From: a virus
DNA length: 59,909 bases
Virus record (IMG/VR): IMGVR_UViG_3300017917_004872
Location: 1-59,909 of that record
Strand: one strand, 5' to 3'
Below the pieces are notes generated by a model. The model made no database searches. It had not been told where the DNA came from and saw only the letters and a list, made by a program, of their open reading frames with translations. The stretch's first letter is position 1. Each line of letters opens with the position of its first letter. Both the position numbers and the translations under genes were made by a program. Shown here piece after piece: positions 1 to 59,909 of this stretch.

Positions 1-2160
1 ATACTTAATTTTGATAAACCCGAGGATATAGAAAACAGAAAAATTGAAGAGAGATTTAAGGAAATGCTTGAATCTCCAACTGTGAACCACATGATGATAA
101 ACGCATTAGCTGGATCAGGCAAAACTACAATGTTAAAACATCTTGCTTGGAAATTCGGGCCAACTAAAAATCCGTGGCTTTACTTAGTATTCAATACAAA
201 GAATAAAATTGATGCACAAAAAGTATTTCCAAAATTTGTTGATGTCCAGACAACAAATGGCTTTTTAGGACATTTGTTAAAAAATCAAATTGGTAGGGGT
301 AACATTCCACCGACAATTAGAATGCCTTCAGGTGCAGACAAATCACAAGGATACACAAAAATACGAGCGTTGACTGATACTGATGATTTCAAGGAATTTG
401 CACTTGAAGTTTGCAATCTGCCTAACATAAAAAACTATGATAAAAATTACCTTGATACTGTAATGACTGCAAGCAGCAAGATGCCTAAAGTAATTATAGA
501 TACTTATAAAAAAGATATTAAAGATGGAATGTCTGAGCATGATGCATTTTTAAAATTAGTCAAAACAATAAAAACAAACGATAAGATTGACAAAAATAAC
601 TTTTATTACAACGGTTCTAATGTAAGAAAAGCTTATAACAAAATAGTTGATGATGCAATTATTCTTGCAAGTAGACTAAAGGCTAGTGGATTTAATCCAG
701 AACCAGAGGATGGATTTGGTGATAAAACACCTGAACAATACATTCAAGAAATCATGGGTCAAAGATATTGGAATTTTGAGCAACAAACTATCTTTCAAAA
801 CAATTTGGAAAAAAACTATCCTCCTTTCGCAAGGAATAGAATTGTTGATGACATAGCAAGAAGTCGTAATACTTATTCTCATTATAATTACAGCGATGAA
901 GACATGGATGCCGTATATAAACTTGCGTACTGGCTACTTTTGCGATCAGTTCCAGGTAATATTTCTCATGAGATAGAAATTGCAGGTAAAAAATTTGATC
1001 TTGGAAAAGTAAGAGATCTTGATGATGATATATGGCTTCCAGCTTTATATGCTAATAAGATTTCTTGGCCAAAATTTGATGTAATATTAGTTGATGAGGC
1101 CCAAGATTTCAATATCAACCAACAAATAGTGATTAAAAATCTTGCTGAACAAGGAGCAAATATAGTTGCAGTCGGTGATCCTAACCAAGCAATTTATAGA
1201 TTTAGAGGAGCTGATACAACAGCATTTTCAGCACTATCTAGCATTTTATCAAATATGTCTGAAAACAAAGATGTTGAAAAAACACTCACTAGAAATTTCC
1301 GATCAACTGGTGAAATTTTAGACTATGTGAATAAAGTATCTGTTGTTAAAAATTTGAAAGCTGGCAAATCATTTTCATTTCCTGGAATTATAACAGAGGA
1401 CACAAAATTTCCACAAGTTTTGAATCAATTGGTTCAAGAAAAAGAAAGGGAAAAAAATGATCCTGATTATAAAATGCCAGAAACCGCCTTTATTTCACGA
1501 ACTAATGATAGTTTAACAAATGTTGCGGCAGAGCTACTCGCAAGAAATATACCCTACTTAATTATTGGTCATGACGATCTATCTGATAATCTAATTAAGT
1601 TACCAAAACTTCTTGGAATAGATGAGTCAGAGTATGAAAACATAGACATAATGGAATATGAAGAACGTGTAAATAAATATTACAAAAAATTAGAAAAAGA
1701 GGCCACAGTAGATCCTAAAAAACTTGGTGCTTTAGCTAGACTTGGATCTACCTTGCAGATGTTTTTTCTTATATCACATAATTTTTTATCAGATAAAGAT
1801 TATAAACACAATTTGGGTGGATTTATGAGATGGCTCAAAGATAGGTCTGGCGATATAAAACTTGATTCTGAAAATGAAAATGAAGTAAAAAAAGCTATAG
1901 AAAAAAAAGAAGAAAAAAATTCAGTAATCTTGACAACAGCACACAGATCAAAAGGTGCAGAATTTGATAGAGTGTATTTGTTAAGAAGAGATTTGTTTGG
2001 AAGCAAAGTTGATAAAAAGCATAAAGATATTCCAGATTTGGCTCATGAAGAAGACAATTTACAAGAAGACAATATGTTTTATGTAGCATTAACAAGAGCC
2101 ATAAAAGAACTTCATGTGCTTAGTTTGAAAGATCAACCAGGAGTTCAATCAGGGGGATAA
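1..2160 (+). CDS. UvrD/Rep-type SF1 DNA helicase (5' end outside window)
   Basis: ATP-dependent 3'-5' DNA helicase of superfamily 1A, expected in phage replication, repair or recombination. All core motifs are visible: Walker A (AGSGKTT), motif II (DEAQD), motif III (GDPNQAIYRFRGA), motif IV region (RNFRST), motif V region (TTAHRSKGAEFD) and motif VI (VALTRA). The first ATG in the window is at 64, but the frame is open from base 1 and Walker A would lie only about 15 residues from that ATG. UvrD-like proteins have more sequence before it, so the true start is probably upstream. The stop is one base before the TTG start of the next gene, so the two are likely co-transcribed. Assignment to the family is firm; the exact role is not. 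Confidence 0.93.
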   Translation: MLNFDKPEDIENRKIEERFKEMLESPTVNHMMINALAGSGKTTMLKHLAWKFGPTKNPWLYLVFNTKNKIDAQKVFPKFVDVQTTNGFLGHLLKNQIGRGNIPPTIRMPSGADKSQGYTKIRALTDTDDFKEFALEVCNLPNIKNYDKNYLDTVMTASSKMPKVIIDTYKKDIKDGMSEHDAFLKLVKTIKTNDKIDKNNFYYNGSNVRKAYNKIVDDAIILASRLKASGFNPEPEDGFGDKTPEQYIQEIMGQRYWNFEQQTIFQNNLEKNYPPFARNRIVDDIARSRNTYSHYNYSDEDMDAVYKLAYWLLLRSVPGNISHEIEIAGKKFDLGKVRDLDDDIWLPALYANKISWPKFDVILVDEAQDFNINQQIVIKNLAEQGANIVAVGDPNQAIYRFRGADTTAFSALSSILSNMSENKDVEKTLTRNFRSTGEILDYVNKVSVVKNLKAGKSFSFPGIITEDTKFPQVLNQLVQEKEREKNDPDYKMPETAFISRTNDSLTNVAAELLARNIPYLIIGHDDLSDNLIKLPKLLGIDESEYENIDIMEYEERVNKYYKKLEKEATVDPKKLGALARLGSTLQMFFLISHNFLSDKDYKHNLGGFMRWLKDRSGDIKLDSENENEVKKAIEKKEEKNSVILTTAHRSKGAEFDRVYLLRRDLFGSKVDKKHKDIPDLAHEEDNLQEDNMFYVALTRAIKELHVLSLKDQPGVQSGG

Positions 2161-2161
2161 A

Positions 2162-2956
2162 TTGGAAAACTTTTATGATTGGCTTAAATTGAATGAATAT
2201 AATAATCCTAGAAAAGGTATGAAAAGTCGTTGGTCTGTTAAGTATAAAAAAAGTATTAACTGCAAAAATCCAAAAGGTTTCTCACAAAAAAATTATTGTA
2301 AAAGGAAATCTCGCGGAGGTAATTACTTAGAAAGCAATATGTATTTTGGAAAAGAAGATGTAAATATACAACAAGTTGATAGACTTTATGACAAATCTGA
2401 TCTGGCAGTAAAATGTGTTCAACTTTATGACAAGATTACAAATAAAAATTTTCTAACTGATATTACTACAGTCGTTCCCTTCCAACAAAAGGGATTATAT
2501 GGACTTTTTAATTCAGCAGATAATAGATTGGCTTTAGGATCATACGATAAAAATAGATTTATTTTTAGTCCAGAAGAAATTCAAAAACTAGCTGATATGC
2601 CAACAGAAGTTCTAAAGAAATATAAAGTACCACAAGAAATTTTAAATTTGATTCAAAATAATGATGTGCAAGTTCAGGTAAATATTAACGATATTTATAA
2701 CGATGTAAATGCACAAGTTAAAGCGAAGAAACTTGACAAATTATCAGGTCAGTTGGAAATAATCAAAACTTTAGCCAGCACTATAATTCATGAAGTAACA
2801 CATTTGAGAGAGTATAGAAGAAAAAGAGCAGATATGGGTGAGATGAGTGGAGAAGTTGGCCCTGAGAGAGAAGAAAAACTATTTGAAACCTGGTTTGATC
2901 AGAGTGTAAAAAATGGCACTTTGAAGACTGCTTTACCTGAACTTTTTATAGTTTAA
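2162..2956 (+). CDS. Putative HExTH metallopeptidase with phage N-terminal tag
   Basis: 264 residues, TTG start supported by a strong AGGGGGA Shine-Dalgarno five bases upstream, overlapping the helicase 3' end. The N-terminus (ENFYDWLKLNE) resembles the short amphipathic tag seen on several small genes here. It is followed by a basic Cys-containing segment (CKNPKGFSQKNYC), a motif I recognise from other large-phage proteins. Near residue 215 is IIHEVTHLREYRR, an HExxH-type zinc-peptidase motif with a downstream acidic stretch that could supply the third ligand. Zinc peptidase activity is an inference from that motif only; no family was matched. Convergent with the next gene, 4 bp overlap. Confidence 0.55.
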   Translation: MENFYDWLKLNEYNNPRKGMKSRWSVKYKKSINCKNPKGFSQKNYCKRKSRGGNYLESNMYFGKEDVNIQQVDRLYDKSDLAVKCVQLYDKITNKNFLTDITTVVPFQQKGLYGLFNSADNRLALGSYDKNRFIFSPEEIQKLADMPTEVLKKYKVPQEILNLIQNNDVQVQVNINDIYNDVNAQVKAKKLDKLSGQLEIIKTLASTIIHEVTHLREYRRKRADMGEMSGEVGPEREEKLFETWFDQSVKNGTLKTALPELFIV

Positions 2957-3198
2957 ACTGCAAAAGGTTCACCGCTAAAACCACTCCAAAATTGAGATTC
3001 ATACACTTTATCAAAATTGTATGAAATCCATGCATGATTAGCACTATCCCATAACATCACTTTATCTTTATCTTGTACTAATGGATACAATTCGTTTTCG
3101 TCGTGATGAAAACCAAGAATATTATTACACTTACATTCTTGCTTATTTTTTGCCCAGCTAATGCAATATGAAGAACAGTCTTTACATTTAACAACCAT
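2953..3198 (-). CDS. Small Cys-rich hypothetical protein
   Basis: 81 residues with a Cys-rich N-terminal third (CKDC, then C, then CKC), which could form a small zinc-binding knuckle; the rest is aromatic-rich without a recognised domain. The start has a GGGGTGG Shine-Dalgarno just upstream on the minus strand. The 3' end overlaps the convergent putative metallopeptidase gene by 4 bp. Function unknown. It probably begins or ends a leftward unit with the amidase gene to its right. Confidence 0.6.
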   Translation of the reverse strand: MVVKCKDCSSYCISWAKNKQECKCNNILGFHHDENELYPLVQDKDKVMLWDSANHAWISYNFDKVYESQFWSGFSGEPFAV

Positions 3199-3245
3199 TT
3201 TCCACCCCTTGAGGCATTATCTTTTTTTATTTTAATATTGCAAGA

Positions 3246-3896
3246 TCATTTCAAAGGGTATTCAAATATTTTTTCCGTAAGATTACTAGCTCTCATTCCT
3301 TTAAATTCATTTCCAACTATACTTATTTTTTTGTCTGTTGGCAAAGATGAATTTGTAAACAATTTTGTAAATTTATTGCCAATTAAAATTAGATAATAAA
3401 ACCATGAAGGTACAATATCTTTAAGATAGAAACGACCACCTAAATCATATCCACAATCTTTGTAAATTTTTGTAACTGATTCCGTGCAATAAAATTTGTC
3501 TGGATCATCAAAATTAAAATCATAACTTGGGTCGAAGTCCAAAAAAGCATAAATACTATTCTTGAAACACATCTCATCATCGTGACTATAATTTTTTAAT
3601 CTATAAACACAAAAACTTTCCATTCTCCAATCATCAAACCAATCAATTAATCTTAACTTTCTAGTTCCATAATCTGATACATCAATTGCATAAATTTCAC
3701 CATCTTCAACAAGCATACAAGTTGCGTGACTATAAGGTGAATTCGTAAATTTTTGAATCAGTTTACTAAATGGAATATTAAATGGACCTGCAACATCAGC
3801 TGCATTGTAAACAATATCACCTGTCTTAATCGGTAATGAATTTAAAATATTATTAATTTCTTTGCGTTTTGGATATAAAGGCCCAGGATTAAACAT
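3246..3896 (-). CDS. Permuted papain-like amidase (YiiX/YebB C92-like)
   Basis: 216 residues. The order GDIVY...SPYSHATCML...YCTESV matches the circularly permuted NlpC/P60 (YiiX/YebB/C92) fold: a GD at the start of the domain, a Ser-His pair with the catalytic His, and a later Cys followed by Glu (CTE). Family members hydrolyse peptide or lipid-linked amide bonds, so a role in cell-wall or envelope attack is plausible, but no signal peptide is visible. Its ATG overlaps the stop of the small coiled-coil gene upstream (TAATG), so they are co-expressed. Family call moderately firm; substrate unknown. Confidence 0.7.
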   Translation of the reverse strand: MFNPGPLYPKRKEINNILNSLPIKTGDIVYNAADVAGPFNIPFSKLIQKFTNSPYSHATCMLVEDGEIYAIDVSDYGTRKLRLIDWFDDWRMESFCVYRLKNYSHDDEMCFKNSIYAFLDFDPSYDFNFDDPDKFYCTESVTKIYKDCGYDLGGRFYLKDIVPSWFYYLILIGNKFTKLFTNSSLPTDKKISIVGNEFKGMRASNLTEKIFEYPLK

Positions 3897-4084
3897 TATT
3901 TTGTTGATTCCTCAAACTGTTTAATAAGTTTTGCAGCTTCTTCATTGAGATCAGTAATTTCTTTTTGTGACTTTTGAACTAATAATTTAAGTTCAGCAGA
4001 AATTTGTTTCTTTTTCTCAATAATCTCGCAAATTCTTTTTGAAAAATCTACAAAATTATCGCAAAGAACATTTTCTATATTCAT
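3896..4084 (-). CDS. Small coiled-coil protein
   Basis: 62 residues, almost entirely charged heptad-like helix (for example KKKQISAELKLLVQKSQKEI), predicted coiled coil. No Shine-Dalgarno is visible; the upstream region is AT-only and shared with the divergent coat-like gene at 4168. It is translationally coupled to the amidase gene downstream through a TAATG junction, so it could be a partner or chaperone of that enzyme. No family recognised. Confidence 0.6.
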   Translation of the reverse strand: MNIENVLCDNFVDFSKRICEIIEKKKQISAELKLLVQKSQKEITDLNEEAAKLIKQFEESTK

Positions 4085-4167
4085 AAAGGTATATATTCAA
4101 ACTAATATATAAAAACAAATAATTTTTCTTCAAAATTTACATAAATATTAATTGTGGAGTCAAATAT

Positions 4168-4659
4168 ATGGGCGACTTAAATTCATTACAATCTTCTTTG
4201 TCTGTTAATATTGTTGATAATGATTCACAGGCAGTTGTTCAAAATACCAACCCAAATGGTACAGAACAAGGATTAATAGTCAGAAATATTCCATCCGGCA
4301 CACAAGGCGTTGCAGAAACCCCAAGTTCTTCATCTACCTATACTCCTAGTTCTTACAGTTCATCAGCTTACGAAAACGGAGCAGCAGCTAAGGCATCTGC
4401 TGGAGTTTTATATGGATTTAGTGGTTACAATAGTAGTAATCAAGGACAATTCATCCAAATTCACAATGCTACAAGCGTTCCAGCAGATACAAGCGTTCCG
4501 AAAATTATTATATGGGCCAATCCGCTAAGTAATTTCTACTGGGATGGTGGAAAATTTGGAATGTACTTTTCAACAGGAATTTCATGGTGCAATAGCTCTA
4601 CCGGACCTACTAAAACTATTGGTAGCACAAATTGTTGGGTGAATTTACTATATTCTTAA
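4168..4659 (+). CDS. Putative virion coat/decoration protein
   Basis: 163 residues. After a Ser/Thr-rich N-terminal half comes a compact domain ([17 protein letters not shown]...FIQIHNA...[17 protein letters not shown]...TIGSTNCW). I recognise this pattern from structural proteins of many phages, where a similar segment ends in a short β-rich C-terminus. It starts with GGAG 8-9 bases upstream and opens the fibre module, 11 bp before the first repeat-fibre gene. A decoration or fibre-base role is inferred from that resemblance and position. Confidence 0.65.
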
Positions 4660-4670
4660 TAGGTTAAAAT

Positions 4671-5240
4671 ATGCCATTCGTAAGTGATTATTTTTCAGCC
4701 ATAAGCGGTAGCATAAGAAGTGGAAATATTGGCAACGCGGCTGTCACATCAGGAAACATCGCTTCTGGCACTATTGGTTCAGTTCACATATCTAATGGTT
4801 CTGTAATTTCAGGAAATATTGGAAGCGGTCAAATTGGATCAATACATATAGCTTCTGGGGTTTTAAGCAATATTTCAGGCAATTTAAATGTGTCATCTGG
4901 GAATATTACAGTTAACACAATAACCGTTAATACCGCAATATTTTCAGGACTAACATCAACTACTACAGTCTATAGTGGAAGCATTTCAGTTGGAATGGCA
5001 GCTTATTTTGATTATGCAACAAAAAACACTTTAACAAGCGGTTATAGGGCAGGAACAGTAACGACAATTTGGGACGAATCAAACGAAACAACAGAATACA
5101 ATGATATGTCAACTCAAGATTTAGGCGGTTCAACTATAGGATTGTCGTTTTCAACATATATTTTGTCTGGAAATTTGCAATTATTAGCTAATGTAAGTTC
5201 TGGATCTTTCAACTTAAAACTAGGCGCTCGATTCATATAA
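4671..5240 (+). CDS. Short tail-fibre protein with SG decapeptide repeats
   Basis: 189 residues. The N-terminal part (about 1-75) is a Ser/Gly-rich ten-residue repeat of the type GSVISGNIGS GQIGSIHIAS, expected to form an elongated β-structured shaft. The C-terminal 85 residues (YDFDYATKN...SGYRAG...DLGGSTIGL...FNLKLGARF pattern) are homologous to the C-terminus of the next fibre protein (YRAG, DLGGSTI and VKVGAR are shared), suggesting a common tip or trimerisation domain. It lacks the LamG head. No classical Shine-Dalgarno precedes the ATG (GGTTAAAAT). Confidence 0.8.
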   Translation: MPFVSDYFSAISGSIRSGNIGNAAVTSGNIASGTIGSVHISNGSVISGNIGSGQIGSIHIASGVLSNISGNLNVSSGNITVNTITVNTAIFSGLTSTTTVYSGSISVGMAAYFDYATKNTLTSGYRAGTVTTIWDESNETTEYNDMSTQDLGGSTIGLSFSTYILSGNLQLLANVSSGSFNLKLGARFI

Positions 5241-5302
5241 TCGCACAAAAAAGATAAAAAAAATATTAAACCTCAAATACATATGTGTATTGTGGGGTGT
5301 TT

Positions 5303-7924
5303 ATGGCGCTACAACATCACTTTATATTTGATACAACCAGTTTTATTTCTGGAACATTATCAGGTGGCGTTTATATAAACTCTATAAATAGCGGTAAGAA
5401 TTTATTAACAAGTGATGGTAGCGATAAATCTTATACTGATGGCAAGATAAACCAAGCACTGAATTACGGTGGTTTTAATTTTAGTGGCACCGCATACAAT
5501 GCATCAAAAATGTTTCCTTCGTCTGGCGGTGCAACGATAGCATTTTGGCTTTATACCAATCAAAATGATATTGGCGGAGGTGATGATATCCACCCATTGT
5601 TCAGAGTAAAAGGTGGATCGCTAGGAACAAACGATTTTTATATAAAATATTATTCATCAGGATCGTTTGGCGGTCTTATGGAGATTACTGATAATTCATC
5701 ATCAGGAAGCTTATTCTTTGAAGCTATTGGAAGTGGTATTAATTATTGGAACCATTATATAATATCAACAAATGGAACAAATTGGTATGCATATGTAAAC
5801 AATGAACTACAAACTCTCACTGGCACAACATTTTTACCAACATTTTATGACAATACAGATTTTATTATAGATTACGGTACAGATTCTTACACATATGCTT
5901 TAGATGATTTAAGAATTTATTATGAAAATATAAGTCTTTCTGAGAGAGCTTTCATATATAATAATGGTGCTGGTACACAAGCTAATAGTAACGCTGGAGG
6001 AAATATGGCTAATGAATTCATAGTTCGTAATGGATTAGTCGTTATTAGCGGGAAAATTAGTGGTACTCTCGCTAATAATATAGTTTTTTCTGGTAATATT
6101 AACTCCGGCCAAGTGGGTTATTACCACTTGGCTTCTGGTGTCATATCCACAGCGACACTTGGTAGCGGTCAAGTTACCTCTGGTGTAATTGCTAGTGGTA
6201 GCGTTGGGCAATTTGCACTTTCTTCAGGTGCTGTTAACAGCGGACAAATTGGCAACGGTGCTGTTGTAAGTGGATCAATTGCTAGCGGTAGCGTTGGTCA
6301 ATACGCAATTGCTAGCGGAAGCATCACAGCAGAACACATTGCCAGCGGTGCTGTAATTAATGCTGATGTTGCGGACAATGCTGTCACATCAGGAAAGATT
6401 GCTAGCGGAACTATCGGAAGTCTTCATATTAGCTCCGGTGGTGTCATTAATGTTAATCTTGGCGATGCATCTGTTAATACAAGAGTATTGGCATCTGGCA
6501 GCGTCAATAACACCATACTCTCTAGTGGTGCAGTTGTATCTGGTCAAATTGGAAATAACGCAGTTGTTAGTGGAAGCATAGCAAGTGGTTCTATTTCCAA
6601 GTTCCATATTGCTAGCGGACAAGTTGTCAAAGCATTGACCCAAGGTACTAATATCACAATTACTGCTGATGCAAATGACAACTATACAATCAATGCAGTA
6701 GTTTCAGGCGGGATTGCTCCATTCATTGTCGCAAGCGGTTTGAGTTTTTCATCTGGTTCATTCTTTGATGGCACTCAATCTGGCGCAATTATTGGAATTA
6801 AGAGCGGTGGCATTATAAGCCAACTTATTGCTGATAATGCAATTGTTTCTGGTAAAATAGCATCAGGAAGCATTGGAATTTATCAGCTTGCTTCAGGTGT
6901 TATATCAACAGCAACACTTGGTAGTGGTCAAGTTACTTCTGGAACAATTGCTAGTGGTAGCGTTGGTCAATTTGCACTTTCTTCAGGTGCTGTTAATAGT
7001 GGACATATTGGTAATGGAGCAGTAGTTTCAGGCAGTATAGCAAGTGGTAGCGTTGGTCAATATGCTATCGCTAGTGGAAGTATTACAGCAGAACATATTG
7101 CTAGTGGCGCGATCATTAATGCTGACATTGCTGATAATGCCGTAACATCAGGAAAGATTGCTAGTGGAACAATTGGAAGCCTTCATATTAGCTCAGGCGG
7201 TGTCATCAATGTTAATCTTGGTGATGCATCTGTTAATACGAGAGTACTCGCCTCTGGTAGTGTTAATAATACCATACTTTCAAGTGGTGCAGTACTAAGC
7301 GGTCATATTGGTAATGCTGCCGTTGTATCAGGAAGCATTGCTAGTGGTTCAATTGGAAGTGTACATTTAGCTGATGGAGCAATTTTATCCGGCGATATTA
7401 GCAGCGGACAAATCGGTCAATACCACATGTCATCAGGAACTTTGTTTAATGTTGCTGCCGCTGGAGTAAACAGAGTCATTACAAGTCTAGCATCTGGCAC
7501 TAACTCTGCTACTGCAAATAGCGGATTTACATTTGATGGTTCAAATTTAAATGTTGGCGTATATAGTGGCTTGACAACATTTGCTGTCACAAGTGGCGGA
7601 TATGTGAAAATACAATCCAGTTTGTTTAGTGGTCAAACAGCAACATTTAACGCTTATCAAATTCCACAAACAGATGGTGTTGCAGCATTTTATGATTATT
7701 ATGTATTCAACCAAGCTAATGGATCATATCGTGCTGGTAATGTTGTTACAACTTGGAACACTTTAAGTGGAATTATTGTTTATAGTGAAACTGGTACTGA
7801 TGACCTTGGTGGATCTACTATTGATCTTCAATGGTCAACTATATTGCAGTCTGGAAATGTTGTTTTGAGATCAACTTTAACTGCTGGTACTTGGAATGTT
7901 AAGGTTGGCGCAAGAGTTTTGTAA
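5303..7924 (+). CDS. LamG-domain tail fibre with SG decapeptide repeats
   Basis: 873 residues. Start at 5303 is preferred over an in-frame GTG at 5285 because GGGGTG lies just upstream and the paralogue at 12805 starts at the same residue (MA..HF.FD.TSFISG). Residues about 1-225 form a LamG/concanavalin-like lectin domain (ends in LDDLRIYYENISLSERAFIYN), a likely glycan binder. Residues about 250-700 are regular decapeptide repeats (G-[ST]-[IV]-x4-[IL]-[AS]-S), with a 153-residue block present twice. The last about 90 residues match the C-terminus of the 4671 protein. Probably a receptor-binding fibre; a 14-bp hairpin follows the stop. Confidence 0.85.
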   Translation: MALQHHFIFDTTSFISGTLSGGVYINSINSGKNLLTSDGSDKSYTDGKINQALNYGGFNFSGTAYNASKMFPSSGGATIAFWLYTNQNDIGGGDDIHPLFRVKGGSLGTNDFYIKYYSSGSFGGLMEITDNSSSGSLFFEAIGSGINYWNHYIISTNGTNWYAYVNNELQTLTGTTFLPTFYDNTDFIIDYGTDSYTYALDDLRIYYENISLSERAFIYNNGAGTQANSNAGGNMANEFIVRNGLVVISGKISGTLANNIVFSGNINSGQVGYYHLASGVISTATLGSGQVTSGVIASGSVGQFALSSGAVNSGQIGNGAVVSGSIASGSVGQYAIASGSITAEHIASGAVINADVADNAVTSGKIASGTIGSLHISSGGVINVNLGDASVNTRVLASGSVNNTILSSGAVVSGQIGNNAVVSGSIASGSISKFHIASGQVVKALTQGTNITITADANDNYTINAVVSGGIAPFIVASGLSFSSGSFFDGTQSGAIIGIKSGGIISQLIADNAIVSGKIASGSIGIYQLASGVISTATLGSGQVTSGTIASGSVGQFALSSGAVNSGHIGNGAVVSGSIASGSVGQYAIASGSITAEHIASGAIINADIADNAVTSGKIASGTIGSLHISSGGVINVNLGDASVNTRVLASGSVNNTILSSGAVLSGHIGNAAVVSGSIASGSIGSVHLADGAILSGDISSGQIGQYHMSSGTLFNVAAAGVNRVITSLASGTNSATANSGFTFDGSNLNVGVYSGLTTFAVTSGGYVKIQSSLFSGQTATFNAYQIPQTDGVAAFYDYYVFNQANGSYRAGNVVTTWNTLSGIIVYSETGTDDLGGSTIDLQWSTILQSGNVVLRSTLTAGTWNVKVGARVL
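6137..6595 (+). repeat. First copy of a 459-bp in-frame duplication
   Basis: Encodes 153 residues starting GVISTATLGSGQVTSG and running through NAVVSGSIASGSI. The same block recurs 759 bp downstream at 6896-7354 with nearly the same protein and mostly synonymous base differences. The copies encode whole decapeptides, so gain or loss keeps the frame and the shaft register. Confidence 0.8.
6896..7354 (+). repeat. Second copy of the 459-bp in-frame duplication
   Basis: Second copy of the block at 6137-6595. Protein differences are few (for example NSGHIGN for NSGQIGN and LSGHIGN for VSGQIGN), while many third codon positions differ, so the duplication is not recent or is under purifying selection. 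Confidence 0.8.
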
Positions 7925-7950
7925 AAAAAAATTATTTATTCACATCATTT

Positions 7951-7981
7951 AATCCAATTATTAATTATTAATAATTGGATT
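7951..7981 (+). terminator. Hairpin after the LamG fibre gene
   Basis: Perfect 14-bp inverted repeat (AATCCAATTATTAA, loop TTA, TTAATAATTGGATT) 26 bp after the stop at 7924, followed by ATTATTTTAAC. AT-rich, so a modest intrinsic terminator. Together with the TATAAATA box at 8012 it separates the 8061 gene into its own transcription unit. Confidence 0.6.
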
Positions 7982-8011
7982 ATTATTTTAACAATAAATC
8001 TATAATTAAAG

Positions 8012-8019
8012 TATAAATA
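8012..8019 (+). promoter_or_regulatory. T4-type late promoter box TATAAATA
   Basis: Exact match to the T4 late promoter -10 consensus, 41 bp upstream of the ATG at 8061, which has its own AAGGGTG Shine-Dalgarno. It follows the hairpin at 7951-7981, the arrangement expected for an independent late unit. Confidence 0.6.
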
Positions 8020-8060
8020 AAAACAGGAAAATTATGTGAAATTGGAACAAGGGTGCTGTA

Positions 8061-8951
8061 ATGGCTGTTATCATCAAAGGACAAACTTCGATAGGATATG
8101 TGAAAAATATCTATGCCACCTTCACTTCCGCCACAACCACGCAAGTGTTCACCTCCTCAACCGTCGGCGCTGTCACCTTGGCGGTACAGTTGAGTGATCC
8201 GAACGGTGAAACTCTGAATTTCGCAAATACTTCTGTGACATTCTACAACGCTGTGACTGGTAATGTGATCACCGGCGGCAGCAATATCGGGGTTAACTCC
8301 AGTGGCATCGCCTCGACCACTGTAAACCTCTCAGGTGGTGCCACTATAGTCAGGGAACAAACTTACCTGATTCGGGCGGTGATCACCAAACGATATACCA
8401 ACAAAAGGCAAGTGTTCCCCGCCACCACTTGGACTTCGACCAATTTTGATGCCTACACCGTGGTGACAGTGATCAGGACACCGAGTCCGACGACGAACTG
8501 GATTCAGGGTAGCGGTTCCTACTCCAACAATGCTGCCTCAGGCACGATTACCAACGCTAGCTCAATCGGCAACAACTGGTACGGATTCTCAACTGACGGC
8601 ACCACGGGTCTGAACGCTGGCTCAATCGAACTGTTCATGCCTAGGGCGGACGGGATTTATTACCTACGCTCGTCCTCGACATCCACACTAACGGGAACGG
8701 GATCGGGGCGCACAGTGACAGCGATTGGACAACTGACCAAGATCACTTCCAATGGTAGCAGCACCTCCCAGTCCTCAGTTGCGCCGAATGTGGCGACCAC
8801 CTTGCAGGTCAAGGATGCGGCTGATGCCGATCAGGTGCAATTCTCCATCACCAAGACCAACAGTGGTGTGACCACTAACTATTACCTTGATAATTCACTG
8901 ATCACGATATCGGATCCTGTAAACAATCAGAATGGAGTCAAGATTTATTAA
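8061..8951 (+). CDS. GC-richer Ig-like structural protein, moron-like
   Basis: 296 residues, Ser/Thr-rich and β-predicted; residues about 40-120 (QLSDPNGETLNF...SGIASTTVNLSGG) look like an Ig-like/invasin-type fold, the rest is unrecognised. Codon usage is unlike every neighbour: individual 60-base lines reach roughly 48-55% G+C against about 35-40% around it, with frequent GTG, CTG, ACC and GGC codons. It is bracketed by a hairpin and a TATAAATA box upstream and another hairpin downstream. Position within the fibre module suggests a virion or fibre-associated part; composition suggests recent acquisition from a different genome. Confidence 0.7.
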   Translation: MAVIIKGQTSIGYVKNIYATFTSATTTQVFTSSTVGAVTLAVQLSDPNGETLNFANTSVTFYNAVTGNVITGGSNIGVNSSGIASTTVNLSGGATIVREQTYLIRAVITKRYTNKRQVFPATTWTSTNFDAYTVVTVIRTPSPTTNWIQGSGSYSNNAASGTITNASSIGNNWYGFSTDGTTGLNAGSIELFMPRADGIYYLRSSSTSTLTGTGSGRTVTAIGQLTKITSNGSSTSQSSVAPNVATTLQVKDAADADQVQFSITKTNSGVTTNYYLDNSLITISDPVNNQNGVKIY

Positions 8952-9022
8952 TCAACTGCATAAACAACAGTTTTAAAACCACTCCACAGTAAGCCACAGC
9001 GTTATACTACCTAGCACCTAGA

Positions 9023-9039
9023 TCTGATGAAACATCAGA
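9023..9039 (+). terminator. Short hairpin after the GC-rich gene
   Basis: TCTGATG, loop AAA, CATCAGA: a 7-bp perfect stem with a tight loop, 71 bp after the stop of the 8061 gene. No clear T-tract follows, so intrinsic termination is uncertain. Confidence 0.35.
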
Positions 9040-9080
9040 GATTATACAAAATTATAATTCATTAAAAATGAGATATGATT

Positions 9081-9088
9081 AATAAATA
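9081..9088 (+). promoter_or_regulatory. Late-promoter-like box AATAAATA
   Basis: One mismatch from the T4 late box; 17 bp before the ATG at 9106, with a good AAGGAG Shine-Dalgarno in between. Same octamer as at several leftward genes in this window. Confidence 0.45.
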
Positions 9089-9105
9089 AAATAAAGGAGA
9101 AATTC

Positions 9106-9420
9106 ATGGATATTCAACCAATTATATCATCAAATCCTGTAACAACCGATCCGGTCCCAGCTAAGACATATGATACATGGTTTTTGACCAATTTTCGTCT
9201 TAGTGCAACAGGTGACCGTAAATTTGTGGCAGAAGTATTCTGGCAATTAGGAAAACTTAACGCTGACGGAACATCTGAAATGTCAGATAAAACAGTTAAC
9301 CATTTCATTCCAGATTTATTGAATCCTGAAACAATTGCTACAAATCCAGAGATTGCACAATTAGTGCCTAATTTCTTATCAACTCTTGAAATTGTCAGCA
9401 AAAGAGCAAGTATTATTTGA
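9106..9420 (+). CDS. Hypothetical protein in fibre module
   Basis: 104 residues, strong AAGGAGA Shine-Dalgarno and an AATAAATA box upstream. Contains WFLTNFRLSATGDRKFVAEVFWQLGK, a β-strand-like stretch, and an acidic C-terminal half. No family recognised. Lying between a structural gene and a large fibre gene, it could be a virion component or fibre chaperone; this is positional inference only. Confidence 0.6.
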   Translation: MDIQPIISSNPVTTDPVPAKTYDTWFLTNFRLSATGDRKFVAEVFWQLGKLNADGTSEMSDKTVNHFIPDLLNPETIATNPEIAQLVPNFLSTLEIVSKRASII

Positions 9421-9479
9421 TTGCAAAGCATAGATAATTATAAGAAATTTCCTTTTGGATAGTGAAAAAAGGTACATGA

Positions 9480-12400
9480 ATGTCAGACTTTATGATCAAG
9501 AAGGGGCTTCTTCTTGACGATCAAGCCCCAGCTAAATTTGTGGATGCATCTGGAGTGCTTTATGTGAGCATTAAGGCTCCAAATATAGTAAATTCAGGCA
9601 ATGTGTTCATCACCCTCCCAGCCGGTCAACCAGCCAGCGGAACCATATTAATCGCCAATGCCTCTGGCGAATTGTGCTGGTGCCCGATATTAAAATCTGG
9701 AGATGTAACATCTGGATTTATTGGAAACAATGCCGTAGTTAGCGGAAGTATTGCCAGCGGAAGTGTGGGTTCTGTTCATTTATCTGATGGAGCGATATTA
9801 AGCGGAGATATTAGTAGCGGTCAAATTGGACTTTATCACTTAGCATCTGGTACTGTTCTATCAGGTACATTCTTGCTTTCTGGCAATGTTACATCAGGTT
9901 ACTTAGGCAACAATTCAGTAAACTCTGGCAATATAACTGCCGGAACAATAAGAGACATTCATATTGCTACAGGTGGTTTATTAAGTGGATCAATTGGAAG
10001 CGGTATTATTGGTTCTGTTCACCTAGCTGATGGAGCAGTTCAATCTGGAGATATTAGTAGCGGACAAATAGGAATTAATCATTTAGCATCTGGTACAGTA
10101 AACAACTTCTTTACTTCAGGATTTATTGCTTCTGGGATGATAGGAAATGCTGCTGTTGTTAGTGGAAGTATAGCGAGCGGTCAAATTGGAGCCAATCATA
10201 TAGCTTCTGGTGTTCTTTCTGCTGGATTAACTTCTGGAAGTGTCACTAGTGGTTACATTGGTAACGCTGCCGTTGTTAGTGGATCAATAGCAAGTGGCAG
10301 CATTTCTGGTCCTCATTTAGCTTCCGGCGTTATCAATGCCGTTTCTGGTAATGTAAAGATCACTTCTGGAAGTCTTAGTGTAAACACTATTTTCTCTACT
10401 AGTGGAAATATTGGTGTTGGAGCAGACATAACTATTAAAGGTGCCGATGCAGTAAGTTCTGGTGCTGGTGGAAGTATTATTTTACAACCGGGAGCGCAAT
10501 CGGTTACTGGTGGTAATGGCAAAATTATAGTTAAAGGTGCCACGGGCAATAGTGCAAATCTACAAGAATGGCAAGACAGCGCAGGCACAATTTATGCCAG
10601 AATCAATGCTTCTGGCGAATTTTTTGGACTAATTGCATCGGGTGTTGTTAATTCTGGCGCAATTGCATCTGGTCAAGTTGGCATCAATCATTGCTCCTCT
10701 GGCACATTGTTTACTTTGACCAATCCATCGACAAACAGAATAGTCACCAGTCTTGCATCTGGAACGAATTCTGCAACTGCTAACACTAATCTGACATATG
10801 ACGGCACAACATTTTTAGCCAATTCAACAACCAGTGGAAGCACAGTTGTTAGCGTTACAGGTCAAGCAGGTCAATTGTTTTCAATTACAGATAGCAATAC
10901 AGGAGACATTTATCAAGTAGGAGATATTATTGGTTTTCCAATATTGGCTGTTAATACAAGTGGTTATGTAAAAGTTAAAAATCAAATTATAATTCAAAGT
11001 ATTACTGGGCAATCAGGAAATACCCAAGAATGGCAAAATACAAGTGGCAATGTTGTTGCAAGAATTAATATTTCTGGTGAATTTTATGGACTAATCGCAT
11101 CAGGTGTTGTTAATTCTGGTTCAATAGCATCGGGTCAAGTAAGTATCAATCATTTAGCCTCTGGCACAGTTAATAGCTTCTTTATTTCTGGGTTTGTTAC
11201 CTCTGGGATGATTGGCAATAATGCTGTTGTTAGTGGAAGCATAGGAAGCGGACAAATTGGCGCAAATCACATAGCGTCTGGTGTTCTTTCTGCTGGATTA
11301 ACTTCTGGAAGTGTCACTAGTGGTTACATTGGTAATGCTGCCGTTGTCTCTGGAAGTATTGCTAGTGGAAATATTGGAAGTGTTCATTTGGCTGATGGAG
11401 CAGTTCTTTCTGGAGATATATCTAGTGGACAAATTGGACTTTATCACTTGGCTTCTGGAACTGTTCTATCAGGTACATTTGTTACATCTGGTAGCGTACA
11501 GAGTGGAAATTTAGGAAATGCATCTGTAGCAAGCGGAAGTATTGCAAGTGGAAGTATCGGTTCTGTTCATTTGGCTGATGGAGCAGTTCTTTCTGGAGAT
11601 ATATCTAGTGGACAAATAGGACTTTATCACTTAGCATCACGTACTGTTCTTTCTGGAACATTTGTCACATCAGGTAGTGTACAGAGTGGAAGTTTAGGAA
11701 ATGCATCTGTAGCAAGCGGGTCAATTGCCAGCGGTATTATCGGTTCTGTCCATTTATCTGATGGTGCAATTCTGTCTGGAGATATTTCAAGTGGACAAAT
11801 TGGACAGTTCCACCATGCTAGCGGAAGTGTGACAAGTGGTCATATTGGCAATGCTGCTATAGCAAGCGGAAGTATAGCTAGTGGAGTTATAGGTTCTGTT
11901 CATTTGGCTGACGGAGCAATATTAAGCGGTGATATTAGCAGCGGTCAAATTGGGCTATATCATCTTGCTTCAGGCACAGTTTTTTCTGGTACATTTGTTA
12001 CATCTGGTAGTGTGCAAAGTGGGTCACTTGGTAATGCTGCCGTAGTAAGTGGTAGTATTGCAAGTGGAAGTATCGGTTCTGTTCATTTGGCTGATGGAGC
12101 AGTTCTTTCTGGAGATATATCTAGTGGACAAATAGGACAATTCCATCATGCTAGCGGAAGTGTGACAAGTGGGCATATAGGTAATAATGCTGTCGTATCT
12201 GGATCAATTGCTAGTGGGCAATTGGGACAATTTCATCTGAGTAGCGGATCTGTTACATCGGGAAATATATCAAGTGGAAGTATAAGTCAATTTAAGCTAG
12301 CAAGCGGAGCAATTAATAGTGGTCACATTTCAGATAATTCTGTTTTTAACAACATAATTGCATCTGGTAGTGTTCAAAGTGGCAAACTATCAAACGCATC

Positions 12401-12761
12401 AGTTGTGTCAGGTAGTGTAGCAAGCGGTCAGATTGATAGCCCTCATATTGCTAGTGGAGCAATTAAATCTTATCATTTGTCTTCTGGAGCAATACTTTCT
12501 GGATCGAGTGCCATAGGAATAGGGGCTATTACGAGTGGTCAAATTGCTTCTGGATTACTTGGCGGTTCATCATCATTAACTAGCGGACAAGTAACATCTG
12601 GTTTTATTGGAAATAATGCAGTTGTAAGCGGAAGCATAGCAAGTGGACAAGTATCATACCCTCATATTGCAGTTATTTCTGGATTTTTAATAGGGCAAGC
12701 TTTAACTATAAATTATTCCGGTTCACTATTTTTTAGTTATGTTGATGGAGGATCATTCTGA
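9480..12761 (+). CDS. Giant tail-fibre protein, SG decapeptide repeats
   Basis: 1093 residues. A short N-terminal attachment-like segment (about 1-75, FMIKKGLLLDD...SGNVFITLP) is followed by long runs of decapeptide repeats, in which units with IGSVHLADGA or IGLYHLASGT recur many times. Two non-repeat islands near residues 290-390 and 410-530 carry QEWQDSAGT/QEWQNTSGN-type motifs (…ARINASGEFFGLIASG and …ARINISGEFYGLIASG), themselves an internal duplication. The C-terminus is short and differs from the other fibres. One repeat reads ASRTVL where others have ASGTVL. Expected trimeric shaft; no lectin head is visible. Confidence 0.82.
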   Translation: MSDFMIKKGLLLDDQAPAKFVDASGVLYVSIKAPNIVNSGNVFITLPAGQPASGTILIANASGELCWCPILKSGDVTSGFIGNNAVVSGSIASGSVGSVHLSDGAILSGDISSGQIGLYHLASGTVLSGTFLLSGNVTSGYLGNNSVNSGNITAGTIRDIHIATGGLLSGSIGSGIIGSVHLADGAVQSGDISSGQIGINHLASGTVNNFFTSGFIASGMIGNAAVVSGSIASGQIGANHIASGVLSAGLTSGSVTSGYIGNAAVVSGSIASGSISGPHLASGVINAVSGNVKITSGSLSVNTIFSTSGNIGVGADITIKGADAVSSGAGGSIILQPGAQSVTGGNGKIIVKGATGNSANLQEWQDSAGTIYARINASGEFFGLIASGVVNSGAIASGQVGINHCSSGTLFTLTNPSTNRIVTSLASGTNSATANTNLTYDGTTFLANSTTSGSTVVSVTGQAGQLFSITDSNTGDIYQVGDIIGFPILAVNTSGYVKVKNQIIIQSITGQSGNTQEWQNTSGNVVARINISGEFYGLIASGVVNSGSIASGQVSINHLASGTVNSFFISGFVTSGMIGNNAVVSGSIGSGQIGANHIASGVLSAGLTSGSVTSGYIGNAAVVSGSIASGNIGSVHLADGAVLSGDISSGQIGLYHLASGTVLSGTFVTSGSVQSGNLGNASVASGSIASGSIGSVHLADGAVLSGDISSGQIGLYHLASRTVLSGTFVTSGSVQSGSLGNASVASGSIASGIIGSVHLSDGAILSGDISSGQIGQFHHASGSVTSGHIGNAAIASGSIASGVIGSVHLADGAILSGDISSGQIGLYHLASGTVFSGTFVTSGSVQSGSLGNAAVVSGSIASGSIGSVHLADGAVLSGDISSGQIGQFHHASGSVTSGHIGNNAVVSGSIASGQLGQFHLSSGSVTSGNISSGSISQFKLASGAINSGHISDNSVFNNIIASGSVQSGKLSNASVVSGSVASGQIDSPHIASGAIKSYHLSSGAILSGSSAIGIGAITSGQIASGLLGGSSSLTSGQVTSGFIGNNAVVSGSIASGQVSYPHIAVISGFLIGQALTINYSGSLFFSYVDGGSF

Positions 12762-15660
12762 TTTAAAATTACTAATACAATAAAAACGAAATTGGAGTTT
12801 ATTAATGGCAATCATCAATCATTTTACATTTGATTTAACAAGTTTTATTTCAGGAACATTGTCTGGTGGCGTTTATATAAACACCATAAATAGTGGCAGA
12901 AATATATTAACAAGCACTGCCGGAGACAAGTCTTTTCCAAGTGGAAAAATAAATCAAGCAATGCAATTTGGAGGTTTTAATTTTAGTGGTAACGCATATA
13001 ACTCATCTGTAATGTTTCCGTCTTCTGGAGGAGCGACAATTGCTTTTTGGTTTTATGGAGAACAAAATGATGTTTCAATTGATCCTGTCCACCCACTACT
13101 AAAGGTGAAAGGAGGCTCCCAAGGTACAGGAAATTTCTATTTAAAATTTTATTCATCAGGCGGACTTGGTGGATTTATGGAAATTTCTGATGGTTCTTCT
13201 GGCAGTCTTTTTTTTAGTGCAGTAGGAAGCGGCGTCAATTATTGGAACAATTGTATAATATCTACTGATGGAACAAATTGGACAACTTATATAAACAACA
13301 TACAACAAACTCCTACTGGCACAACATTTTTGCCAACATTTTACAATAATACTGATTTTATTATAGATTATGGCACAGATTCTTACACATATGCTATAGA
13401 TGACTTGAGAATTTATGACACGGCAATTAATTCTTCTGAAAGAGCTTTTATTTTTAATCTGGGATCAGGAACTCAAGCTGATTCTGGTGGCACACCTGTA
13501 GCTTTAACAGCAGGAAATAATATTGTAAAAGGTTATTCTACAAAACCGATATATCCTCAACCATCAATAGTAATACTTAATAGCGGTGGCACTCTTGAAA
13601 GCACAGCTACAAATACTGTTTATGCCAGTGTTGTCAGCGGAAGTGCCACTATTGGTGGAAGCACTAATGTTGCTGCTGTAAACGGTGTGGCAACATTTTC
13701 TGGTCTTACATTGACAGGATTTGGTTCTGTAGGATTGAAATTTACTGCTTCTGGCTTATCTGGAACTTTTAGCCCATTGTTTAATATTACAAATTCCATG
13801 CCAGTAATGCCAATTAGATCGGAAAATGCCGGTGTAGTTCCCACAAGTGGAAATCTACAAATTGGTGAATTGGCTATAAACATAGCAGATCAAAAAGGAT
13901 ATGTTAAAAAATCAGATGGTACAATAGTAACTGTATTCCAAGCTGGTGGATCTATAACTAGTGGACAAATAACATCTGGGTATATTGGTAATAACGCTGT
14001 CGTTAGCGGATCAATTGCCAGCGGAAGCATTGTACAGTATCATATGAGTTCTGGATATCTTTTGAGTCTCATTCGTGCTGGTGTAGCTCTTGGTTGGGGT
14101 GCTGGTGGGCAAATAACCGATCCAACAAGTGCCGGTAACTTATTTATAGGCACTGATGCTGGTCTAGAGGATGCTAGTGGCAACTCAGTTACTTCTATAA
14201 ATGACTCTACGATTATTGGACAAGGTGCAAAAGTACTTAATACATCAGGTGATGTTGCTGAAATTGTCATAGGCGCATATTCATATGGATTTGGCTCATA
14301 TACGACAGCAATTGGCAATGAATCCACAATGTCAGGTAAAATTTATGGCAATATAAATTTTCCTCATGGATTATATTGGCACTCCGGTTACATATCTTCT
14401 GGTGGTCCGTTAATTTCCACATTTGGTTCAGGTGTTATTTTAAGCGGGAATATAGCAAATGCTGCCGTCGTAAGTGGGTCAATAGCCAGCGGACAAGTAG
14501 GACAATTCCATCTTAGTAGTGGTTCTGTAACAAGCGGGGCAATTGCTAGCGGACAAGTAGGACAATTCCATCTTAGTAGTGGTTCTGTAACAAGTGGGGC
14601 AATTTCTTCAGGTGTTGTGGGTATAAACCATCTATCAAATGGTTCTGTCAGAAGTGGTGCAATTGCTAGTGGACAAGTAGGACAATTCCAACTTGCCAAC
14701 AATAGTGTATATTCAGGCGCTATTGCGAGCGGTCAGATTGATAGTCCACACATTGCTAGTGGAGCAATTAAATCTTATCATTTGTCTTCTGGAGCAATAC
14801 TTTCTGGAAGCAACGCCATAGGAATAGGAGCAATTACCAGCGGTCAAATTGCATCTGGCTTACTGGGAGGAGGTGTTGCTTCATTAACTAGTGGACAAAT
14901 AACATCTGGATTCCTTGGCAATGCTAGTGTGGTGAGCGGTAGTATAGCCTCCGGTCAAATTGGGCTGAATCACTTAGCATCTGGAGTTGCAGTCGGCGGC
15001 GGTCCAGCCACCATAACCAGCGGACAAATTACATCTGGATTCCTTGGCAATGCTAGTGTCGTATCTGGAAGCATTGCTAGTGGAACTTTGGGGACATTCC
15101 ACTTTAGTTCAGGTGCTGTGCTATCAGGTAATATTTCTAGTGGACAAATAGGAATAAATCATTTGGGAAGTGGAGCAGTGAGTTCTGGTGCAATTGCTAG
15201 TGGAAGTATAAGCCAATTCAAATTAAGCAGCGGCACTGTCAATAGCGGTCAATTAGGAAACAATGCTGTTGTAAGCGGAAGTATTGCTAGCGGTCAAATA
15301 GACTCGCCTCACATTGCTAGTGGAGCAATTAAATCTTATCACTTATCTTCAGGAGCAATACTTTCAGGAAGCAACGCCATAGGAATAGGAGCAATTACCA
15401 GCGGTCAAATTGCATCTGGCTTACTTGGAGGAGGTGTTGCTTCATTAACTAGCGGGCAAATAACATCTGGATATATTGGTAATAACGCTGTTGTAAGCGG
15501 AAGTATTGCTAGCGGTCAGATAGACTCGCCTCACATAGCAAGTGGAGCGATTAAATCTTATCATTTGTCTTCTGGAGCAATACTTTCTGGATCTAATGCC
15601 ATAGGAATAGGAGCCATCACAAGCGGACAGATTGCATCTGGTTTACTAGGTGGAGGTGTT
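12431..15660 (+). repeat. Dispersed about 135-bp block shared by two fibre genes
   Basis: A block encoding IDSPHIASGAIKSYHLSSG followed by AILSGSNAIGIGAITSGQIASGLLGG occurs once near the 3' end of the 9480 gene (from about 12431) and three times in the 12805 gene (from about 14733, 15295 and 15517). DNA identity is high enough for homologous recombination or slippage between the genes or within the second one. Boundaries are approximate. Confidence 0.75.
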
Positions 15661-17076
15661 GCTTCATTAACTAGCGGGCAAATAACATCTGGATATATTG
15701 GTAATAATGCCGTTGTTAGCGGTAGTATTGCTAGTGGACAAATATCATTATTTGCCATAGGTTCTGGTGCGGTTGGTTCAGGAAGACTTGGAGCATCATC
15801 AGTCAACTCAGGAAATATAGCCAGCGGTCAAATTTTTAACCTATCGTTAGGTTCGGGCGCAATAAGATCTGGAGCAATTGCTAGTGGACAAATAGGAAAC
15901 AATCACTTTGGAAATGGTGCGGTAAGGTCTGGAGCAATTGCTAGTGGGCAAATAGGTCAAACTCACATAGCAGATAATGCTGTCGCATCTGGTAATATTG
16001 CTAGTGGTAGCATATCTCAAAATCACTTGTACACAATAAGCTATCCTGCTAACGGATATGTTTTAACCACAGATGGTACTAATTTTGATTGGGCATTACC
16101 CACAGCATTTCTTTCATCTGGTTCTGTAGTATCTGGCAATATAGGAGACAATGCTGTAACATTTGGTAATATTGCTAGTGGTTTGCTTCTGGAATCACAA
16201 ACAATAACAAAAACAACATTCTTAAACAATTTTAGAATTGGTTTGCAGTCTGGCGTAGCTGTAAACCCAGATAATACAACAAGCGGTGCAGTTTTGTATT
16301 TAAATCCATATGATGGCTGGACAATTAGTTTATATAATGGCAACGAATGGACTCAAGCAAATACTTCTGGTACATGTGTTAATTTAGATGTTGGAGGTTC
16401 TGTCTTTTCAGGCAAAAATTATGATGTTTTTGCCTATGTAAATAGCGGATACTTTCAACCCAATTTAGAATTATCTGCCGAATGGACAACAGCCAGTACC
16501 AGATATGATCCTATTTATTTTCTTGATGGAATACCAGTTAAATCTGGAGATTTTACACGAAGACTGGTCGGAACAGTAAGAGCAATTCAAGACGATGTAT
16601 TATGCGACAGTCTGCAAAACAGACTAGTCTCAAATATCAACAATAAAGTCAGGCAGGGCATGTTTTATTATAGTCCCGATGGACCGCACACATTTAACAC
16701 AACATCAGGTGTTAATCAGAGAATTTGGGCTAATAATAGCGGAAACCAAATTACTTGGATTTCTTGCTTCAACAACTCAAATCCCGGCATGGCATGTCAT
16801 TTTGCTGGGCTTGCAAAAACGGGAGGAATTGGTGGAATTATTCAAAACCCCACTCCAAGGGCACTTGCCGTTTCAACAGCATTTGATGGCTCTTATGCTC
16901 CAGCTATTTTGATAAGAACATCAGGTTTCAGCTACGGAGCAAGCCCTTCAACTTCTCTTATTTCTACAATCGGACTGAACTACTATCAAATATTTGAAGG
17001 CATGTTCGGCGCTGTTAGCAATTCGGGAATAATGCAAGCTACTGACTTGATCATATATGGAGGCGTAGATGTCTAA
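12805..17076 (+). CDS. Largest LamG tail fibre (1423 aa), multi-domain
   Basis: Residues about 1-225 are a LamG-like lectin domain paralogous to that at 5303. Residues about 230-335 are Ig-like. Next comes a segment with IGELAINIADQKGYVKKSDG, resembling the N-terminal fold of phage tropism-determinant proteins, then a YadA-head-like stretch (SYTTAIGNESTMSGKIYG). Long decapeptide repeats fill residues about 540-1080, and an about 300-residue C-terminal domain (from about 1120) is unrelated to the other fibres. Inverse-repeat-free but rich in near-identical DNA blocks. The stop overlaps the next ATG by 8 bp (ATGTCTAA). Likely the main receptor-binding fibre. Confidence 0.85.
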   Translation: MAIINHFTFDLTSFISGTLSGGVYINTINSGRNILTSTAGDKSFPSGKINQAMQFGGFNFSGNAYNSSVMFPSSGGATIAFWFYGEQNDVSIDPVHPLLKVKGGSQGTGNFYLKFYSSGGLGGFMEISDGSSGSLFFSAVGSGVNYWNNCIISTDGTNWTTYINNIQQTPTGTTFLPTFYNNTDFIIDYGTDSYTYAIDDLRIYDTAINSSERAFIFNLGSGTQADSGGTPVALTAGNNIVKGYSTKPIYPQPSIVILNSGGTLESTATNTVYASVVSGSATIGGSTNVAAVNGVATFSGLTLTGFGSVGLKFTASGLSGTFSPLFNITNSMPVMPIRSENAGVVPTSGNLQIGELAINIADQKGYVKKSDGTIVTVFQAGGSITSGQITSGYIGNNAVVSGSIASGSIVQYHMSSGYLLSLIRAGVALGWGAGGQITDPTSAGNLFIGTDAGLEDASGNSVTSINDSTIIGQGAKVLNTSGDVAEIVIGAYSYGFGSYTTAIGNESTMSGKIYGNINFPHGLYWHSGYISSGGPLISTFGSGVILSGNIANAAVVSGSIASGQVGQFHLSSGSVTSGAIASGQVGQFHLSSGSVTSGAISSGVVGINHLSNGSVRSGAIASGQVGQFQLANNSVYSGAIASGQIDSPHIASGAIKSYHLSSGAILSGSNAIGIGAITSGQIASGLLGGGVASLTSGQITSGFLGNASVVSGSIASGQIGLNHLASGVAVGGGPATITSGQITSGFLGNASVVSGSIASGTLGTFHFSSGAVLSGNISSGQIGINHLGSGAVSSGAIASGSISQFKLSSGTVNSGQLGNNAVVSGSIASGQIDSPHIASGAIKSYHLSSGAILSGSNAIGIGAITSGQIASGLLGGGVASLTSGQITSGYIGNNAVVSGSIASGQIDSPHIASGAIKSYHLSSGAILSGSNAIGIGAITSGQIASGLLGGGVASLTSGQITSGYIGNNAVVSGSIASGQISLFAIGSGAVGSGRLGASSVNSGNIASGQIFNLSLGSGAIRSGAIASGQIGNNHFGNGAVRSGAIASGQIGQTHIADNAVASGNIASGSISQNHLYTISYPANGYVLTTDGTNFDWALPTAFLSSGSVVSGNIGDNAVTFGNIASGLLLESQTITKTTFLNNFRIGLQSGVAVNPDNTTSGAVLYLNPYDGWTISLYNGNEWTQANTSGTCVNLDVGGSVFSGKNYDVFAYVNSGYFQPNLELSAEWTTASTRYDPIYFLDGIPVKSGDFTRRLVGTVRAIQDDVLCDSLQNRLVSNINNKVRQGMFYYSPDGPHTFNTTSGVNQRIWANNSGNQITWISCFNNSNPGMACHFAGLAKTGGIGGIIQNPTPRALAVSTAFDGSYAPAILIRTSGFSYGASPSTSLISTIGLNYYQIFEGMFGAVSNSGIMQATDLIIYGGVDV

Positions 17077-17569
17077 TTTTTTAGATTTTCTCAATAGTTC
17101 TGTTTTGAAAGTTTGTCCTATTACTGGTTTACTTGAAAATAATGGGGTTTTTGTTGCTCAATTTTCAAAAGAAGCCACACAAGAACAAATCAATGCTGCA
17201 AATATAATTTTAGCAAATTCTCAATTGCAAAGAGAAAAATATGAAAAATTACAACAAATTGATCAAGATTTCCTAGATGAAGAGAATGCCGGATACACAA
17301 CCACCTATAGTTGGAAACTTGGATTACAAATGCGAGATGTTATGCTTCTATCCTCGTTTTTTCTATTGGCAAAAGAATGTAATGCAATGGGACTGCCAAT
17401 TCCAGAACTAATTGACATGGAAGGAAATCCAAGGCAATTGCCAATAATTGAATTGACACCATTAATGCTTAGTTATGGAAATTTTAGAGCGCAAATGTCT
17501 AAAACATATGCTGATCGTAAAAAAGCAGTCGAAAATGCAACTACAATAGAAGAATTAAATAATATTTAA
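17069..17569 (+). CDS. Fibre-associated protein, possible assembly factor
   Basis: 166 residues, mostly helical. The part WKLGLQMRDVMLLSSFFLLAKEC...GLPIPELIDMEGNPRQL...LTPLMLSYGNFRAQMS resembles the C-terminal domain found at the end of phage fibre proteins and small proteins encoded next to them. Its start lies inside the 3' end of the 12805 fibre gene (8-bp overlap), so translation is coupled. A fibre assembly or cap function is inferred from that coupling and similarity. Confidence 0.6.
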   Translation: MSNFLDFLNSSVLKVCPITGLLENNGVFVAQFSKEATQEQINAANIILANSQLQREKYEKLQQIDQDFLDEENAGYTTTYSWKLGLQMRDVMLLSSFFLLAKECNAMGLPIPELIDMEGNPRQLPIIELTPLMLSYGNFRAQMSKTYADRKKAVENATTIEELNNI

Positions 17570-17610
17570 CGCTACTCTATTATCCTAGACACACTAGTTT
17601 AGGAAAAAAT

Positions 17611-18279
17611 ATGGCTGGAAGTTGGGAAATCTTAAATATTGAACAAAACAACCCAAGAGTTTTAGTGGCAACCCTCACAAGAGAACTTGTCACTACAGCT
17701 TGGGCGATGAATTTTAGGCAATTAGTCATTCCTAATGGCACTTTTACAATGCTATCTGGAATGCCTTTTGATCATGCTAGAAATACTGCTTGCCAAAAAT
17801 TATTAGAATTACAATGGGAATATTTGTTTTTCCTAGATGATGATGTCGGTTGTCCTCAAGACACAATAATCAGATTAATGCGACATAAACTACCCATTGT
17901 TTCTGGAGTTTATTACAGAAGAATGAATCCTCTCACTCCTGTTATGCTAAAAAACACACCAAATGGTCCTCAATGGATAACTGAATATCCAGCAAACAGT
18001 TTAATTGAAGTGGATTTTGTCGGTTCTGGTTGTTTATTAATTGAAAGAAAAGTACTTGAATCACTACCGCCACTAAGTAATAGATGTAGATGGTTCCAAT
18101 GGCAATGTGACAGAACAGATTTACCACAATTAGAAAAAACAAGCGAAGATTTCACATTCATGACACATGCAAAAAATCATGGATACAAAATAGTAGTTGA
18201 TACTAGTATTCAATGCAAACACATAGGTCTTTGCGAAAGTAGCATTGAAGGATTTAAGCCTCTAGAATTAAAAGTTTAA
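17611..18279 (+). CDS. GT-A fold glycosyltransferase (phage type)
   Basis: 222 residues. FFLDDDVGCP is the metal-binding DxD of a GT-A fold; it is preceded by MPFDHARNTACQKLLE, typical of nucleotide-sugar binding in phage GT2-like enzymes, and followed by SGVYYRR and a late acidic residue (SEDFTF). Transfers a sugar from an NDP-sugar to an unknown acceptor in the host cytoplasm. It opens the glycan island 41 bp after the fibre-assembly gene, preceded by AGGAAAA. Domain call firm; donor and acceptor unknown. Confidence 0.8.
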   Translation: MAGSWEILNIEQNNPRVLVATLTRELVTTAWAMNFRQLVIPNGTFTMLSGMPFDHARNTACQKLLELQWEYLFFLDDDVGCPQDTIIRLMRHKLPIVSGVYYRRMNPLTPVMLKNTPNGPQWITEYPANSLIEVDFVGSGCLLIERKVLESLPPLSNRCRWFQWQCDRTDLPQLEKTSEDFTFMTHAKNHGYKIVVDTSIQCKHIGLCESSIEGFKPLELKV

Positions 18280-18291
18280 CAGGATAATTTT

Positions 18292-19068
18292 ATGATTTTA
18301 GATATTGGTTATGCAACTCTATGTCCAGACGATGATATACTTAGAGAAATTATGTCTTATGACATAATGAATCCAATTGCTGTACCATTTATGCAAACTC
18401 ACATTCAAGTGCCAGAACCATTTCCGCATATGGAAAAATACACATATCATGGAAGTATTCAATATTTTCCCAGCTTGCATTGGAGTCGTCAATTTGAATA
18501 TCCTTGGGCGATAAAATCAGCTAATTTGCTTCCACATCATACTTGTTTGGATGCAGGAGGTGCTGGATTCTCATCCTTTAAGTATGCTGTTGCTAAAAGA
18601 TCAAAACATGTAAGCGTAGTAGATTTAGATGAAGAATCTTTATCAATGAATGAATTTTATGGAAAAAAGATGAATATTAATAATATTTCTTACCATAAAA
18701 ATGATATATCAAAATTTAAATTTGATTATAAATTTGACAGAATATTTTGCATTTCTGTTCTTGAACATATTGAAGATTATGGCGAAAAAATAAAGTGTAT
18801 CAAAAATATGATTGATCATTTGAAAGATAACGGAGAAATGCTCCTTACACTTGACATACTGTTGAAAAATGATGCAAAAACATATGGAGATTTAGATGTA
18901 TCATCTATGGAATTAGATGCAGTTAAACCTATACTGGAAGAATTAGGAGTTCAACATATTCCAATGGAAAGACCATTGATTGGTGTTTTGCAAGAAGGAA
19001 CAAAAGTCATGGTTATGTATGTGCATTATAAAAAACTAACAAATAAATTAGTTGAAACATCAAGCTGA
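18292..19068 (+). CDS. SAM-dependent methyltransferase (class I)
   Basis: 258 residues. Motif I is CLDAGGAGFSSFKYA (residues about 83-97), motif II VSVVDLDEESL, and a post-motif ISVLEHIEDYGEKIKCIKNM, the usual class I Rossmann layout. Paralogous to the 20145 gene: both have SLHWSRQ(F/Y)EY(P/T)WAI before motif I, so they likely act on similar substrates. Alternation with glycosyltransferases suggests sugar O-methylation. CAGGAT lies before the ATG. Confidence 0.82.
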   Translation: MILDIGYATLCPDDDILREIMSYDIMNPIAVPFMQTHIQVPEPFPHMEKYTYHGSIQYFPSLHWSRQFEYPWAIKSANLLPHHTCLDAGGAGFSSFKYAVAKRSKHVSVVDLDEESLSMNEFYGKKMNINNISYHKNDISKFKFDYKFDRIFCISVLEHIEDYGEKIKCIKNMIDHLKDNGEMLLTLDILLKNDAKTYGDLDVSSMELDAVKPILEELGVQHIPMERPLIGVLQEGTKVMVMYVHYKKLTNKLVETSS

Positions 19069-19092
19069 TCATTTCTTAACTATATTAAAATC

Positions 19093-20151
19093 ATGAAAAC
19101 GACTCATTTATCAACAAGCAATACAAAAAAACTTAAAATCTGTGTGATATCAACAACAATTTTACCATGTCCACCTACTGGCTACGCTGGTCTTGAAATG
19201 ATATCATGGCAATGCGCCGAAGGTCTACATGCTAAAGGGCATGATGTAACTCTTATTGCTCCAAAAGGATCAAAAACAAATGCTAAATTGCATGAAACAA
19301 CTTTAGGAGAATCAGAAAGACAGGCTTATTCTGGTTATTGGCAAAAACTAGTAAATTTTGATGTAATTATTGACCACAGTTGGGAAAAATGGTCTTATAT
19401 TCTCAAAATGGAAGGTAATTTAAAACAACCTATATTGGGTGTTTTACATGCTCCTGTTGAGACAATGTATAGCGTAGCACCACCTGTTCAAAAACCATCT
19501 CTTGTATGCATCAGCAAAGACCAATCAGAAGCTTGTAAAAAACATTTAAATTCAAATTCTAGAGTAGCTTATAACGGAGTTGATATTAGTTTTTATTCAA
19601 ATAAAAACAAGAAAAGAAATAACCGATATCTATTCCTTGCTAGAATAAGCACAATTAAAGGCCCGCATATTGGAATTAGTGTTGCCAATAATTGTGGTGT
19701 TGGTCTTGATTTAGTTGGTGATGACAGAATTACAGGAGAGCCAGATTTATTAAGAAGAGTCAAAGATGCATGTACTTTAACGCCTAATCTTCGTTATATT
19801 GGTCATCAAAATAGAGAAGAATGTGTTGACTGGTTTAACAATAATAAAGCATTGTTGCATCCCAATCAGCTTTATAGAGAACCTTTTGGATTGGCACCAG
19901 TAGAGGCACAACTTTGTGGAATGCCAGTCATTGCTTGGGATAATGGTGCCATGAGAGAAACGGTCAAACATGGAGAGACAGGATTTTTGGTAAATACGCA
20001 AGAAGAAATGGAAAGTCTTATTAGATCAGATGCTGTAAGTAATATTAAATCTGAAAATTGTATTGAATGGGCTAAACAATTCTCATATGAAAACATGGTT
20101 AATACTTATGAGCAATTATGTGTTGAAGCAAAAGAAAGTGGTGGATGGTGA
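19093..20151 (+). CDS. GT4-family glycosyltransferase
   Basis: 352 residues, GT-B fold. The N-terminal domain has PPTGYAGLEMISWQCAEGLHAKGHDV, the glycine loop and helix of GT4; the C-terminal domain has FLARISTIKGPHIGI and the E-x7-E signature EPFGLAPVEAQLCGMPVIAW with both acidic residues. Donor probably a UDP- or GDP-sugar. There is no Shine-Dalgarno (ATTAAAATCATG). Its TGA stop overlaps the ATG of the methyltransferase downstream (7 bp). Confidence 0.87.
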   Translation: MKTTHLSTSNTKKLKICVISTTILPCPPTGYAGLEMISWQCAEGLHAKGHDVTLIAPKGSKTNAKLHETTLGESERQAYSGYWQKLVNFDVIIDHSWEKWSYILKMEGNLKQPILGVLHAPVETMYSVAPPVQKPSLVCISKDQSEACKKHLNSNSRVAYNGVDISFYSNKNKKRNNRYLFLARISTIKGPHIGISVANNCGVGLDLVGDDRITGEPDLLRRVKDACTLTPNLRYIGHQNREECVDWFNNNKALLHPNQLYREPFGLAPVEAQLCGMPVIAWDNGAMRETVKHGETGFLVNTQEEMESLIRSDAVSNIKSENCIEWAKQFSYENMVNTYEQLCVEAKESGGW

Positions 20152-20855
20152 AATTTCAAACTTCTTTTGCTCATGGTTGCTTAGATACAACACTTTTGCG
20201 TGAATTTTGTAGTTATGACATTTTGTGCCCTGAATGTTGTGAATTAGTTCCAGAAGCAATTAATAGTTCCAACTATATGATTAGTAAATCAAGACTTACT
20301 AGCTTGCATTGGAGCAGACAATACGAGTATACTTGGGCAATACTTAACAGTAATTTAAAACCTACAGATATATGTCTGGATGCTGGTGGTGGTTATTCTG
20401 TTTTCAAGTATGCTATTGCCAAAAGATGCCAAAAAGTAATTACAATTGATGTGAATCAAGATTATCTAGACAAAACAATTAAATCTGCTGATAGAATGGG
20501 TTTCAAAAATATTGAATTTCTAAATTGTGCTATTGAGAACTACCAAACAAATCAAAAAATTGATAAAATTTATTGCTTATCAGTTATTGAGCATATAAAA
20601 GACAAAGATATAAGATTTAAATGTTTGAGCAATATGCTAAATCTTATTGATAAAAATGGAGAATTTTATTTAACATTTGATGTTGTTATGGAACCGGGAA
20701 ATAATACATTTGATTTTTATATCAATAGGCAGGATGCATCTGAAATTTTACAATTTTTAGGCATAAATGGAAATGTAAACGGGGAATTTTATACTGGTGT
20801 TTTTCCCGGCGGATGCGTATTAGTTACTGTTTGCATAAAAATGTGGGATTTTTGA
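20145..20855 (+). CDS. SAM-dependent methyltransferase, paralogue of 18292
   Basis: 236 residues. Motif I CLDAGGGYSVFKYAIAK, acidic end of β2 ITIDVNQDYLD, and SVIEHIKDKDIRFKCLSNML. Shares SLHWSRQYEYTWAI with the 18292 protein. ATG lies inside the end of the preceding glycosyltransferase gene, so the pair is coupled. An O-methyltransferase for a glycan is inferred from context. Confidence 0.82.
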   Translation: MVKFQTSFAHGCLDTTLLREFCSYDILCPECCELVPEAINSSNYMISKSRLTSLHWSRQYEYTWAILNSNLKPTDICLDAGGGYSVFKYAIAKRCQKVITIDVNQDYLDKTIKSADRMGFKNIEFLNCAIENYQTNQKIDKIYCLSVIEHIKDKDIRFKCLSNMLNLIDKNGEFYLTFDVVMEPGNNTFDFYINRQDASEILQFLGINGNVNGEFYTGVFPGGCVLVTVCIKMWDF

Positions 20856-20864
20856 GGTAATAAA

Positions 20865-21863
20865 ATGTTTCTTTATGTGACTTGCGATAAAATTGGTAGC
20901 CAAACTGGTGGTGGTAGTGTAACGGCCAATGAATTAGAAGCTTTAAGCAAATTGGGCCAAGTTGATATTTTAAATCCACAAGGAACGCAAGATCCGTTTA
21001 AAGCAGAAGAAAATATTGATGTTTCTGATCTTGGCAAATATAAATTAGCTCATTTTTATGCTGGCACATTTCCTGTTTTGACAAGAAAATTAAAAGAAAA
21101 AGGCGTAAAGATAACTTATACTGCTGCTGCTCATGATATTAATGAAAGCAAAGAAGAATTTAAATTTTACGGAATTCCTTATAATTATCCACATATAACA
21201 GATCCTGCACTGTGGAATAAATATCTTTCAAGCTATTTAAACGCTGATTTAATCATTTGTCCTAGTAAACATAGCGCAGAAGTAATGAGTGGTTTTGGGG
21301 CCAAAAACATAACAATAATTCCTCATGGTTGTCACGATGGATTTAATTACCCAAAACCTAAAACATTTAATGTGGGATATTTAGGACAAATTGGACCAGA
21401 TAAAGGACTTAGATATCTTATAGAGGCTTGGGCAAAATTAAATTATAAAGATGCCATTTTAACATTTGCAGGAATACAATCACCTCTTTTAATACATATG
21501 ATAAGACATTATGGTATTGGTAATTACAATATTCTTGGATATGTCAAAAAGTTAGATGAATTTTTTAAATCGATTAGTTTGTATGTTCAACCAAGTGTAA
21601 CAGAAGGTTTTGGAATTGAGATATTGGAATCAATGACATATGGAAGACCTGTTATTGCTTCTAATGGTGCTGGTGGTTCAGATTGTTTACATTCTTCTTG
21701 TAAAATCTTTGAAAAACGGAATGTTAATCAATTAGCTGAATTTATAGATTTATATAAAAATGACAAAAACGATTACAGTTCAAAATTAATTGAACATTCT
21801 AAACAATATAGTTTGGAAAGAATTCAATCAGCTTACATTGAAACATGGAAAAAAATGATTTAA
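20865..21863 (+). CDS. GT4-family glycosyltransferase
   Basis: 332 residues, GT-B. The N-terminus has QTGGGSVTANELEALSKLG (glycine-rich acceptor loop); the C-terminal half has GYLGQIGPDKGLRYLIEAW and the E-x7-E region EGFGIEILESMTYGRPVIAS. Good GAGGT Shine-Dalgarno. Last gene of the first rightward run; its end overlaps the convergent membrane-protein gene by 4 bp. Confidence 0.87.
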   Translation: MFLYVTCDKIGSQTGGGSVTANELEALSKLGQVDILNPQGTQDPFKAEENIDVSDLGKYKLAHFYAGTFPVLTRKLKEKGVKITYTAAAHDINESKEEFKFYGIPYNYPHITDPALWNKYLSSYLNADLIICPSKHSAEVMSGFGAKNITIIPHGCHDGFNYPKPKTFNVGYLGQIGPDKGLRYLIEAWAKLNYKDAILTFAGIQSPLLIHMIRHYGIGNYNILGYVKKLDEFFKSISLYVQPSVTEGFGIEILESMTYGRPVIASNGAGGSDCLHSSCKIFEKRNVNQLAEFIDLYKNDKNDYSSKLIEHSKQYSLERIQSAYIETWKKMI

Positions 21864-22189
21864 TTTTTAATTTTTATTATAATAAGTCCTAGTAACATTA
21901 TAAACAAACCAAGAACAGAAATTTTGTCAAGCTTTATTTTAAATATTATTAATGGCAAAAACAAATAAACTAAACAAACTATAAAATCCCAAACGAGAGA
22001 AAATACATATATCTTTTTTTCATCTCCTATTAATTTTGTACTATTGTACCAAATCAAATTTGTTGTAACTGCAATTATTAATCCAACAGGAATATAAAAC
22101 CATTTATCATGCATACTTTTGTTAAATGAAACATAACAAGAAGCTGACGATAAAATCAAAGCGAAAAATAAAATAACTAATTCAACCAT
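21860..22189 (-). CDS. Small four-helix membrane protein (SMR/EamA-like)
   Basis: 109 residues, four hydrophobic segments (starts near residues 3, 31, 61 and 90) with short charged loops and a WY/WD pair. Size and layout resemble SMR/DMT-type half-transporters; in a glycan island a lipid-sugar flippase subunit (ArnE/F-like) is a reasonable guess, but no diagnostic residue is visible. The minus-strand start has no Shine-Dalgarno (AAATAAATTATG). Confidence 0.6.
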   Translation of the reverse strand: MVELVILFFALILSSASCYVSFNKSMHDKWFYIPVGLIIAVTTNLIWYNSTKLIGDEKKIYVFSLVWDFIVCLVYLFLPLIIFKIKLDKISVLGLFIMLLGLIIIKIKN

Positions 22190-22217
22190 AATTTATTTAC
22201 GATGTCTCTATTAAAAT

Positions 22218-23846
22218 ATGAGCTACACATTTCCATTTAAAGAAAATGTTATTGAACTTGGTGGTGGTGACAAACCATATTTTCGCCCCAATCTTGATGT
22301 AAGAGAAGGTCCAACAGTAGATATAGTAGCTGATTTTAACAAGAAATTACCTATCGATGATAATGCATATAATGGTGTTTTTAGTTGTTATTGTATTGAG
22401 CATATTTCTTGGAGAAATGTTCGACAATTCTTAGCAGAAGTTTTTCGTATTCTCAAGCCTGAATGCAAAGCAGTATTTGTAACAGCAAATACAAAAAGAC
22501 AAATGGAATGGGTATTGGCTCAAGAAGAATGGAATGATGACAGTTCATCGATTATTTTTGGAGGTCAAGACTATGACGAAAACACACACAGGAATAGTCT
22601 TTGTCCTGAATATGCAATAAAACTTTTGACAGAAGCAGGATTCAAAAATATTATTGTTTTACCACATGGGGAGCTAGGAACAGACATGATTATTGAAGCA
22701 ACTAAGCCGCAAAAGCAAGACGAAAAAAGAGCATCTTTGTTTGACAAACATTATTTCAATGGTGGTGGTAAAGTCGGTGGTTACGCCCGTGAAGGATATT
22801 GGGATTATCCAGTACATTGGTTGACTTTTGATAAAGTAATGGAACACAATCCTAAATCTATTCTTGAAATAGGTGCTGCCCGTGGTTATATGGTCAAGCG
22901 TTTCAACGATGCTGGTATTAGGTCAAAAGGACTTGAAATAAGCCATCATTGCCAATTAACAAGGGTTACTAATGATGTGATTGAATGGGATATATGCAAT
23001 ACTCCTTGGCCTTTTCATGACAAAGAATTTGATCTTGCATTTTCAACTGCTGTGTTTGAACATATTCCTGAAGAACACTTACCAAATATTATTAGAGAAC
23101 TTGAAAGAGTATCTGAAAGAGGGCTTCATGGCATTGATTTTGGTGAGAATGATGACGGATTCGACAAAACCCATTGTACTTTAAGAACTAAAGAGTGGTG
23201 GGCTGAAAGAATGCCAGTAAGTCAGACTTTTGTTGATAAGGAACTATTAGAGAAAGGTAATGTTACAACACATATTCCAGCTGGTGATAACAAAGTAAAG
23301 ATTAACTTTGGAAGTTTTATAAATATGTCTTATCATGGTTGGATTAATAGTGATATTATAGATTTGAATCAATTTGCATCACAGCATAGATATAAATTTT
23401 TACAATTAGATGTAAGACAAGTTTTACCATTTAATGAAGAATGTGTTGATTTAATTTATAGTAGTCATATGTTAGAACACTTGACTAAAAATGAAGGTTT
23501 GTTCTTTTTACGAGAATGTTATAGAGTTATGAAACCTGGTGCTGTGATGAGAATAGTTGTATCGGATGCTCAAAGACTTATAAATTACTATCAAGACAAG
23601 CAATTAAGTATGTTTGATGAAATTAATGATGGATGTGCTGGTAGTGATTTTGAATCTGCAAAATTGTGGTCATTACTTTTTGAAGGTCACAAGATTGCAT
23701 ATGATTTTGATGGTATAAAGTCATTAGCATCAAGTACAGGATTTAAAGTTGAAAAGAAGAGTTTTGGTGTTGGAAATGATCAGATAATTAAAGAAACTAT
23801 GGATATGCTGCCTGAAATTAGTTTGTTTGTAGAATTAACAAAATAA
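22218..23846 (+). CDS. Triple methyltransferase-domain fusion protein
   Basis: 542 residues holding three class I SAM methyltransferase-like domains. Domain 1 (about 7-170): VIELGGGDKPYFRPNLDV, CIEHISWRNVRQFLAEVFRILKP. Domain 2 (about 185-350): SILEIGAARGYMVKRF, STAVFEHIPEEHLPNII. Domain 3 (about 360-542): KINFGSF...INSDIIDL, SSHMLEHLTKNEGLFFLREC. Domain 2 keeps the best motif I; domains 1 and 3 have looser SAM loops of the glycan-methyltransferase type (ELGGGDKP-like). Could methylate several positions of one sugar chain. ATG without Shine-Dalgarno (ATTAAAATATG). Confidence 0.8.
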   Translation: MSYTFPFKENVIELGGGDKPYFRPNLDVREGPTVDIVADFNKKLPIDDNAYNGVFSCYCIEHISWRNVRQFLAEVFRILKPECKAVFVTANTKRQMEWVLAQEEWNDDSSSIIFGGQDYDENTHRNSLCPEYAIKLLTEAGFKNIIVLPHGELGTDMIIEATKPQKQDEKRASLFDKHYFNGGGKVGGYAREGYWDYPVHWLTFDKVMEHNPKSILEIGAARGYMVKRFNDAGIRSKGLEISHHCQLTRVTNDVIEWDICNTPWPFHDKEFDLAFSTAVFEHIPEEHLPNIIRELERVSERGLHGIDFGENDDGFDKTHCTLRTKEWWAERMPVSQTFVDKELLEKGNVTTHIPAGDNKVKINFGSFINMSYHGWINSDIIDLNQFASQHRYKFLQLDVRQVLPFNEECVDLIYSSHMLEHLTKNEGLFFLRECYRVMKPGAVMRIVVSDAQRLINYYQDKQLSMFDEINDGCAGSDFESAKLWSLLFEGHKIAYDFDGIKSLASSTGFKVEKKSFGVGNDQIIKETMDMLPEISLFVELTK

Positions 23847-23861
23847 TAGATTCATATTATA

Positions 23862-24368
23862 TTAGATTTTCTTTAGCACTAAATACCAAGAATATGCTCC
23901 TGCAGTTGGATTAACATATATTTCTTCCCATTTTCCTATATTTAAAACAATATTTTTGAAATTTTCCAATGAGAAATCTTGTTCTTTATGTGCATCGTTG
24001 CATGGTTGACCTGTTTTTTTACAATGGCTTAGAAATTTTTGTTGATCAGGACAATTAGTAACTAGATGTCCTCCAGGTTTAAGTATTCTTCTCCACTCAC
24101 GCAAAATTTGTGCTAATTCTGAATAAGTAAAATCTTCCAGCAAGTGTGAAGAATAAACATAATCGAAAACTTCATCACAAATATAAGGAAATGATCTACA
24201 GTCGCCTCTTAAAATTTGTTTGTGACCTTCAAAATTTGGACCGTATGATTTAGGCATATCAAATGTAATAGCTGTGGGAGTTATTGCGCTACCACCAAAT
24301 CCAATATCAATACCAAAACCTTTACAAAATTTTTCCAAAAAAGGACGAGCAGATTTAGTCTCACTCAT
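23862..24368 (-). CDS. SAM-dependent methyltransferase (small)
   Basis: 168 residues: GFGIDIGFGGSAITPTAITFDMP (SAM loop), LRGDCRSFPYICDEVFDYVYSSHLLEDF and LREWRRILKPGGHLV. Similar to domains 1 and 3 of the convergent triple fusion, 15 bp away, so they may share ancestry and substrate type. Shorter than typical but the Rossmann core is complete. Isolated leftward gene between two rightward genes. Confidence 0.8.
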   Translation of the reverse strand: MSETKSARPFLEKFCKGFGIDIGFGGSAITPTAITFDMPKSYGPNFEGHKQILRGDCRSFPYICDEVFDYVYSSHLLEDFTYSELAQILREWRRILKPGGHLVTNCPDQQKFLSHCKKTGQPCNDAHKEQDFSLENFKNIVLNIGKWEEIYVNPTAGAYSWYLVLKKI

Positions 24369-24446
24369 AATACAAACTCCATATCAATTATTTAATTTAG
24401 ATATTGATATAATATTTGCTTTGTATTTTTTTTACTAATTTAAAAT

Positions 24447-25310
24447 ATGAAAATTTTAGTCACAGGTGGTTGTGGGTTTATTGGTAGTAACTTAGTTGAT
24501 AAGTTAGTAGCTGCAAAACATAAAGTTATAGTTATTGACACTTTGGTTAATGGCAAACTATCAAATTTGAATATTTTTGCACCTCTTATTCGAGAAGATA
24601 TAAGAAATAAAAAGTTAATAAATCAACTTAAATATGAAAAATTTGATTTAATTTATCACATAGCTGCTTTACCAAGAATCAAACCTAGTTTTGAAGAACC
24701 CCGAGATTTTATTGATGTTAATACAACTGGCACATTAAATATGCTTGAACTCGCTAAAGTTTCAAATTCTAAATTTGTTTATGCTGGTTCTAGTTCTGCC
24801 TATTTTGATATATTTGCCAATCCATATGCCTATAGTAAGTACATAGGTGAACAACATGCAATACTTTATAATAAATTATTTAGTGTAAGTACAGCAATTG
24901 CTAGATTTTTTAATGTTTATGGGCCAAGACATTTAATGGATGGGCCAAACGCAAATGTCATAGGTATATTTGAAAAACAAAAACTTACCAATCAACCTTT
25001 AACTGTAACTGGTGATGGGCAAAAAAGAAGAGATTTTACTCATGTCTCAGATATTTGTGAAGGTCTTTATAGAATAGGTCAACAAACTTGGAGTGGACAA
25101 TATTTTGATTTAGGCAGACAACACAATCATTCTATCATTGATGTTGCCAATATGTTTAATCCAAAAGAAATTAAATTTATAGAAGCCCGAATTGGAGAAG
25201 CAGAAACTACTTTAGCAAACTTAGAAAACACAAAAAAACTATTGAATTTTGAGCCTAAAATAAATCTTAAAGAATATATTGAAAGTTTCTTAAAAGAAAA
25301 TAAATTATGA
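24447..25310 (+). CDS. NDP-sugar epimerase/dehydratase (extended SDR)
   Basis: 287 residues. TGGCGFIGSNLVDKL is the NAD-binding Rossmann loop; VIDTLVNGKLSNL, the AGSSSAYF Ser and YAYSKYIGE (YxxxK catalytic pair) place it in the extended SDR family near UDP-glucose 4-epimerases. RFFNVYGPR is the usual substrate-side motif. Makes or converts an NDP-sugar donor for the neighbouring transferases. Translationally coupled to the next transferase by ATGA. No Shine-Dalgarno (TTTAAAATATG). Confidence 0.88.
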   Translation: MKILVTGGCGFIGSNLVDKLVAAKHKVIVIDTLVNGKLSNLNIFAPLIREDIRNKKLINQLKYEKFDLIYHIAALPRIKPSFEEPRDFIDVNTTGTLNMLELAKVSNSKFVYAGSSSAYFDIFANPYAYSKYIGEQHAILYNKLFSVSTAIARFFNVYGPRHLMDGPNANVIGIFEKQKLTNQPLTVTGDGQKRRDFTHVSDICEGLYRIGQQTWSGQYFDLGRQHNHSIIDVANMFNPKEIKFIEARIGEAETTLANLENTKKLLNFEPKINLKEYIESFLKENKL

Positions 25311-26173
25311 AAATTAACTTGTATAAACAAAACCAAGATAAAAAAATTGGTGGCGGATGGTCTTTTTTGAGGAATTTTGAACATGGAATAAATAAGTCTG
25401 GTCATGTTCTAAGCGACACAGATTACGAAATATCAGTAGTGTGTGGGGCTACTATGGTTTTGTGGGATCAGTGGAATAACAGTAAAAAAAAGCCAAGATT
25501 ACTTAGGGCAGATGGAATTCCTGAAGATTTTCGTAACAGAGGCACAGGTTGGAGTAGATTCAAAGGTTATGCTGAACAGGCTAATGGAATTATATTTCAA
25601 AGTGAGTTCTCAAAAAATACAGTTGGTCGATTAATAAAAAAAACAGGCCCAGTTATTGTTAATGGTGTTAATACGGAAATTTTTAATAAGACTGGAAAAA
25701 AGGAATCAAAATTTGGTGATCCAAGTATTGTTTTTGTAAATTTTAGAGATGACCCCAATAAAAGGTTTCAAGAAGCAATTGAAAAGTTTCGACAATACAA
25801 AATAGATCATCCAAAAGCTGCGATTACATTTATAGGTGATTATCCAAAAAATCAAATTTTATGGGATGGTAAAAACTACGATTTTGGAATGTTAGATTTG
25901 CAACAAAATCAAGACTGGAGATATTTGGGAATCATATCAGACAGGAACAAACTTGCTTCAGTGTTGAGGTCTTGTGATATGATAGCTTACCCATCTTTTG
26001 CTGATCCTTGTCCAAACACACTAATTGAGGCTTTATCATGTGGATGTAAGCCAATATGGATAAATTCATATGGAAGCTCAAATGAGATTATAAAATTATT
26101 TGAAAATGGATATGACTTCGGACTTCAAAATATGGTTAATAATTACATAAAAATTTTGAAGGAATATTTATGA
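25307..26173 (+). CDS. GT4-like glycosyltransferase
   Basis: 288 residues, GT-B type. N-terminal GGGWSFLRNFEHGI is the donor/acceptor glycine loop; GIIFQSEFSKNTV and VIVNGVNTEIFN are typical inter-domain GT4 motifs; SFADPCPNTLIEALSCGCKPIW replaces the classic E-x7-E, with Asp at the first position. ATGA overlaps on both sides tie it to the epimerase and the following methyltransferase. Confidence 0.8.
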   Translation: MKINLYKQNQDKKIGGGWSFLRNFEHGINKSGHVLSDTDYEISVVCGATMVLWDQWNNSKKKPRLLRADGIPEDFRNRGTGWSRFKGYAEQANGIIFQSEFSKNTVGRLIKKTGPVIVNGVNTEIFNKTGKKESKFGDPSIVFVNFRDDPNKRFQEAIEKFRQYKIDHPKAAITFIGDYPKNQILWDGKNYDFGMLDLQQNQDWRYLGIISDRNKLASVLRSCDMIAYPSFADPCPNTLIEALSCGCKPIWINSYGSSNEIIKLFENGYDFGLQNMVNNYIKILKEYL

Positions 26174-26742
26174 GTTTGTCGAGGGGTTTCATTACAAAGT
26201 GGTTGTCTAAAATAGATATAAGCAATAAGAATTGTTTAGATATTGGAGCAGGACCGCCAGATAAGTGGGCTAAAAATTTTACTCATGGAAAACCTGGTAA
26301 ATATGTTACAGTTGATTATAACAATAATGCAGACTACAAAATTGACCTTAATATTCCTATAAAATCAATTCCCGATGATATAGTCAAAAATAACCAAGTT
26401 ACTTTCTGTATTGAATGTTTAGAACATTTGTGGAATCCAGTAGAAGCAATTAATAATATATCAAAAATGACTAAAGAGGTTTGTTATATTACTACTCCTT
26501 TTATAAATCCTATTCACGATACATGGGACTATTTAAGATTTACAAATGAGTGGTTTGAAAAAGTGATGCCTATGTTTGGTTTCAAGAAAATTATGTTTGA
26601 ACCAAGAAATGCAACTAAGGGATCATCTTTGCTGAATAAATTTTACCAAACTGAAGGGTTGCGAATGAGTAAAATTAGATATAAAAATGGTGAGGGACAT
26701 AAGCTAAATCTGATTGGAAATCTAATTACAGCTTATAAATAA
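26170..26742 (+). CDS. SAM-dependent methyltransferase
   Basis: 190 residues: CLDIGAGPPDKWAKNF (motif I), VTVDYNNNADYKIDLN, TFCIECLEHLWNPVEAINNI and CYITTPFINPIHDTWDYLRFT, the pattern of bacterial glycan or lipid methyltransferases. Coupled by ATGA to the glycosyltransferase upstream. Likely methylates the sugar that enzyme adds, by context. Confidence 0.8.
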   Translation: MSLSRGFITKWLSKIDISNKNCLDIGAGPPDKWAKNFTHGKPGKYVTVDYNNNADYKIDLNIPIKSIPDDIVKNNQVTFCIECLEHLWNPVEAINNISKMTKEVCYITTPFINPIHDTWDYLRFTNEWFEKVMPMFGFKKIMFEPRNATKGSSLLNKFYQTEGLRMSKIRYKNGEGHKLNLIGNLITAYK

Positions 26743-26786
26743 TATGACCAACTAATGTCAATTTTAACTCAAGCGCAAATATAACT

Positions 26787-27752
26787 ATGTACAAAATATT
26801 ACAAATAGTACCTGCACAAAATACAGCTATAACTACTTTAGCTTTAGATATCGCTAAATATGCAGGAAAAGAATTTGCGATAAAGACTCTTAGCTTTCAT
26901 CCTAAAAATCCTACTTCAAATGAAATATCATCATTTTTAACAGAAGTTAAAAGATGTGATATGATAGATGTTCAATATTGGAAATCTGGGTCGAAAATCA
27001 AAACTTTGTATCCTTCTGAATTTGAATCAAAACCAAAAATATTAACACACTACAATCCATATAACTTGACTGATGAAAATTGGGGTGAATATAAAAAAGT
27101 TTGTGTAGTAAACAATTATCAAAAGTCAATAATTAGAGATGCTAAGTTAATGCCCTTATGTATAGATACACAATATTTTAATTTTAACAGACTTAACTAT
27201 ACAATCAAACCAATCATTAATATGTCTGTAAACAGAATTGAAGCAAAAAAAGGTGTGCTTGAAGTTGCTCAGGCGTGTAGAGAACTTAAATATCAATTCA
27301 TATTAGTTGGAAGAATATCAGATAGTAAGTATATGGACAACATCAAAAAAGCCTGTGGTAGTAGTCTTGATTTTAGATGTGATTTGCCTCTTCATATGGT
27401 AAGAAAAAGTTATCATGATTCTGCTATCCATGTTTGTAATTCAGTTAACAATTTTGAAAGTGGAACTATGCCAATTTTAGAAGCCATGTCATGTGGATGT
27501 GCTGTTTTTACTAGGAATATTGGTCATGTTCCTGATATTGCTGAAGAATCAAAAATTCATGTATCAGATCATGAAGTACACGATATAGAAAAAATTAAAA
27601 ACGGACTAGCAAAATTGTATGAAGGAAGACAAACAAGAATTAGAATGAGAGTTGCAGCAAGAGATTTCGTTAAAAAAAGAGATTCAAGAATCAGATCAAC
27701 ACAATATTGTCTTCTTTACAAAGAAATATTACAATTGTCTGCAAAGTCCTAA
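26787..27752 (+). CDS. GT4-like glycosyltransferase
   Basis: 321 residues. N-terminal half divergent (IVPAQNTAITTLALDIAKYAGKEF); C-terminal half standard GT4: NMSVNRIEAKKGVLEVAQACRELKYQFILVGR and ESGTMPILEAMSCGCAVFTRN with the E-x7-E-like pair. Last of the rightward island genes; its 3' end overlaps the convergent methyltransferase gene by 24 bp, a relatively long convergent overlap. Confidence 0.8.
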   Translation: MYKILQIVPAQNTAITTLALDIAKYAGKEFAIKTLSFHPKNPTSNEISSFLTEVKRCDMIDVQYWKSGSKIKTLYPSEFESKPKILTHYNPYNLTDENWGEYKKVCVVNNYQKSIIRDAKLMPLCIDTQYFNFNRLNYTIKPIINMSVNRIEAKKGVLEVAQACRELKYQFILVGRISDSKYMDNIKKACGSSLDFRCDLPLHMVRKSYHDSAIHVCNSVNNFESGTMPILEAMSCGCAVFTRNIGHVPDIAEESKIHVSDHEVHDIEKIKNGLAKLYEGRQTRIRMRVAARDFVKKRDSRIRSTQYCLLYKEILQLSAKS

Positions 27753-28361
27753 CCCAGCTTCAAATGGGAAACTTACAAAATCAAATTTAGATGAGTATTC
27801 TGAATTATTTTTTATATCATTCCAAAATTGCTTGACTCCACATTTACCGTAAGTTGTTTCTTTATCAACAGTAATATCATGTAAGGTAATGTAACTCTCA
27901 GATTCGATAAGATTTAAACACTTTATAAAATCCCTTTTGACACCTTCGTAAGAATGATCTCCATCAATATAAATGTATTGATATTTTTTATCTACATTAA
28001 AGTCTTCAAATTTTTTATTATGAATGGTTATAATGTTTTCACAGTTGATAGGTTTCCAATACTCCTTTGTAGCAGTTTTCCATATTCCTAAACCACCCCA
28101 GGCATTTGGTTCTTCAGTTGAATAACCAGCATCTACAAAATCAACACTTCCCAATCCTTCATCTAGGCAAGCAATACCACAAATGGCTGGTATAAAACCT
28201 TTTTGTGATCCAATTACCAATATATTTTTTGGTTTAATATTTCTTATAAGTGAGTAATGAATTAAACCAAAACCTAAGTTGCAATTTGAATAGTTGTTAT
28301 TATGCGCTCTGGCATGATAATTTTTCTTAATTATTTCAACCAGCCTTTTATCAATCAACAT
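27729..28361 (-). CDS. Class I methyltransferase (Methyltransf_24/TylF-like)
   Basis: 210 residues. NILVIGSQKGFIPAICGIACL is the SAM loop; YQYIYIDGDHSYEGVKRDFIKCL and YITLHDI are the characteristic IDGDHxYxxxxxD and LHD metal-site motifs of the TylF/MT24 group, which methylates sugar hydroxyls in antibiotics and surface glycans. This is the clearest sugar O-methyltransferase candidate in the window. Confidence 0.85.
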   Translation of the reverse strand: MLIDKRLVEIIKKNYHARAHNNNYSNCNLGFGLIHYSLIRNIKPKNILVIGSQKGFIPAICGIACLDEGLGSVDFVDAGYSTEEPNAWGGLGIWKTATKEYWKPINCENIITIHNKKFEDFNVDKKYQYIYIDGDHSYEGVKRDFIKCLNLIESESYITLHDITVDKETTYGKCGVKQFWNDIKNNSEYSSKFDFVSFPFEAGLGLCRQL

Positions 28362-28367
28362 AAATCC

Positions 28368-28928
28368 TCAGTTTTTTAAGAACACACAAATGATTCTTTC
28401 GCTAACTTCTTTTCTATTTAACTTTGCATCAAACTTTAAATATAATCTTAAATTGTATTTTTTTACACAATAATTATAGATTGTGTCATAATGATGTAGT
28501 TTTTTTGCTTTCTTTATATTTTCATAATGTCCTACACAAGTTTCAAGTACAATACATTCTGGTTGGTATTTTTTAATTAATTTTAAAGCAGAATCTCCCT
28601 CGGTCTTACTATCTGTCTTTTTTTCTCCAGCCGAAACACCCAACAACAATAAAATATCTATAGTTTTTTCTTGATGTTGATATTCCTCATCTGTGCAAAC
28701 AATCCATGTTGCATCAGGATGTTTTGCTTTATTTGAATCAATAGCTTCCTTACTTAAATCGAAACCTATGTATTTTGAATTGTTTAAGTATTTTTTTAGT
28801 GGAGCAAAACCGCACAAACAATCAACAATTACTCCTGGATTCTTAGGCAAATGATCTTTAATAAATTCATAGGTTATTTTACCTCTAGGTTCTGTGTCGA
28901 TAAGGTGCTTCCAAATGTAATTTAGCAT
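28368..28928 (-). CDS. Methyltransferase-like protein
   Basis: 186 residues. VIVDCLCGFAPLKKYLNNSKYIGFDLSKEAI has the class I fold rhythm, with CLCG instead of the usual DxGxG. TIDILLLLGVSAG and CIVLETCVGHY follow. Function as methyltransferase is probable but the divergent SAM loop leaves room for an inactive relative. ATG overlaps the stop of the GT2 gene upstream on this strand by 7 bp. Confidence 0.65.
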   Translation of the reverse strand: MLNYIWKHLIDTEPRGKITYEFIKDHLPKNPGVIVDCLCGFAPLKKYLNNSKYIGFDLSKEAIDSNKAKHPDATWIVCTDEEYQHQEKTIDILLLLGVSAGEKKTDSKTEGDSALKLIKKYQPECIVLETCVGHYENIKKAKKLHHYDTIYNYCVKKYNLRLYLKFDAKLNRKEVSERIICVFLKN

Positions 28929-29584
28929 ATGTTGTTTCTCTTCATAAAATCTTTCATTTCAATTATTTGCTTATCTTTCTCTTCCCAATTTGAACTTTTT
29001 GTCAATTCCTTTGCTTTTGCTGTTGGAACATATTTAAATTGATACCCTTGAGTTGTAAATCGCGCAATTATTTCTCTTGTCATACCACCATATTTATCTA
29101 TTCTTTCCAAAAAACATCCAGACCTCATAATGTTGATTTTTCTAATTGCAGAAAAATTTTCAACAAAACTTTTTTTATCTGAGCCTTTATTTCCAAATAC
29201 CCAAATTTTATCTATACTGTTGATAAGTTGATCAGTCAATAGTTGCAAAGATTCTCGATTCTCCGGTGTGAGTCTATCGTCCATAAAAACTAATATGCCA
29301 CCAGTTGAATTAGTGATTCCAAAATTTCTTGCTCTTGCTAAACCGTAGTCTTTGTTTCCATCAATATCAAATCTAGCACAATAAAAATATTTTACATTTG
29401 TAAAAGATTTAAGTTTTGCTAACTTTTCTGAATTTTCTTTATAATAATCCTTATCAGAGTCATCACATATTAAAATCTCTTTTACTTTAGCTTTAATTTT
29501 TTCAAAATTCTCAACATTTCTAAGTAGTACATCGTACCTGTTACAAGTTGGAATAATTACTGATATGTTATTGTCTAAAGCCAT
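28922..29584 (-). CDS. GT2-family glycosyltransferase
   Basis: 220 residues: SVIIPTCNRYDVLLRNVENF (donor-binding start), ILICDDSD, GLARARNFGITNSTGGILVFMDDRLTPE with the DD metal site, all standard GT-A/GT2. Short C-terminal part. Overlaps both neighbours by a few bases in the leftward operon. Confidence 0.85.
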   Translation of the reverse strand: MALDNNISVIIPTCNRYDVLLRNVENFEKIKAKVKEILICDDSDKDYYKENSEKLAKLKSFTNVKYFYCARFDIDGNKDYGLARARNFGITNSTGGILVFMDDRLTPENRESLQLLTDQLINSIDKIWVFGNKGSDKKSFVENFSAIRKINIMRSGCFLERIDKYGGMTREIIARFTTQGYQFKYVPTAKAKELTKSSNWEEKDKQIIEMKDFMKRNNIC

Positions 29585-30504
29585 TTGAGTAAGTCCAAAT
29601 ATTTACTTGCAATTGAAGATATTGACAACTCACTATTAAAACATTTACTTAATTCAAGTATTTTATTCTGATAATTTTGAGTCAAAACAATTTCCATTTT
29701 ATCCATATCTTCGAGTTCTAAACCAAATTTATTTACATATTTATATGAGTAACTATTTTTATTTATTGCGGTAGGTATTCCACTACAAATATACTTTTGT
29801 ATTTTAGTGGGAGGTTTATACTTTTGATTAAAATCTTCTATATGTTTGTAATCTACGGCAGACTTGCAATTTATTAAGTTATTTCTTTGTGATATCTCAG
29901 ACCAGTCAATAAAACAAAAATTTTCTAAGTTTTTAACATTACTGAAATTGTAATCAAGATTCAATGATTTAGCAATTTTATTTGCTGCTTCAATAACATT
30001 TTGTTTTTTATAATCAGTGACTATGTTACATACAAAATTTGATTTTAACTGCTTGTATCTTTTATAAAAATATGGGAAATATTGAAATCCTCCTACCCAC
30101 AAAACATTTCCTGTTTTTTGTCTTAAATTACTGCTTATGCCAAATTTGTTATAATGATCAACATACTGAACTACTTTGGTGGGGAAAAACTCATTCATTT
30201 CATCACAGTGATTCGCAACAACACTACACAAACTTATAAATTTTTTATTTTTATCTAAATCTTCTTTTGAATTATAACAATCAACAGGAAAAAATATTAT
30301 CTTGCATTTTTTTTGTTCAAGTATATTACAGACAGCATCATTAGCAGGAGACTTAATCCAATAAACTACAGCTCCATTTTCAAGTTCATCAACATTTTTG
30401 AAGTATTGTATTGTGTGTTTTTCTTTCAAGAATTCTGCAATGTCTTGTCCAACCCAGTACCACGACGGCAAATCTTTGACAGGCCCAAAATAAATTGTTT
30501 TCAT
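29575..30504 (-). CDS. Putative GT-B glycosyltransferase
   Basis: 309 residues. Divergent; NVLWVGGFQYFPYFYKRY and KPPTKIQKYICSGIPTAIN (the usual K-x-x-x-Y-x-x-x-G-x-P segment of GT4/GT1 C-domains) support a GT-B fold, as does the operon position between two GT2 genes. The E-x7-E motif is not conserved. Could be a sugar-binding relative rather than an active enzyme. Confidence 0.6.
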   Translation of the reverse strand: MKTIYFGPVKDLPSWYWVGQDIAEFLKEKHTIQYFKNVDELENGAVVYWIKSPANDAVCNILEQKKCKIIFFPVDCYNSKEDLDKNKKFISLCSVVANHCDEMNEFFPTKVVQYVDHYNKFGISSNLRQKTGNVLWVGGFQYFPYFYKRYKQLKSNFVCNIVTDYKKQNVIEAANKIAKSLNLDYNFSNVKNLENFCFIDWSEISQRNNLINCKSAVDYKHIEDFNQKYKPPTKIQKYICSGIPTAINKNSYSYKYVNKFGLELEDMDKMEIVLTQNYQNKILELSKCFNSELSISSIASKYLDLLKWL

Positions 30505-30505
30505 T

Positions 30506-32239
30506 TTATTTGTGGCTTTCCCTAAAAAACAAGTAATTATTTGATCTTAGATTTCCAGAAAAATATGAAACCTTTATACCAACTTTTTTTGCACAATAAT
30601 CAAAACTCAATTGATCTCTCCTTGAGCCTGCACAAATTTCTTTCCACCAAAGTTCATTAAACTCAACCATCTTCTGACTATGCTTTCTTAATAATACAGT
30701 ACATTCAGATAGACCGCAGTTTTGTGGAAAATTTTCTTTTCTATATTTTGCGATTTGTGTGTTAATCACTTTATGATCATCTAAATTTCTAGATTTACAA
30801 ATTTCTGCTTCTTGGTAAATGCACTTTCTTTCGTTGTGTTTAAATAAAGCTATATCAGAATCTTGTAAATAAATATTAATTAATCTTTCAAGTGTATATG
30901 AAAATAAAATTTTTACGCTTCCATCTATCCACAAACTAAAATCATGCTCTGGAAAATATTTATGTGACAAAATTTTATGTATCTTGGCGTTTCTGCATGG
31001 ATCAGAAAATTCTTTATGACATTCTTGAACTTTCCAACTTTTTGTTTCAACACTTTGTTCTAAAAATAATATCTTATCAACATTTCCAATATTTTTTGGT
31101 AATTCCTTAATTGAATCATAATTATTTGTTTTGTTTGTGATTGCAGAATATATTACTAATTTTTTGTCTTTTGCTATATTTTTCAAAATATTTATATTGC
31201 TATATTTTTGTAAATATGAGTCAACAATACCAGTAGCAACCCACTTAGTATGAAAATAAGATTTGTTATTATTATGATGAGCATGACCATGAGACTTGCT
31301 ATGTCCAACTTGATGATAAATTTTTGATTTTGTTGTAGCGTAAATGTCATAACCTTGATTTAAAACTTTAATACACAAATCAGAGTCTTCAAAATATCCT
31401 TTTATATAATTACAATCAAAATGTCCGACCTCTGTAAATATTTTCTGCGAAATCATAAAACAACAACCAGTAGTTACCATTACTTTTCTTACTTCAGGCA
31501 AAACTTTACATAACTCTGCACTCGACATTGGTTTTTCAAGAGATCGCCCATTTAGCCACACTCCACCCACATGAACAAAGTCTTCAATTTCAGGATTCCA
31601 ATCAGAACCGCATGATTCAACTTCTTGTTCATTCTTCAATATCAAATTGCCGACTATACCAACATTGTTATTTTTAACAAACACATCGTACATTGGTTTT
31701 ATCCAATTTTTTGTTACTTTTGTATCTGCATTTAGAAATAATAAATACTTTCCTTGAGCAAATGAGGCACCAGTATTACATGCATTTGCAAAACCTGAAT
31801 TAGGAGATATGCATACGATTTTGCCAATTTTTTGATTGCTAGATGTTCTTTTTTTTGACCATGTATTATAAATTACTGATCTTGAATTTGTAGGGTCACA
31901 ATCATCTACATATATTATTTCTTTTGTCAGACCATCTTCGTGACAGAAATCCCATGTTTCAATTTGATTTTTTATTACATTATCACTTTTATAGCATGGT
32001 ATAATTATTGATATGTCTACTTGTTTATCATTTGTAAACCAATCTCCGCAAGGCATTAATGATACTGTATATGTCTTTTTATTTATTTTGCTAGTATTTT
32101 TTTTGACATATGGATTAATCATATTTTTATTTATATTTTTCACATGATTCATATTTTTACTTGATTTATTTGGCGAACCAATTGATTTCACTATCTTTTG
32201 TCTTTGTTCTGTTATCTTATGTATATTTCTATCTGACAT
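30506..32239 (-). CDS. GT2 glycosyltransferase fused to DUF616/TOD1-like domain
   Basis: 577 residues. Residues about 70-320: SIIIPCYKSDNVIKNQIETW, IIYVDDCD, YLLFLNADTKVTKNW and GYFEDSDLCIKVLNQGYDI, a complete GT2. Residues about 345-577: KLVIYSAITNKTNNYD, RNAKIHKILSHKYFPEHDFSLWIDGSV and RDQLSFDYCAKKVG, the DUF616 (TOD1/MUCI70-like) glycosyltransferase pattern. A bifunctional enzyme adding two sugars is plausible. No Shine-Dalgarno; an AATAAATA box lies 4 nt before the ATG. Confidence 0.85.
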   Translation of the reverse strand: MSDRNIHKITEQRQKIVKSIGSPNKSSKNMNHVKNINKNMINPYVKKNTSKINKKTYTVSLMPCGDWFTNDKQVDISIIIPCYKSDNVIKNQIETWDFCHEDGLTKEIIYVDDCDPTNSRSVIYNTWSKKRTSSNQKIGKIVCISPNSGFANACNTGASFAQGKYLLFLNADTKVTKNWIKPMYDVFVKNNNVGIVGNLILKNEQEVESCGSDWNPEIEDFVHVGGVWLNGRSLEKPMSSAELCKVLPEVRKVMVTTGCCFMISQKIFTEVGHFDCNYIKGYFEDSDLCIKVLNQGYDIYATTKSKIYHQVGHSKSHGHAHHNNNKSYFHTKWVATGIVDSYLQKYSNINILKNIAKDKKLVIYSAITNKTNNYDSIKELPKNIGNVDKILFLEQSVETKSWKVQECHKEFSDPCRNAKIHKILSHKYFPEHDFSLWIDGSVKILFSYTLERLINIYLQDSDIALFKHNERKCIYQEAEICKSRNLDDHKVINTQIAKYRKENFPQNCGLSECTVLLRKHSQKMVEFNELWWKEICAGSRRDQLSFDYCAKKVGIKVSYFSGNLRSNNYLFFRESHK

Positions 32240-32243
32240 ACAA

Positions 32244-32251
32244 TATTTATT
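32244..32251 (-). promoter_or_regulatory. AATAAATA box before the GT2-DUF616 gene
   Basis: Minus-strand AATAAATA, ending 4 nt before the ATG at 32239; no Shine-Dalgarno between. If it acts as a T4-like late box, the transcript would start at or next to the start codon. Confidence 0.45.
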
Positions 32252-32362
32252 CCAAATTTAGTGCATATTAATAAGTTAGTTAAAAAATATTAATCTTCAA
32301 ACCTGTCTTGCGAAATCATGATTCTTTTTTACAATGTTTTGATTGTTACGGGAATTTTAGAC

Positions 32363-33733
32363 ATGAAACAACCACAGTTCGTTTTTCACAAGGATGCAAA
32401 GTATGCAACTGAGCCACATCTACCTGAAAAACCCAGTCTGCAGCAATGTTTAGAAAAAGTATCACCTGATAATCCAAACTGTCTGTTAAATAAGTATGTC
32501 GGTCAAACCTCTGCCAAAAGAAAAATGGCTAGAGTTTTGGTTTCAGCTTTACAAAGATACAATCACCAAGCAAATGAAGTCAACTGGTTACTTACAGGCC
32601 CAAGTAGTGTAGGAAAAACAACTTTAGCTAAGTTGTTCGCTAAAATATTGCAGTTACCTTTTATTGAGATAAATCCAACAAGTATCAATAAGTTAGACGA
32701 AATTTTATTGATTGTCAAAGAAGTCCTAGATCGTGCTAGGATTCCCCTTACAGAACTTAAAAATGGAACTTACAAACTGCCACCATGCGTTATTTTTATT
32801 GATGAGGCCCATTCATTAAAAAAGAATATACAAAATGGTCTACTTAAAGCTATTGAACGAGCAGACAGACAACTAGTTACAGAAAGTAAAAATGTAGTTT
32901 CAACTGTTAAAGTCACATTCATGATGGCTACTACTGATGTTGGAGATCTAAATCACGCATTGATTAATAGATTTACAGAAATTGCACTTAAACCTTACAC
33001 CAGAAAAGAGATAGCAGAAATAGTCAAAATAAAATATCCTCATTTGGATGTTGTGCCTTGTGCAATTGCTGCTTATTTTGAACCAAGAATTCCAAGGAAA
33101 GCTATTGAATTTGCACAAGAAATGATTTTTGAAAAACAATCTAATCCACAAAAAAGTTGGACTGATGTTGGTCTTACAATAGCTAAAGAAAATGATATTG
33201 ACGAAATGGGAATGCCTAATAAGCATGTAAAAATTCTTGCATCTCTAATTAAAAATCCTGTTAGCAAAGACAACTTGGCAAATATACTCAACATAAGACC
33301 AAAAGAACTTACAGAATTTATTATTCCTTGGCTGATTGCTGACTCTGAAAATTGTCCTGCGCTTATCACTGTGAGTACATCAGGATACAAACTCACGATG
33401 GCTGGATTTAAAGAGTTAAGAAAAAGAAAAATAACTCTTACAATACCAAAATACTTAGAAGAAGATCTAGGTGAGGAAGAAACTACCAGTACAGAAGGTG
33501 TTCCTGACATTCCACTAGAACTTGTAAATCAAAGTGGCAATAACGCTTTTACTCCGACTGAGACTGATGCTTTGGAATTAGTTTGTAAGGAAACAAAACA
33601 TAAAGATGAAGAAGAACAACAACCTTTGACTGTGATTGAAAGGGTAGAATCAGCGATCAAAAAGTTTATTAAAAATGAAATCATGACAGTTGGTGTTAAT
33701 GTTTTGTTTGAGGCAGCTAAAAGGGTGATTTGA
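32363..33733 (+). CDS. RuvB-like AAA+ ATPase
   Basis: 456 residues from the ATG at 32363 (an upstream in-frame ATG at 32318 adds 15 hydrophobic residues unlike RuvB). LNKYVGQTSAKRKMARVLVSAL, Walker A GPSSVGKTT, Walker B IFIDEAH, sensor 1 MMATTD, arginine-finger region INRFTEI and a RuvB-type winged helix (DEMGMPNKHVKILASLI...NILNIRPKELTEFIIPWLI). An acidic C-terminal tail of about 100 residues is extra. Likely a branch-migration or clamp-loading-type motor. Coupled to the SNF2 gene: its TGA overlaps that ATG. Confidence 0.8.
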   Translation: MKQPQFVFHKDAKYATEPHLPEKPSLQQCLEKVSPDNPNCLLNKYVGQTSAKRKMARVLVSALQRYNHQANEVNWLLTGPSSVGKTTLAKLFAKILQLPFIEINPTSINKLDEILLIVKEVLDRARIPLTELKNGTYKLPPCVIFIDEAHSLKKNIQNGLLKAIERADRQLVTESKNVVSTVKVTFMMATTDVGDLNHALINRFTEIALKPYTRKEIAEIVKIKYPHLDVVPCAIAAYFEPRIPRKAIEFAQEMIFEKQSNPQKSWTDVGLTIAKENDIDEMGMPNKHVKILASLIKNPVSKDNLANILNIRPKELTEFIIPWLIADSENCPALITVSTSGYKLTMAGFKELRKRKITLTIPKYLEEDLGEEETTSTEGVPDIPLELVNQSGNNAFTPTETDALELVCKETKHKDEEEQQPLTVIERVESAIKKFIKNEIMTVGVNVLFEAAKRVI

Positions 33734-35487
33734 TGCGTTCAATACCTAATAAATTTGCCAAAAAGTGTGATAGTATTTCCTGCAACAGAAGAGTTGAAGT
33801 TTCGCAGGGATACGCAATTCATGACGGAGCATCTTGGCAAACTTATCATAAAAACTGTGTGCCAGATCATTTAAAACCAGCCATAGAAACTAAGCCTAAA
33901 AAAGAATCTCAAGTTGTATTGTCAGAAGATGAAGTTAATTTTAGTTTTGAATATAATTTAGAAATAATAAATCTTATAAAAACTTTACCTTATGAATATA
34001 GAAGATTCAATTCTTCAGACTTGTCATGGAATATTAAACTAAACAACAAGAGCAAAAATGTTATTATTTCTGTATGTCAATCTTTAGATTTACCTGTTCC
34101 TGATACAATCATTAATTATCAAGATAAAAGCTTCGCAATACTTGCAACAGAAATACAAGATAAGAATTTTTTGGCATATAAAGGTCTTTTTGATTATCAA
34201 ATTGAAGGAGTCAATTTTTTAAGATCAAAAAAACATGCATTTCTTGGCGATGACATGGGTACAGGCAAAACAGTCATGGGATGTATGGCTCTGTTTGCTA
34301 ATAAACCTGTTATGATTATTTGTCCTAGTTGTGTAAAGGGAGTTTGGGAGAGTCACATTCGTACCTGGCGTAAAGATTACACACCAATTAATATCAGAAC
34401 TAAAGAAGATTTTCGTTTGCCAAAAAATGGTGAAGTCATAATCATCAACAGAGAATGCTTGCCAGAACCATTAAATCGTGATGATCCAAATCATGAAAAT
34501 TTTTACACTAAACAATTTGTGCATGATGCTAAAAAACTTAACATAATTATTGATGAAGCACACAAATTTAAAGATACAAAGTCTAAAGGTAGTAAAAAAG
34601 TAAAGAGTTTATCAAAAATTGCTGAAGTTTGTTGGATTATGACTGGTACTCCAATTCTCAATCATGCATTAGATTTATGGGGTGTCTTATCCATAGGTCA
34701 CATGGAAAGAGAAGTATTTAGAGATTTTGAACATTTTAAAGAGTGTTACAATGCCTACAAGGGGGTGTATGGTACTGTTTGGAGATCGCCTAATAGCGAA
34801 GTTGCCAGTTTGCTTTCCAAAGTAAGATTGGCAAGAAAAAAAAGTGATATTAATATTCAATTACCAAAAGTTATACATAGCAAAATGATTGTAAAGTTAG
34901 AAGATTGTGAAAATGGTTCTAAGATTAAGAAAATGTTATCAAATTTGGATCATGAAGTTATAAACATAATACACAAACAAAATATGTTGCCACCATTTAA
35001 TAAATTTTCTGAAATAAGAACTGAAATTGCTAAAGCAAGAATTCCTGCAATGCTTGAATATGTTGAATTATGTGAAGAAAATAAAGTGCCCATGTTAGTT
35101 TTTTCTTCACATATTGCCCCTCTCAATGCTTTAAGAATGAGAGAAGGATGGGGTGTAATTTGTGGAAATACCTCGTCTGAAATGAGAAAAGTTTTAGTTG
35201 ACAATTTTCAAGCTGGAATACTACATGGCCTTGCTTGCACTATTGAAGCTGGTGGTGTAGGACTTACTATGACAAGAGCAGAAAAAGCCCTATTTGTAGA
35301 TTTAGACTGGACCCCTGCAAATAATGATCAAGCCGAAGCAAGAATTATAAGACAAGGTAGTAAGCATGAAAGCGTTGAAATTATACAAATGATTTCAGAT
35401 CATGCAATTGATATTCATGTTCATAATCTGATAAACGAAAAGAGAAAACTTATTTCAGGATCGTTAGAAATTACTAAGGAAAATTAA
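33733..35487 (+). CDS. SNF2-family DEAD-like helicase with N-terminal Zn finger
   Basis: 584 residues. N-terminal CDSISCNRR...HKNC is a small treble-clef-like Cys/His motif. Core: FDYQIEGVNFLRSKKHAFLGDDMGTGKT split as Q-like motif plus Walker A (DDMGTGKT), DEAH box (IIDEAH), motif III MTGTPILN, and C-terminal motifs V/VI (IEAGGVGLTMT, DQAEARIIRQG). Like SMARCAL1/phage UvsW-type annealing helicases, it probably remodels forks or recombination intermediates with the RuvB-like partner. AGGGTG precedes the ATG. Confidence 0.88.
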   Translation: MRSIPNKFAKKCDSISCNRRVEVSQGYAIHDGASWQTYHKNCVPDHLKPAIETKPKKESQVVLSEDEVNFSFEYNLEIINLIKTLPYEYRRFNSSDLSWNIKLNNKSKNVIISVCQSLDLPVPDTIINYQDKSFAILATEIQDKNFLAYKGLFDYQIEGVNFLRSKKHAFLGDDMGTGKTVMGCMALFANKPVMIICPSCVKGVWESHIRTWRKDYTPINIRTKEDFRLPKNGEVIIINRECLPEPLNRDDPNHENFYTKQFVHDAKKLNIIIDEAHKFKDTKSKGSKKVKSLSKIAEVCWIMTGTPILNHALDLWGVLSIGHMEREVFRDFEHFKECYNAYKGVYGTVWRSPNSEVASLLSKVRLARKKSDINIQLPKVIHSKMIVKLEDCENGSKIKKMLSNLDHEVINIIHKQNMLPPFNKFSEIRTEIAKARIPAMLEYVELCEENKVPMLVFSSHIAPLNALRMREGWGVICGNTSSEMRKVLVDNFQAGILHGLACTIEAGGVGLTMTRAEKALFVDLDWTPANNDQAEARIIRQGSKHESVEIIQMISDHAIDIHVHNLINEKRKLISGSLEITKEN

Positions 35488-35491
35488 ATAA

Positions 35492-36439
35492 TTATTTAGG
35501 CTTTTTCTTTTCACGCATTATTTGCCTGACTTTTTCTCCGTAAGTTGGATTGGGAGATGGTTCAGCAGTAGGATCATCTGATTTTGGTAATCTTTTACGT
35601 CCGTAACCTCCAATACCTAATTTTCTTAGTCTATTTAAAGCTGCTCTAGCTTCACTTCCAGCTGGTTGGTTTCCATGAATTAATAATGCAAATGGTTTTT
35701 TATCTTTGGAAAATGCGTGAGAATCGTCATGATCTATTTCCAAACCTTTTTTCTTCCTTAATTTATCATCATACCATATGTAATTTTTTGCTTCTTCTAC
35801 TGAAAAAACTACTACTGACCATTTTAATTTTTTCTTAGCCATTTCTAATTCAAAATTGTCATAACCATGTTCTACTTTAGACCCTTTAGAAATTGTGATT
35901 ATTAAATTTTCAGGAAAAGTATTGTTCAAAACATATGGTATACTTTTAGTATATGCATAAAAAACAATTTCAGGCATCTTTTTTGCTACTTCAATCCATG
36001 CTTTTAAATAACTTTCATTGAAAAAATCACCACTTACATGTATTCTAAATTTATCACATGCTCTAGGAAGTTGAAACATAATTGATTTGTGTATAATTTC
36101 AGACATACCTTCAACATTATTTAATCCTATTTCCTTTAAAGCTTCGAAGTTATTCCATCTCGATTTTCTTGTAGACGGATAAATAGCTTCCTCTGAAGCC
36201 GCGTAGCACCTAAAATCTAAAGTTGGTGAATCTGTAATTTTACCTGTTTTTGGATCAGCTTTTGATAAACAAATTTTAGCAAACGGACATGTAAACCCGG
36301 CTGGTAAACTAAATGACCATATATTATGCGTTTTGAGTTTTGAATTCGGTTCACTTAATTTAAGCAAACACATTCTAGGTTTTGAAGAACCTTCCTGCTT
36401 TGAAGCACTGCTTTCAAACCATAGCTTAAAATTCAACAT
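35492..36439 (-). CDS. Gp88-like phage protein
   Basis: 315 residues. The segment NIWSFSLPAGFTCPFAKICLSKAD, with RCYAASEEAIYPSTRKSRWNNFEAL after it, is characteristic of the phage Gene-product-88 family, whose function is unknown. Conserved Cys residues suggest a metal or Fe-S site. The N-terminus MLNFKLWFESS carries the short tag shared by several small genes here. No Shine-Dalgarno; AATAAATA box 4 nt before the ATG. A degenerate copy of its leader and first codons lies 160 bp upstream at 36598-36660. Confidence 0.82.
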   Translation of the reverse strand: MLNFKLWFESSASKQEGSSKPRMCLLKLSEPNSKLKTHNIWSFSLPAGFTCPFAKICLSKADPKTGKITDSPTLDFRCYAASEEAIYPSTRKSRWNNFEALKEIGLNNVEGMSEIIHKSIMFQLPRACDKFRIHVSGDFFNESYLKAWIEVAKKMPEIVFYAYTKSIPYVLNNTFPENLIITISKGSKVEHGYDNFELEMAKKKLKWSVVVFSVEEAKNYIWYDDKLRKKKGLEIDHDDSHAFSKDKKPFALLIHGNQPAGSEARAALNRLRKLGIGGYGRKRLPKSDDPTAEPSPNPTYGEKVRQIMREKKKPK

Positions 36440-36443
36440 AAAC

Positions 36444-36451
36444 TATTTATT
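36444..36451 (-). promoter_or_regulatory. AATAAATA box before Gp88-like gene
   Basis: Minus-strand AATAAATA followed by GTTTATG: 4 nt to the start codon, no Shine-Dalgarno. The same arrangement is repeated at 36640-36647 and 43044-43051. Confidence 0.45.
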
Positions 36452-36500
36452 TAAATTAAACAAATTTCTACAAAAAAATAAATAATTTTAGAGGTTGCTA

Positions 36501-36599
36501 TTGAATATGATAAGAGAAAGCAGTGAATTTGAATACTTACAATCGTTCTGGAACCATCAGATAAGAAAAGGAAGTTACCATAAAGAAATACCCTTTTGA
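36501..36599 (+). CDS. Possible 30-32 residue peptide
   Basis: TTG at 36501 (six bases after AGAGG) or ATG at 36507, reading MIRESSEFEYLQSFWNHQIRK and ending at TGA 36597-36599. Ends exactly where the duplicated Gp88-like leader begins. It may be a remnant of a longer gene truncated by that duplication or a true small peptide; only the Shine-Dalgarno supports it. Confidence 0.25.
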   Translation: MNMIRESSEFEYLQSFWNHQIRKGSYHKEIPF

Positions 36600-36660
36600 A
36601 GAACTGCTTTCAAACCATAACTTAAAATTTAACACAAACTATTTATTTAAGTTACAAAAA
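36598..36660 (-). pseudogene. Duplicated 5' fragment of the Gp88-like gene
   Basis: About 58 bp closely matching 36402-36460: the AATAAATAGTTT leader box (36640-36647), a GTG in place of ATG (36635) and codons for LNFKLWFESSSS. After that the frame diverges and stops within about 20 codons. Looks like a truncated duplicate or the scar of a recombination event next to the tRNA unit. Confidence 0.55.
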
Positions 36661-36688
36661 ATTATGTTAAATTTTAACATAGATGATT

Positions 36689-36750
36689 AAAAAATGCTTG
36701 GTACATTTTACCACCTGGTTTTAAGTCAGGGTAGTAAAATGTACCGAGCA
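36689..36750 (-). terminator. Intrinsic terminator after tRNA-Ile
   Basis: Minus strand: a very long hairpin (TGCT, GGTACATTTTAC and CCTG pair with CAGG, GTAAAATGTACC and AGCA; one C-A mismatch) occupying 36695-36750, followed directly by six T (36694-36689). Starts 5 bases after the tRNA 3' end. Clear rho-independent shape. Confidence 0.8.
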
Positions 36751-36755
36751 TTAAT

Positions 36756-37057
36756 GGGATCGGTGGGAATTGCACCCACGACCGGAGCGTTATCTTACCA
36801 CTTCAACTTTCGTTGCCACCAAATGGTGTTCGTGGTCTGGACTATATCTTGGCCATATCATGGACTTAGGCCCATCCCCCATAGTCTCTACACACGCCAG
36901 ACAGTTTCCTGTCAGCTTGGCTCGGTATTGCCACGGGTTTCCCCACAGGTTCCACCGAATTCGGGATGATTCAACAGGAAGTTTCCTAACCTGTTGCTCA
37001 CAAAGGGTTTATAACAACCCATTTAAGCACTCTGCTCTCCTACTGAGCTACGATCCC
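36756..37057 (-). tRNA. tRNA-Ile(UAU) interrupted by a group I intron
   Basis: 5' exon 37057-37025: acceptor GGGATCG, D-arm GCTC AGTAGGA GAGC, anticodon stem GAGTG, loop CTT. 3' exon 36793-36756: ATAA, CGCTC, variable CGGTC, T-arm GTGGG TGCAATT CCCAC, acceptor CGATCCC, then discriminator A (36755). All stems pair (one G-T). The spliced loop CTTATAA gives anticodon UAU, reading the Ile codon AUA, which is frequent in this AT-rich genome. CCA is not encoded. T-loop position 55 is G rather than T, which is unusual. Confidence 0.88.
36794..37024 (-). ncRNA. Group I intron (231 nt) in the tRNA anticodon loop
   Basis: Inserted after U34. Conserved core on the minus strand: P/P5 region TGTGGGGAAACCCG, Q CCGAGCCAAGC (36925-36915), R GTGTAGAGACTA (36893-36882) and S AAGATATAGTCC (36850-36839); R and S pair as P7. 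The exon ends in U and the intron ends in G, as group I splicing requires. No homing-endonuclease frame inside. Similar in size and site to bacterial tRNA (IC3-type) introns; subgroup is inferred. Confidence 0.88.
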
Positions 37058-37058
37058 A

Positions 37059-37090
37059 TTGTTCAAACAAGAGCAGAATTATTTGAACAA
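37059..37090 (-). other. Leader hairpin next to tRNA 5' end
   Basis: Perfect 9-bp inverted repeat TTGTTCAAA / TTTGAACAA (37059-37067 and 37082-37090), ending one base before the mature tRNA 5' end. Could guide 5' processing or insulate folding of the intron-containing precursor. Confidence 0.45.
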
Positions 37091-37094
37091 GTCT

Positions 37095-37122
37095 ATATTA
37101 ATCACTGAAAACCCTAAGTCAA
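37095..37122 (-). promoter_or_regulatory. Sigma70-like promoter for tRNA unit
   Basis: Minus strand TTGACT (37122-37117), 16-bp spacer, TAATAT (37100-37095). It overlaps the stop of the upstream RGP-like gene and lies about 40 bp before the tRNA. Suggests host-polymerase transcription of the tRNA independent of late genes. Confidence 0.5.
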
Positions 37123-38123
37123 TTCATCGAAACCACATTTAAATAATTTTTAGGTCGAAATAAATTAGCCCAAATTTGTAGTGCTTCGCCTAATTTTTTA
37201 TAATAATCTGAATGAAACTGATTGTATGATTGAGGTAGGTAAAGAGAACGATTACAATTTGCAAGCTCTTTACCTACCTCAATCATACAATCAATTTCAT
37301 TATCAGCTGTTAATTTTATATTATCAACAACCTCCCATAAGATTTCATTTTCGATAATACCAGGTGTCTCTTTTTCTAAGTTAACAAAAACATTACTTGC
37401 TCTACTGTGATAAATAAAAGGTTTGCCACAAGAAATTTTATAATTCAAATGATCACATATTTTCTTTATTATAATTCCGCACCATATATCATCAAATCTT
37501 CTGAATGGAACACCCACTCCCATTAATGGAAAATACATAAGTGGCAAAATTTTATTCACAATACATAAATTCATTCCGCACATTGGAAAATACTGTCCGC
37601 TTGGCATGATCTTTGTAACTTCTGGAAGTTTACAAGTTTGATTTGATAATGTTTGAACAGCGTCTAAATCAGGTATGCCTTCCCACAAACCAACACTTAA
37701 AACAACATTTTTTAATTTGCCTAAGTTTTGATATGGAATACCTCTAGTTCTGTAACCAGGACAACTTTCTGTCCATTTTGATGTTTCTTCTATATTTTTT
37801 ATATGTTGAAGATAAAAGTTTTCTGTTTTAATCGGAAAGCAATCATCATCAAGAGTAAAAACATAATCATATTTTGAATATGCTTTATAAAAACCATATG
37901 ATCTAATTGCTGAATCTCTTCTCGAAAAAATCCAACTAGCAGAGCCAAGTTCGTTATCAATATCATCCCATGCATAGTGAATGATGTTTTTAGGCACATT
38001 AAATGTTTTCTTGAGATTGTCTTCAATTAAAATCACATCAATTTCAAAATTCCAAGCATTTATAAATTGTTTAAAATTTTCTTCTCTGTTACTTGGTACT
38101 ACTACAGCATATTTTTCACTCAT
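37119..38123 (-). CDS. Reversibly glycosylated polypeptide / UDP-arabinopyranose mutase-like
   Basis: 334 residues from the ATG at 38123, chosen for TTTGGAG six bases upstream (an ATG at 38141 is less supported). Matches the RGP family order: VVVPSNREENFKQF, SAIRSYGFYKAYSKYDYVFTLDDDCF (DDD), LSVGLWEGIPDLDA, FPMCGMNLCIVN, GVPFRRFDDIWCG, HSRASNVFVNL. Plant members interconvert UDP-arabinopyranose and UDP-arabinofuranose and self-glycosylate; bacterial and viral members are less known. The conserved Arg after the second GxP-like loop (RRFDD) is present. Transferase versus mutase cannot be told from sequence. Confidence 0.8.
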   Translation of the reverse strand: MSEKYAVVVPSNREENFKQFINAWNFEIDVILIEDNLKKTFNVPKNIIHYAWDDIDNELGSASWIFSRRDSAIRSYGFYKAYSKYDYVFTLDDDCFPIKTENFYLQHIKNIEETSKWTESCPGYRTRGIPYQNLGKLKNVVLSVGLWEGIPDLDAVQTLSNQTCKLPEVTKIMPSGQYFPMCGMNLCIVNKILPLMYFPLMGVGVPFRRFDDIWCGIIIKKICDHLNYKISCGKPFIYHSRASNVFVNLEKETPGIIENEILWEVVDNIKLTADNEIDCMIEVGKELANCNRSLYLPQSYNQFHSDYYKKLGEALQIWANLFRPKNYLNVVSMN

Positions 38124-38226
38124 AGAAACTCCAAAGTTCATGTTTCAGAATAAGAAACTTTAATTATTCTTCTGTCCTAAATTAGTTTCAATTTGACTAT
38201 TTTAATTTAAGCAGGAGGATGGCTTA

Positions 38227-39276
38227 ATGAAAATTCGTGATGGAATCGGTCTTGATTTTGATGATGTTTTGATAATTCCTAAAAGAAGCAATATTCAAAG
38301 TAGAGCGCAAGTTGATTTAAACAGAAAGTACAAATTTAATAATTTTGATAATTATGTTGATGTAGGAATTCCAATTATTGCTGCAAACATGGATACTGTC
38401 GGCACTTTTGCAATGGCTAAAGCCCTGGCAAGACATAATATTTGGACAGCATTACATAAATTTTACACAGTAGAACAATTATACAAATTTTTTACTGAAG
38501 AAGTTGAAGTTTGTAAAAAAGTTTTCTTTTCAATTGGTATTACTGATAATGATTTACAAAAAGCAAAAATGCTTACAGACATGGGTGTGGAACTCAAAAA
38601 TATATGTATTGATGTTGCTAATGGTTATACACAACAATTTGTAGAAAGATGTAGTTTAGTTAGAGAATTATATCCAAATGCAATTATATTAGCTGGTAAT
38701 GTTTGTACTGGTGAAATGGTGCAAGAATTATTATTAAACGGAAAAGTTTCGATTGTAAAAGTCGGTATAGGTGGCGGAGCCGTTTGTACTACTAGACACA
38801 CAACAGGAATTGGATATCCTCAACTTTCTGCTGTTATTGAATGTGCAGATACAGCGCATGGTCTTGGTGGTCATATTTGTTCAGATGGTGGATGTAGAAT
38901 GCCATCTCATATAGTTAAGAGTATGGCAGCTGGAGCAGATTGGACAATGATTGGAGGAATGTTTTCAGGTCATGATGAATGTGAAGGTGAATTTGAGTAT
39001 GATGAACAAGGCAATAAAAAATCTATGTTGTTTTATGGAATGAGTAGCAAAACCGCGATGGAAAAACATTATGGAGGTAAAGCATCGTACAGACCAAGTG
39101 AAGGTAGAGCAATTAAAGTTCCATATAAAGGAAAAATTGATGATACTGTTGAGCAAGTACTAGGTGGTTTGAGAAGTGCTTGTACTTATGTAGGAACAAC
39201 AAACCTTAAAGATTTATCAAAGTGTACTACATTTATAAGAACAAATAGAGTGCATGACAATATGACATCATTTTGA
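38227..39276 (+). CDS. guaC: GMP reductase
   Basis: 349 residues, full-length (E. coli enzyme is about 347). LDFDDVLIIPKRSNI, IPIIAANMDTVGTFAMAKAL, DVANGYTQQFV, AGNVCTGEM, the catalytic-Cys loop GIGGGAVCTTR, SDGGCRMPSHIVK, FYGMSS and GGLRSACTYVG follow E. coli GuaC throughout. It lacks the CBS domains of IMP dehydrogenase and has the GMP-reductase-type C-terminus. Converts GMP to IMP with NADPH, feeding adenine nucleotide supply, useful for an AT-rich genome. AGGAGG lies 8 bases before the ATG. Confidence 0.95.
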   Translation: MKIRDGIGLDFDDVLIIPKRSNIQSRAQVDLNRKYKFNNFDNYVDVGIPIIAANMDTVGTFAMAKALARHNIWTALHKFYTVEQLYKFFTEEVEVCKKVFFSIGITDNDLQKAKMLTDMGVELKNICIDVANGYTQQFVERCSLVRELYPNAIILAGNVCTGEMVQELLLNGKVSIVKVGIGGGAVCTTRHTTGIGYPQLSAVIECADTAHGLGGHICSDGGCRMPSHIVKSMAAGADWTMIGGMFSGHDECEGEFEYDEQGNKKSMLFYGMSSKTAMEKHYGGKASYRPSEGRAIKVPYKGKIDDTVEQVLGGLRSACTYVGTTNLKDLSKCTTFIRTNRVHDNMTSF

Positions 39277-39285
39277 GGAAAAAAT

Positions 39286-39705
39286 ATGATAAGTTTCATG
39301 GATACACTTTTTTTTGTTGTTGTTTTTCATTTATTTGGATTATATTTGGGAAAATTATGGAGCGATTTTTATTATAGACAGCGTGAAGATGTAGAAAGAA
39401 GCGAATCTTTTTCTCTGACAGGACATAAACCTAGAGATTCAAAATGGAGATCAGTCAGAAATAAAATAATAGATGACCAGGGAAGTTGTGCGATTTGTGG
39501 AAAAACGAAAAATTTGAGAGTTCATCACAAAATACCATTTCACATTGACCCATCATTAGAACTTGTAGAAGAAAACCTGATTGTACTATGCGAAAATGAA
39601 AATCTTAATTGTCATTTTGTGTTTGGGCATCTAATGAATTGGAATGATTTTAATCCAAACATTGATGAGGATATAAAATTCTTGAGGAAAAGATTTGGTT
39701 CCTAA
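39286..39705 (+). CDS. HNH endonuclease with N-terminal membrane helix
   Basis: 139 residues. Residues about 5-23 (MDTLFFVVVFHLFGLYLG) are hydrophobic, a likely membrane anchor; the rest holds a Zn-ribbon HNH domain: CAICGKTKNLRVHHKIPFH, ENLIVLCENENLNCH with both Cys pairs and the H-H and N residues. 9 bp after guaC with a GAGG Shine-Dalgarno, so co-transcribed. A free-standing homing-type nuclease or a membrane-located defence nuclease are both possible. Confidence 0.8.
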   Translation: MISFMDTLFFVVVFHLFGLYLGKLWSDFYYRQREDVERSESFSLTGHKPRDSKWRSVRNKIIDDQGSCAICGKTKNLRVHHKIPFHIDPSLELVEENLIVLCENENLNCHFVFGHLMNWNDFNPNIDEDIKFLRKRFGS

Positions 39706-39727
39706 ACAAGATTTTGGAGCAAATTTC

Positions 39728-40690
39728 ATGGACTTAGAACAAAAAAGAATTCTAATTACAGGTGGATACGGTTTTCTAGGTGATCACATTTGTCAAAATT
39801 TGTTGAGTCTTGGCATAAAAGAAAAGTCAAAACTCAATAATAAAAATTACGGCTTTTATAGATTTAGAAGTTCTGACTTTGATATTACAAACCTTAAAAA
39901 TGTTTATAACTTATACGAATCATACAAACCAGATGTTATAATTCACGCAGCAGCAAAAGTTGGAGGAATTGGGGCAAATAGTAAATTTCCAGCAGACTAT
40001 TTTTATGACAACATTATGATGGGCATAAATTTAATTCATGCAACTAAAACTTATCCAATTGAAAAATTAGTTTTGATTGGTACTATTTGTTCATATCCAA
40101 AATTTACACCAATACCATTTAAAGAGTCTGACATTTGGAATGGTTATCCTGAAGAAACTAATGCTCCTTATGGTATTGCTAAGAAAGCACTATTAACACA
40201 AGCACAAGCCTACAAACAACAGTATGGATTAAACTATATTTATCTTATGCCAGTTAACCTTTATGGAATTGGTGATAATTTTGATGATGCAACTTCTCAT
40301 GTAATTCCTGCATTAATTAAGAAATTTGCACTTGCCAAAAAAGAAAAAATGGAACAGGTAGAAATTTGGGGAACTGGATCACCAACTAGAGAATTTTTAT
40401 ATGTAGATGACTGTGCTGATGCTATTGTCAAATGTACTCAAAAGTGTGAAAATCCAGAACCAATTAATTTAGGTTTTGGAAATGATATTAGCATAAATCA
40501 CCTTGCAGAAATGATTAAATCTTTAGTTGGCTATGATGGCGAAATTTTTTACAATTCAACTTATCCTGATGGTCAACCAAAAAGATGTCTAGATGTATCA
40601 AAATCAATAAAACAAATTGGAATATATGCAAAAACAGATTTGTATCACGGACTTAAAAGAACAATTGATTGGTACTTGTCAAAAATTTAA
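39728..40690 (+). CDS. fcl: GDP-L-fucose synthase
   Basis: 320 residues from the ATG at 39728 (GGAG nine bases upstream); an upstream ATG at 39695 would overlap the nuclease gene. ILITGGYGFLGDHI (NADP loop), AAAKVGGIGANSKFPADYFYDN, GTICSYPKFTPIPFKESD and YGIAKKAL (YxxxK), NLYGIGDNF, and GSPTREFLYVDD are diagnostic of the epimerase/reductase that converts GDP-4-keto-6-deoxymannose to GDP-L-fucose. The dehydratase (Gmd) that precedes it is not in the window; it may be elsewhere or host-supplied. Confidence 0.92.
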   Translation: MDLEQKRILITGGYGFLGDHICQNLLSLGIKEKSKLNNKNYGFYRFRSSDFDITNLKNVYNLYESYKPDVIIHAAAKVGGIGANSKFPADYFYDNIMMGINLIHATKTYPIEKLVLIGTICSYPKFTPIPFKESDIWNGYPEETNAPYGIAKKALLTQAQAYKQQYGLNYIYLMPVNLYGIGDNFDDATSHVIPALIKKFALAKKEKMEQVEIWGTGSPTREFLYVDDCADAIVKCTQKCENPEPINLGFGNDISINHLAEMIKSLVGYDGEIFYNSTYPDGQPKRCLDVSKSIKQIGIYAKTDLYHGLKRTIDWYLSKI

Positions 40691-41710
40691 CTTGCATTCT
40701 GGATATTCCCTCCACCAACTTTTGACATTAGCGTGAGCCTGCATTCCATTCCAAGTAAACGGCCCTGTTTGCGAGTAATTATTATCTATATGATTTGATT
40801 CTGTGCATAAAAAACAATCTTTTTTATTTGACATAAACCTTAATCTGTGAATATAATTTGAAAATGTACTGCCTGGAGTTCCTATAAAATATTCGCTAAA
40901 AGACATTACCAATAAAGAAATAATTCCAAATACTACTTCATTATGAAATGTCAAATTTTTGAAGTCTTGTAAAAAACCTTCCATAATTAAATCATCAATA
41001 AAAATATAATCACCATCTATTTCTTTTTTTACTTGTTGTATATCATCTGTAGCAATAATCACAGGAAGTTTATTTACATTTATTTTAGCGAATGTATCAA
41101 CTCTCTTCTGCTGTTGTATTGGATAGAATTTTCCATGATCAGTCAGTCTGTAATGCAAACCAGAAAAAGGGCCAATAAAATTTGCTATTTTAGTAGCTAA
41201 GTCATAATATTCTTTTTTGATTCTAATTTTGCTGAGAAATTTGTCTAGGTGTGAAGGTCTATTGAAAAAAAATCTACTGTAGAAAGCTAAATTATTAGTT
41301 TTAAAACATGAATTTCTTTCTGGAAACATAACAAGTCTAATTCTCCCATCTGAAAATTCTTCTTCAAATTTACCCTCTTTACATTTATAATAATATTTTA
41401 TTGTATCTGTATAATTTGTGCAATCTTCAATTTTAGGTTTATTGTCATAAGAAAATTTTAATTCTTCGGGTAAGTCTAAAATTTCAAAAATATGTGGATT
41501 ATATGATTTTGTTATACTAAATCTGTTGTTATGATTTTTTGCAGAAGAATATATTGGTTCAGATCTAAGGATATAATCAAAAAAAAGTATTTGCATGTTT
41601 TCCATAAATGCTATTGAAGAACCTATTTCAACACTCATTATTTGATTGACAAGTCCAGCATCATGAACTTGCCAAAAAACTGTTTTCTTTTTTGGAATAA
41701 TTTTAAGCAT
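40679..41710 (-). CDS. Fucosyltransferase-like glycosyltransferase
   Basis: 343 residues. GLHYRLTDHGKF resembles the H-x-R-x-x-D GDP-fucose site of the protein-O-fucosyltransferase/NodZ superfamily, and FIGTPGSTFSNYIHRLR matches its late G-x-x-S-T-F-S motif. Convergent with the GDP-L-fucose synthase gene (12 bp overlap), which supports a GDP-fucose donor. Overlaps the small MKNFKEFL gene at its start. Family call is moderate because the middle is divergent. Confidence 0.65.
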   Translation of the reverse strand: MLKIIPKKKTVFWQVHDAGLVNQIMSVEIGSSIAFMENMQILFFDYILRSEPIYSSAKNHNNRFSITKSYNPHIFEILDLPEELKFSYDNKPKIEDCTNYTDTIKYYYKCKEGKFEEEFSDGRIRLVMFPERNSCFKTNNLAFYSRFFFNRPSHLDKFLSKIRIKKEYYDLATKIANFIGPFSGLHYRLTDHGKFYPIQQQKRVDTFAKINVNKLPVIIATDDIQQVKKEIDGDYIFIDDLIMEGFLQDFKNLTFHNEVVFGIISLLVMSFSEYFIGTPGSTFSNYIHRLRFMSNKKDCFLCTESNHIDNNYSQTGPFTWNGMQAHANVKSWWREYPECKLNF

Positions 41711-41918
41711 TACCTTCTTGTGGATTCCTTTTAAGTGTTGACATTACACTTTCAATATCTCTTACATTTCTTCGATGTATATTTTCTTCTGGAATTCTTC
41801 TACCTTCTTGGCTATGAATATGTTTTCCTTTTTTATCTTTTGGCAAACCTTGACGACCTTTTTCATGATAATATACATTTTTATAAATCTCGTTTAAAAA
41901 TTCTTTGAAATTTTTCAT
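41703..41918 (-). CDS. Small basic phage protein with MKNFKEFLNE tag
   Basis: 71 residues, starting at 41918 (AGGAT six bases upstream; an ORF extending to 42089 lacks support and overlaps the divergent gene). N-terminus MKNFKEFLNE strongly resembles T4 internal-head-protein targeting sequences, followed by a KGRQGLPKDKKGKHIHSQEG-type basic segment. Possibly a DNA-packaged head protein. Couples to the fucosyltransferase-like gene by an 8-bp overlap. Confidence 0.65.
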   Translation of the reverse strand: MKNFKEFLNEIYKNVYYHEKGRQGLPKDKKGKHIHSQEGRRIPEENIHRRNVRDIESVMSTLKRNPQEGNA

Positions 41919-41974
41919 TTTTATCCTAATAATTAAAGTATATATTATATATTCAGTTACTGAAGGAGAATTTA

Positions 41975-42358
41975 ATGATTTCCTTAAATGAGTTTGCAAG
42001 TGGAAAAGATTTTGGATCATTAATTGGTAAATTATTTGAATCAAGAGACTATGCTCACAACATTCATCTACACACTTCAAGCTATGCAAAACATAAAGCT
42101 CTAGGTCATTATTACGAAAGTGTTGTTGATCTAATTGATAATTTGTATGAAATTCACACAGGTCAATACGGCCATACTAATTATAGTGTCAGCAAAGCAG
42201 ATGAAAAAAATGAAGTGAAATATTTTGAAGATTTAGCAAATTCAGTAGCAAATAGTCATAAATTATTTAATGAAAAAGATACACATCTTCATAATATTCT
42301 AGATGAAATTGTGGCTGAAATATATCATTTAGTCTATAAACTAAAGTATTTAAAATAA
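41975..42358 (+). CDS. DUF5856-like (Dps-like) phage protein
   Basis: 127 residues, helical. LIGKLFESRDYAHNIHLHTSSY, HKALGHYYESVVDLIDNLYE and HNILDEIVAEIYHLVYKLKYL resemble a viral family related to ferritin-like Dps bundles, with His/Glu ligands spaced along the helices. Good GAAGGAGA Shine-Dalgarno. Overlaps the convergent gene at its 3' end. Function unknown; metal storage or DNA protection is inferred from the fold guess. Confidence 0.65.
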   Translation: MISLNEFASGKDFGSLIGKLFESRDYAHNIHLHTSSYAKHKALGHYYESVVDLIDNLYEIHTGQYGHTNYSVSKADEKNEVKYFEDLANSVANSHKLFNEKDTHLHNILDEIVAEIYHLVYKLKYLK

Positions 42359-43039
42359 ATCGCGTTGATGCGGAGCTACTGAAAAACCAGTTTCTGCTTC
42401 ACTTGATGTAAAGTGCTGTTTTATAATTTTATTAAAATCACCCTTAGCTTGTTTATTTCCTCTTAAAAATACATTAGAAAATGCACTTTCTTTAGAACTT
42501 AATTTTTTTGATTGACCTACTTTTAACTGAGGAGCATCTTTTACCTTTAAATTATAAGTTAGTCTTGAGTCATCTGAAAAATCTAAATTAATTACAGCCT
42601 CAAAAATACACATACTGTTATGTGATAGTGAAGTGCTTGCCATAAAAATTTGATTATTTTTATTAACCAAATTCAAGCCACTTACATCAAGTTTATAATT
42701 TAGTATGGGTATAATATCTTCTTCTATCTTTTCTTTAACAGCCTCAAACATTTTTTCAAATTCTTGGTTTAGTATATTTTTTTTCTGTTCTTGGTCTAAA
42801 TTTTGAGTTTGGCTTTTGAATCTGTCGCTATGTTCAAAGTCAACTTCAGTATATTTGTAACTTGTCTTAAAACTTTCCTTGAGCCTATTAAAAAGATCTT
42901 CCACTTCTACTTTTGCTATATCTTCGCTTTCACCAAAAAGATTTTGTTGTAGTCCAGATGTTGATGGTGCTTGAACAGGATCACCAAATAGGTTTCCTTG
43001 ATGTGATTCTACAACTTTTAACCAAGATTTAAATTTCAT
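42350..43039 (-). CDS. Hypothetical protein with QxxLF motifs
   Basis: 229 residues. N-terminal tag MKFKSWLKVVES; then HQGNLFGD, LQQNLFGES and a C-terminal HQRDLF, three Q-x-x-L-F-like motifs. The middle is helical with a β-rich centre. No Shine-Dalgarno; AATAAATA box 4 nt before the ATG. No family recognised. Confidence 0.6.
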   Translation of the reverse strand: MKFKSWLKVVESHQGNLFGDPVQAPSTSGLQQNLFGESEDIAKVEVEDLFNRLKESFKTSYKYTEVDFEHSDRFKSQTQNLDQEQKKNILNQEFEKMFEAVKEKIEEDIIPILNYKLDVSGLNLVNKNNQIFMASTSLSHNSMCIFEAVINLDFSDDSRLTYNLKVKDAPQLKVGQSKKLSSKESAFSNVFLRGNKQAKGDFNKIIKQHFTSSEAETGFSVAPHQRDLF

Positions 43040-43043
43040 AAAC

Positions 43044-43051
43044 TATTTATT
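43044..43051 (-). promoter_or_regulatory. AATAAATA box
   Basis: Minus-strand AATAAATAGTTTATG: box ends 4 nt before the ATG at 43039; identical to the leader of the Gp88-like gene. Confidence 0.45.
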
Positions 43052-43058
43052 GATATTT

Positions 43059-44039
43059 TCACAATTTTTTAGTTATAGATTTATAATTGTCTATAAAATT
43101 TATTCTCTCTCCTATCCATCTCATAACAGGAACAGGCATAGAATTACCTAATGCTTCATATCTTTGTGTATCTGGACATTTTTCAATCTTCTTTGATTTC
43201 CAAGCTATCCTAGTATAATTATCAGGAAATCCTTGTAATCTTTCACATTCAATAGGTGTTAATCTGCGAAGTGATAACTCTCTACCTACTTCTTTGTTTT
43301 CATTAAGAATAGGTTTCATAGATAAAATTGGAGTTTGCCCTTCATCTAACAAAGTATTAAAACCCTTCTGCATTCTTCTGGTTAAGGTATTTGCAACTTT
43401 AAATGGTTGCTCTATTCTTGTGCAGCTATTTTTCTCAACAAAGATTGTATTATTGTCGGCAATTTCTTTTTCTTTATTTCTGTCCTCCGCAGTATACCTG
43501 ATGCAGTTTTGTGATTCAAATAATACCGCTGATGAACATCGCCAGTCTCCAAAATATCCGACAACGAACAATCTTTTGCGTCTTTGAGGGACATTGAAGT
43601 ATTGAGAGTCGAAAATTCTGTAAGCGAACCCATACCCGCATTCAGCCATTGTATGCAAAAACTTTCCAAAGTTTCTTCCTTTGTTTGAGATGAGGACTCC
43701 TGCAACATTTTCCCAAACGATCCATCTGGGTTTATACTTTCTGACAATTTCAAAGAACTTGATTGCCAGTTTACCACGCTCATCATCCATTCCATTTCTT
43801 TTTCCTGCAATTGAGAATGATTGACAAGGTGTTCCTCCAACCAATAATTCGACATCATCTTTTATCTCCCAATCTTCACATTTGGTCATATCGCCTAAAT
43901 TTAAAATATCTGGATAGTGGTGGGCAAGAACAGCACATGGAAAAGGTTCAATTTCTGAAAATGCAATAGGTTTCCAATTTAAATTCTTCCACGCAACAGA
44001 TGCAGCTTCTATTCCAGAACAAACCGATAGATATTTCAT
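43059..44039 (-). CDS. DNA (cytosine-5) methyltransferase
   Basis: 326 residues, all motifs in order: I SVCSGIEAASVAW, IV GGTPCQSFS with the catalytic Cys, VI ENVAG, VIII QRRKRLFVVG, a target-recognition region of about 70 residues, then IX RRLTPIECERLQGFPDNYT and X YEALGNSMPVPV. Transfers methyl to C5 of cytosine, likely to protect phage DNA from host restriction; no cognate nuclease is adjacent. Target sequence unknown. No Shine-Dalgarno visible. Confidence 0.95.
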   Translation of the reverse strand: MKYLSVCSGIEAASVAWKNLNWKPIAFSEIEPFPCAVLAHHYPDILNLGDMTKCEDWEIKDDVELLVGGTPCQSFSIAGKRNGMDDERGKLAIKFFEIVRKYKPRWIVWENVAGVLISNKGRNFGKFLHTMAECGYGFAYRIFDSQYFNVPQRRKRLFVVGYFGDWRCSSAVLFESQNCIRYTAEDRNKEKEIADNNTIFVEKNSCTRIEQPFKVANTLTRRMQKGFNTLLDEGQTPILSMKPILNENKEVGRELSLRRLTPIECERLQGFPDNYTRIAWKSKKIEKCPDTQRYEALGNSMPVPVMRWIGERINFIDNYKSITKKL

Positions 44040-44115
44040 ATTTATAAATTAGTAAATCTTTATAAGCACCATACTGACTTCAAAACAAACTAGACAAAAT
44101 TTTTTTGGACTGATC

Positions 44116-44143
44116 TTGTGTTTTCAATCAAAATTATTATGAT
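44116..44143 (+). promoter_or_regulatory. Putative sigma70-like promoter
   Basis: TTGTGT (44116-44121), 16-bp spacer, TATGAT (44138-44143), 42 bp before the ATG at 44186. Only the -10 is close to consensus. Confidence 0.35.
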
Positions 44144-44185
44144 AACTTGTCTTGGCGATTGTGCCGAGCGAATGGAGTCTCGATT

Positions 44186-44449
44186 ATGTTAAGGATGGCC
44201 GTGTTAGCTTGGTTGTGCAGCTTTGGGGTGGTTTTTGCTGGTGATGAGAAGAAGCCACAAGCTCCTTTAAAACCTGCTGCAAAAACTCAATCTCCATCTA
44301 AGGGTAGTGAGTCTGTTGCAGTTCCTTCCAGAATTGTTACTGTTACAGAAATTACTCGCGAATATGCACCTGTTCAAAAGCATAGGAAGCTGTTCTTTCG
44401 CCAAGTGGGTAATGCCAAGGTATTGACTCACACCGAAGCAGCTAAGTAA
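44186..44449 (+). CDS. Small secreted or periplasmic protein
   Basis: 87 residues from the ATG at 44186 (GGAG nine bases upstream). Residues 1-19 (MLRMAVLAWLCSFGVVFAG) form a signal peptide with likely cleavage before DEKK; the mature part is Pro/Lys-rich then ends in RKLFFRQVGNAKVLTHTEAAK. No family recognised. Followed at 15 bp by another secreted-looking gene, so the pair may act in the envelope. Confidence 0.6.
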   Translation: MLRMAVLAWLCSFGVVFAGDEKKPQAPLKPAAKTQSPSKGSESVAVPSRIVTVTEITREYAPVQKHRKLFFRQVGNAKVLTHTEAAK

Positions 44450-44464
44450 TAAAGAGGAGACAAA

Positions 44465-44860
44465 ATGCTTTCCCTCCTAGTGTTACTTTGTGGCCAGACA
44501 ATAGATTACAAAGTCCTCAAAAGCGATGTAGTCAATAGTCAAAACTACAATTTTACTAGCAAGTTTGTTTCAAAGATCGTTCCACAATTTACTAAAAAAC
44601 CAGTATATCTTGTGGAGTTCAAGAACAACGAAGCTAAGGAAACACTAGTAGGGGAAGTAGTTTGTCTACATCATGGCAGCGACAAGTGGCTTCTAGCTAA
44701 AGCAAATCTTAATGTTAGTGTGCCAAAAGATTATGTGATGAGAGCAAACTTTAAAATTACAGAAGCTAGTTTAACCTCTGGATGTAATTATATTGTTGAA
44801 AATGGAGAAGTGGTGAGATTTATCATTGTATCACCACTATTTGCAAGCACTTTTAAGTAA
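44465..44860 (+). CDS. Hypothetical protein with N-terminal hydrophobic segment
   Basis: 131 residues; MLSLLVLLCGQTIDYK could be a short signal peptide or lipoprotein-like N-terminus, although the VLLC box lacks a small residue before Cys. The rest is β-predicted with two further Cys. GAGGAG-type Shine-Dalgarno. Function unknown; two bases separate it from the convergent next gene. Confidence 0.55.
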   Translation: MLSLLVLLCGQTIDYKVLKSDVVNSQNYNFTSKFVSKIVPQFTKKPVYLVEFKNNEAKETLVGEVVCLHHGSDKWLLAKANLNVSVPKDYVMRANFKITEASLTSGCNYIVENGEVVRFIIVSPLFASTFK

Positions 44861-44861
44861 T

Positions 44862-45083
44862 CTAGCCCTTTTTCTTCCTAAGTTCTCCAGACTTGAATCT
44901 TTGTGCTAATCTGTATTGAGGCGATCCTGGAGGACATTCCGGTGTACCCATCGGAGTGCATCTTCCAGGATGTTTAATTGCCTTTTGAATCCATTTGTTT
45001 TTCTTTTTTCGCTTCTTACTGCCTTCTTCTAAAACTGATTCTTCATTTAATTTTTTTTCTAAATATTCATTGAAACTAATCAT
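44862..45083 (-). CDS. Small basic phage protein (WIQKAIKHPG type)
   Basis: 73 residues. N-terminal tag MISFNEYLEKKLNEE, basic linker, then KWIQKAIKHPGRCTP...CPPGSPQYRLAQRFKSGEL. I recognise the WIQKAIK(H/K)PG segment from small proteins of large phages, where it is also combined with other basic domains. Possibly packaged in the head. AGAGG lies upstream. Confidence 0.65.
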   Translation of the reverse strand: MISFNEYLEKKLNEESVLEEGSKKRKKKNKWIQKAIKHPGRCTPMGTPECPPGSPQYRLAQRFKSGELRKKKG

Positions 45084-45099
45084 TTTATGTACCTCTTAA

Positions 45100-45768
45100 T
45101 TAAATTGAATATTTTCTATGTATAATTTCTGCAATTTTATCATCTATTTTTTGAAAAATCTTTGTTCTTCTTAATTTTTTATAAACTAAATTTTCTACAG
45201 AATATTCTCCCTCATGTGTTAATCCAGATTTTCTATAATTTCTTATTCTGTTTTTTAAACTTTTAATTTTTTTAATATTATTTGTTTTCAAAACCAAAAG
45301 AATCATTCTGTAGAACATTTTTGCTTTTTTAATGATGAGATTGTCGTTTGGTATGGGATAGTTTCGAGTTGGTTTTCGTATCCATGAATTTGATATTAGC
45401 GAAAAAACGCCTTGATTCGTGACGATTTCCTCTTTGTAATCTTGGAAAAATAACTCGACCGTATGACTATGAATGTGAAGTTGGTATGCATCTGTAAAAA
45501 GTTTTTTCTTGTCTACAAAATACTCATCAATAAACTCATCACAGTCAAAAACTGATTTGTCCACTACAATATGCACATCAACATCAGAAAGATCAGTATA
45601 ATTATAATTCGCATTACTTCCTGTTAAAATTATATCTTTTACATATGTTTTTTTGACCTTACAAAATTTTAACCATAAATCACAAATTTTTAATAATAAT
45701 TTTCTTACCTTTGGATTTAATCTATCTTCATCCCAAAGTTTAGGATTTAAATTTTTGTGTAGGTTCAT
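45100..45768 (-). CDS. Phage nucleotidyltransferase (Pol-beta fold)
   Basis: 222 residues. LHKNLNPKLWDEDRLNPKVR is a phage-family N-terminus; ILTGSNANYNYTDLSDVDVHIVVD holds the GS-x(n)-DxD metal site of the Pol-beta superfamily, and VELFF(QD) gives a third acidic position. C-terminal helical KKIKSLKNRIRNYRKSGL. Transfers a nucleotide to an unknown acceptor. No Shine-Dalgarno; an AATAAATA box lies 5 nt before the ATG. Confidence 0.85.
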   Translation of the reverse strand: MNLHKNLNPKLWDEDRLNPKVRKLLLKICDLWLKFCKVKKTYVKDIILTGSNANYNYTDLSDVDVHIVVDKSVFDCDEFIDEYFVDKKKLFTDAYQLHIHSHTVELFFQDYKEEIVTNQGVFSLISNSWIRKPTRNYPIPNDNLIIKKAKMFYRMILLVLKTNNIKKIKSLKNRIRNYRKSGLTHEGEYSVENLVYKKLRRTKIFQKIDDKIAEIIHRKYSI

Positions 45769-45773
45769 ATTTT

Positions 45774-45781
45774 TATTTATT
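45774..45781 (-). promoter_or_regulatory. AATAAATA box
   Basis: Minus-strand AATAAATA then AAAATATG-type spacing: 5 nt between box and ATG at 45768, no Shine-Dalgarno. Confidence 0.45.
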
Positions 45782-45838
45782 TATGACCTTCAAATTTGAA
45801 TTCATGCAAACTCATTTAAATATTATAGGAGGTTCGCC

Positions 45839-46117
45839 ATGTTTGAATCTAAAATTTTTGAGACATTTTTAAAGAGGCACGAAATTGAGGATTACAAGAA
45901 TATAAATATTGATCCATCATTTTTTAAATCATTAGATGAAACTTCTTATTTAAGTTTCAGCAAGCCAGTACAAGACAAGTTTGATTATAAATCATATGTT
46001 GAAAAATTAAATTTTCAAAAATCCGCTTTAGATTATCTAAATCTATACTTTGAAGTTAACACAGATTACAGAACTACCAAGCACAAGATTGACTTGAATC
46101 AAAACAAACTGACATAA
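45839..46117 (+). CDS. Hypothetical protein
   Basis: 92 residues, acidic and aromatic, start supported by AGGAGG eight bases upstream. No recognised motif. Its TAA overlaps the ATG of the sulfotransferase (TAATG), so it may assist that enzyme. Confidence 0.6.
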   Translation: MFESKIFETFLKRHEIEDYKNINIDPSFFKSLDETSYLSFSKPVQDKFDYKSYVEKLNFQKSALDYLNLYFEVNTDYRTTKHKIDLNQNKLT

Positions 46118-46749
46118 TGTTCTTCAAAGACCGTGATGTTCTTTTTGTCCACATACCAAAATGTGGGGGAAATACGGTCATGAGATACTTTGATGTTTGG
46201 CATGGTGATCCAAAAGAACCCATGCATTACAAACTACATCGTTACGAAAATATAGATCAGAAAAAATATAACAGATCATTTAAATTTACTTTTGTTAGAA
46301 ATATTTTTCAACAAGCTGTCAGTTTATTTGAATACATTAAAAATCATGTTGACGAATTAAAATATTACAATTTTGAAAAATTTATTTTTTCAAACAATAG
46401 AACCATTTTAGGTTTACACGAAGATTTTCGGCATCTTAAATTTATTAATAATAAAAAGGGAAAATTAGATATTGATTATATTGGAGATATAAATAATCCT
46501 TTAGTTCATTTTGAAAATATTTGTAAAAAAATAAATTACCCATTTCACGATAAAATTAAAAGAGCAAATAGGACAGTTTTCAAACCCTACACAGATTTTT
46601 TAAACGACAGAATCATAAATTTCATGCAAGAAAAATTTAAAGAAGAAATTGAATTTTTTGGATACGAACCATACAATTTAAAATCAATCAAAAATGTAGG
46701 ATTTATAAAAAACAAATTATCGAAAAAAAATATAATTAAGTTTTTATAA
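46117..46749 (+). CDS. Sulfotransferase family protein
   Basis: 210 residues. FVHIPKCGGNTVMRYF is the 5'-phosphosulfate (PAPS) loop and FKFTFVRNIFQQAVSLF the 3'-phosphate site (R...S) of the carbohydrate sulfotransferase family 2 type; DYIGDINNPLVHFENICKKI is the usual downstream DFIGRxE-like segment. Would sulfate a sugar hydroxyl using PAPS. Position between sugar enzymes fits glycan sulfation. Coupled to the preceding small gene. Confidence 0.82.
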   Translation: MFFKDRDVLFVHIPKCGGNTVMRYFDVWHGDPKEPMHYKLHRYENIDQKKYNRSFKFTFVRNIFQQAVSLFEYIKNHVDELKYYNFEKFIFSNNRTILGLHEDFRHLKFINNKKGKLDIDYIGDINNPLVHFENICKKINYPFHDKIKRANRTVFKPYTDFLNDRIINFMQEKFKEEIEFFGYEPYNLKSIKNVGFIKNKLSKKNIIKFL

Positions 46750-47167
46750 AATTTATTGCGACTTTATCATCAAATTCTAGAGTTTGGCATTCAATTACAA
46801 ATCCATGAACAGGATTTATTTTTTTAGGAAAATCAAACAAAACAAACTTATAATCATGATTGTTACAGTATTTTACAAACTTGTGACTAAGATAAGTAAC
46901 TCCATGTAGTTTATTGAACAAGTTTCTCTTGGTAAAATTTCTAGCTGTTAATTCATCGTTAAAGATTGGTATAATTACTTCATTTTTTCGACGCAAAGAT
47001 ATGACTAAAGCAATATCTAAGCTACCATAATTTTGATAAATTTCTGTAGGTGTTAAGGTGCCATCATTAAATAATGGCAAAACATAATCAGAACAATTTA
47101 GGTTTGGAAAATACTGCTGTCCAAAAATTTCCACACTTGGCAATTCCAACATGACAGAAGAAACCAT
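46736..47167 (-). CDS. Hypothetical protein overlapping the CAP-like gene
   Basis: 143 residues. No recognised domain; β/α alternation with FDFPKKINPVHGFVIE near the end. The start at 47167 lies 80 bp inside the CAP-like gene but has GGGAG nine bases upstream. The long overlap is unusual in this window and the first residues may be misassigned. Convergent overlap (14 bp) with the sulfotransferase. Confidence 0.5.
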   Translation of the reverse strand: MVSSVMLELPSVEIFGQQYFPNLNCSDYVLPLFNDGTLTPTEIYQNYGSLDIALVISLRRKNEVIIPIFNDELTARNFTKRNLFNKLHGVTYLSHKFVKYCNNHDYKFVLFDFPKKINPVHGFVIECQTLEFDDKVAINFIKT

Positions 47168-47546
47168 TCCTCAGAACTCCCATTAGTTCAGGTCTAACCA
47201 GCCATGCAAACAAACATTCATTCGCATTTTTTGCATTTTTTTGATGTAGTTCAGCACATAAGTCTACCGCATAATCTTGTTTCATGATCCTAAATGGCAA
47301 ATCTAATCCGTCTATTCTGCTGCTAACTTTATTGTTCTGGTAATTAAATCTAGCACCATCAAGAGAAACCACATCTAATTCATGCAATCTTTCAAGAGGC
47401 AGTAAACCATTAGTCATCCGATCAATATTAATAAGTTTCAGTAAAGCAGAACAATCTTTTTCATCTTTGGGATTAAATTCAGGCAAAGGTCTTTTATAGA
47501 AAAAAATATCTTTTATATTTTGTAATATGTTTGCTAAAAAACTCAT
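47088..47546 (-). CDS. CAP/SCP-like domain protein
   Basis: 152 residues. LLKLINIDRMTNGLLPLERLHEL, then ARFNYQN, and NECLFAWLVRPELMGVLRNGFFCHVGIAKC...FWTAVFSKP follow the order of bacterial CAP/SCP (YkwD-type) domains: Asn-x-x-R start, a W-x-x-S/P-x-x-x central helix and the G-x-G/W-x-x-V-F end. No signal peptide is seen. Family call moderate. Confidence 0.6.
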   Translation of the reverse strand: MSFLANILQNIKDIFFYKRPLPEFNPKDEKDCSALLKLINIDRMTNGLLPLERLHELDVVSLDGARFNYQNNKVSSRIDGLDLPFRIMKQDYAVDLCAELHQKNAKNANECLFAWLVRPELMGVLRNGFFCHVGIAKCGNFWTAVFSKPKLF

Positions 47547-47547
47547 G

Positions 47548-47790
47548 TTACACCGCTTTCTTTTTTTTCTTCAAGTTTTTTTGATTCAAATCTGATATAA
47601 AACTAATTAATGTTTCTAGTTCTTCAATCGCTAAAGGACATTTTATATGAACAATTGGCGAAGAAGAAAATGGAGATTCAACAAATGCTAAAGTGGTTCC
47701 TACACGCAACTTAATTTTATATACTTCATTTGTAATTGTTCCTTGAATATCAGGATCGACTTCACAAATCATAGAAGCCTTATTGATCAT
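47548..47790 (-). CDS. Small hypothetical protein
   Basis: 80 residues, β-rich with a C-terminal helix ending in a lysine run. One base separates its stop from the ATG of the CAP-like gene, so they share an mRNA. GGAG lies upstream of the ATG. No family recognised. Confidence 0.6.
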   Translation of the reverse strand: MINKASMICEVDPDIQGTITNEVYKIKLRVGTTLAFVESPFSSSPIVHIKCPLAIEELETLISFISDLNQKNLKKKKKAV

Positions 47791-47882
47791 GTTAAAACTC
47801 CAAAAACGAATTAGTATGAATTAGTATAGCCAATAATTAAAAAAAAACAAGAGCAAATAAAATTTTATCTCTATATAATTAC

Positions 47883-48404
47883 ATGTACTTTATATTTGAA
47901 AATCTCATAAATCAAGAAGATTGTGATAAACTTAACAAAGTAGCATTATCATTTATGGATAATAAAAAATTAAGATTGGAAGCTGATAATAATTTTTATA
48001 AAAATTCCTATGGAGCAGCACAAATAGCTGAGTACGAGACACTTTTGCATCAACTAACTCCAAAAATTAAAGAAGTTACAGGACTTTACAACATTACTCC
48101 AGAAAACTCATATACAAGAATTTATTACAACGGAGCAACTTTAGGAAAACATGTAGATAGAGCTAATCTTGATTTTACATTGTCATTATGCACATTTTCA
48201 AATTTAGACTTTTACTGGGATTTATTTTTTCAAACACCTGAAAAAGAAATTTTATCTTGGCCATCAAAACCAGGTGATGCTGCTCTGATTTTAGGAACAA
48301 AGATGCTTCATTGGCGCGAACCATTAGTTTGCAGAGATGATCAATATGCAATTATGTCATTTTATCATTGGAAAATAAATAAAAAAAATATCAAATTCAT
48401 ATGA
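47883..48404 (+). CDS. 2OG-Fe(II) oxygenase-like protein
   Basis: 173 residues. HVDRANLDFTLSLCTF gives the H-x-D metal pair, the distal His is in TKMLHWREPL with Arg just after for 2-oxoglutarate, and PGDAALILG is the usual preceding strand. Could hydroxylate a protein, base or sugar. Its 3' end overlaps the GT9-like ATG (ATGA-type), so they probably act together on a glycan. No Shine-Dalgarno; TATAAT lies 4 bases before the ATG. Confidence 0.75.
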   Translation: MYFIFENLINQEDCDKLNKVALSFMDNKKLRLEADNNFYKNSYGAAQIAEYETLLHQLTPKIKEVTGLYNITPENSYTRIYYNGATLGKHVDRANLDFTLSLCTFSNLDFYWDLFFQTPEKEILSWPSKPGDAALILGTKMLHWREPLVCRDDQYAIMSFYHWKINKKNIKFI

Positions 48405-49294
48405 TTCATGTTCAAGAAGATATTTACTCCTTCAGGCACCAAGTAGACAATTTTATAGAAAGTCTTAATTACAAAAAAATATTAATATGTAGTCACGGAA
48501 TTGGTGATATGTTTATTGTTAGCAGGGTAGCAAAGTTATTTAATTGTGGTATTTTACAAAAGTATTGTCCTGGTAAACCATACAGAAGAAATTTTTCCAA
48601 AGAATTAGCCGATCTTGAAAACATAAAAAGAATGGAATTCTTAGCTTGTGATTCTTTAAGAAAACACTTATTTTGGGAGACATTAGAAAAATATTATTCA
48701 GAAATAATATTAACAGAATTTGATATTGCTCAAATGCATAAGTACACAAATATTGATTGCCCAAACAAATTTATGAATATCTGCTCAAATGTAAAATTTA
48801 ATATTGAATATATGCCTAAAGATTCAAATCTTGTATTTGTATGCCCTCATGGAAGTTCAGAAGATGATACATATGTTAGATATTTAAGTAAAAATGATTT
48901 AGACTTTGTGATAGATAATTTAAAAAAACAAAATAAAAAAATAATGCTTGTTGGTATCAAAAAAGATATAGAAAAGTATGGTTATTATGAAAATGTTCCT
49001 TGGATAAATACAAATCAAATAATTTATGACAAAGATACTATAAAAAAAATAAATATAAAAACTTTCTTAGAACTTATATCTTCTGCATGGTGTACTATTA
49101 CAGTAAATACATTTTTCCAACTAGCTTCTCAATTACTTGGAATTGAAACTTATATTGTTCATATGTATAATAAAAAAGGCGAGCCAGTTCTTACAAATGA
49201 AGATAGAGATTTTTTTGTAAATTTTAAATGGTTTAATAAAATACATTTATTATCTGTTCAAGAAATTATAAAAAAAATCTTTCAAAAAGAATAA
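48401..49294 (+). CDS. GT9/heptosyltransferase-like glycosyltransferase
   Basis: 297 residues. ICSHGIGDMFIVSRVAKLF (GxGD loop), VFVCPHGSSEDDTYVRYLS with KKIMLVGIKKD, and SSAWCTITVNTFFQLASQLLG fit the GT9/ADP-heptose transferase fold. Donor unknown. 4-bp overlap with the oxygenase gene upstream. Confidence 0.65.
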   Translation: MIHVQEDIYSFRHQVDNFIESLNYKKILICSHGIGDMFIVSRVAKLFNCGILQKYCPGKPYRRNFSKELADLENIKRMEFLACDSLRKHLFWETLEKYYSEIILTEFDIAQMHKYTNIDCPNKFMNICSNVKFNIEYMPKDSNLVFVCPHGSSEDDTYVRYLSKNDLDFVIDNLKKQNKKIMLVGIKKDIEKYGYYENVPWINTNQIIYDKDTIKKINIKTFLELISSAWCTITVNTFFQLASQLLGIETYIVHMYNKKGEPVLTNEDRDFFVNFKWFNKIHLLSVQEIIKKIFQKE

Positions 49295-49298
49295 ATAC

Positions 49299-49589
49299 AT
49301 GATGCCAGCATCATCAGAAAAACAAAGAAAATTTTTTGGTCTAGTTTATAATTGTAAAACAAAAGGTGACTGCCCTGAGAATATTAAAAAAGTTGCAGAT
49401 AGCATGACTGTTGATCAAATTAGAGATTTTTTGAAAGTTGAATCACTAACAGGATTTAAAGAGTTTTTTTTAGTTACAGAGGAGAGAAACATGAATTGCA
49501 AATGTAAATGTGAAGGTTGCAAAGTAGATTGCAAAAAATGTTCTTGCAAAAAGTGCAAATGCGAAGGGTGTAAGTGTTCTGGTAAGTAA
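49299..49589 (+). CDS. DUF3008-like protein with Cys-rich metallothionein-like tail
   Basis: 96 residues. MMPASSEKQRKFFGLVYNC, VADSMTVDQIRDFLK is the small phage DUF3008-like domain. It is followed by TGFKEFFLVTEERN (a targeting-tag-like segment) and then 32 residues with 11 Cys in CxC/CxxC spacing separated by Lys. The tail begins with Met at 49491 and is preceded by GAGGAGAG, so a shorter product is likely. Starts 5 bp after the GT9-like gene. Confidence 0.75.
   Translation: MMPASSEKQRKFFGLVYNCKTKGDCPENIKKVADSMTVDQIRDFLKVESLTGFKEFFLVTEERNMNCKCKCEGCKVDCKKCSCKKCKCEGCKCSGK
49491..49589 (+). CDS. Possible separate 32-residue Cys-rich peptide
   Basis: Internal ATG with AGAGGAGAG 5-9 bases upstream, better than the outer start. 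Product MNCKCKCEGCKVDCKK... has 11 Cys and 11 Lys in 32 residues, a density typical of metallothioneins. Could be made as an independent metal-binding peptide from the same mRNA. Confidence 0.5.
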   Translation: MNCKCKCEGCKVDCKKCSCKKCKCEGCKCSGK

Positions 49590-49904
49590 TTATAAACTTC
49601 TTATAAAAATAATTATTTCACCAATAACTTCAATTTTTCCCATCACATCTTGAAATTCTTCTTGAGTCATTTGATTTAATTTTAAATCAGAAATGTACTT
49701 CTTATACTCTTTTTTAAGATGATCCTTCAAGCTATCTAATCCATCATTTTTGTATACAGTAAGAGCATCCTTATAAGGTTTTTCTTTTGCTCTAAAATGA
49801 AAATATGTTAATTTTGCGTAACCACCTTTTTCCTTAGCTTTCTTTTCAATATCTTCTGCACCTTTTTTTCTTGTTCTTAAAAATTCAATTAATTTATCAT
49901 CCAT
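49590..49904 (-). CDS. Small conserved phage protein
   Basis: 104 residues, helical and charged; LRTRKKGAEDIEKKAKEKGGYAKLTYFHFRAKEKPYK resembles small proteins in other large phages. AGAGGTG Shine-Dalgarno. Adjacent to the Cys-rich gene with no gap between stops. Function unknown. Confidence 0.65.
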   Translation of the reverse strand: MDDKLIEFLRTRKKGAEDIEKKAKEKGGYAKLTYFHFRAKEKPYKDALTVYKNDGLDSLKDHLKKEYKKYISDLKLNQMTQEEFQDVMGKIEVIGEIIIFIRSL

Positions 49905-49962
49905 GTCACACCTCTTATTGTTGTATATACACTATATATTATAGTAATAACAAAGGAACAAT

Positions 49963-50985
49963 ATGAATTTTGACGAAGCGGTTTATAGCGATTCAGGTTT
50001 AGGCAAGTGGTACAATCGTGAAAAATGGGTTGACATTAGCCGTAAAGACAAATCTGGAAAGCATCCTCCTTGTGGCGCAAGCGCAGGAAAAGGCCGTAGA
50101 AAGAAAAATCAAAAGTCTTCTTATCCTAAATGCCGTCCTAGTGCAGAAGCGTCCCGCATGAGCAAGAGTGAAAAAAAACGAGCAGTATCGCAAAAAAGGC
50201 GAGCAGAATCCAAATCAAGTCACACCGGAAAAGGTCGAAGTCCGGTCATGGTTAGTCATAAGAAAAAAAGGAAGAAAATGGACGAGAATACACAAAACTT
50301 CAACGAATCAAAGAAAAAGAAGCCAAGTAAAAACAAACCTAATAATCCAACATTATGGGCTTCATGTATCGCTGCAGCAAAGGAAAAATTTGATGTATAT
50401 CCATGTCTTCCAATAAGTTACGCTGCTTTAACTCCAGATGGTGAAAAATACTTTAATGAACTTAAAGTTGGTGATGAAATTTATGCTTTTGATTTAGCAA
50501 AAAAAGAAAAAGTAATTACAAAAATTATTGAAATGAATAAATTTCAAGATGCTCCAACTTTGGACATTTATGCTGATGGACATTATTTTTGCACAGCCAC
50601 ACATAATCACAAATGGGTTGTTGAAATAAACGGATCATATGACCTAGTAGAAACTCAAGATTTAAATCAAGCTGAAAAATTGTTTGTGGATAGTAACAAA
50701 GAGTTTTTAACGAATATTGAACACAATACAGGTTTTGTTGATGACGTTTGGTGTCCCACAACCTCAGAAGGAACCTGGTACACAGTTATAAATGGAGAAC
50801 CTTGCGTCACAGGTAATTCAGCCTATGCGAATTTATGGGCAAGCAAAGAATACAAAAGACGAGGGGGCACTTGGCGTAAAGGCAAATCTTCAAAACGCAA
50901 GAATATGATAACAGAATCAAACGAAAAATTTCAACGCTTTTGTGATTGGATAGAATCACGACATCCTGACTTCAATGAATCATAA
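49963..50985 (+). CDS. DUF5872-like phage protein split by a mini-intein
   Basis: 340 residues. Extein part 1 (1-147): SGLGKWYNREKWVDISRKDK, CGASAGKGRRKKN..YPKCRPS, RMSKSEKKRAVSQKRRAE, then NPTLWASCIAAAKEKFDVYP. Extein part 2 (286-340) resumes SAYANLWASKEYKRRGGTW. Joined, they give the KFDVYPSAYAN...YKRRGG motif of a basic phage protein family. Between them is an intein (148-285). Spliced product would be 202 residues, strongly basic, possibly head- or DNA-associated. AAAGGAAC precedes the ATG. Confidence 0.88.
   Translation: MNFDEAVYSDSGLGKWYNREKWVDISRKDKSGKHPPCGASAGKGRRKKNQKSSYPKCRPSAEASRMSKSEKKRAVSQKRRAESKSSHTGKGRSPVMVSHKKKRKKMDENTQNFNESKKKKPSKNKPNNPTLWASCIAAAKEKFDVYPCLPISYAALTPDGEKYFNELKVGDEIYAFDLAKKEKVITKIIEMNKFQDAPTLDIYADGHYFCTATHNHKWVVEINGSYDLVETQDLNQAEKLFVDSNKEFLTNIEHNTGFVDDVWCPTTSEGTWYTVINGEPCVTGNSAYANLWASKEYKRRGGTWRKGKSSKRKNMITESNEKFQRFCDWIESRHPDFNES
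50404..50817 (+). other. Mini-intein (138 residues, Hint domain)
   Basis: Residues 148-285. Block A: CLPISYAALTPDG...LKVGDEIYAFD with catalytic Cys1. Block B: TATHNHKW with the T-x-x-H. C-terminal blocks F/G: WCPTTSEGTWYTVINGEPCV then TGN before Ser+1. No endonuclease domain. The residue before the last Asn is Gly, not the common His, an atypical splice junction. Insertion exactly at Ser of VYPSAYAN. Confidence 0.9.
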
Positions 50986-51003
50986 TATTTAATTAATCAA
51001 ATA

Positions 51004-51417
51004 TTATGAACTTATAACATATTCATTTATCTCTTCGTAGATATTTTCAAATGGGTTGTTAAATAAATAAGTAAAACATAACATTCTATTCAACATCATC
51101 ACACTTAATTTATAACTTGGTTCTTCCTTAATATCAACTGAATCTAATCCAATAAAATCAAACTTGAAAAGACCTGTTGATACTGCTTCATAATTATGTG
51201 TATCAACTAATGTTTGTCTATCAACCTCGTAAATTTCACCCTCAATTGAATTTGTTCCATGTTCTGTTTTAACTAGTCCAGGAAAACTACCACAATCAAG
51301 TAGTTTGTATTCTGTAGTTGAATATCCAAAACCTAAAAATCTTGAACCCTTAATTAAGTGGTGTGCCCTATATCCCTTTTTCAGAGTCCCATACACAAAA
51401 AGAGGTACTTTCTTCAT
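51004..51417 (-). CDS. Gamma-glutamylcyclotransferase-like protein (GGCT/AIG2)
   Basis: 137 residues. FVYGTLKKGYRAHHLI is the conserved YGTLRxG substrate loop; GSFPGLV, EGEIYEV and the catalytic-type Glu in HNYEAVSTGLF complete the fold. Family members release 5-oxoproline from gamma-glutamyl compounds. The ATG overlaps the clpX stop by one base, so they are coupled. Confidence 0.88.
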   Translation of the reverse strand: MKKVPLFVYGTLKKGYRAHHLIKGSRFLGFGYSTTEYKLLDCGSFPGLVKTEHGTNSIEGEIYEVDRQTLVDTHNYEAVSTGLFKFDFIGLDSVDIKEEPSYKLSVMMLNRMLCFTYLFNNPFENIYEEINEYVISS

Positions 51418-52535
51418 TACTCTTCTCCAAATAATTGAATTGCCATAGTTTTTGTGACATTCAGTTTATTTTTTGGTAAATCAAAAAATAACTTAGTCAT
51501 AATTCTTTCTAGAATTTGTCTTAATCCTCTCGTACCTACATCTAAATCATGTGCTTTGCCTGCTACATAATCAAGAAAATCATTATCAAATGTTAGGTCA
51601 CATTCATCGAAATCTGCTAACTTTTTGTACTGATCTATAATATTATTTTTTACATTTGTAAGTGCAATCACAAGTTGCTCTTTTGTTAGTCTATCTAATT
51701 TTTCAACATTATGAAACCTACCAACGAATTCGGGTATCATGCCAAACTCAATTAAATCATCTGGCATAATTTCATGAGTATTGTTGTCAGATTTATTACT
51801 TTTGAGCAAGAAACCCATACCAGAATTACCTTTTCTCTTTTCTATTATTTTGTCTAATCCTACAAATGATCCGGCTGATATGAACAAAATATTGCTTGTA
51901 TCTAGTGGCAAACATTCAGATTCAGGGTGTTTACGAGAACCATTAGGCTGAACTCTGACTATAGAACCTTCAACCATCTTTAGTAATGCCTGTTGAACTC
52001 CCTCTCCACTAACATCTCTACTTACAGATGCAGATTGACCCATTTTAGCTATCTTATCAACTTCATCAATAAACACTATACCATTTTGGACATAATTTAA
52101 GAGTTTTTCACCCCTATATGACGATGGTGCATTTTTTAGCAAAGCACTTAATAAAGTCTCAACATCATCCCCAACATAACCTGCTTCTGTCAGACTAGTT
52201 GCATCCCCTAAAGCAAAAGGCAAACCTATAAATTTTGCAAGAAGTTTAACCATATATGTTTTGCCTGATCCTGTGGGACCAATAAGCATAAGATTGCTTT
52301 TTTCACACACAGAATTATTACAACGAGATATGTTTGATGAAGTAATTATAATTCTTTTTAAATGATTAGATACGGCAACGCATAAGGCAATTTTAGCACT
52401 CTCTTGTCCAATAACAAATTCATCAAGATAAGACTTCAATTGCTTAGGAGTTTTATAAGTACTTTTATCGTAACTTGGTTCAGCACTGTAAAATGTTTTA
52501 TCTGATAATTGCCTTTTTTTCCGCAAGGCTGTCAT
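51417..52535 (-). CDS. clpX: ClpX-type AAA+ unfoldase without zinc domain
   Basis: 372 residues. [19 protein letters not shown], Walker A GPTGSGKT (86-93), pore-1 GYVG, Walker [14 protein letters not shown] loop (GSRKHP), sensor 2 [10 protein letters not shown]. The IGF-type ClpP loop is present as GMGFLLKS. The N-terminal zinc-binding domain of bacterial ClpX is absent and replaced by a short basic stretch, so adaptor use would differ. No ClpP in the window. May redirect the host ClpP or act as an unfoldase alone. Confidence 0.93.
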
Positions 52536-52640
52536 ACCTGGATTCCTTTGCCGAACAATAATTTAACTTGATTCAAATATATGATAGTCAAAAAATTTTT
52601 ATTTACTCAATTAAATTAGTTTTTATAACAAGGAGATAAC

Positions 52641-52853
52641 ATGCTGGTATTGACAAGAAAGTTGCATGAGAAAGTATTCATCAAAACGCCAGATGGAAAA
52701 GATATTGCCGTAACAATTTGCGGAATAAGCGGTTATGGAAAAAAAGGGAAAGTTAAAATTGGAATTGACGCTGGTAAGGAATACTTCATTGCAAGAGAAG
52801 AACTTTTAAATCAAGATGATGATGAAGAAGAATACATAAACGAAAACGACTAA
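52641..52853 (+). CDS. csrA: CsrA-like translational regulator
   Basis: 70 residues. MLVLTRKLHEKVFI, TVTICGI(SGYG)…KVKIGIDAGKEYFIAREEL align with CsrA over its length, including the start LTRK and the late RxE RNA-binding region (AREEL). An insertion KDIA...GYGKKG and an acidic tail DDDEEEYINEND are extra. Binds GGA sites in mRNA leaders in the host. Strong AAGGAGA Shine-Dalgarno. Confidence 0.93.
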   Translation: MLVLTRKLHEKVFIKTPDGKDIAVTICGISGYGKKGKVKIGIDAGKEYFIAREELLNQDDDEEEYINEND

Positions 52854-53125
52854 ACTGTTTTATTTAAGTACTTACTAAAATCCTCAAAGCAAAAACATTC
52901 TTCTATGCCATAAGATACTATTTGAAAATCTTCATCGGAAAGTTTCAAATCGTATCTTATTTTTTCCATGTTTTTGCCATGATTTTTCTTTAATATTCTA
53001 AAGGCACTTAATAACAAATTTTTACGATTAGAAAGAATCATTCTTTCACATTTATCACACCATTTTATTCCATCTAGCAAAGGTATGTCGAATTGTTCTA
53101 AACAATGTGGACAGTGCAATATCAT
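52850..53125 (-). CDS. Zinc-ribbon hypothetical protein
   Basis: 91 residues. CPHC...CDKC in the first 27 residues is a zinc ribbon; then a basic helix (ILKKNHGKNMEKIRYDLKLSDEDFQIVSYG), possibly nucleic-acid binding. No Shine-Dalgarno; AATAAATA box 5 nt before ATG. Stops overlap those of csrA. Confidence 0.65.
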   Translation of the reverse strand: MILHCPHCLEQFDIPLLDGIKWCDKCERMILSNRKNLLLSAFRILKKNHGKNMEKIRYDLKLSDEDFQIVSYGIEECFCFEDFSKYLNKTV

Positions 53126-53130
53126 TAAAT

Positions 53131-53138
53131 TATTTATT
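53131..53138 (-). promoter_or_regulatory. AATAAATA box, overlapping a hairpin
   Basis: Minus-strand AATAAATAATTTAATG: 5 nt between box and ATG at 53125. Its upstream half lies in the arm of the palindrome at 53135-53177. Confidence 0.4.
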
Positions 53139-53183
53139 GCGGTGTAAATTAATTTTATATCAATTTACACCGCAATATTTTTT
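53135..53183 (+). terminator. 16-bp perfect hairpin with T6
   Basis: TATTGCGGTGTAAATT (53135-53150), 11-nt loop, AATTTACACCGCAATA (53162-53177), then TTTTTT on the plus strand. The longest perfect stem in the window. As a plus-strand terminator it would stop csrA read-through; on the minus strand it sits between the ParB-like gene and the zinc-ribbon gene. It might also be an operator or partition-type site. Confidence 0.65.
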
Positions 53184-53194
53184 ATTAACAAAAA

Positions 53195-54583
53195 TTAAAC
53201 ATCGCTCATCGAATCATTATCATCGGATTCCTCTTCATAATAGTCTTTATCATCATCAGTCTGATAATCTGATTCATAAAAGTCATCGTCTTCATCATCA
53301 CTATATTTCTTTTGTCCAATCACTTTTTCATCACTTTTGGTTTGATCATCATCTTCATTGATTATCATTTTCATTTGCAAACCATTTTCAGTAAACTTTG
53401 ATGCCCATAATGATATAAATTCATCATAATTGATACATCCTGAAGTGTCTGCAATCGTTTTAAGTAAATCATCAACAAACAAATTAAGAATTGATGGAAT
53501 TTCCTCTGATTTATTTGTTAAGTTACCCTTATCAATTACTTTTTGTACTTGTCTTTTCCAGTCATTGAAGTGACTTGAGTTAAACTTTTGTGGTTTTTCA
53601 GGAATAACTGTTTCCGCTGGTGAACCAGTAATTTCATCTTTAGCCTTAGATGTGTCTATTTTACTGATCTTAGCAGGTGCAGTACTTTCTCTATTTCTGG
53701 TTGACTTTCTTTCTTCAAGTCCTGCCAGGTGTTCAGATATTTCAGTATCAATTTCACTAGCCCTGGAAAAATCACCAACGGCTACAGCTTGTGCTTTTTG
53801 TTGTTTTGCCTTATTTACTTTGGTGTGTAATGACAAAATCAGACTATCCATTTTTGACAGTTTTGATTTAGTTCTTTCTTGTGCGTGTTCCATAGCTTTA
53901 TCATACGCTTCTTTTCTATCTTCTGGAGTAGTGAATTCAGTCATAAGTGTTTCTAAAGCATCTGAATCAATATTTCCTTGAAGAAACTTATTTTTGATAA
54001 ACTCATCAGTACTAGCCATCGTGAGCAAACTAATTATCTTGCTTACTTGTGCAACTGACTTGTCACACATTTTAGCTATTGTTTCTTTTCTCAAACCTGA
54101 CTGTAAGCAAAAATCAATAAATCTGTAAACAACATTTTCACTAAAGTTAATTCTATGATTGTCTATACAAAAAACTTTAGCAAATGCTTCAGTAGCAGAA
54201 AGATTCTCATAAACCTTTACAGGAACTTTATCGTAAAGTTCACGCGCAGACACCCATGCTTTTTGTTTCTCGTCATAACAAAGATCATTTTTTGATCTAA
54301 GGATATTTATGGCTTCACGCCTTCTATGACCTTCAAGTAAGTAATAAATTCCGTCAACTTTATTAACAACTAAAATATCTTGCAAACCTTTATTTTTAAT
54401 ACTTTCTTTGAGTGTTTCTATTTCAGCTTCAGAATAATTAGCTGAAACATCTACATTATGAAAAAGCCTTGGATTGAAAAATTGAAAAATCTTTTCCTGA
54501 AAATCATGTGATGGTATTATTTTATCAAATTGGACTGAATCAAAAATGCCTTGGTTGTTTTGGTTAGCGTCGGCAGAAGACAT
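53195..54583 (-). CDS. ParB/Srx-domain protein with long acidic tail
   Basis: 462 residues from 54583 (GAGGG six bases upstream; an ATG at 54604 is less likely). ParB N-terminal nuclease/CTPase-like domain: SIKNKGLQDILVVNK and YYLLEGHRRREAI; then a KorB-like helix-turn-helix (RKETIAKMCDKSVAQVSKII). Later coiled coil and a very acidic C-terminus (SDDEDDDFYESDYQTDDD). In phages ParB-like proteins act in DNA modification, regulation or partition; no ParA is seen. Confidence 0.82.
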   Translation of the reverse strand: MSSADANQNNQGIFDSVQFDKIIPSHDFQEKIFQFFNPRLFHNVDVSANYSEAEIETLKESIKNKGLQDILVVNKVDGIYYLLEGHRRREAINILRSKNDLCYDEKQKAWVSARELYDKVPVKVYENLSATEAFAKVFCIDNHRINFSENVVYRFIDFCLQSGLRKETIAKMCDKSVAQVSKIISLLTMASTDEFIKNKFLQGNIDSDALETLMTEFTTPEDRKEAYDKAMEHAQERTKSKLSKMDSLILSLHTKVNKAKQQKAQAVAVGDFSRASEIDTEISEHLAGLEERKSTRNRESTAPAKISKIDTSKAKDEITGSPAETVIPEKPQKFNSSHFNDWKRQVQKVIDKGNLTNKSEEIPSILNLFVDDLLKTIADTSGCINYDEFISLWASKFTENGLQMKMIINEDDDQTKSDEKVIGQKKYSDDEDDDFYESDYQTDDDKDYYEEESDDNDSMSDV

Positions 54584-54678
54584 GGGGAACCCTCTATCCA
54601 TCAAAAAAACCTAAATGATCATAATTATAAATCGGCATAAAAACAAGACCAATTTAAGATTTATTACTGAATTAAAGC

Positions 54679-55533
54679 ATGAAGGAAGAAACACTTGATT
54701 GCAAAGTTTTTTACACACACCCTCATGGTTGTAAGATTAGACCCGCTGAAAAAACACTACGAGGACATGGCAACAGTGGTGGTATTAAATGGTGTATGCC
54801 TTATAAAATTGTAAACTCAACAGGTTTTTGGGTTTACACACCAGTTGACATGGAAATAACATGGCATGGTGGATCAGATTTTACATACAAAATTTTTGAT
54901 AAATATTCTGACGAAGATTACTTCAAAATAGGAAATTTGTTAAGAGCAAAAGATCTAAAAGATTTTGAAAGATGGTCAAATTTTGGTGTTGGTAGAACAA
55001 AATTTACATTCGGTAGCGTGGATGTTGGTGTGGTTCAAATTTACACAGGTTGTATATTTAAAACCTCGCCAAATTGGTGTTTGCAAATTAGATCACCTGT
55101 TAACTTTCCTGTAAGACAACAAGTTTCAGTAATGGAAGCCATTCTTGAAACAGATTGGTTACAGTATGATATTTGGATTAATCTAGTTTTTCATCAAACA
55201 AAGAAACCACTATTGTTAAAGAAAGATGATTCTATTCCAATAGCTCACTTAGTTCCAGTACACAGACAAACATTCACATCAGAGTGGAATCTAGAGTTTC
55301 ATGAAATGAATAACTTAACAGATGAAAGCTCGGATGTTCTTGATTTTTATGTTAATTATAATAAAAGAAAATTTGCTTCATGTGGAAAAAATAATATAAA
55401 TGATTTAGCAACAAAAGATAGTGCAACCTATGTTAAAGTTAAGAAAGAAAATTTAAATAAAGATGGATCTTGTAGTGGAAGAAAAATTTCCAAAACAAGA
55501 TCCAAAAAAGTTTTTTTTAATAAAAAGTCTTAG
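54679..55533 (+). CDS. DUF6065-like hypothetical protein
   Basis: 284 residues. KWCMPYKIVNSTGFWVYTPVDMEITWHGG and SPNWCLQIRSPVNFP resemble the uncharacterised DUF6065 family (N-S/T-G-W-x-hydrophobic-x-P start). The last 60 residues are basic and low-complexity. AAGGAAG overlaps the start. Possibly modifies or binds small molecules; unknown. Confidence 0.6.
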   Translation: MKEETLDCKVFYTHPHGCKIRPAEKTLRGHGNSGGIKWCMPYKIVNSTGFWVYTPVDMEITWHGGSDFTYKIFDKYSDEDYFKIGNLLRAKDLKDFERWSNFGVGRTKFTFGSVDVGVVQIYTGCIFKTSPNWCLQIRSPVNFPVRQQVSVMEAILETDWLQYDIWINLVFHQTKKPLLLKKDDSIPIAHLVPVHRQTFTSEWNLEFHEMNNLTDESSDVLDFYVNYNKRKFASCGKNNINDLATKDSATYVKVKKENLNKDGSCSGRKISKTRSKKVFFNKKS

Positions 55534-55709
55534 GCGTAAAGTCCTTGACGGCATACAGTTATAGCAGGTAGAAACGCACTATAAAGTGTACTGCATACAT
55601 TGTTAGTATTTATCTTTGGACAGTTGGGCGGAAAACTCCTCATTGCAACATTAACAATATCACCAGCTGAATTTTTGCATGGAAGAGTGTTTGTAAGTAT
55701 ATTTTCCAT
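55530..55709 (-). CDS. 59-residue protein with regularly spaced Cys
   Basis: Reads MENILTNTLPCKNSAG...RSFPPNCPKINTNNVCS...ITVCRQGLYA with a strong GAGGAGGG Shine-Dalgarno. Four Cys (residues about 11, 30, 39 and 53) could form two disulfides or a metal site. The stop overlaps that of the convergent DUF6065-like gene. No family recognised; coding potential rests on the Shine-Dalgarno and the filled gap. Confidence 0.55.
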   Translation of the reverse strand: MENILTNTLPCKNSAGDIVNVAMRSFPPNCPKINTNNVCSTLYSAFLPAITVCRQGLYA

Positions 55710-55730
55710 AATTTCCCTCCTCTTTATATA

Positions 55731-56480
55731 TTACTTAGTTTTGAGTTTTTTACAAAGTTGAAAATTATTTTTCATTTTATCTAAAATTAATTTATCAGAA
55801 TTAATAAGATTTTTAATTGTACCCATACCTTTATGAACTACATGTGATGAAGGACATACTGCTAATTTATAACCATTTTTTATAAGTTTGTGACATAAAG
55901 CTTCGTCCTCAAACCAAGCATATGGAAATTCAGGAATCATATTTACTGTTAAAATGGCTCTAACATCTACCAACGCACAATATAATGGCAGACTTGTTTT
56001 ATCAGTAACAAATGCAGGTGTGTCTTCTGCTTGTTTTCTTTTTAGTATATCATCATGAACTAATGGATTGTTTGACACAGATGATAATATTGCTACATTT
56101 TGCAGTTCTGGTCTTTTTATTTCTTTAATTAAATTACTAATAGAATTTTTATCAAAGAATTTTGTATCTGTATGTAAAACACATGCATATTTAGTTCGTG
56201 TTTCCTTTAATCCAGCATTAACTGAAGCTGCAAATCCTTTTGTAGATTCATGACGAATAATCAAAAATTTATTTAGTTTTACCAGAGACTTATAAAAATC
56301 TTTGTTTTTTGATCCATCATCAATAATAATTATTTGTTTTTCTAAGTGAACAAACAGTTTATTTATATTTTCAAGCAAATCAAGTAATAAATTATATTCA
56401 CCTAAATATGGAATAATAAATGTTATGTTTTCTTTTACAATTCTAGAAACTTTACTTTTAATAATATCATTTGTTGTCAT
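55731..56480 (-). CDS. GT2-family glycosyltransferase
   Basis: 249 residues: TFIIPYLGEYNLLLDLLENI, IIIIDDGSKN, GFAASVNAGLKETRTKYACVLHTDTKF (metal site as DTK) and AWFEDEALCHKLIKNGYKL, a complete GT2 core similar to the N-terminal domain of the 30506 protein. Away from the island; overlaps the HNH gene by 14 bp. Confidence 0.85.
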   Translation of the reverse strand: MTTNDIIKSKVSRIVKENITFIIPYLGEYNLLLDLLENINKLFVHLEKQIIIIDDGSKNKDFYKSLVKLNKFLIIRHESTKGFAASVNAGLKETRTKYACVLHTDTKFFDKNSISNLIKEIKRPELQNVAILSSVSNNPLVHDDILKRKQAEDTPAFVTDKTSLPLYCALVDVRAILTVNMIPEFPYAWFEDEALCHKLIKNGYKLAVCPSSHVVHKGMGTIKNLINSDKLILDKMKNNFQLCKKLKTK

Positions 56481-57144
56481 TTTCTAGCTCCACATTCCAA
56501 TATGCATCATTCAGCCAAGCATTCCACGATGGATAGAATATTTTGAATTTTATATCTGATACTTTAGGTCGCACAGGAGTTTTCATTAACTTCATACCAC
56601 CTGGAAAATCATGATGTCTCACTTCTTCAGGCGTTCTTCCACCTTTAATTCTATTGCATCTTGTGCAGCATACAACACAGTTTTCCCATGTTGTCATGCC
56701 TCCTCTACACCTTGGATTTATATGATCAATTGTTAACTCTTCAGATTTTGGCCTAATCCCACAATACTGACATGAATATCCATCACGCTTATAAAGATTT
56801 AGGCGTGAGAAAATAACAACTTGTTTTGGCATTTTTTCATATTTATTCAATCTTATGATTTGTGGTATTTTGAATGCTAATGATACTGTACGAATCTCAT
56901 CATCTTCACTTTCAGCTTTAATTTTTGTCCATTCTTGCCAAGTGTAAGGTGTGCAATCTATGTCTATAATTGAAGCTTTAGGTTTACCTTTTGAATCAGA
57001 TGACAAAATTAAACTAAATGCCCTGTGAAGAGGAGTAGTATCAATAGCAATCCAATTTTTGTTTAGAACCAAAACTGGTTTATGAAGCTTATCGCTCATT
57101 ATAGTATTTACAAATCTGGTTCTTCTTTTAACTTTAGTTTCCAT
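56467..57144 (-). CDS. HNH endonuclease (bacterial LVLNxxW type)
   Basis: 225 residues from 57144. VLVLNKNWIAIDTTPLHRAFSLI is the typical N-terminal domain; FSRLNLYKRDGYSCQYCG, LTIDHINPRCRGGMTTWENCVVCC and CNRIKGGRTPEEV make the HNH with two Cys pairs. Similar chromosomal proteins are common and of unknown role; phage ones may be homing or packaging nucleases. The ATG lies 13 bp after the ATR stop. Confidence 0.88.
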   Translation of the reverse strand: METKVKRRTRFVNTIMSDKLHKPVLVLNKNWIAIDTTPLHRAFSLILSSDSKGKPKASIIDIDCTPYTWQEWTKIKAESEDDEIRTVSLAFKIPQIIRLNKYEKMPKQVVIFSRLNLYKRDGYSCQYCGIRPKSEELTIDHINPRCRGGMTTWENCVVCCTRCNRIKGGRTPEEVRHHDFPGGMKLMKTPVRPKVSDIKFKIFYPSWNAWLNDAYWNVELENDNK

Positions 57145-57157
57145 ACTTGATCTCAAT

Positions 57158-57751
57158 TTATTCAAATTCTTCAATGTTTTCAGCACTCCAAACATATTCC
57201 TTTTTGTCTGATAATCTGTTGAGAGTTCTTGATAAACTAAAAAAATAATCACTTAGCCTATTAAGGAAAATTTGTATACATTTAATTTTTTCTTCATCTG
57301 TATTTAAAGAGAAATTATAATCGCATACGACTCTCTCAACCCTTCTGGTAATTGATCTGCAAATATGTGCGTAACTAGCAGAATTAGTACCACATGGCAA
57401 AATAAAGTTATGTATCTCAGAATTTGATTTCTCTTGAATGTCTAGTTCATTTTCTAGTTTATGAATGTATCTTTGCAAATTTTCTAGTGGCAAATCAAAT
57501 TTGTAACCATAGAAAGCCCCAATTCTAAAAAGAACTGACTGCACTCCCATCAAAAATTTAACAAATGCCCTTGCATCAGTTTCGGCATTAGAATTTTCAA
57601 TAAGCGAAATTAAAAAACCAATGCTGCTATTTAATTCATCAAGTTCACCAACAACTTTGATGATGATATTATTTTTTGGTGTTCTAGGACTGTTTTTTGT
57701 GTATGTGTATCCCTCATCACCATACTTAGTATACAACTTTTTTTTGCTCAT
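57158..57751 (-). CDS. PduO-type cob(I)alamin adenosyltransferase
   Basis: 197 residues. KLYTKYGDEGYT (ATP loop), VVGELDELNSSIGFL, FILPCGTNSASYAHICRSITRRVERVV, and FLNRLSDYFFSLSRTLN are all family signatures. Makes adenosylcobalamin from ATP and cob(I)alamin. Phages with class II (B12-dependent) ribonucleotide reductase would benefit; none is in the window. Coupled to the zinc-ribbon gene upstream by an ATGA overlap. Confidence 0.9.
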   Translation of the reverse strand: MSKKKLYTKYGDEGYTYTKNSPRTPKNNIIIKVVGELDELNSSIGFLISLIENSNAETDARAFVKFLMGVQSVLFRIGAFYGYKFDLPLENLQRYIHKLENELDIQEKSNSEIHNFILPCGTNSASYAHICRSITRRVERVVCDYNFSLNTDEEKIKCIQIFLNRLSDYFFSLSRTLNRLSDKKEYVWSAENIEEFE

Positions 57752-57993
57752 GATTTCTTCCTTTCATGTGGTCGCTTTGGCTTTCTTCTAAAATCATGAC
57801 TTGGTTGTTTCAAGAATCGGTCATAACACTTATCACACAAATACTTAAATGAACTTCCACCTTTTTCTGAGCCTACATGTTCGGCATGTACATAACCACC
57901 ACATCTACATTTTCTTGGATAGCCATAAATACATTCATCACAAGAAGAGTCGCCACATGAATGATGAGATGTGTTAATTTTGAATACAGACAT
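57748..57993 (-). CDS. Cys/His-rich zinc-ribbon protein
   Basis: 81 residues from 57993 (GGAGG seven bases upstream). CGDSSCDECIYG, CRCGGYVHAEH and CDKC give three metal-binding clusters, followed by a basic Pro/Arg tail. Likely zinc-binding, perhaps nucleic-acid or transcription related. It is separated by one base from the preceding gene's stop. Confidence 0.65.
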   Translation of the reverse strand: MSVFKINTSHHSCGDSSCDECIYGYPRKCRCGGYVHAEHVGSEKGGSSFKYLCDKCYDRFLKQPSHDFRRKPKRPHERKKS

Positions 57994-57994
57994 T

Positions 57995-58222
57995 TCAATC
58001 CTCCGAATCAGTGTTCTCACCGCCTTGATTTGATGCTTGCGACATTGCAGTTGACCAAATCATAAATTGAAACTCTTTTACAAGCATAAGAGCTTCATCT
58101 CTATTAAAACCACTATTGATAAGATTTTTGAAATAAACTCCAACAAAATTGGCAAAAGGTTCGATAGATTTTCCAGCTTGCTCAAACTGCTGAATTAATC
58201 TCATACGGCTTTTTTCATCCAT
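57995..58222 (-). CDS. Small helical hypothetical protein
   Basis: 75 residues, helical; RLIQQFEQAGKSIEPFANFVGVYFKNLINSGFNRDEALMLVKEF looks like a small adaptor or coat-like helix hairpin. GAGGTG Shine-Dalgarno. First gene of a tightly spaced leftward operon with the zinc-ribbon, ATR, HNH and GT2 genes. Confidence 0.6.
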   Translation of the reverse strand: MDEKSRMRLIQQFEQAGKSIEPFANFVGVYFKNLINSGFNRDEALMLVKEFQFMIWSTAMSQASNQGGENTDSED

Positions 58223-58259
58223 AGAAACACCTCACTCCCTATGGATAAAATAGTAAGAA

Positions 58260-58580
58260 TTAATTCTTTACTACTATGCTTGTTTTAACCGTCCCTAGAT
58301 TAGTTTTAGGTTCGTCTGATTTTTTTACTTCTTGTTTTAAGCTGCTGATCTGAGATTGTAGATTTGAAATAACTTCAAGATTTTTTTTATCTTCTGGTGG
58401 GTTTCTTAGAACTACACCCATTCCAATAAATATTCCAAACAAAAATAAACCAACCATTTTTGCAAGAGACAAAAAGAAACTTCCTACTGAATAAATTCTT
58501 TGCAATGCTCTTTCTGCAGGAGTTGTAGCAACAGTAGAATTATTAGAACTTGCTACAGAACTATTGTTGATTGTATCCAT
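58260..58580 (-). CDS. Single-pass membrane protein with coiled coil
   Basis: 106 residues from 58580 (GGGGGA Shine-Dalgarno; a longer frame to 58718 lacks one). Ser/Asn-rich N-terminus, a membrane helix (MVGLFLFGIFIGMGVVL), then a heptad-like segment (VISNLQSQISSLKQEV). Could be a spanin- or anchor-like protein, but no lysis partner is visible. Confidence 0.6.
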   Translation of the reverse strand: MDTINNSSVASSNNSTVATTPAERALQRIYSVGSFFLSLAKMVGLFLFGIFIGMGVVLRNPPEDKKNLEVISNLQSQISSLKQEVKKSDEPKTNLGTVKTSIVVKN

Positions 58581-58593
58581 TTTTCCCCCAAGA

Positions 58594-58601
58594 TATTTAT
58601 T
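58594..58601 (-). promoter_or_regulatory. AATAAATA box upstream of membrane protein gene
   Basis: Minus-strand AATAAATA 13 nt before the ATG at 58580, with a GGGGGA Shine-Dalgarno in between; unlike the boxes at 4-5 nt from SD-less starts. Confidence 0.45.
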
Positions 58602-58671
58602 GTTTTGTTTATTTTTTTCCGGTTCAATATAATTTAGTTTATTTTTATGAAATTGTGATATTTCATTATAA

Positions 58672-59085
58672 TTATGGACTTGCTGTTTCATTTTCTTTAT
58701 TAAACAATAATCCCTCATCGTACCCTATAAGGTAGTCGGAATTCTCAAACTTTTTTGGTTTGTTTATGAATCCGTGATGAAAACCCAAGATCCAAGATAA
58801 AGATTTCTTAGTGACCTTTTGTATATCTTTAATTTTTTTGCCACTCAAATTATCAACACCAATCAGGCAAACTTCAAGCGGATGACAAAATGGTTTCTTG
58901 AAATCTTTAAGCACATAATTTGACCCATTCCACAACAAGCCTAGCTTGTGAGCAGAATTAAGGAATACCCGTTTCATTCTATTAGACAGAGATGATCCAA
59001 TCATAAAAACAATTATATCATAAAAAAAACCATAATCAAGTTCTGCCAGAAAATTTATATCTTTCCCAGCAAGTATTTTGTTCAT
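58672..59085 (-). CDS. Hypothetical protein
   Basis: 137 residues, no recognised motif; HPLEVCLIGVDNLSGKKIKDIQKVTKKS resembles a small α/β core. Start at 59085 overlaps the preceding gene by 50 bp and lacks a good Shine-Dalgarno; an internal ATG at 59004 is an alternative. About 90 bp then separate it from the membrane-protein gene. Confidence 0.45.
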   Translation of the reverse strand: MNKILAGKDINFLAELDYGFFYDIIVFMIGSSLSNRMKRVFLNSAHKLGLLWNGSNYVLKDFKKPFCHPLEVCLIGVDNLSGKKIKDIQKVTKKSLSWILGFHHGFINKPKKFENSDYLIGYDEGLLFNKENETASP

Positions 59086-59245
59086 TCCAACGACGATGTT
59101 TTATTTCACTATCAAAATCCTGTAATACATCAAAAGCTTTTCCTAATGTGTCTACTTTATCTAAAGTACTAAATATTATTAGAGGAGAAATATTTTTGTA
59201 ATTTGTAACAAAAGCATCGTAAGTGCTTTTTTTCTTAGCATTCAT
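59036..59245 (-). CDS. Small hypothetical protein
   Basis: 69 residues from 59245 (AGAGGA seven bases upstream). Acidic/aromatic; no motif recognised. Its end overlaps the next frame by 50 bp, so one of the two starts is probably further in. Confidence 0.5.
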   Translation of the reverse strand: MNAKKKSTYDAFVTNYKNISPLIIFSTLDKVDTLGKAFDVLQDFDSEIKHRRWNEQNTCWERYKFSGRT

Positions 59246-59246
59246 T

Positions 59247-59909
59247 TCAAGTCCTCTTGGTAAACTTATCAAGCATGATCTCAGCAGATTTTTTATATTC
59301 TGTGTTATGACTTATATCGTATCGTTTCAATCTTTTCAGAAACCATGATCTTGCTTCGTGAAGATCATGATCAAATAAATAAAATAAATTGGCTTCGTGG
59401 TCTAATCCACATATATTAAGAATTTTATCTAAACTGTAATTTGAAATTTGTTTTGGTGCGTAATCTAAAGTTTTAACTTTTTCAACAAAACTAATTAAAA
59501 TAATTATAAAATTTTTAATAGTAGCTGGTGTTAGAGTACCTTCAGGAAATCTAAATTCAATTGTTTTCCTTTTGAAATTAGGCTTTTTCAAACTTACATA
59601 ATAGTTCAAAATATTCAGTGAATATCTTTTCTCAGCAGCGTTTCTTATATTTGCAACTAAAGGTATAAATCTTTCATAAATTTCTTTAGAAGTATTAAAT
59701 TTTGTTTTATATTTAATTTTTGATTTCAGTCGCTTGCAATATGAATTAAATTTTCTTCTCTCTGGTACTGAAGAAAAAAATGCTTCTTCAATACACAACC
59801 AATGACCAATTAAGTTGCCCATCATTTGTTCAGTAAAATCAGACACATCAATATGAACATGAAATCCGCAATTATGATTTACTTTAACTCCAATCTTTTT
59901 AATTTCTCC
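59247..59909 (-). CDS. Putative amidoligase (5' end outside window)
   Basis: The frame is open to the right edge and reads ...VNHNCGFHVHIDVSDFT there, the CGxHVHxD motif of the amidoligase (glutamine-synthetase-like, ATP-grasp-free) family. KTIEFRFPEGTLTP is the second family motif, lying about 90 residues later. Such enzymes form amide or peptide bonds and in phages often pair with GGCT or papain-like amidases, both of which occur in this window. A GTG at 59846 is not the real start. C-terminus helical. Confidence 0.82.
   Translation of the reverse strand, partial: GEIKKIGVKVNHNCGFHVHIDVSDFTEQMMGNLIGHWLCIEEAFFSSVPERRKFNSYCKRLKSKIKYKTKFNTSKEIYERFIPLVANIRNAAEKRYSLNILNYYVSLKKPNFKRKTIEFRFPEGTLTPATIKNFIIILISFVEKVKTLDYAPKQISNYSLDKILNICGLDHEANLFYLFDHDLHEARSWFLKRLKRYDISHNTEYKKSAEIMLDKFTKRT

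Follow-up and report, generated by a model that had tools for sequence, protein, structure and literature searches.

A mini-intein with a Gly-Asn junction in the DUF5872 module of a small basic phage protein

The window, by which we mean the whole stretch of DNA analysed here, is a viral record, 59,909 bases long, that carries helicase, clamp-loader and ParB-like genes, many genes that look like glycosyltransferase and methyltransferase genes, and several long fibre-like ORFs (4168-17076, +) with dozens of 'SGxIGxxHIASGxVxSGxIASGS' repeats. No tRNA genes were found in the 59,909-base window. Our analysis concerns a gene on the + strand (49963..50985), whose ORF translates into a precursor of 340 aa, corresponding to 202 aa once spliced. 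Both flanking genes (49590-49904 and 51004-51417) are located on the - strand, opposite to the host gene. Two genes upstream of it, a 96-aa ORF (49299-49589, +) ends in a Cys/Lys-rich tail (MNCKCKCEGCKVDCKKCSCKKCKCEGCKCSGK) of metallothionein-like look, and PHROG 30268 spans only the N-terminal part of this ORF.

Residues 148-285 of the 340-aa ORF form an insert of 138 aa (50404..50817, +; C148-N285), which is in frame with the host ORF, introduces no frameshift and leaves 202 aa when subtracted. The coordinates and residue numbers given for it in a preliminary description, made from the DNA letters alone, turned out to be exact. The junctions read ...KFDVYP, then CLPIS...PCVTGN, then SAYANLW..., with the insertion point at FDVYP|SAYAN; without the insert, the window protein reads KFDVYPSAYANLWASKEYKRRGGTW, 202 aa in total. 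The N-extein contains a basic N-terminal module matched by PHROG 23735 (49996..50217, +; E=2e-9), a family without assigned function, and ends with the first half of a DUF5872 module, namely helix 1 up to FDVYP at the N-junction (50338..50403, start approximate, +; placed by PHROG 27331 and the structural model). The C-extein (50818..50982, +; from translation and model) comprises helix 2 of this module (SAYANLWASKEYKRRGGTW) and a C-terminal tail, and its residue 1 is the Ser+1 of SAYAN (50818..50820, +), as identified by comparison with empty sites. We rejected the idea that GC content marks the intein as foreign, since its value (0.326) matches the window mean (0.327), though it lies below that of its own gene's exteins (0.39-0.41).

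The host had been described as a small basic protein of the DUF5872 type, which was borne out through intact relatives above the Pfam cut-off. The DUF5872 profile (PF19197, Pfam) gave no match at E<10 with the spliced window protein; two relatives with an empty site reached 37.0 and 29.7 bits at a gathering cut-off of 27.5, and 23 of 28 empty relatives were matched at E<0.01. The window host shares with PF19197 members the pattern NPxLW...KFDVYPSAYANxWxxxxYKxRGG, but unlike them its module is interrupted by an intein and missed by Pfam. Many DUF5872 relatives are stand-alone proteins of ~50 aa, and in phage C72C1 (L006, 1474-1880) the PHROG 23735 module and the DUF5872 module are adjacent separate genes. 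The match to PHROG 27331 crosses the junction and appears only in the spliced protein; a fold search with the DUF5872 module found no match. The module is predicted as two helices with the P|S insertion point in the loop between them (pLDDT 78.9, moderate confidence). As the insert splits these two predicted helices, the hairpin should not be able to form in the precursor.

Comparison with intein-free homologues had been named in the preliminary description as a check, together with the claim that removal of the insert restores a conserved motif. Employing degenerate DNA patterns at the junction, run on viral contigs, we found alleles of the site, while the window intein alone, used as query for related loci in viral contigs, found nothing. 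A motif scan returned the uninterrupted motif YPSAYANxW in at least 120 viral contigs, the motif also stands in phages C72C1 (TVYPSAYANAWAAKEYKRRGGTW) and S-BM3 (FDVYPSAYANGWAAKEYK), and the scan with the degenerate pattern returned 45 viral contigs with Gly-Asn directly before the site motif. In 45/45 of these, the Gly-Asn pair closes a block G of intein type, mostly of the form ...VWCP(T/E)T...TGN, and in the complete filled alleles the insert opens with Cys immediately after F-x-x-YP. All 45 inteins share an identical residue boundary, and the closest pairs of filled and empty flanks show 87% DNA identity over 150 nt and join in register. Both the precise junctions and the restored motif claimed for the mini-intein hold at the level of the population, with at least 120 contigs empty at the exact point and 45 filled. 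Presence and absence at one site thus indicate that the insert is not a normal domain. The intein is confirmed, and 45 fillings at the same boundary together with the matching flank pairs show that the arrangement is not due to chance. No cellular carrier was found in a single scan of genome contigs, which gave one chance match (L191) without intein. As far as the literature and records examined show, the host protein and the insertion site are new for inteins, and a small basic phage protein is thereby added to the known intein hosts; the element itself is a known kind of intein.

Searching Pfam, PHROG, NCBIfam and PDB sequences with the window intein alone was uninformative. The HMM check proposed in the preliminary description was accordingly weak for this copy (Pfam Hint, E=0.1, below cut-off), which is too diverged to be recognised by Pfam, but clear for its relatives: Intein_splicing matches 15 of 28 members of the allelic family (best 1.2e-6), and in a profile search of the PDB with the 28-member family the NrdJ-1 and AceL NrdHF inteins rank first. 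An AlphaFold model of the intein shows a confident Hint fold (pLDDT 92.8, pTM 0.85). Among the PDB fold matches listed, 50/50 belong to inteins, BIL domains or Hedgehog Hint domains, including AceL NrdHF (TM 0.80), NpuDnaB (0.76) and NpuDnaE (0.76); class 3 inteins occur among the structural matches and BIL domains among the top ones. In an alignment of 28 allelic inteins (27 relatives and the window), 17 columns are invariant, including C1, T66, H69, W71, C117, T136, G137 and N138.

These residues map to Cys1, the block A nucleophile (50404..50406, +), block B THNHKW with Thr66 (B:7), His69 (B:10) and Trp71 (B:12) (50599..50616, +), block F VWCPTTSEGTW with Cys117 at F:4 (50746..50778, +) and the block G end Thr136 (G:5)-Gly137 (G:6)-Asn138 (G:7) (50809..50817, +). 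The marks of an intein are present with a position-1 nucleophile (C1), H69 (B:10), N138 and S+1. Cys1, TxxH (T66-H69), Gly137-Asn138 and Ser+1 had all been described before, whereas the accompanying Trp-Cys-Thr triad and the allelic series had been overlooked. The absence of an endonuclease domain, also claimed earlier, follows from the distance of only ~45 aa between TxxHxW and the block F Cys, which leaves too little room. We conclude that the 138-aa mini-intein is real and very probably active in splicing. That the insert is instead an ordinary inserted domain of the DUF5872 protein, in frame and free of frameshifts as it is, seems extremely unlikely in view of the Hint fold, the invariant splicing-block residues and the recurrence of this type of intein in host proteins that are unrelated, PolA, portal and terminase proteins among them.

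The Gly at the penultimate position had been singled out as atypical. It is noncanonical, but not special to this protein, since it recurs at the site in other contigs and in other phage inteins. Scans of viral contigs for Gly and for His at G:6 of this site returned 45 Gly-Asn and 0 His-Asn ends. As the pattern used to find the 45 alleles itself requires Gly, a less biased figure comes from 17 phage intein loci that were picked up through block F only, with the junction unconstrained and some near-duplicates included, in which Gly occurs 14 times, Ser twice and His once. At the site, and more widely among phage inteins of the VWCPTT group, Gly-Asn is the rule. Inteins ending this way also occur in portal, terminase, methylase and phosphoesterase proteins, and phage PaulScherrer has such an end in its annotated DNA polymerase intein. 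Judged by these sequences, a Gly-Asn end is ordinary among phage inteins, and mycobacteriophage inteins frequently lack the penultimate His (PMC5050341). Small Gly-Asn inteins may also be of use as splicing tools.

Given that neither a penultimate nor a block F His is present (block F carries Thr where His is usual) and that BIL domains rank high in the fold search, one might suspect a cleavage-only (BIL-like) Hint domain or a decayed intein, from which the precursor or fragments would persist. We consider this highly improbable, as Ser+1, Asn and the exact empty site are retained and the relatives are under strong purifying selection. Moreover, the AceL NrdHF intein lacks both His residues, yet splices within minutes (PMC7891396), and the Bethlehem RDF intein with penultimate Gly splices completely, while its G316H variant is much slower (PMC5050341). 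In the light of these tested precedents, the window junction is noncanonical but known.

The Bethlehem gp51 RDF intein resembles the window intein in Cys1, TxxH, VWC in block F, the Thr-Gly-Asn end and Ser+1 (PMC5050341), but differs by Val at B:12, a full endonuclease region (317 aa) and an unrelated host protein. It was compared via its orthologue in phage Nepal, identified as such by the name of the host protein and by its 317 aa, Gly316 and Arg157; this orthologue ends with VWCLRVPNGRFF...LTGN/S. Likewise, the DNA polymerase I intein of Justusliebigvirus and Phapecoctavirus, annotated in Escherichia phage PaulScherrer, shares Cys1, TADHRW and DVWCPQT...TITGN with the window intein at ~37% identity over the aligned parts, but is 245 aa long, includes a LAGLIDADG-like part, is followed by Cys+1 and has a polymerase as host.

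The residues W71 (B:12), C117 (F:4) and T136 (G:5) make up the full class 3 triad and are invariant in 28 sequences. Their company with Cys1 and TxxH, which are marks of class 1, is the less expected feature of the family. An automated count gave Trp at B:12 in 28/31 alleles and the alignment has Trp in 28/28 including the window; the non-Trp cases are most likely misreadings of overlapping TxxH motifs such as TATHNH. The Trp-Cys-Thr triad has been described as exclusive to class 3 inteins (PMC7664689), which have no position-1 nucleophile and generally no Thr at B:7 (PMC6195587, PMC5050341), and Cys at F:4 by itself is known in class 1 (PMC4031507). With the class 3 inteins MchDnaB1, MsmDnaB1 and AceL NrdHF the window intein shares Trp (or Met)-Cys-Thr at B:12, F:4 and G:5 and the Hint fold. 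Unlike them, it has both a position-1 nucleophile and Thr at B:7, and its G:6 residue is Gly instead of the class 3 His, which AceL also lacks. Across the site, Cys1 is present in 31/31 distinct alleles and Thr B:7 is likewise kept, so that position 1 is occupied by a nucleophile throughout.

Which residue starts the reaction? An active intein with a class 3-like start, in which Cys117 at F:4 attacks the N-junction and Cys1 is dispensable, would have the triad as its working machinery and count as a class 3 intein in which Cys1 survived. This would agree with the spacing of the triad in class 3 structures, where W follows two residues after H, T 19 residues after C, and x-N comes next: H65/W67/C124/T143 in MchDnaB1 (PMC7664689) and W67/C118/T137/N139 in MsmDnaB1 (PMC6195587) correspond to H69, W71, C117, T136 and N138 here. 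Ser+1 is favoured by class 3 inteins (PMC5222942), and such inteins are among the fold matches. Nevertheless, this chemistry is unlikely, since Cys1 is conserved in 31/31 alleles and Thr B:7 is retained, whereas class 3 inteins have no position-1 nucleophile and generally no Thr at B:7 (PMC6195587, PMC5050341). For class 3, an origin from a phage intein after loss of residue 1 has been proposed (PMC3196547). The Cys1-Trp-Cys-Thr family has the sequence that might be expected of a class 3 progenitor, which we offer as a lead. A further, rather doubtful step would be to regard the family as a mechanistic link from class 1 to class 3, a living form of that progenitor, in which the N-extein passes from Cys1 to Cys F:4 and on to Ser+1, or either cysteine starts, and Asn cyclises without His. 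Carrying Cys1 along with the triad, the family bears on the question of how class 3 inteins arose.

We favour, with a probability of about 0.88, a splicing-competent mini-intein in the helix-helix loop of DUF5872; splicing is inferred. The element would be the shortened version of an intein that many environmental phages carry, as a family of alleles, at this site. In the unspliced precursor, the helical hairpin of DUF5872 could not close. Cys1, strained by Thr66 and helped by His69, would form a thioester with the N-extein, which would then move to Ser+1 either directly or via Cys117 (F:4), a residue presumably lying between the junctions in place of the usual Asp. Finally, Asn138 would cyclise with no His at the penultimate position or in block F, releasing the 138-aa intein and the 202-aa protein.

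Control of the host protein by splicing was raised as a possibility in the preliminary description. Splicing might act as a switch, for instance a redox switch involving Cys1 and Cys117, that times the release of the DUF5872 protein during infection. Two active-site cysteines, an insertion dividing two predicted helices and the class 3 intein MsmDnaB1, whose splicing is blocked by H2O2 via the F:4 Cys (PMC6195587), would be in line with such a role. The sporadic occupancy of the site (45 filled, at least 120 empty), however, is easier to reconcile with a mobile element than with a switch on which the phage depends, which makes regulation of this kind improbable.

Beyond this site, we observed a broad group of phage inteins (L054-L070, L002 and L192-L195) with a VWC-type block F and T(G/S/H)N ends, hosted by portal, terminase, polymerase, methylase, phosphoesterase and PhoH-like proteins. 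Most members of this VWC group in viral contigs have Cys1 and HxW alongside the block F Cys and Thr.

Most alleles at the DUF5872 site have a size of 237-263 aa, while L025 has 163 aa and the window, L028, L045 and L049 have 138 aa. What the long alleles have in addition aligns, over 64 columns, with the second half of LAGLIDADG regions found in other phage inteins (hhalign probability 94.6%), and since it aligns to this half only, at most one LAGLIDADG-like half is carried; no Pfam endonuclease domain was seen in the long alleles tested. In the tree, the four 138-aa inteins form one clade (support 100/100) with L025 outside of it. As most alleles at the site keep one LAGLIDADG-like half, the 138-aa element would be a reduced allele whose clade probably lost the endonuclease part rather than never having possessed it, and this is the simplest reading. 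The stem branch of the clade is long (1.93), and for this reason the 138-aa inteins could also stem from an independent invasion of the site. The site offers a natural allelic series, from empty sites and alleles of 237-263 aa carrying half an endonuclease to those of 163 aa and 138 aa, which is useful for studies of intein reduction.

The inteins of the relatives are under purifying selection, with dN/dS of ~0.06-0.12 between L028, L045 and L049 and ~0.05-0.15 among most larger alleles. The window copy shows dN/dS of ~0.2-0.45 against its nearest relatives, a range that resolves selection on it poorly owing to near-saturated dS and 49-53% identity. The single LAGLIDADG-like half (REVFLASAIVYDGHD) of the 237-263 aa inteins (L009-L053) is under purifying selection in many phages and may function as a homodimer or represent a relic. 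One further contig (L021, 3476-3502 region) has a DUF5872 gene with only the final intein stretch (LWAAAMVQDGVICVTGN/SAYAN), either an intein remnant formed by deletion or a misassembly.
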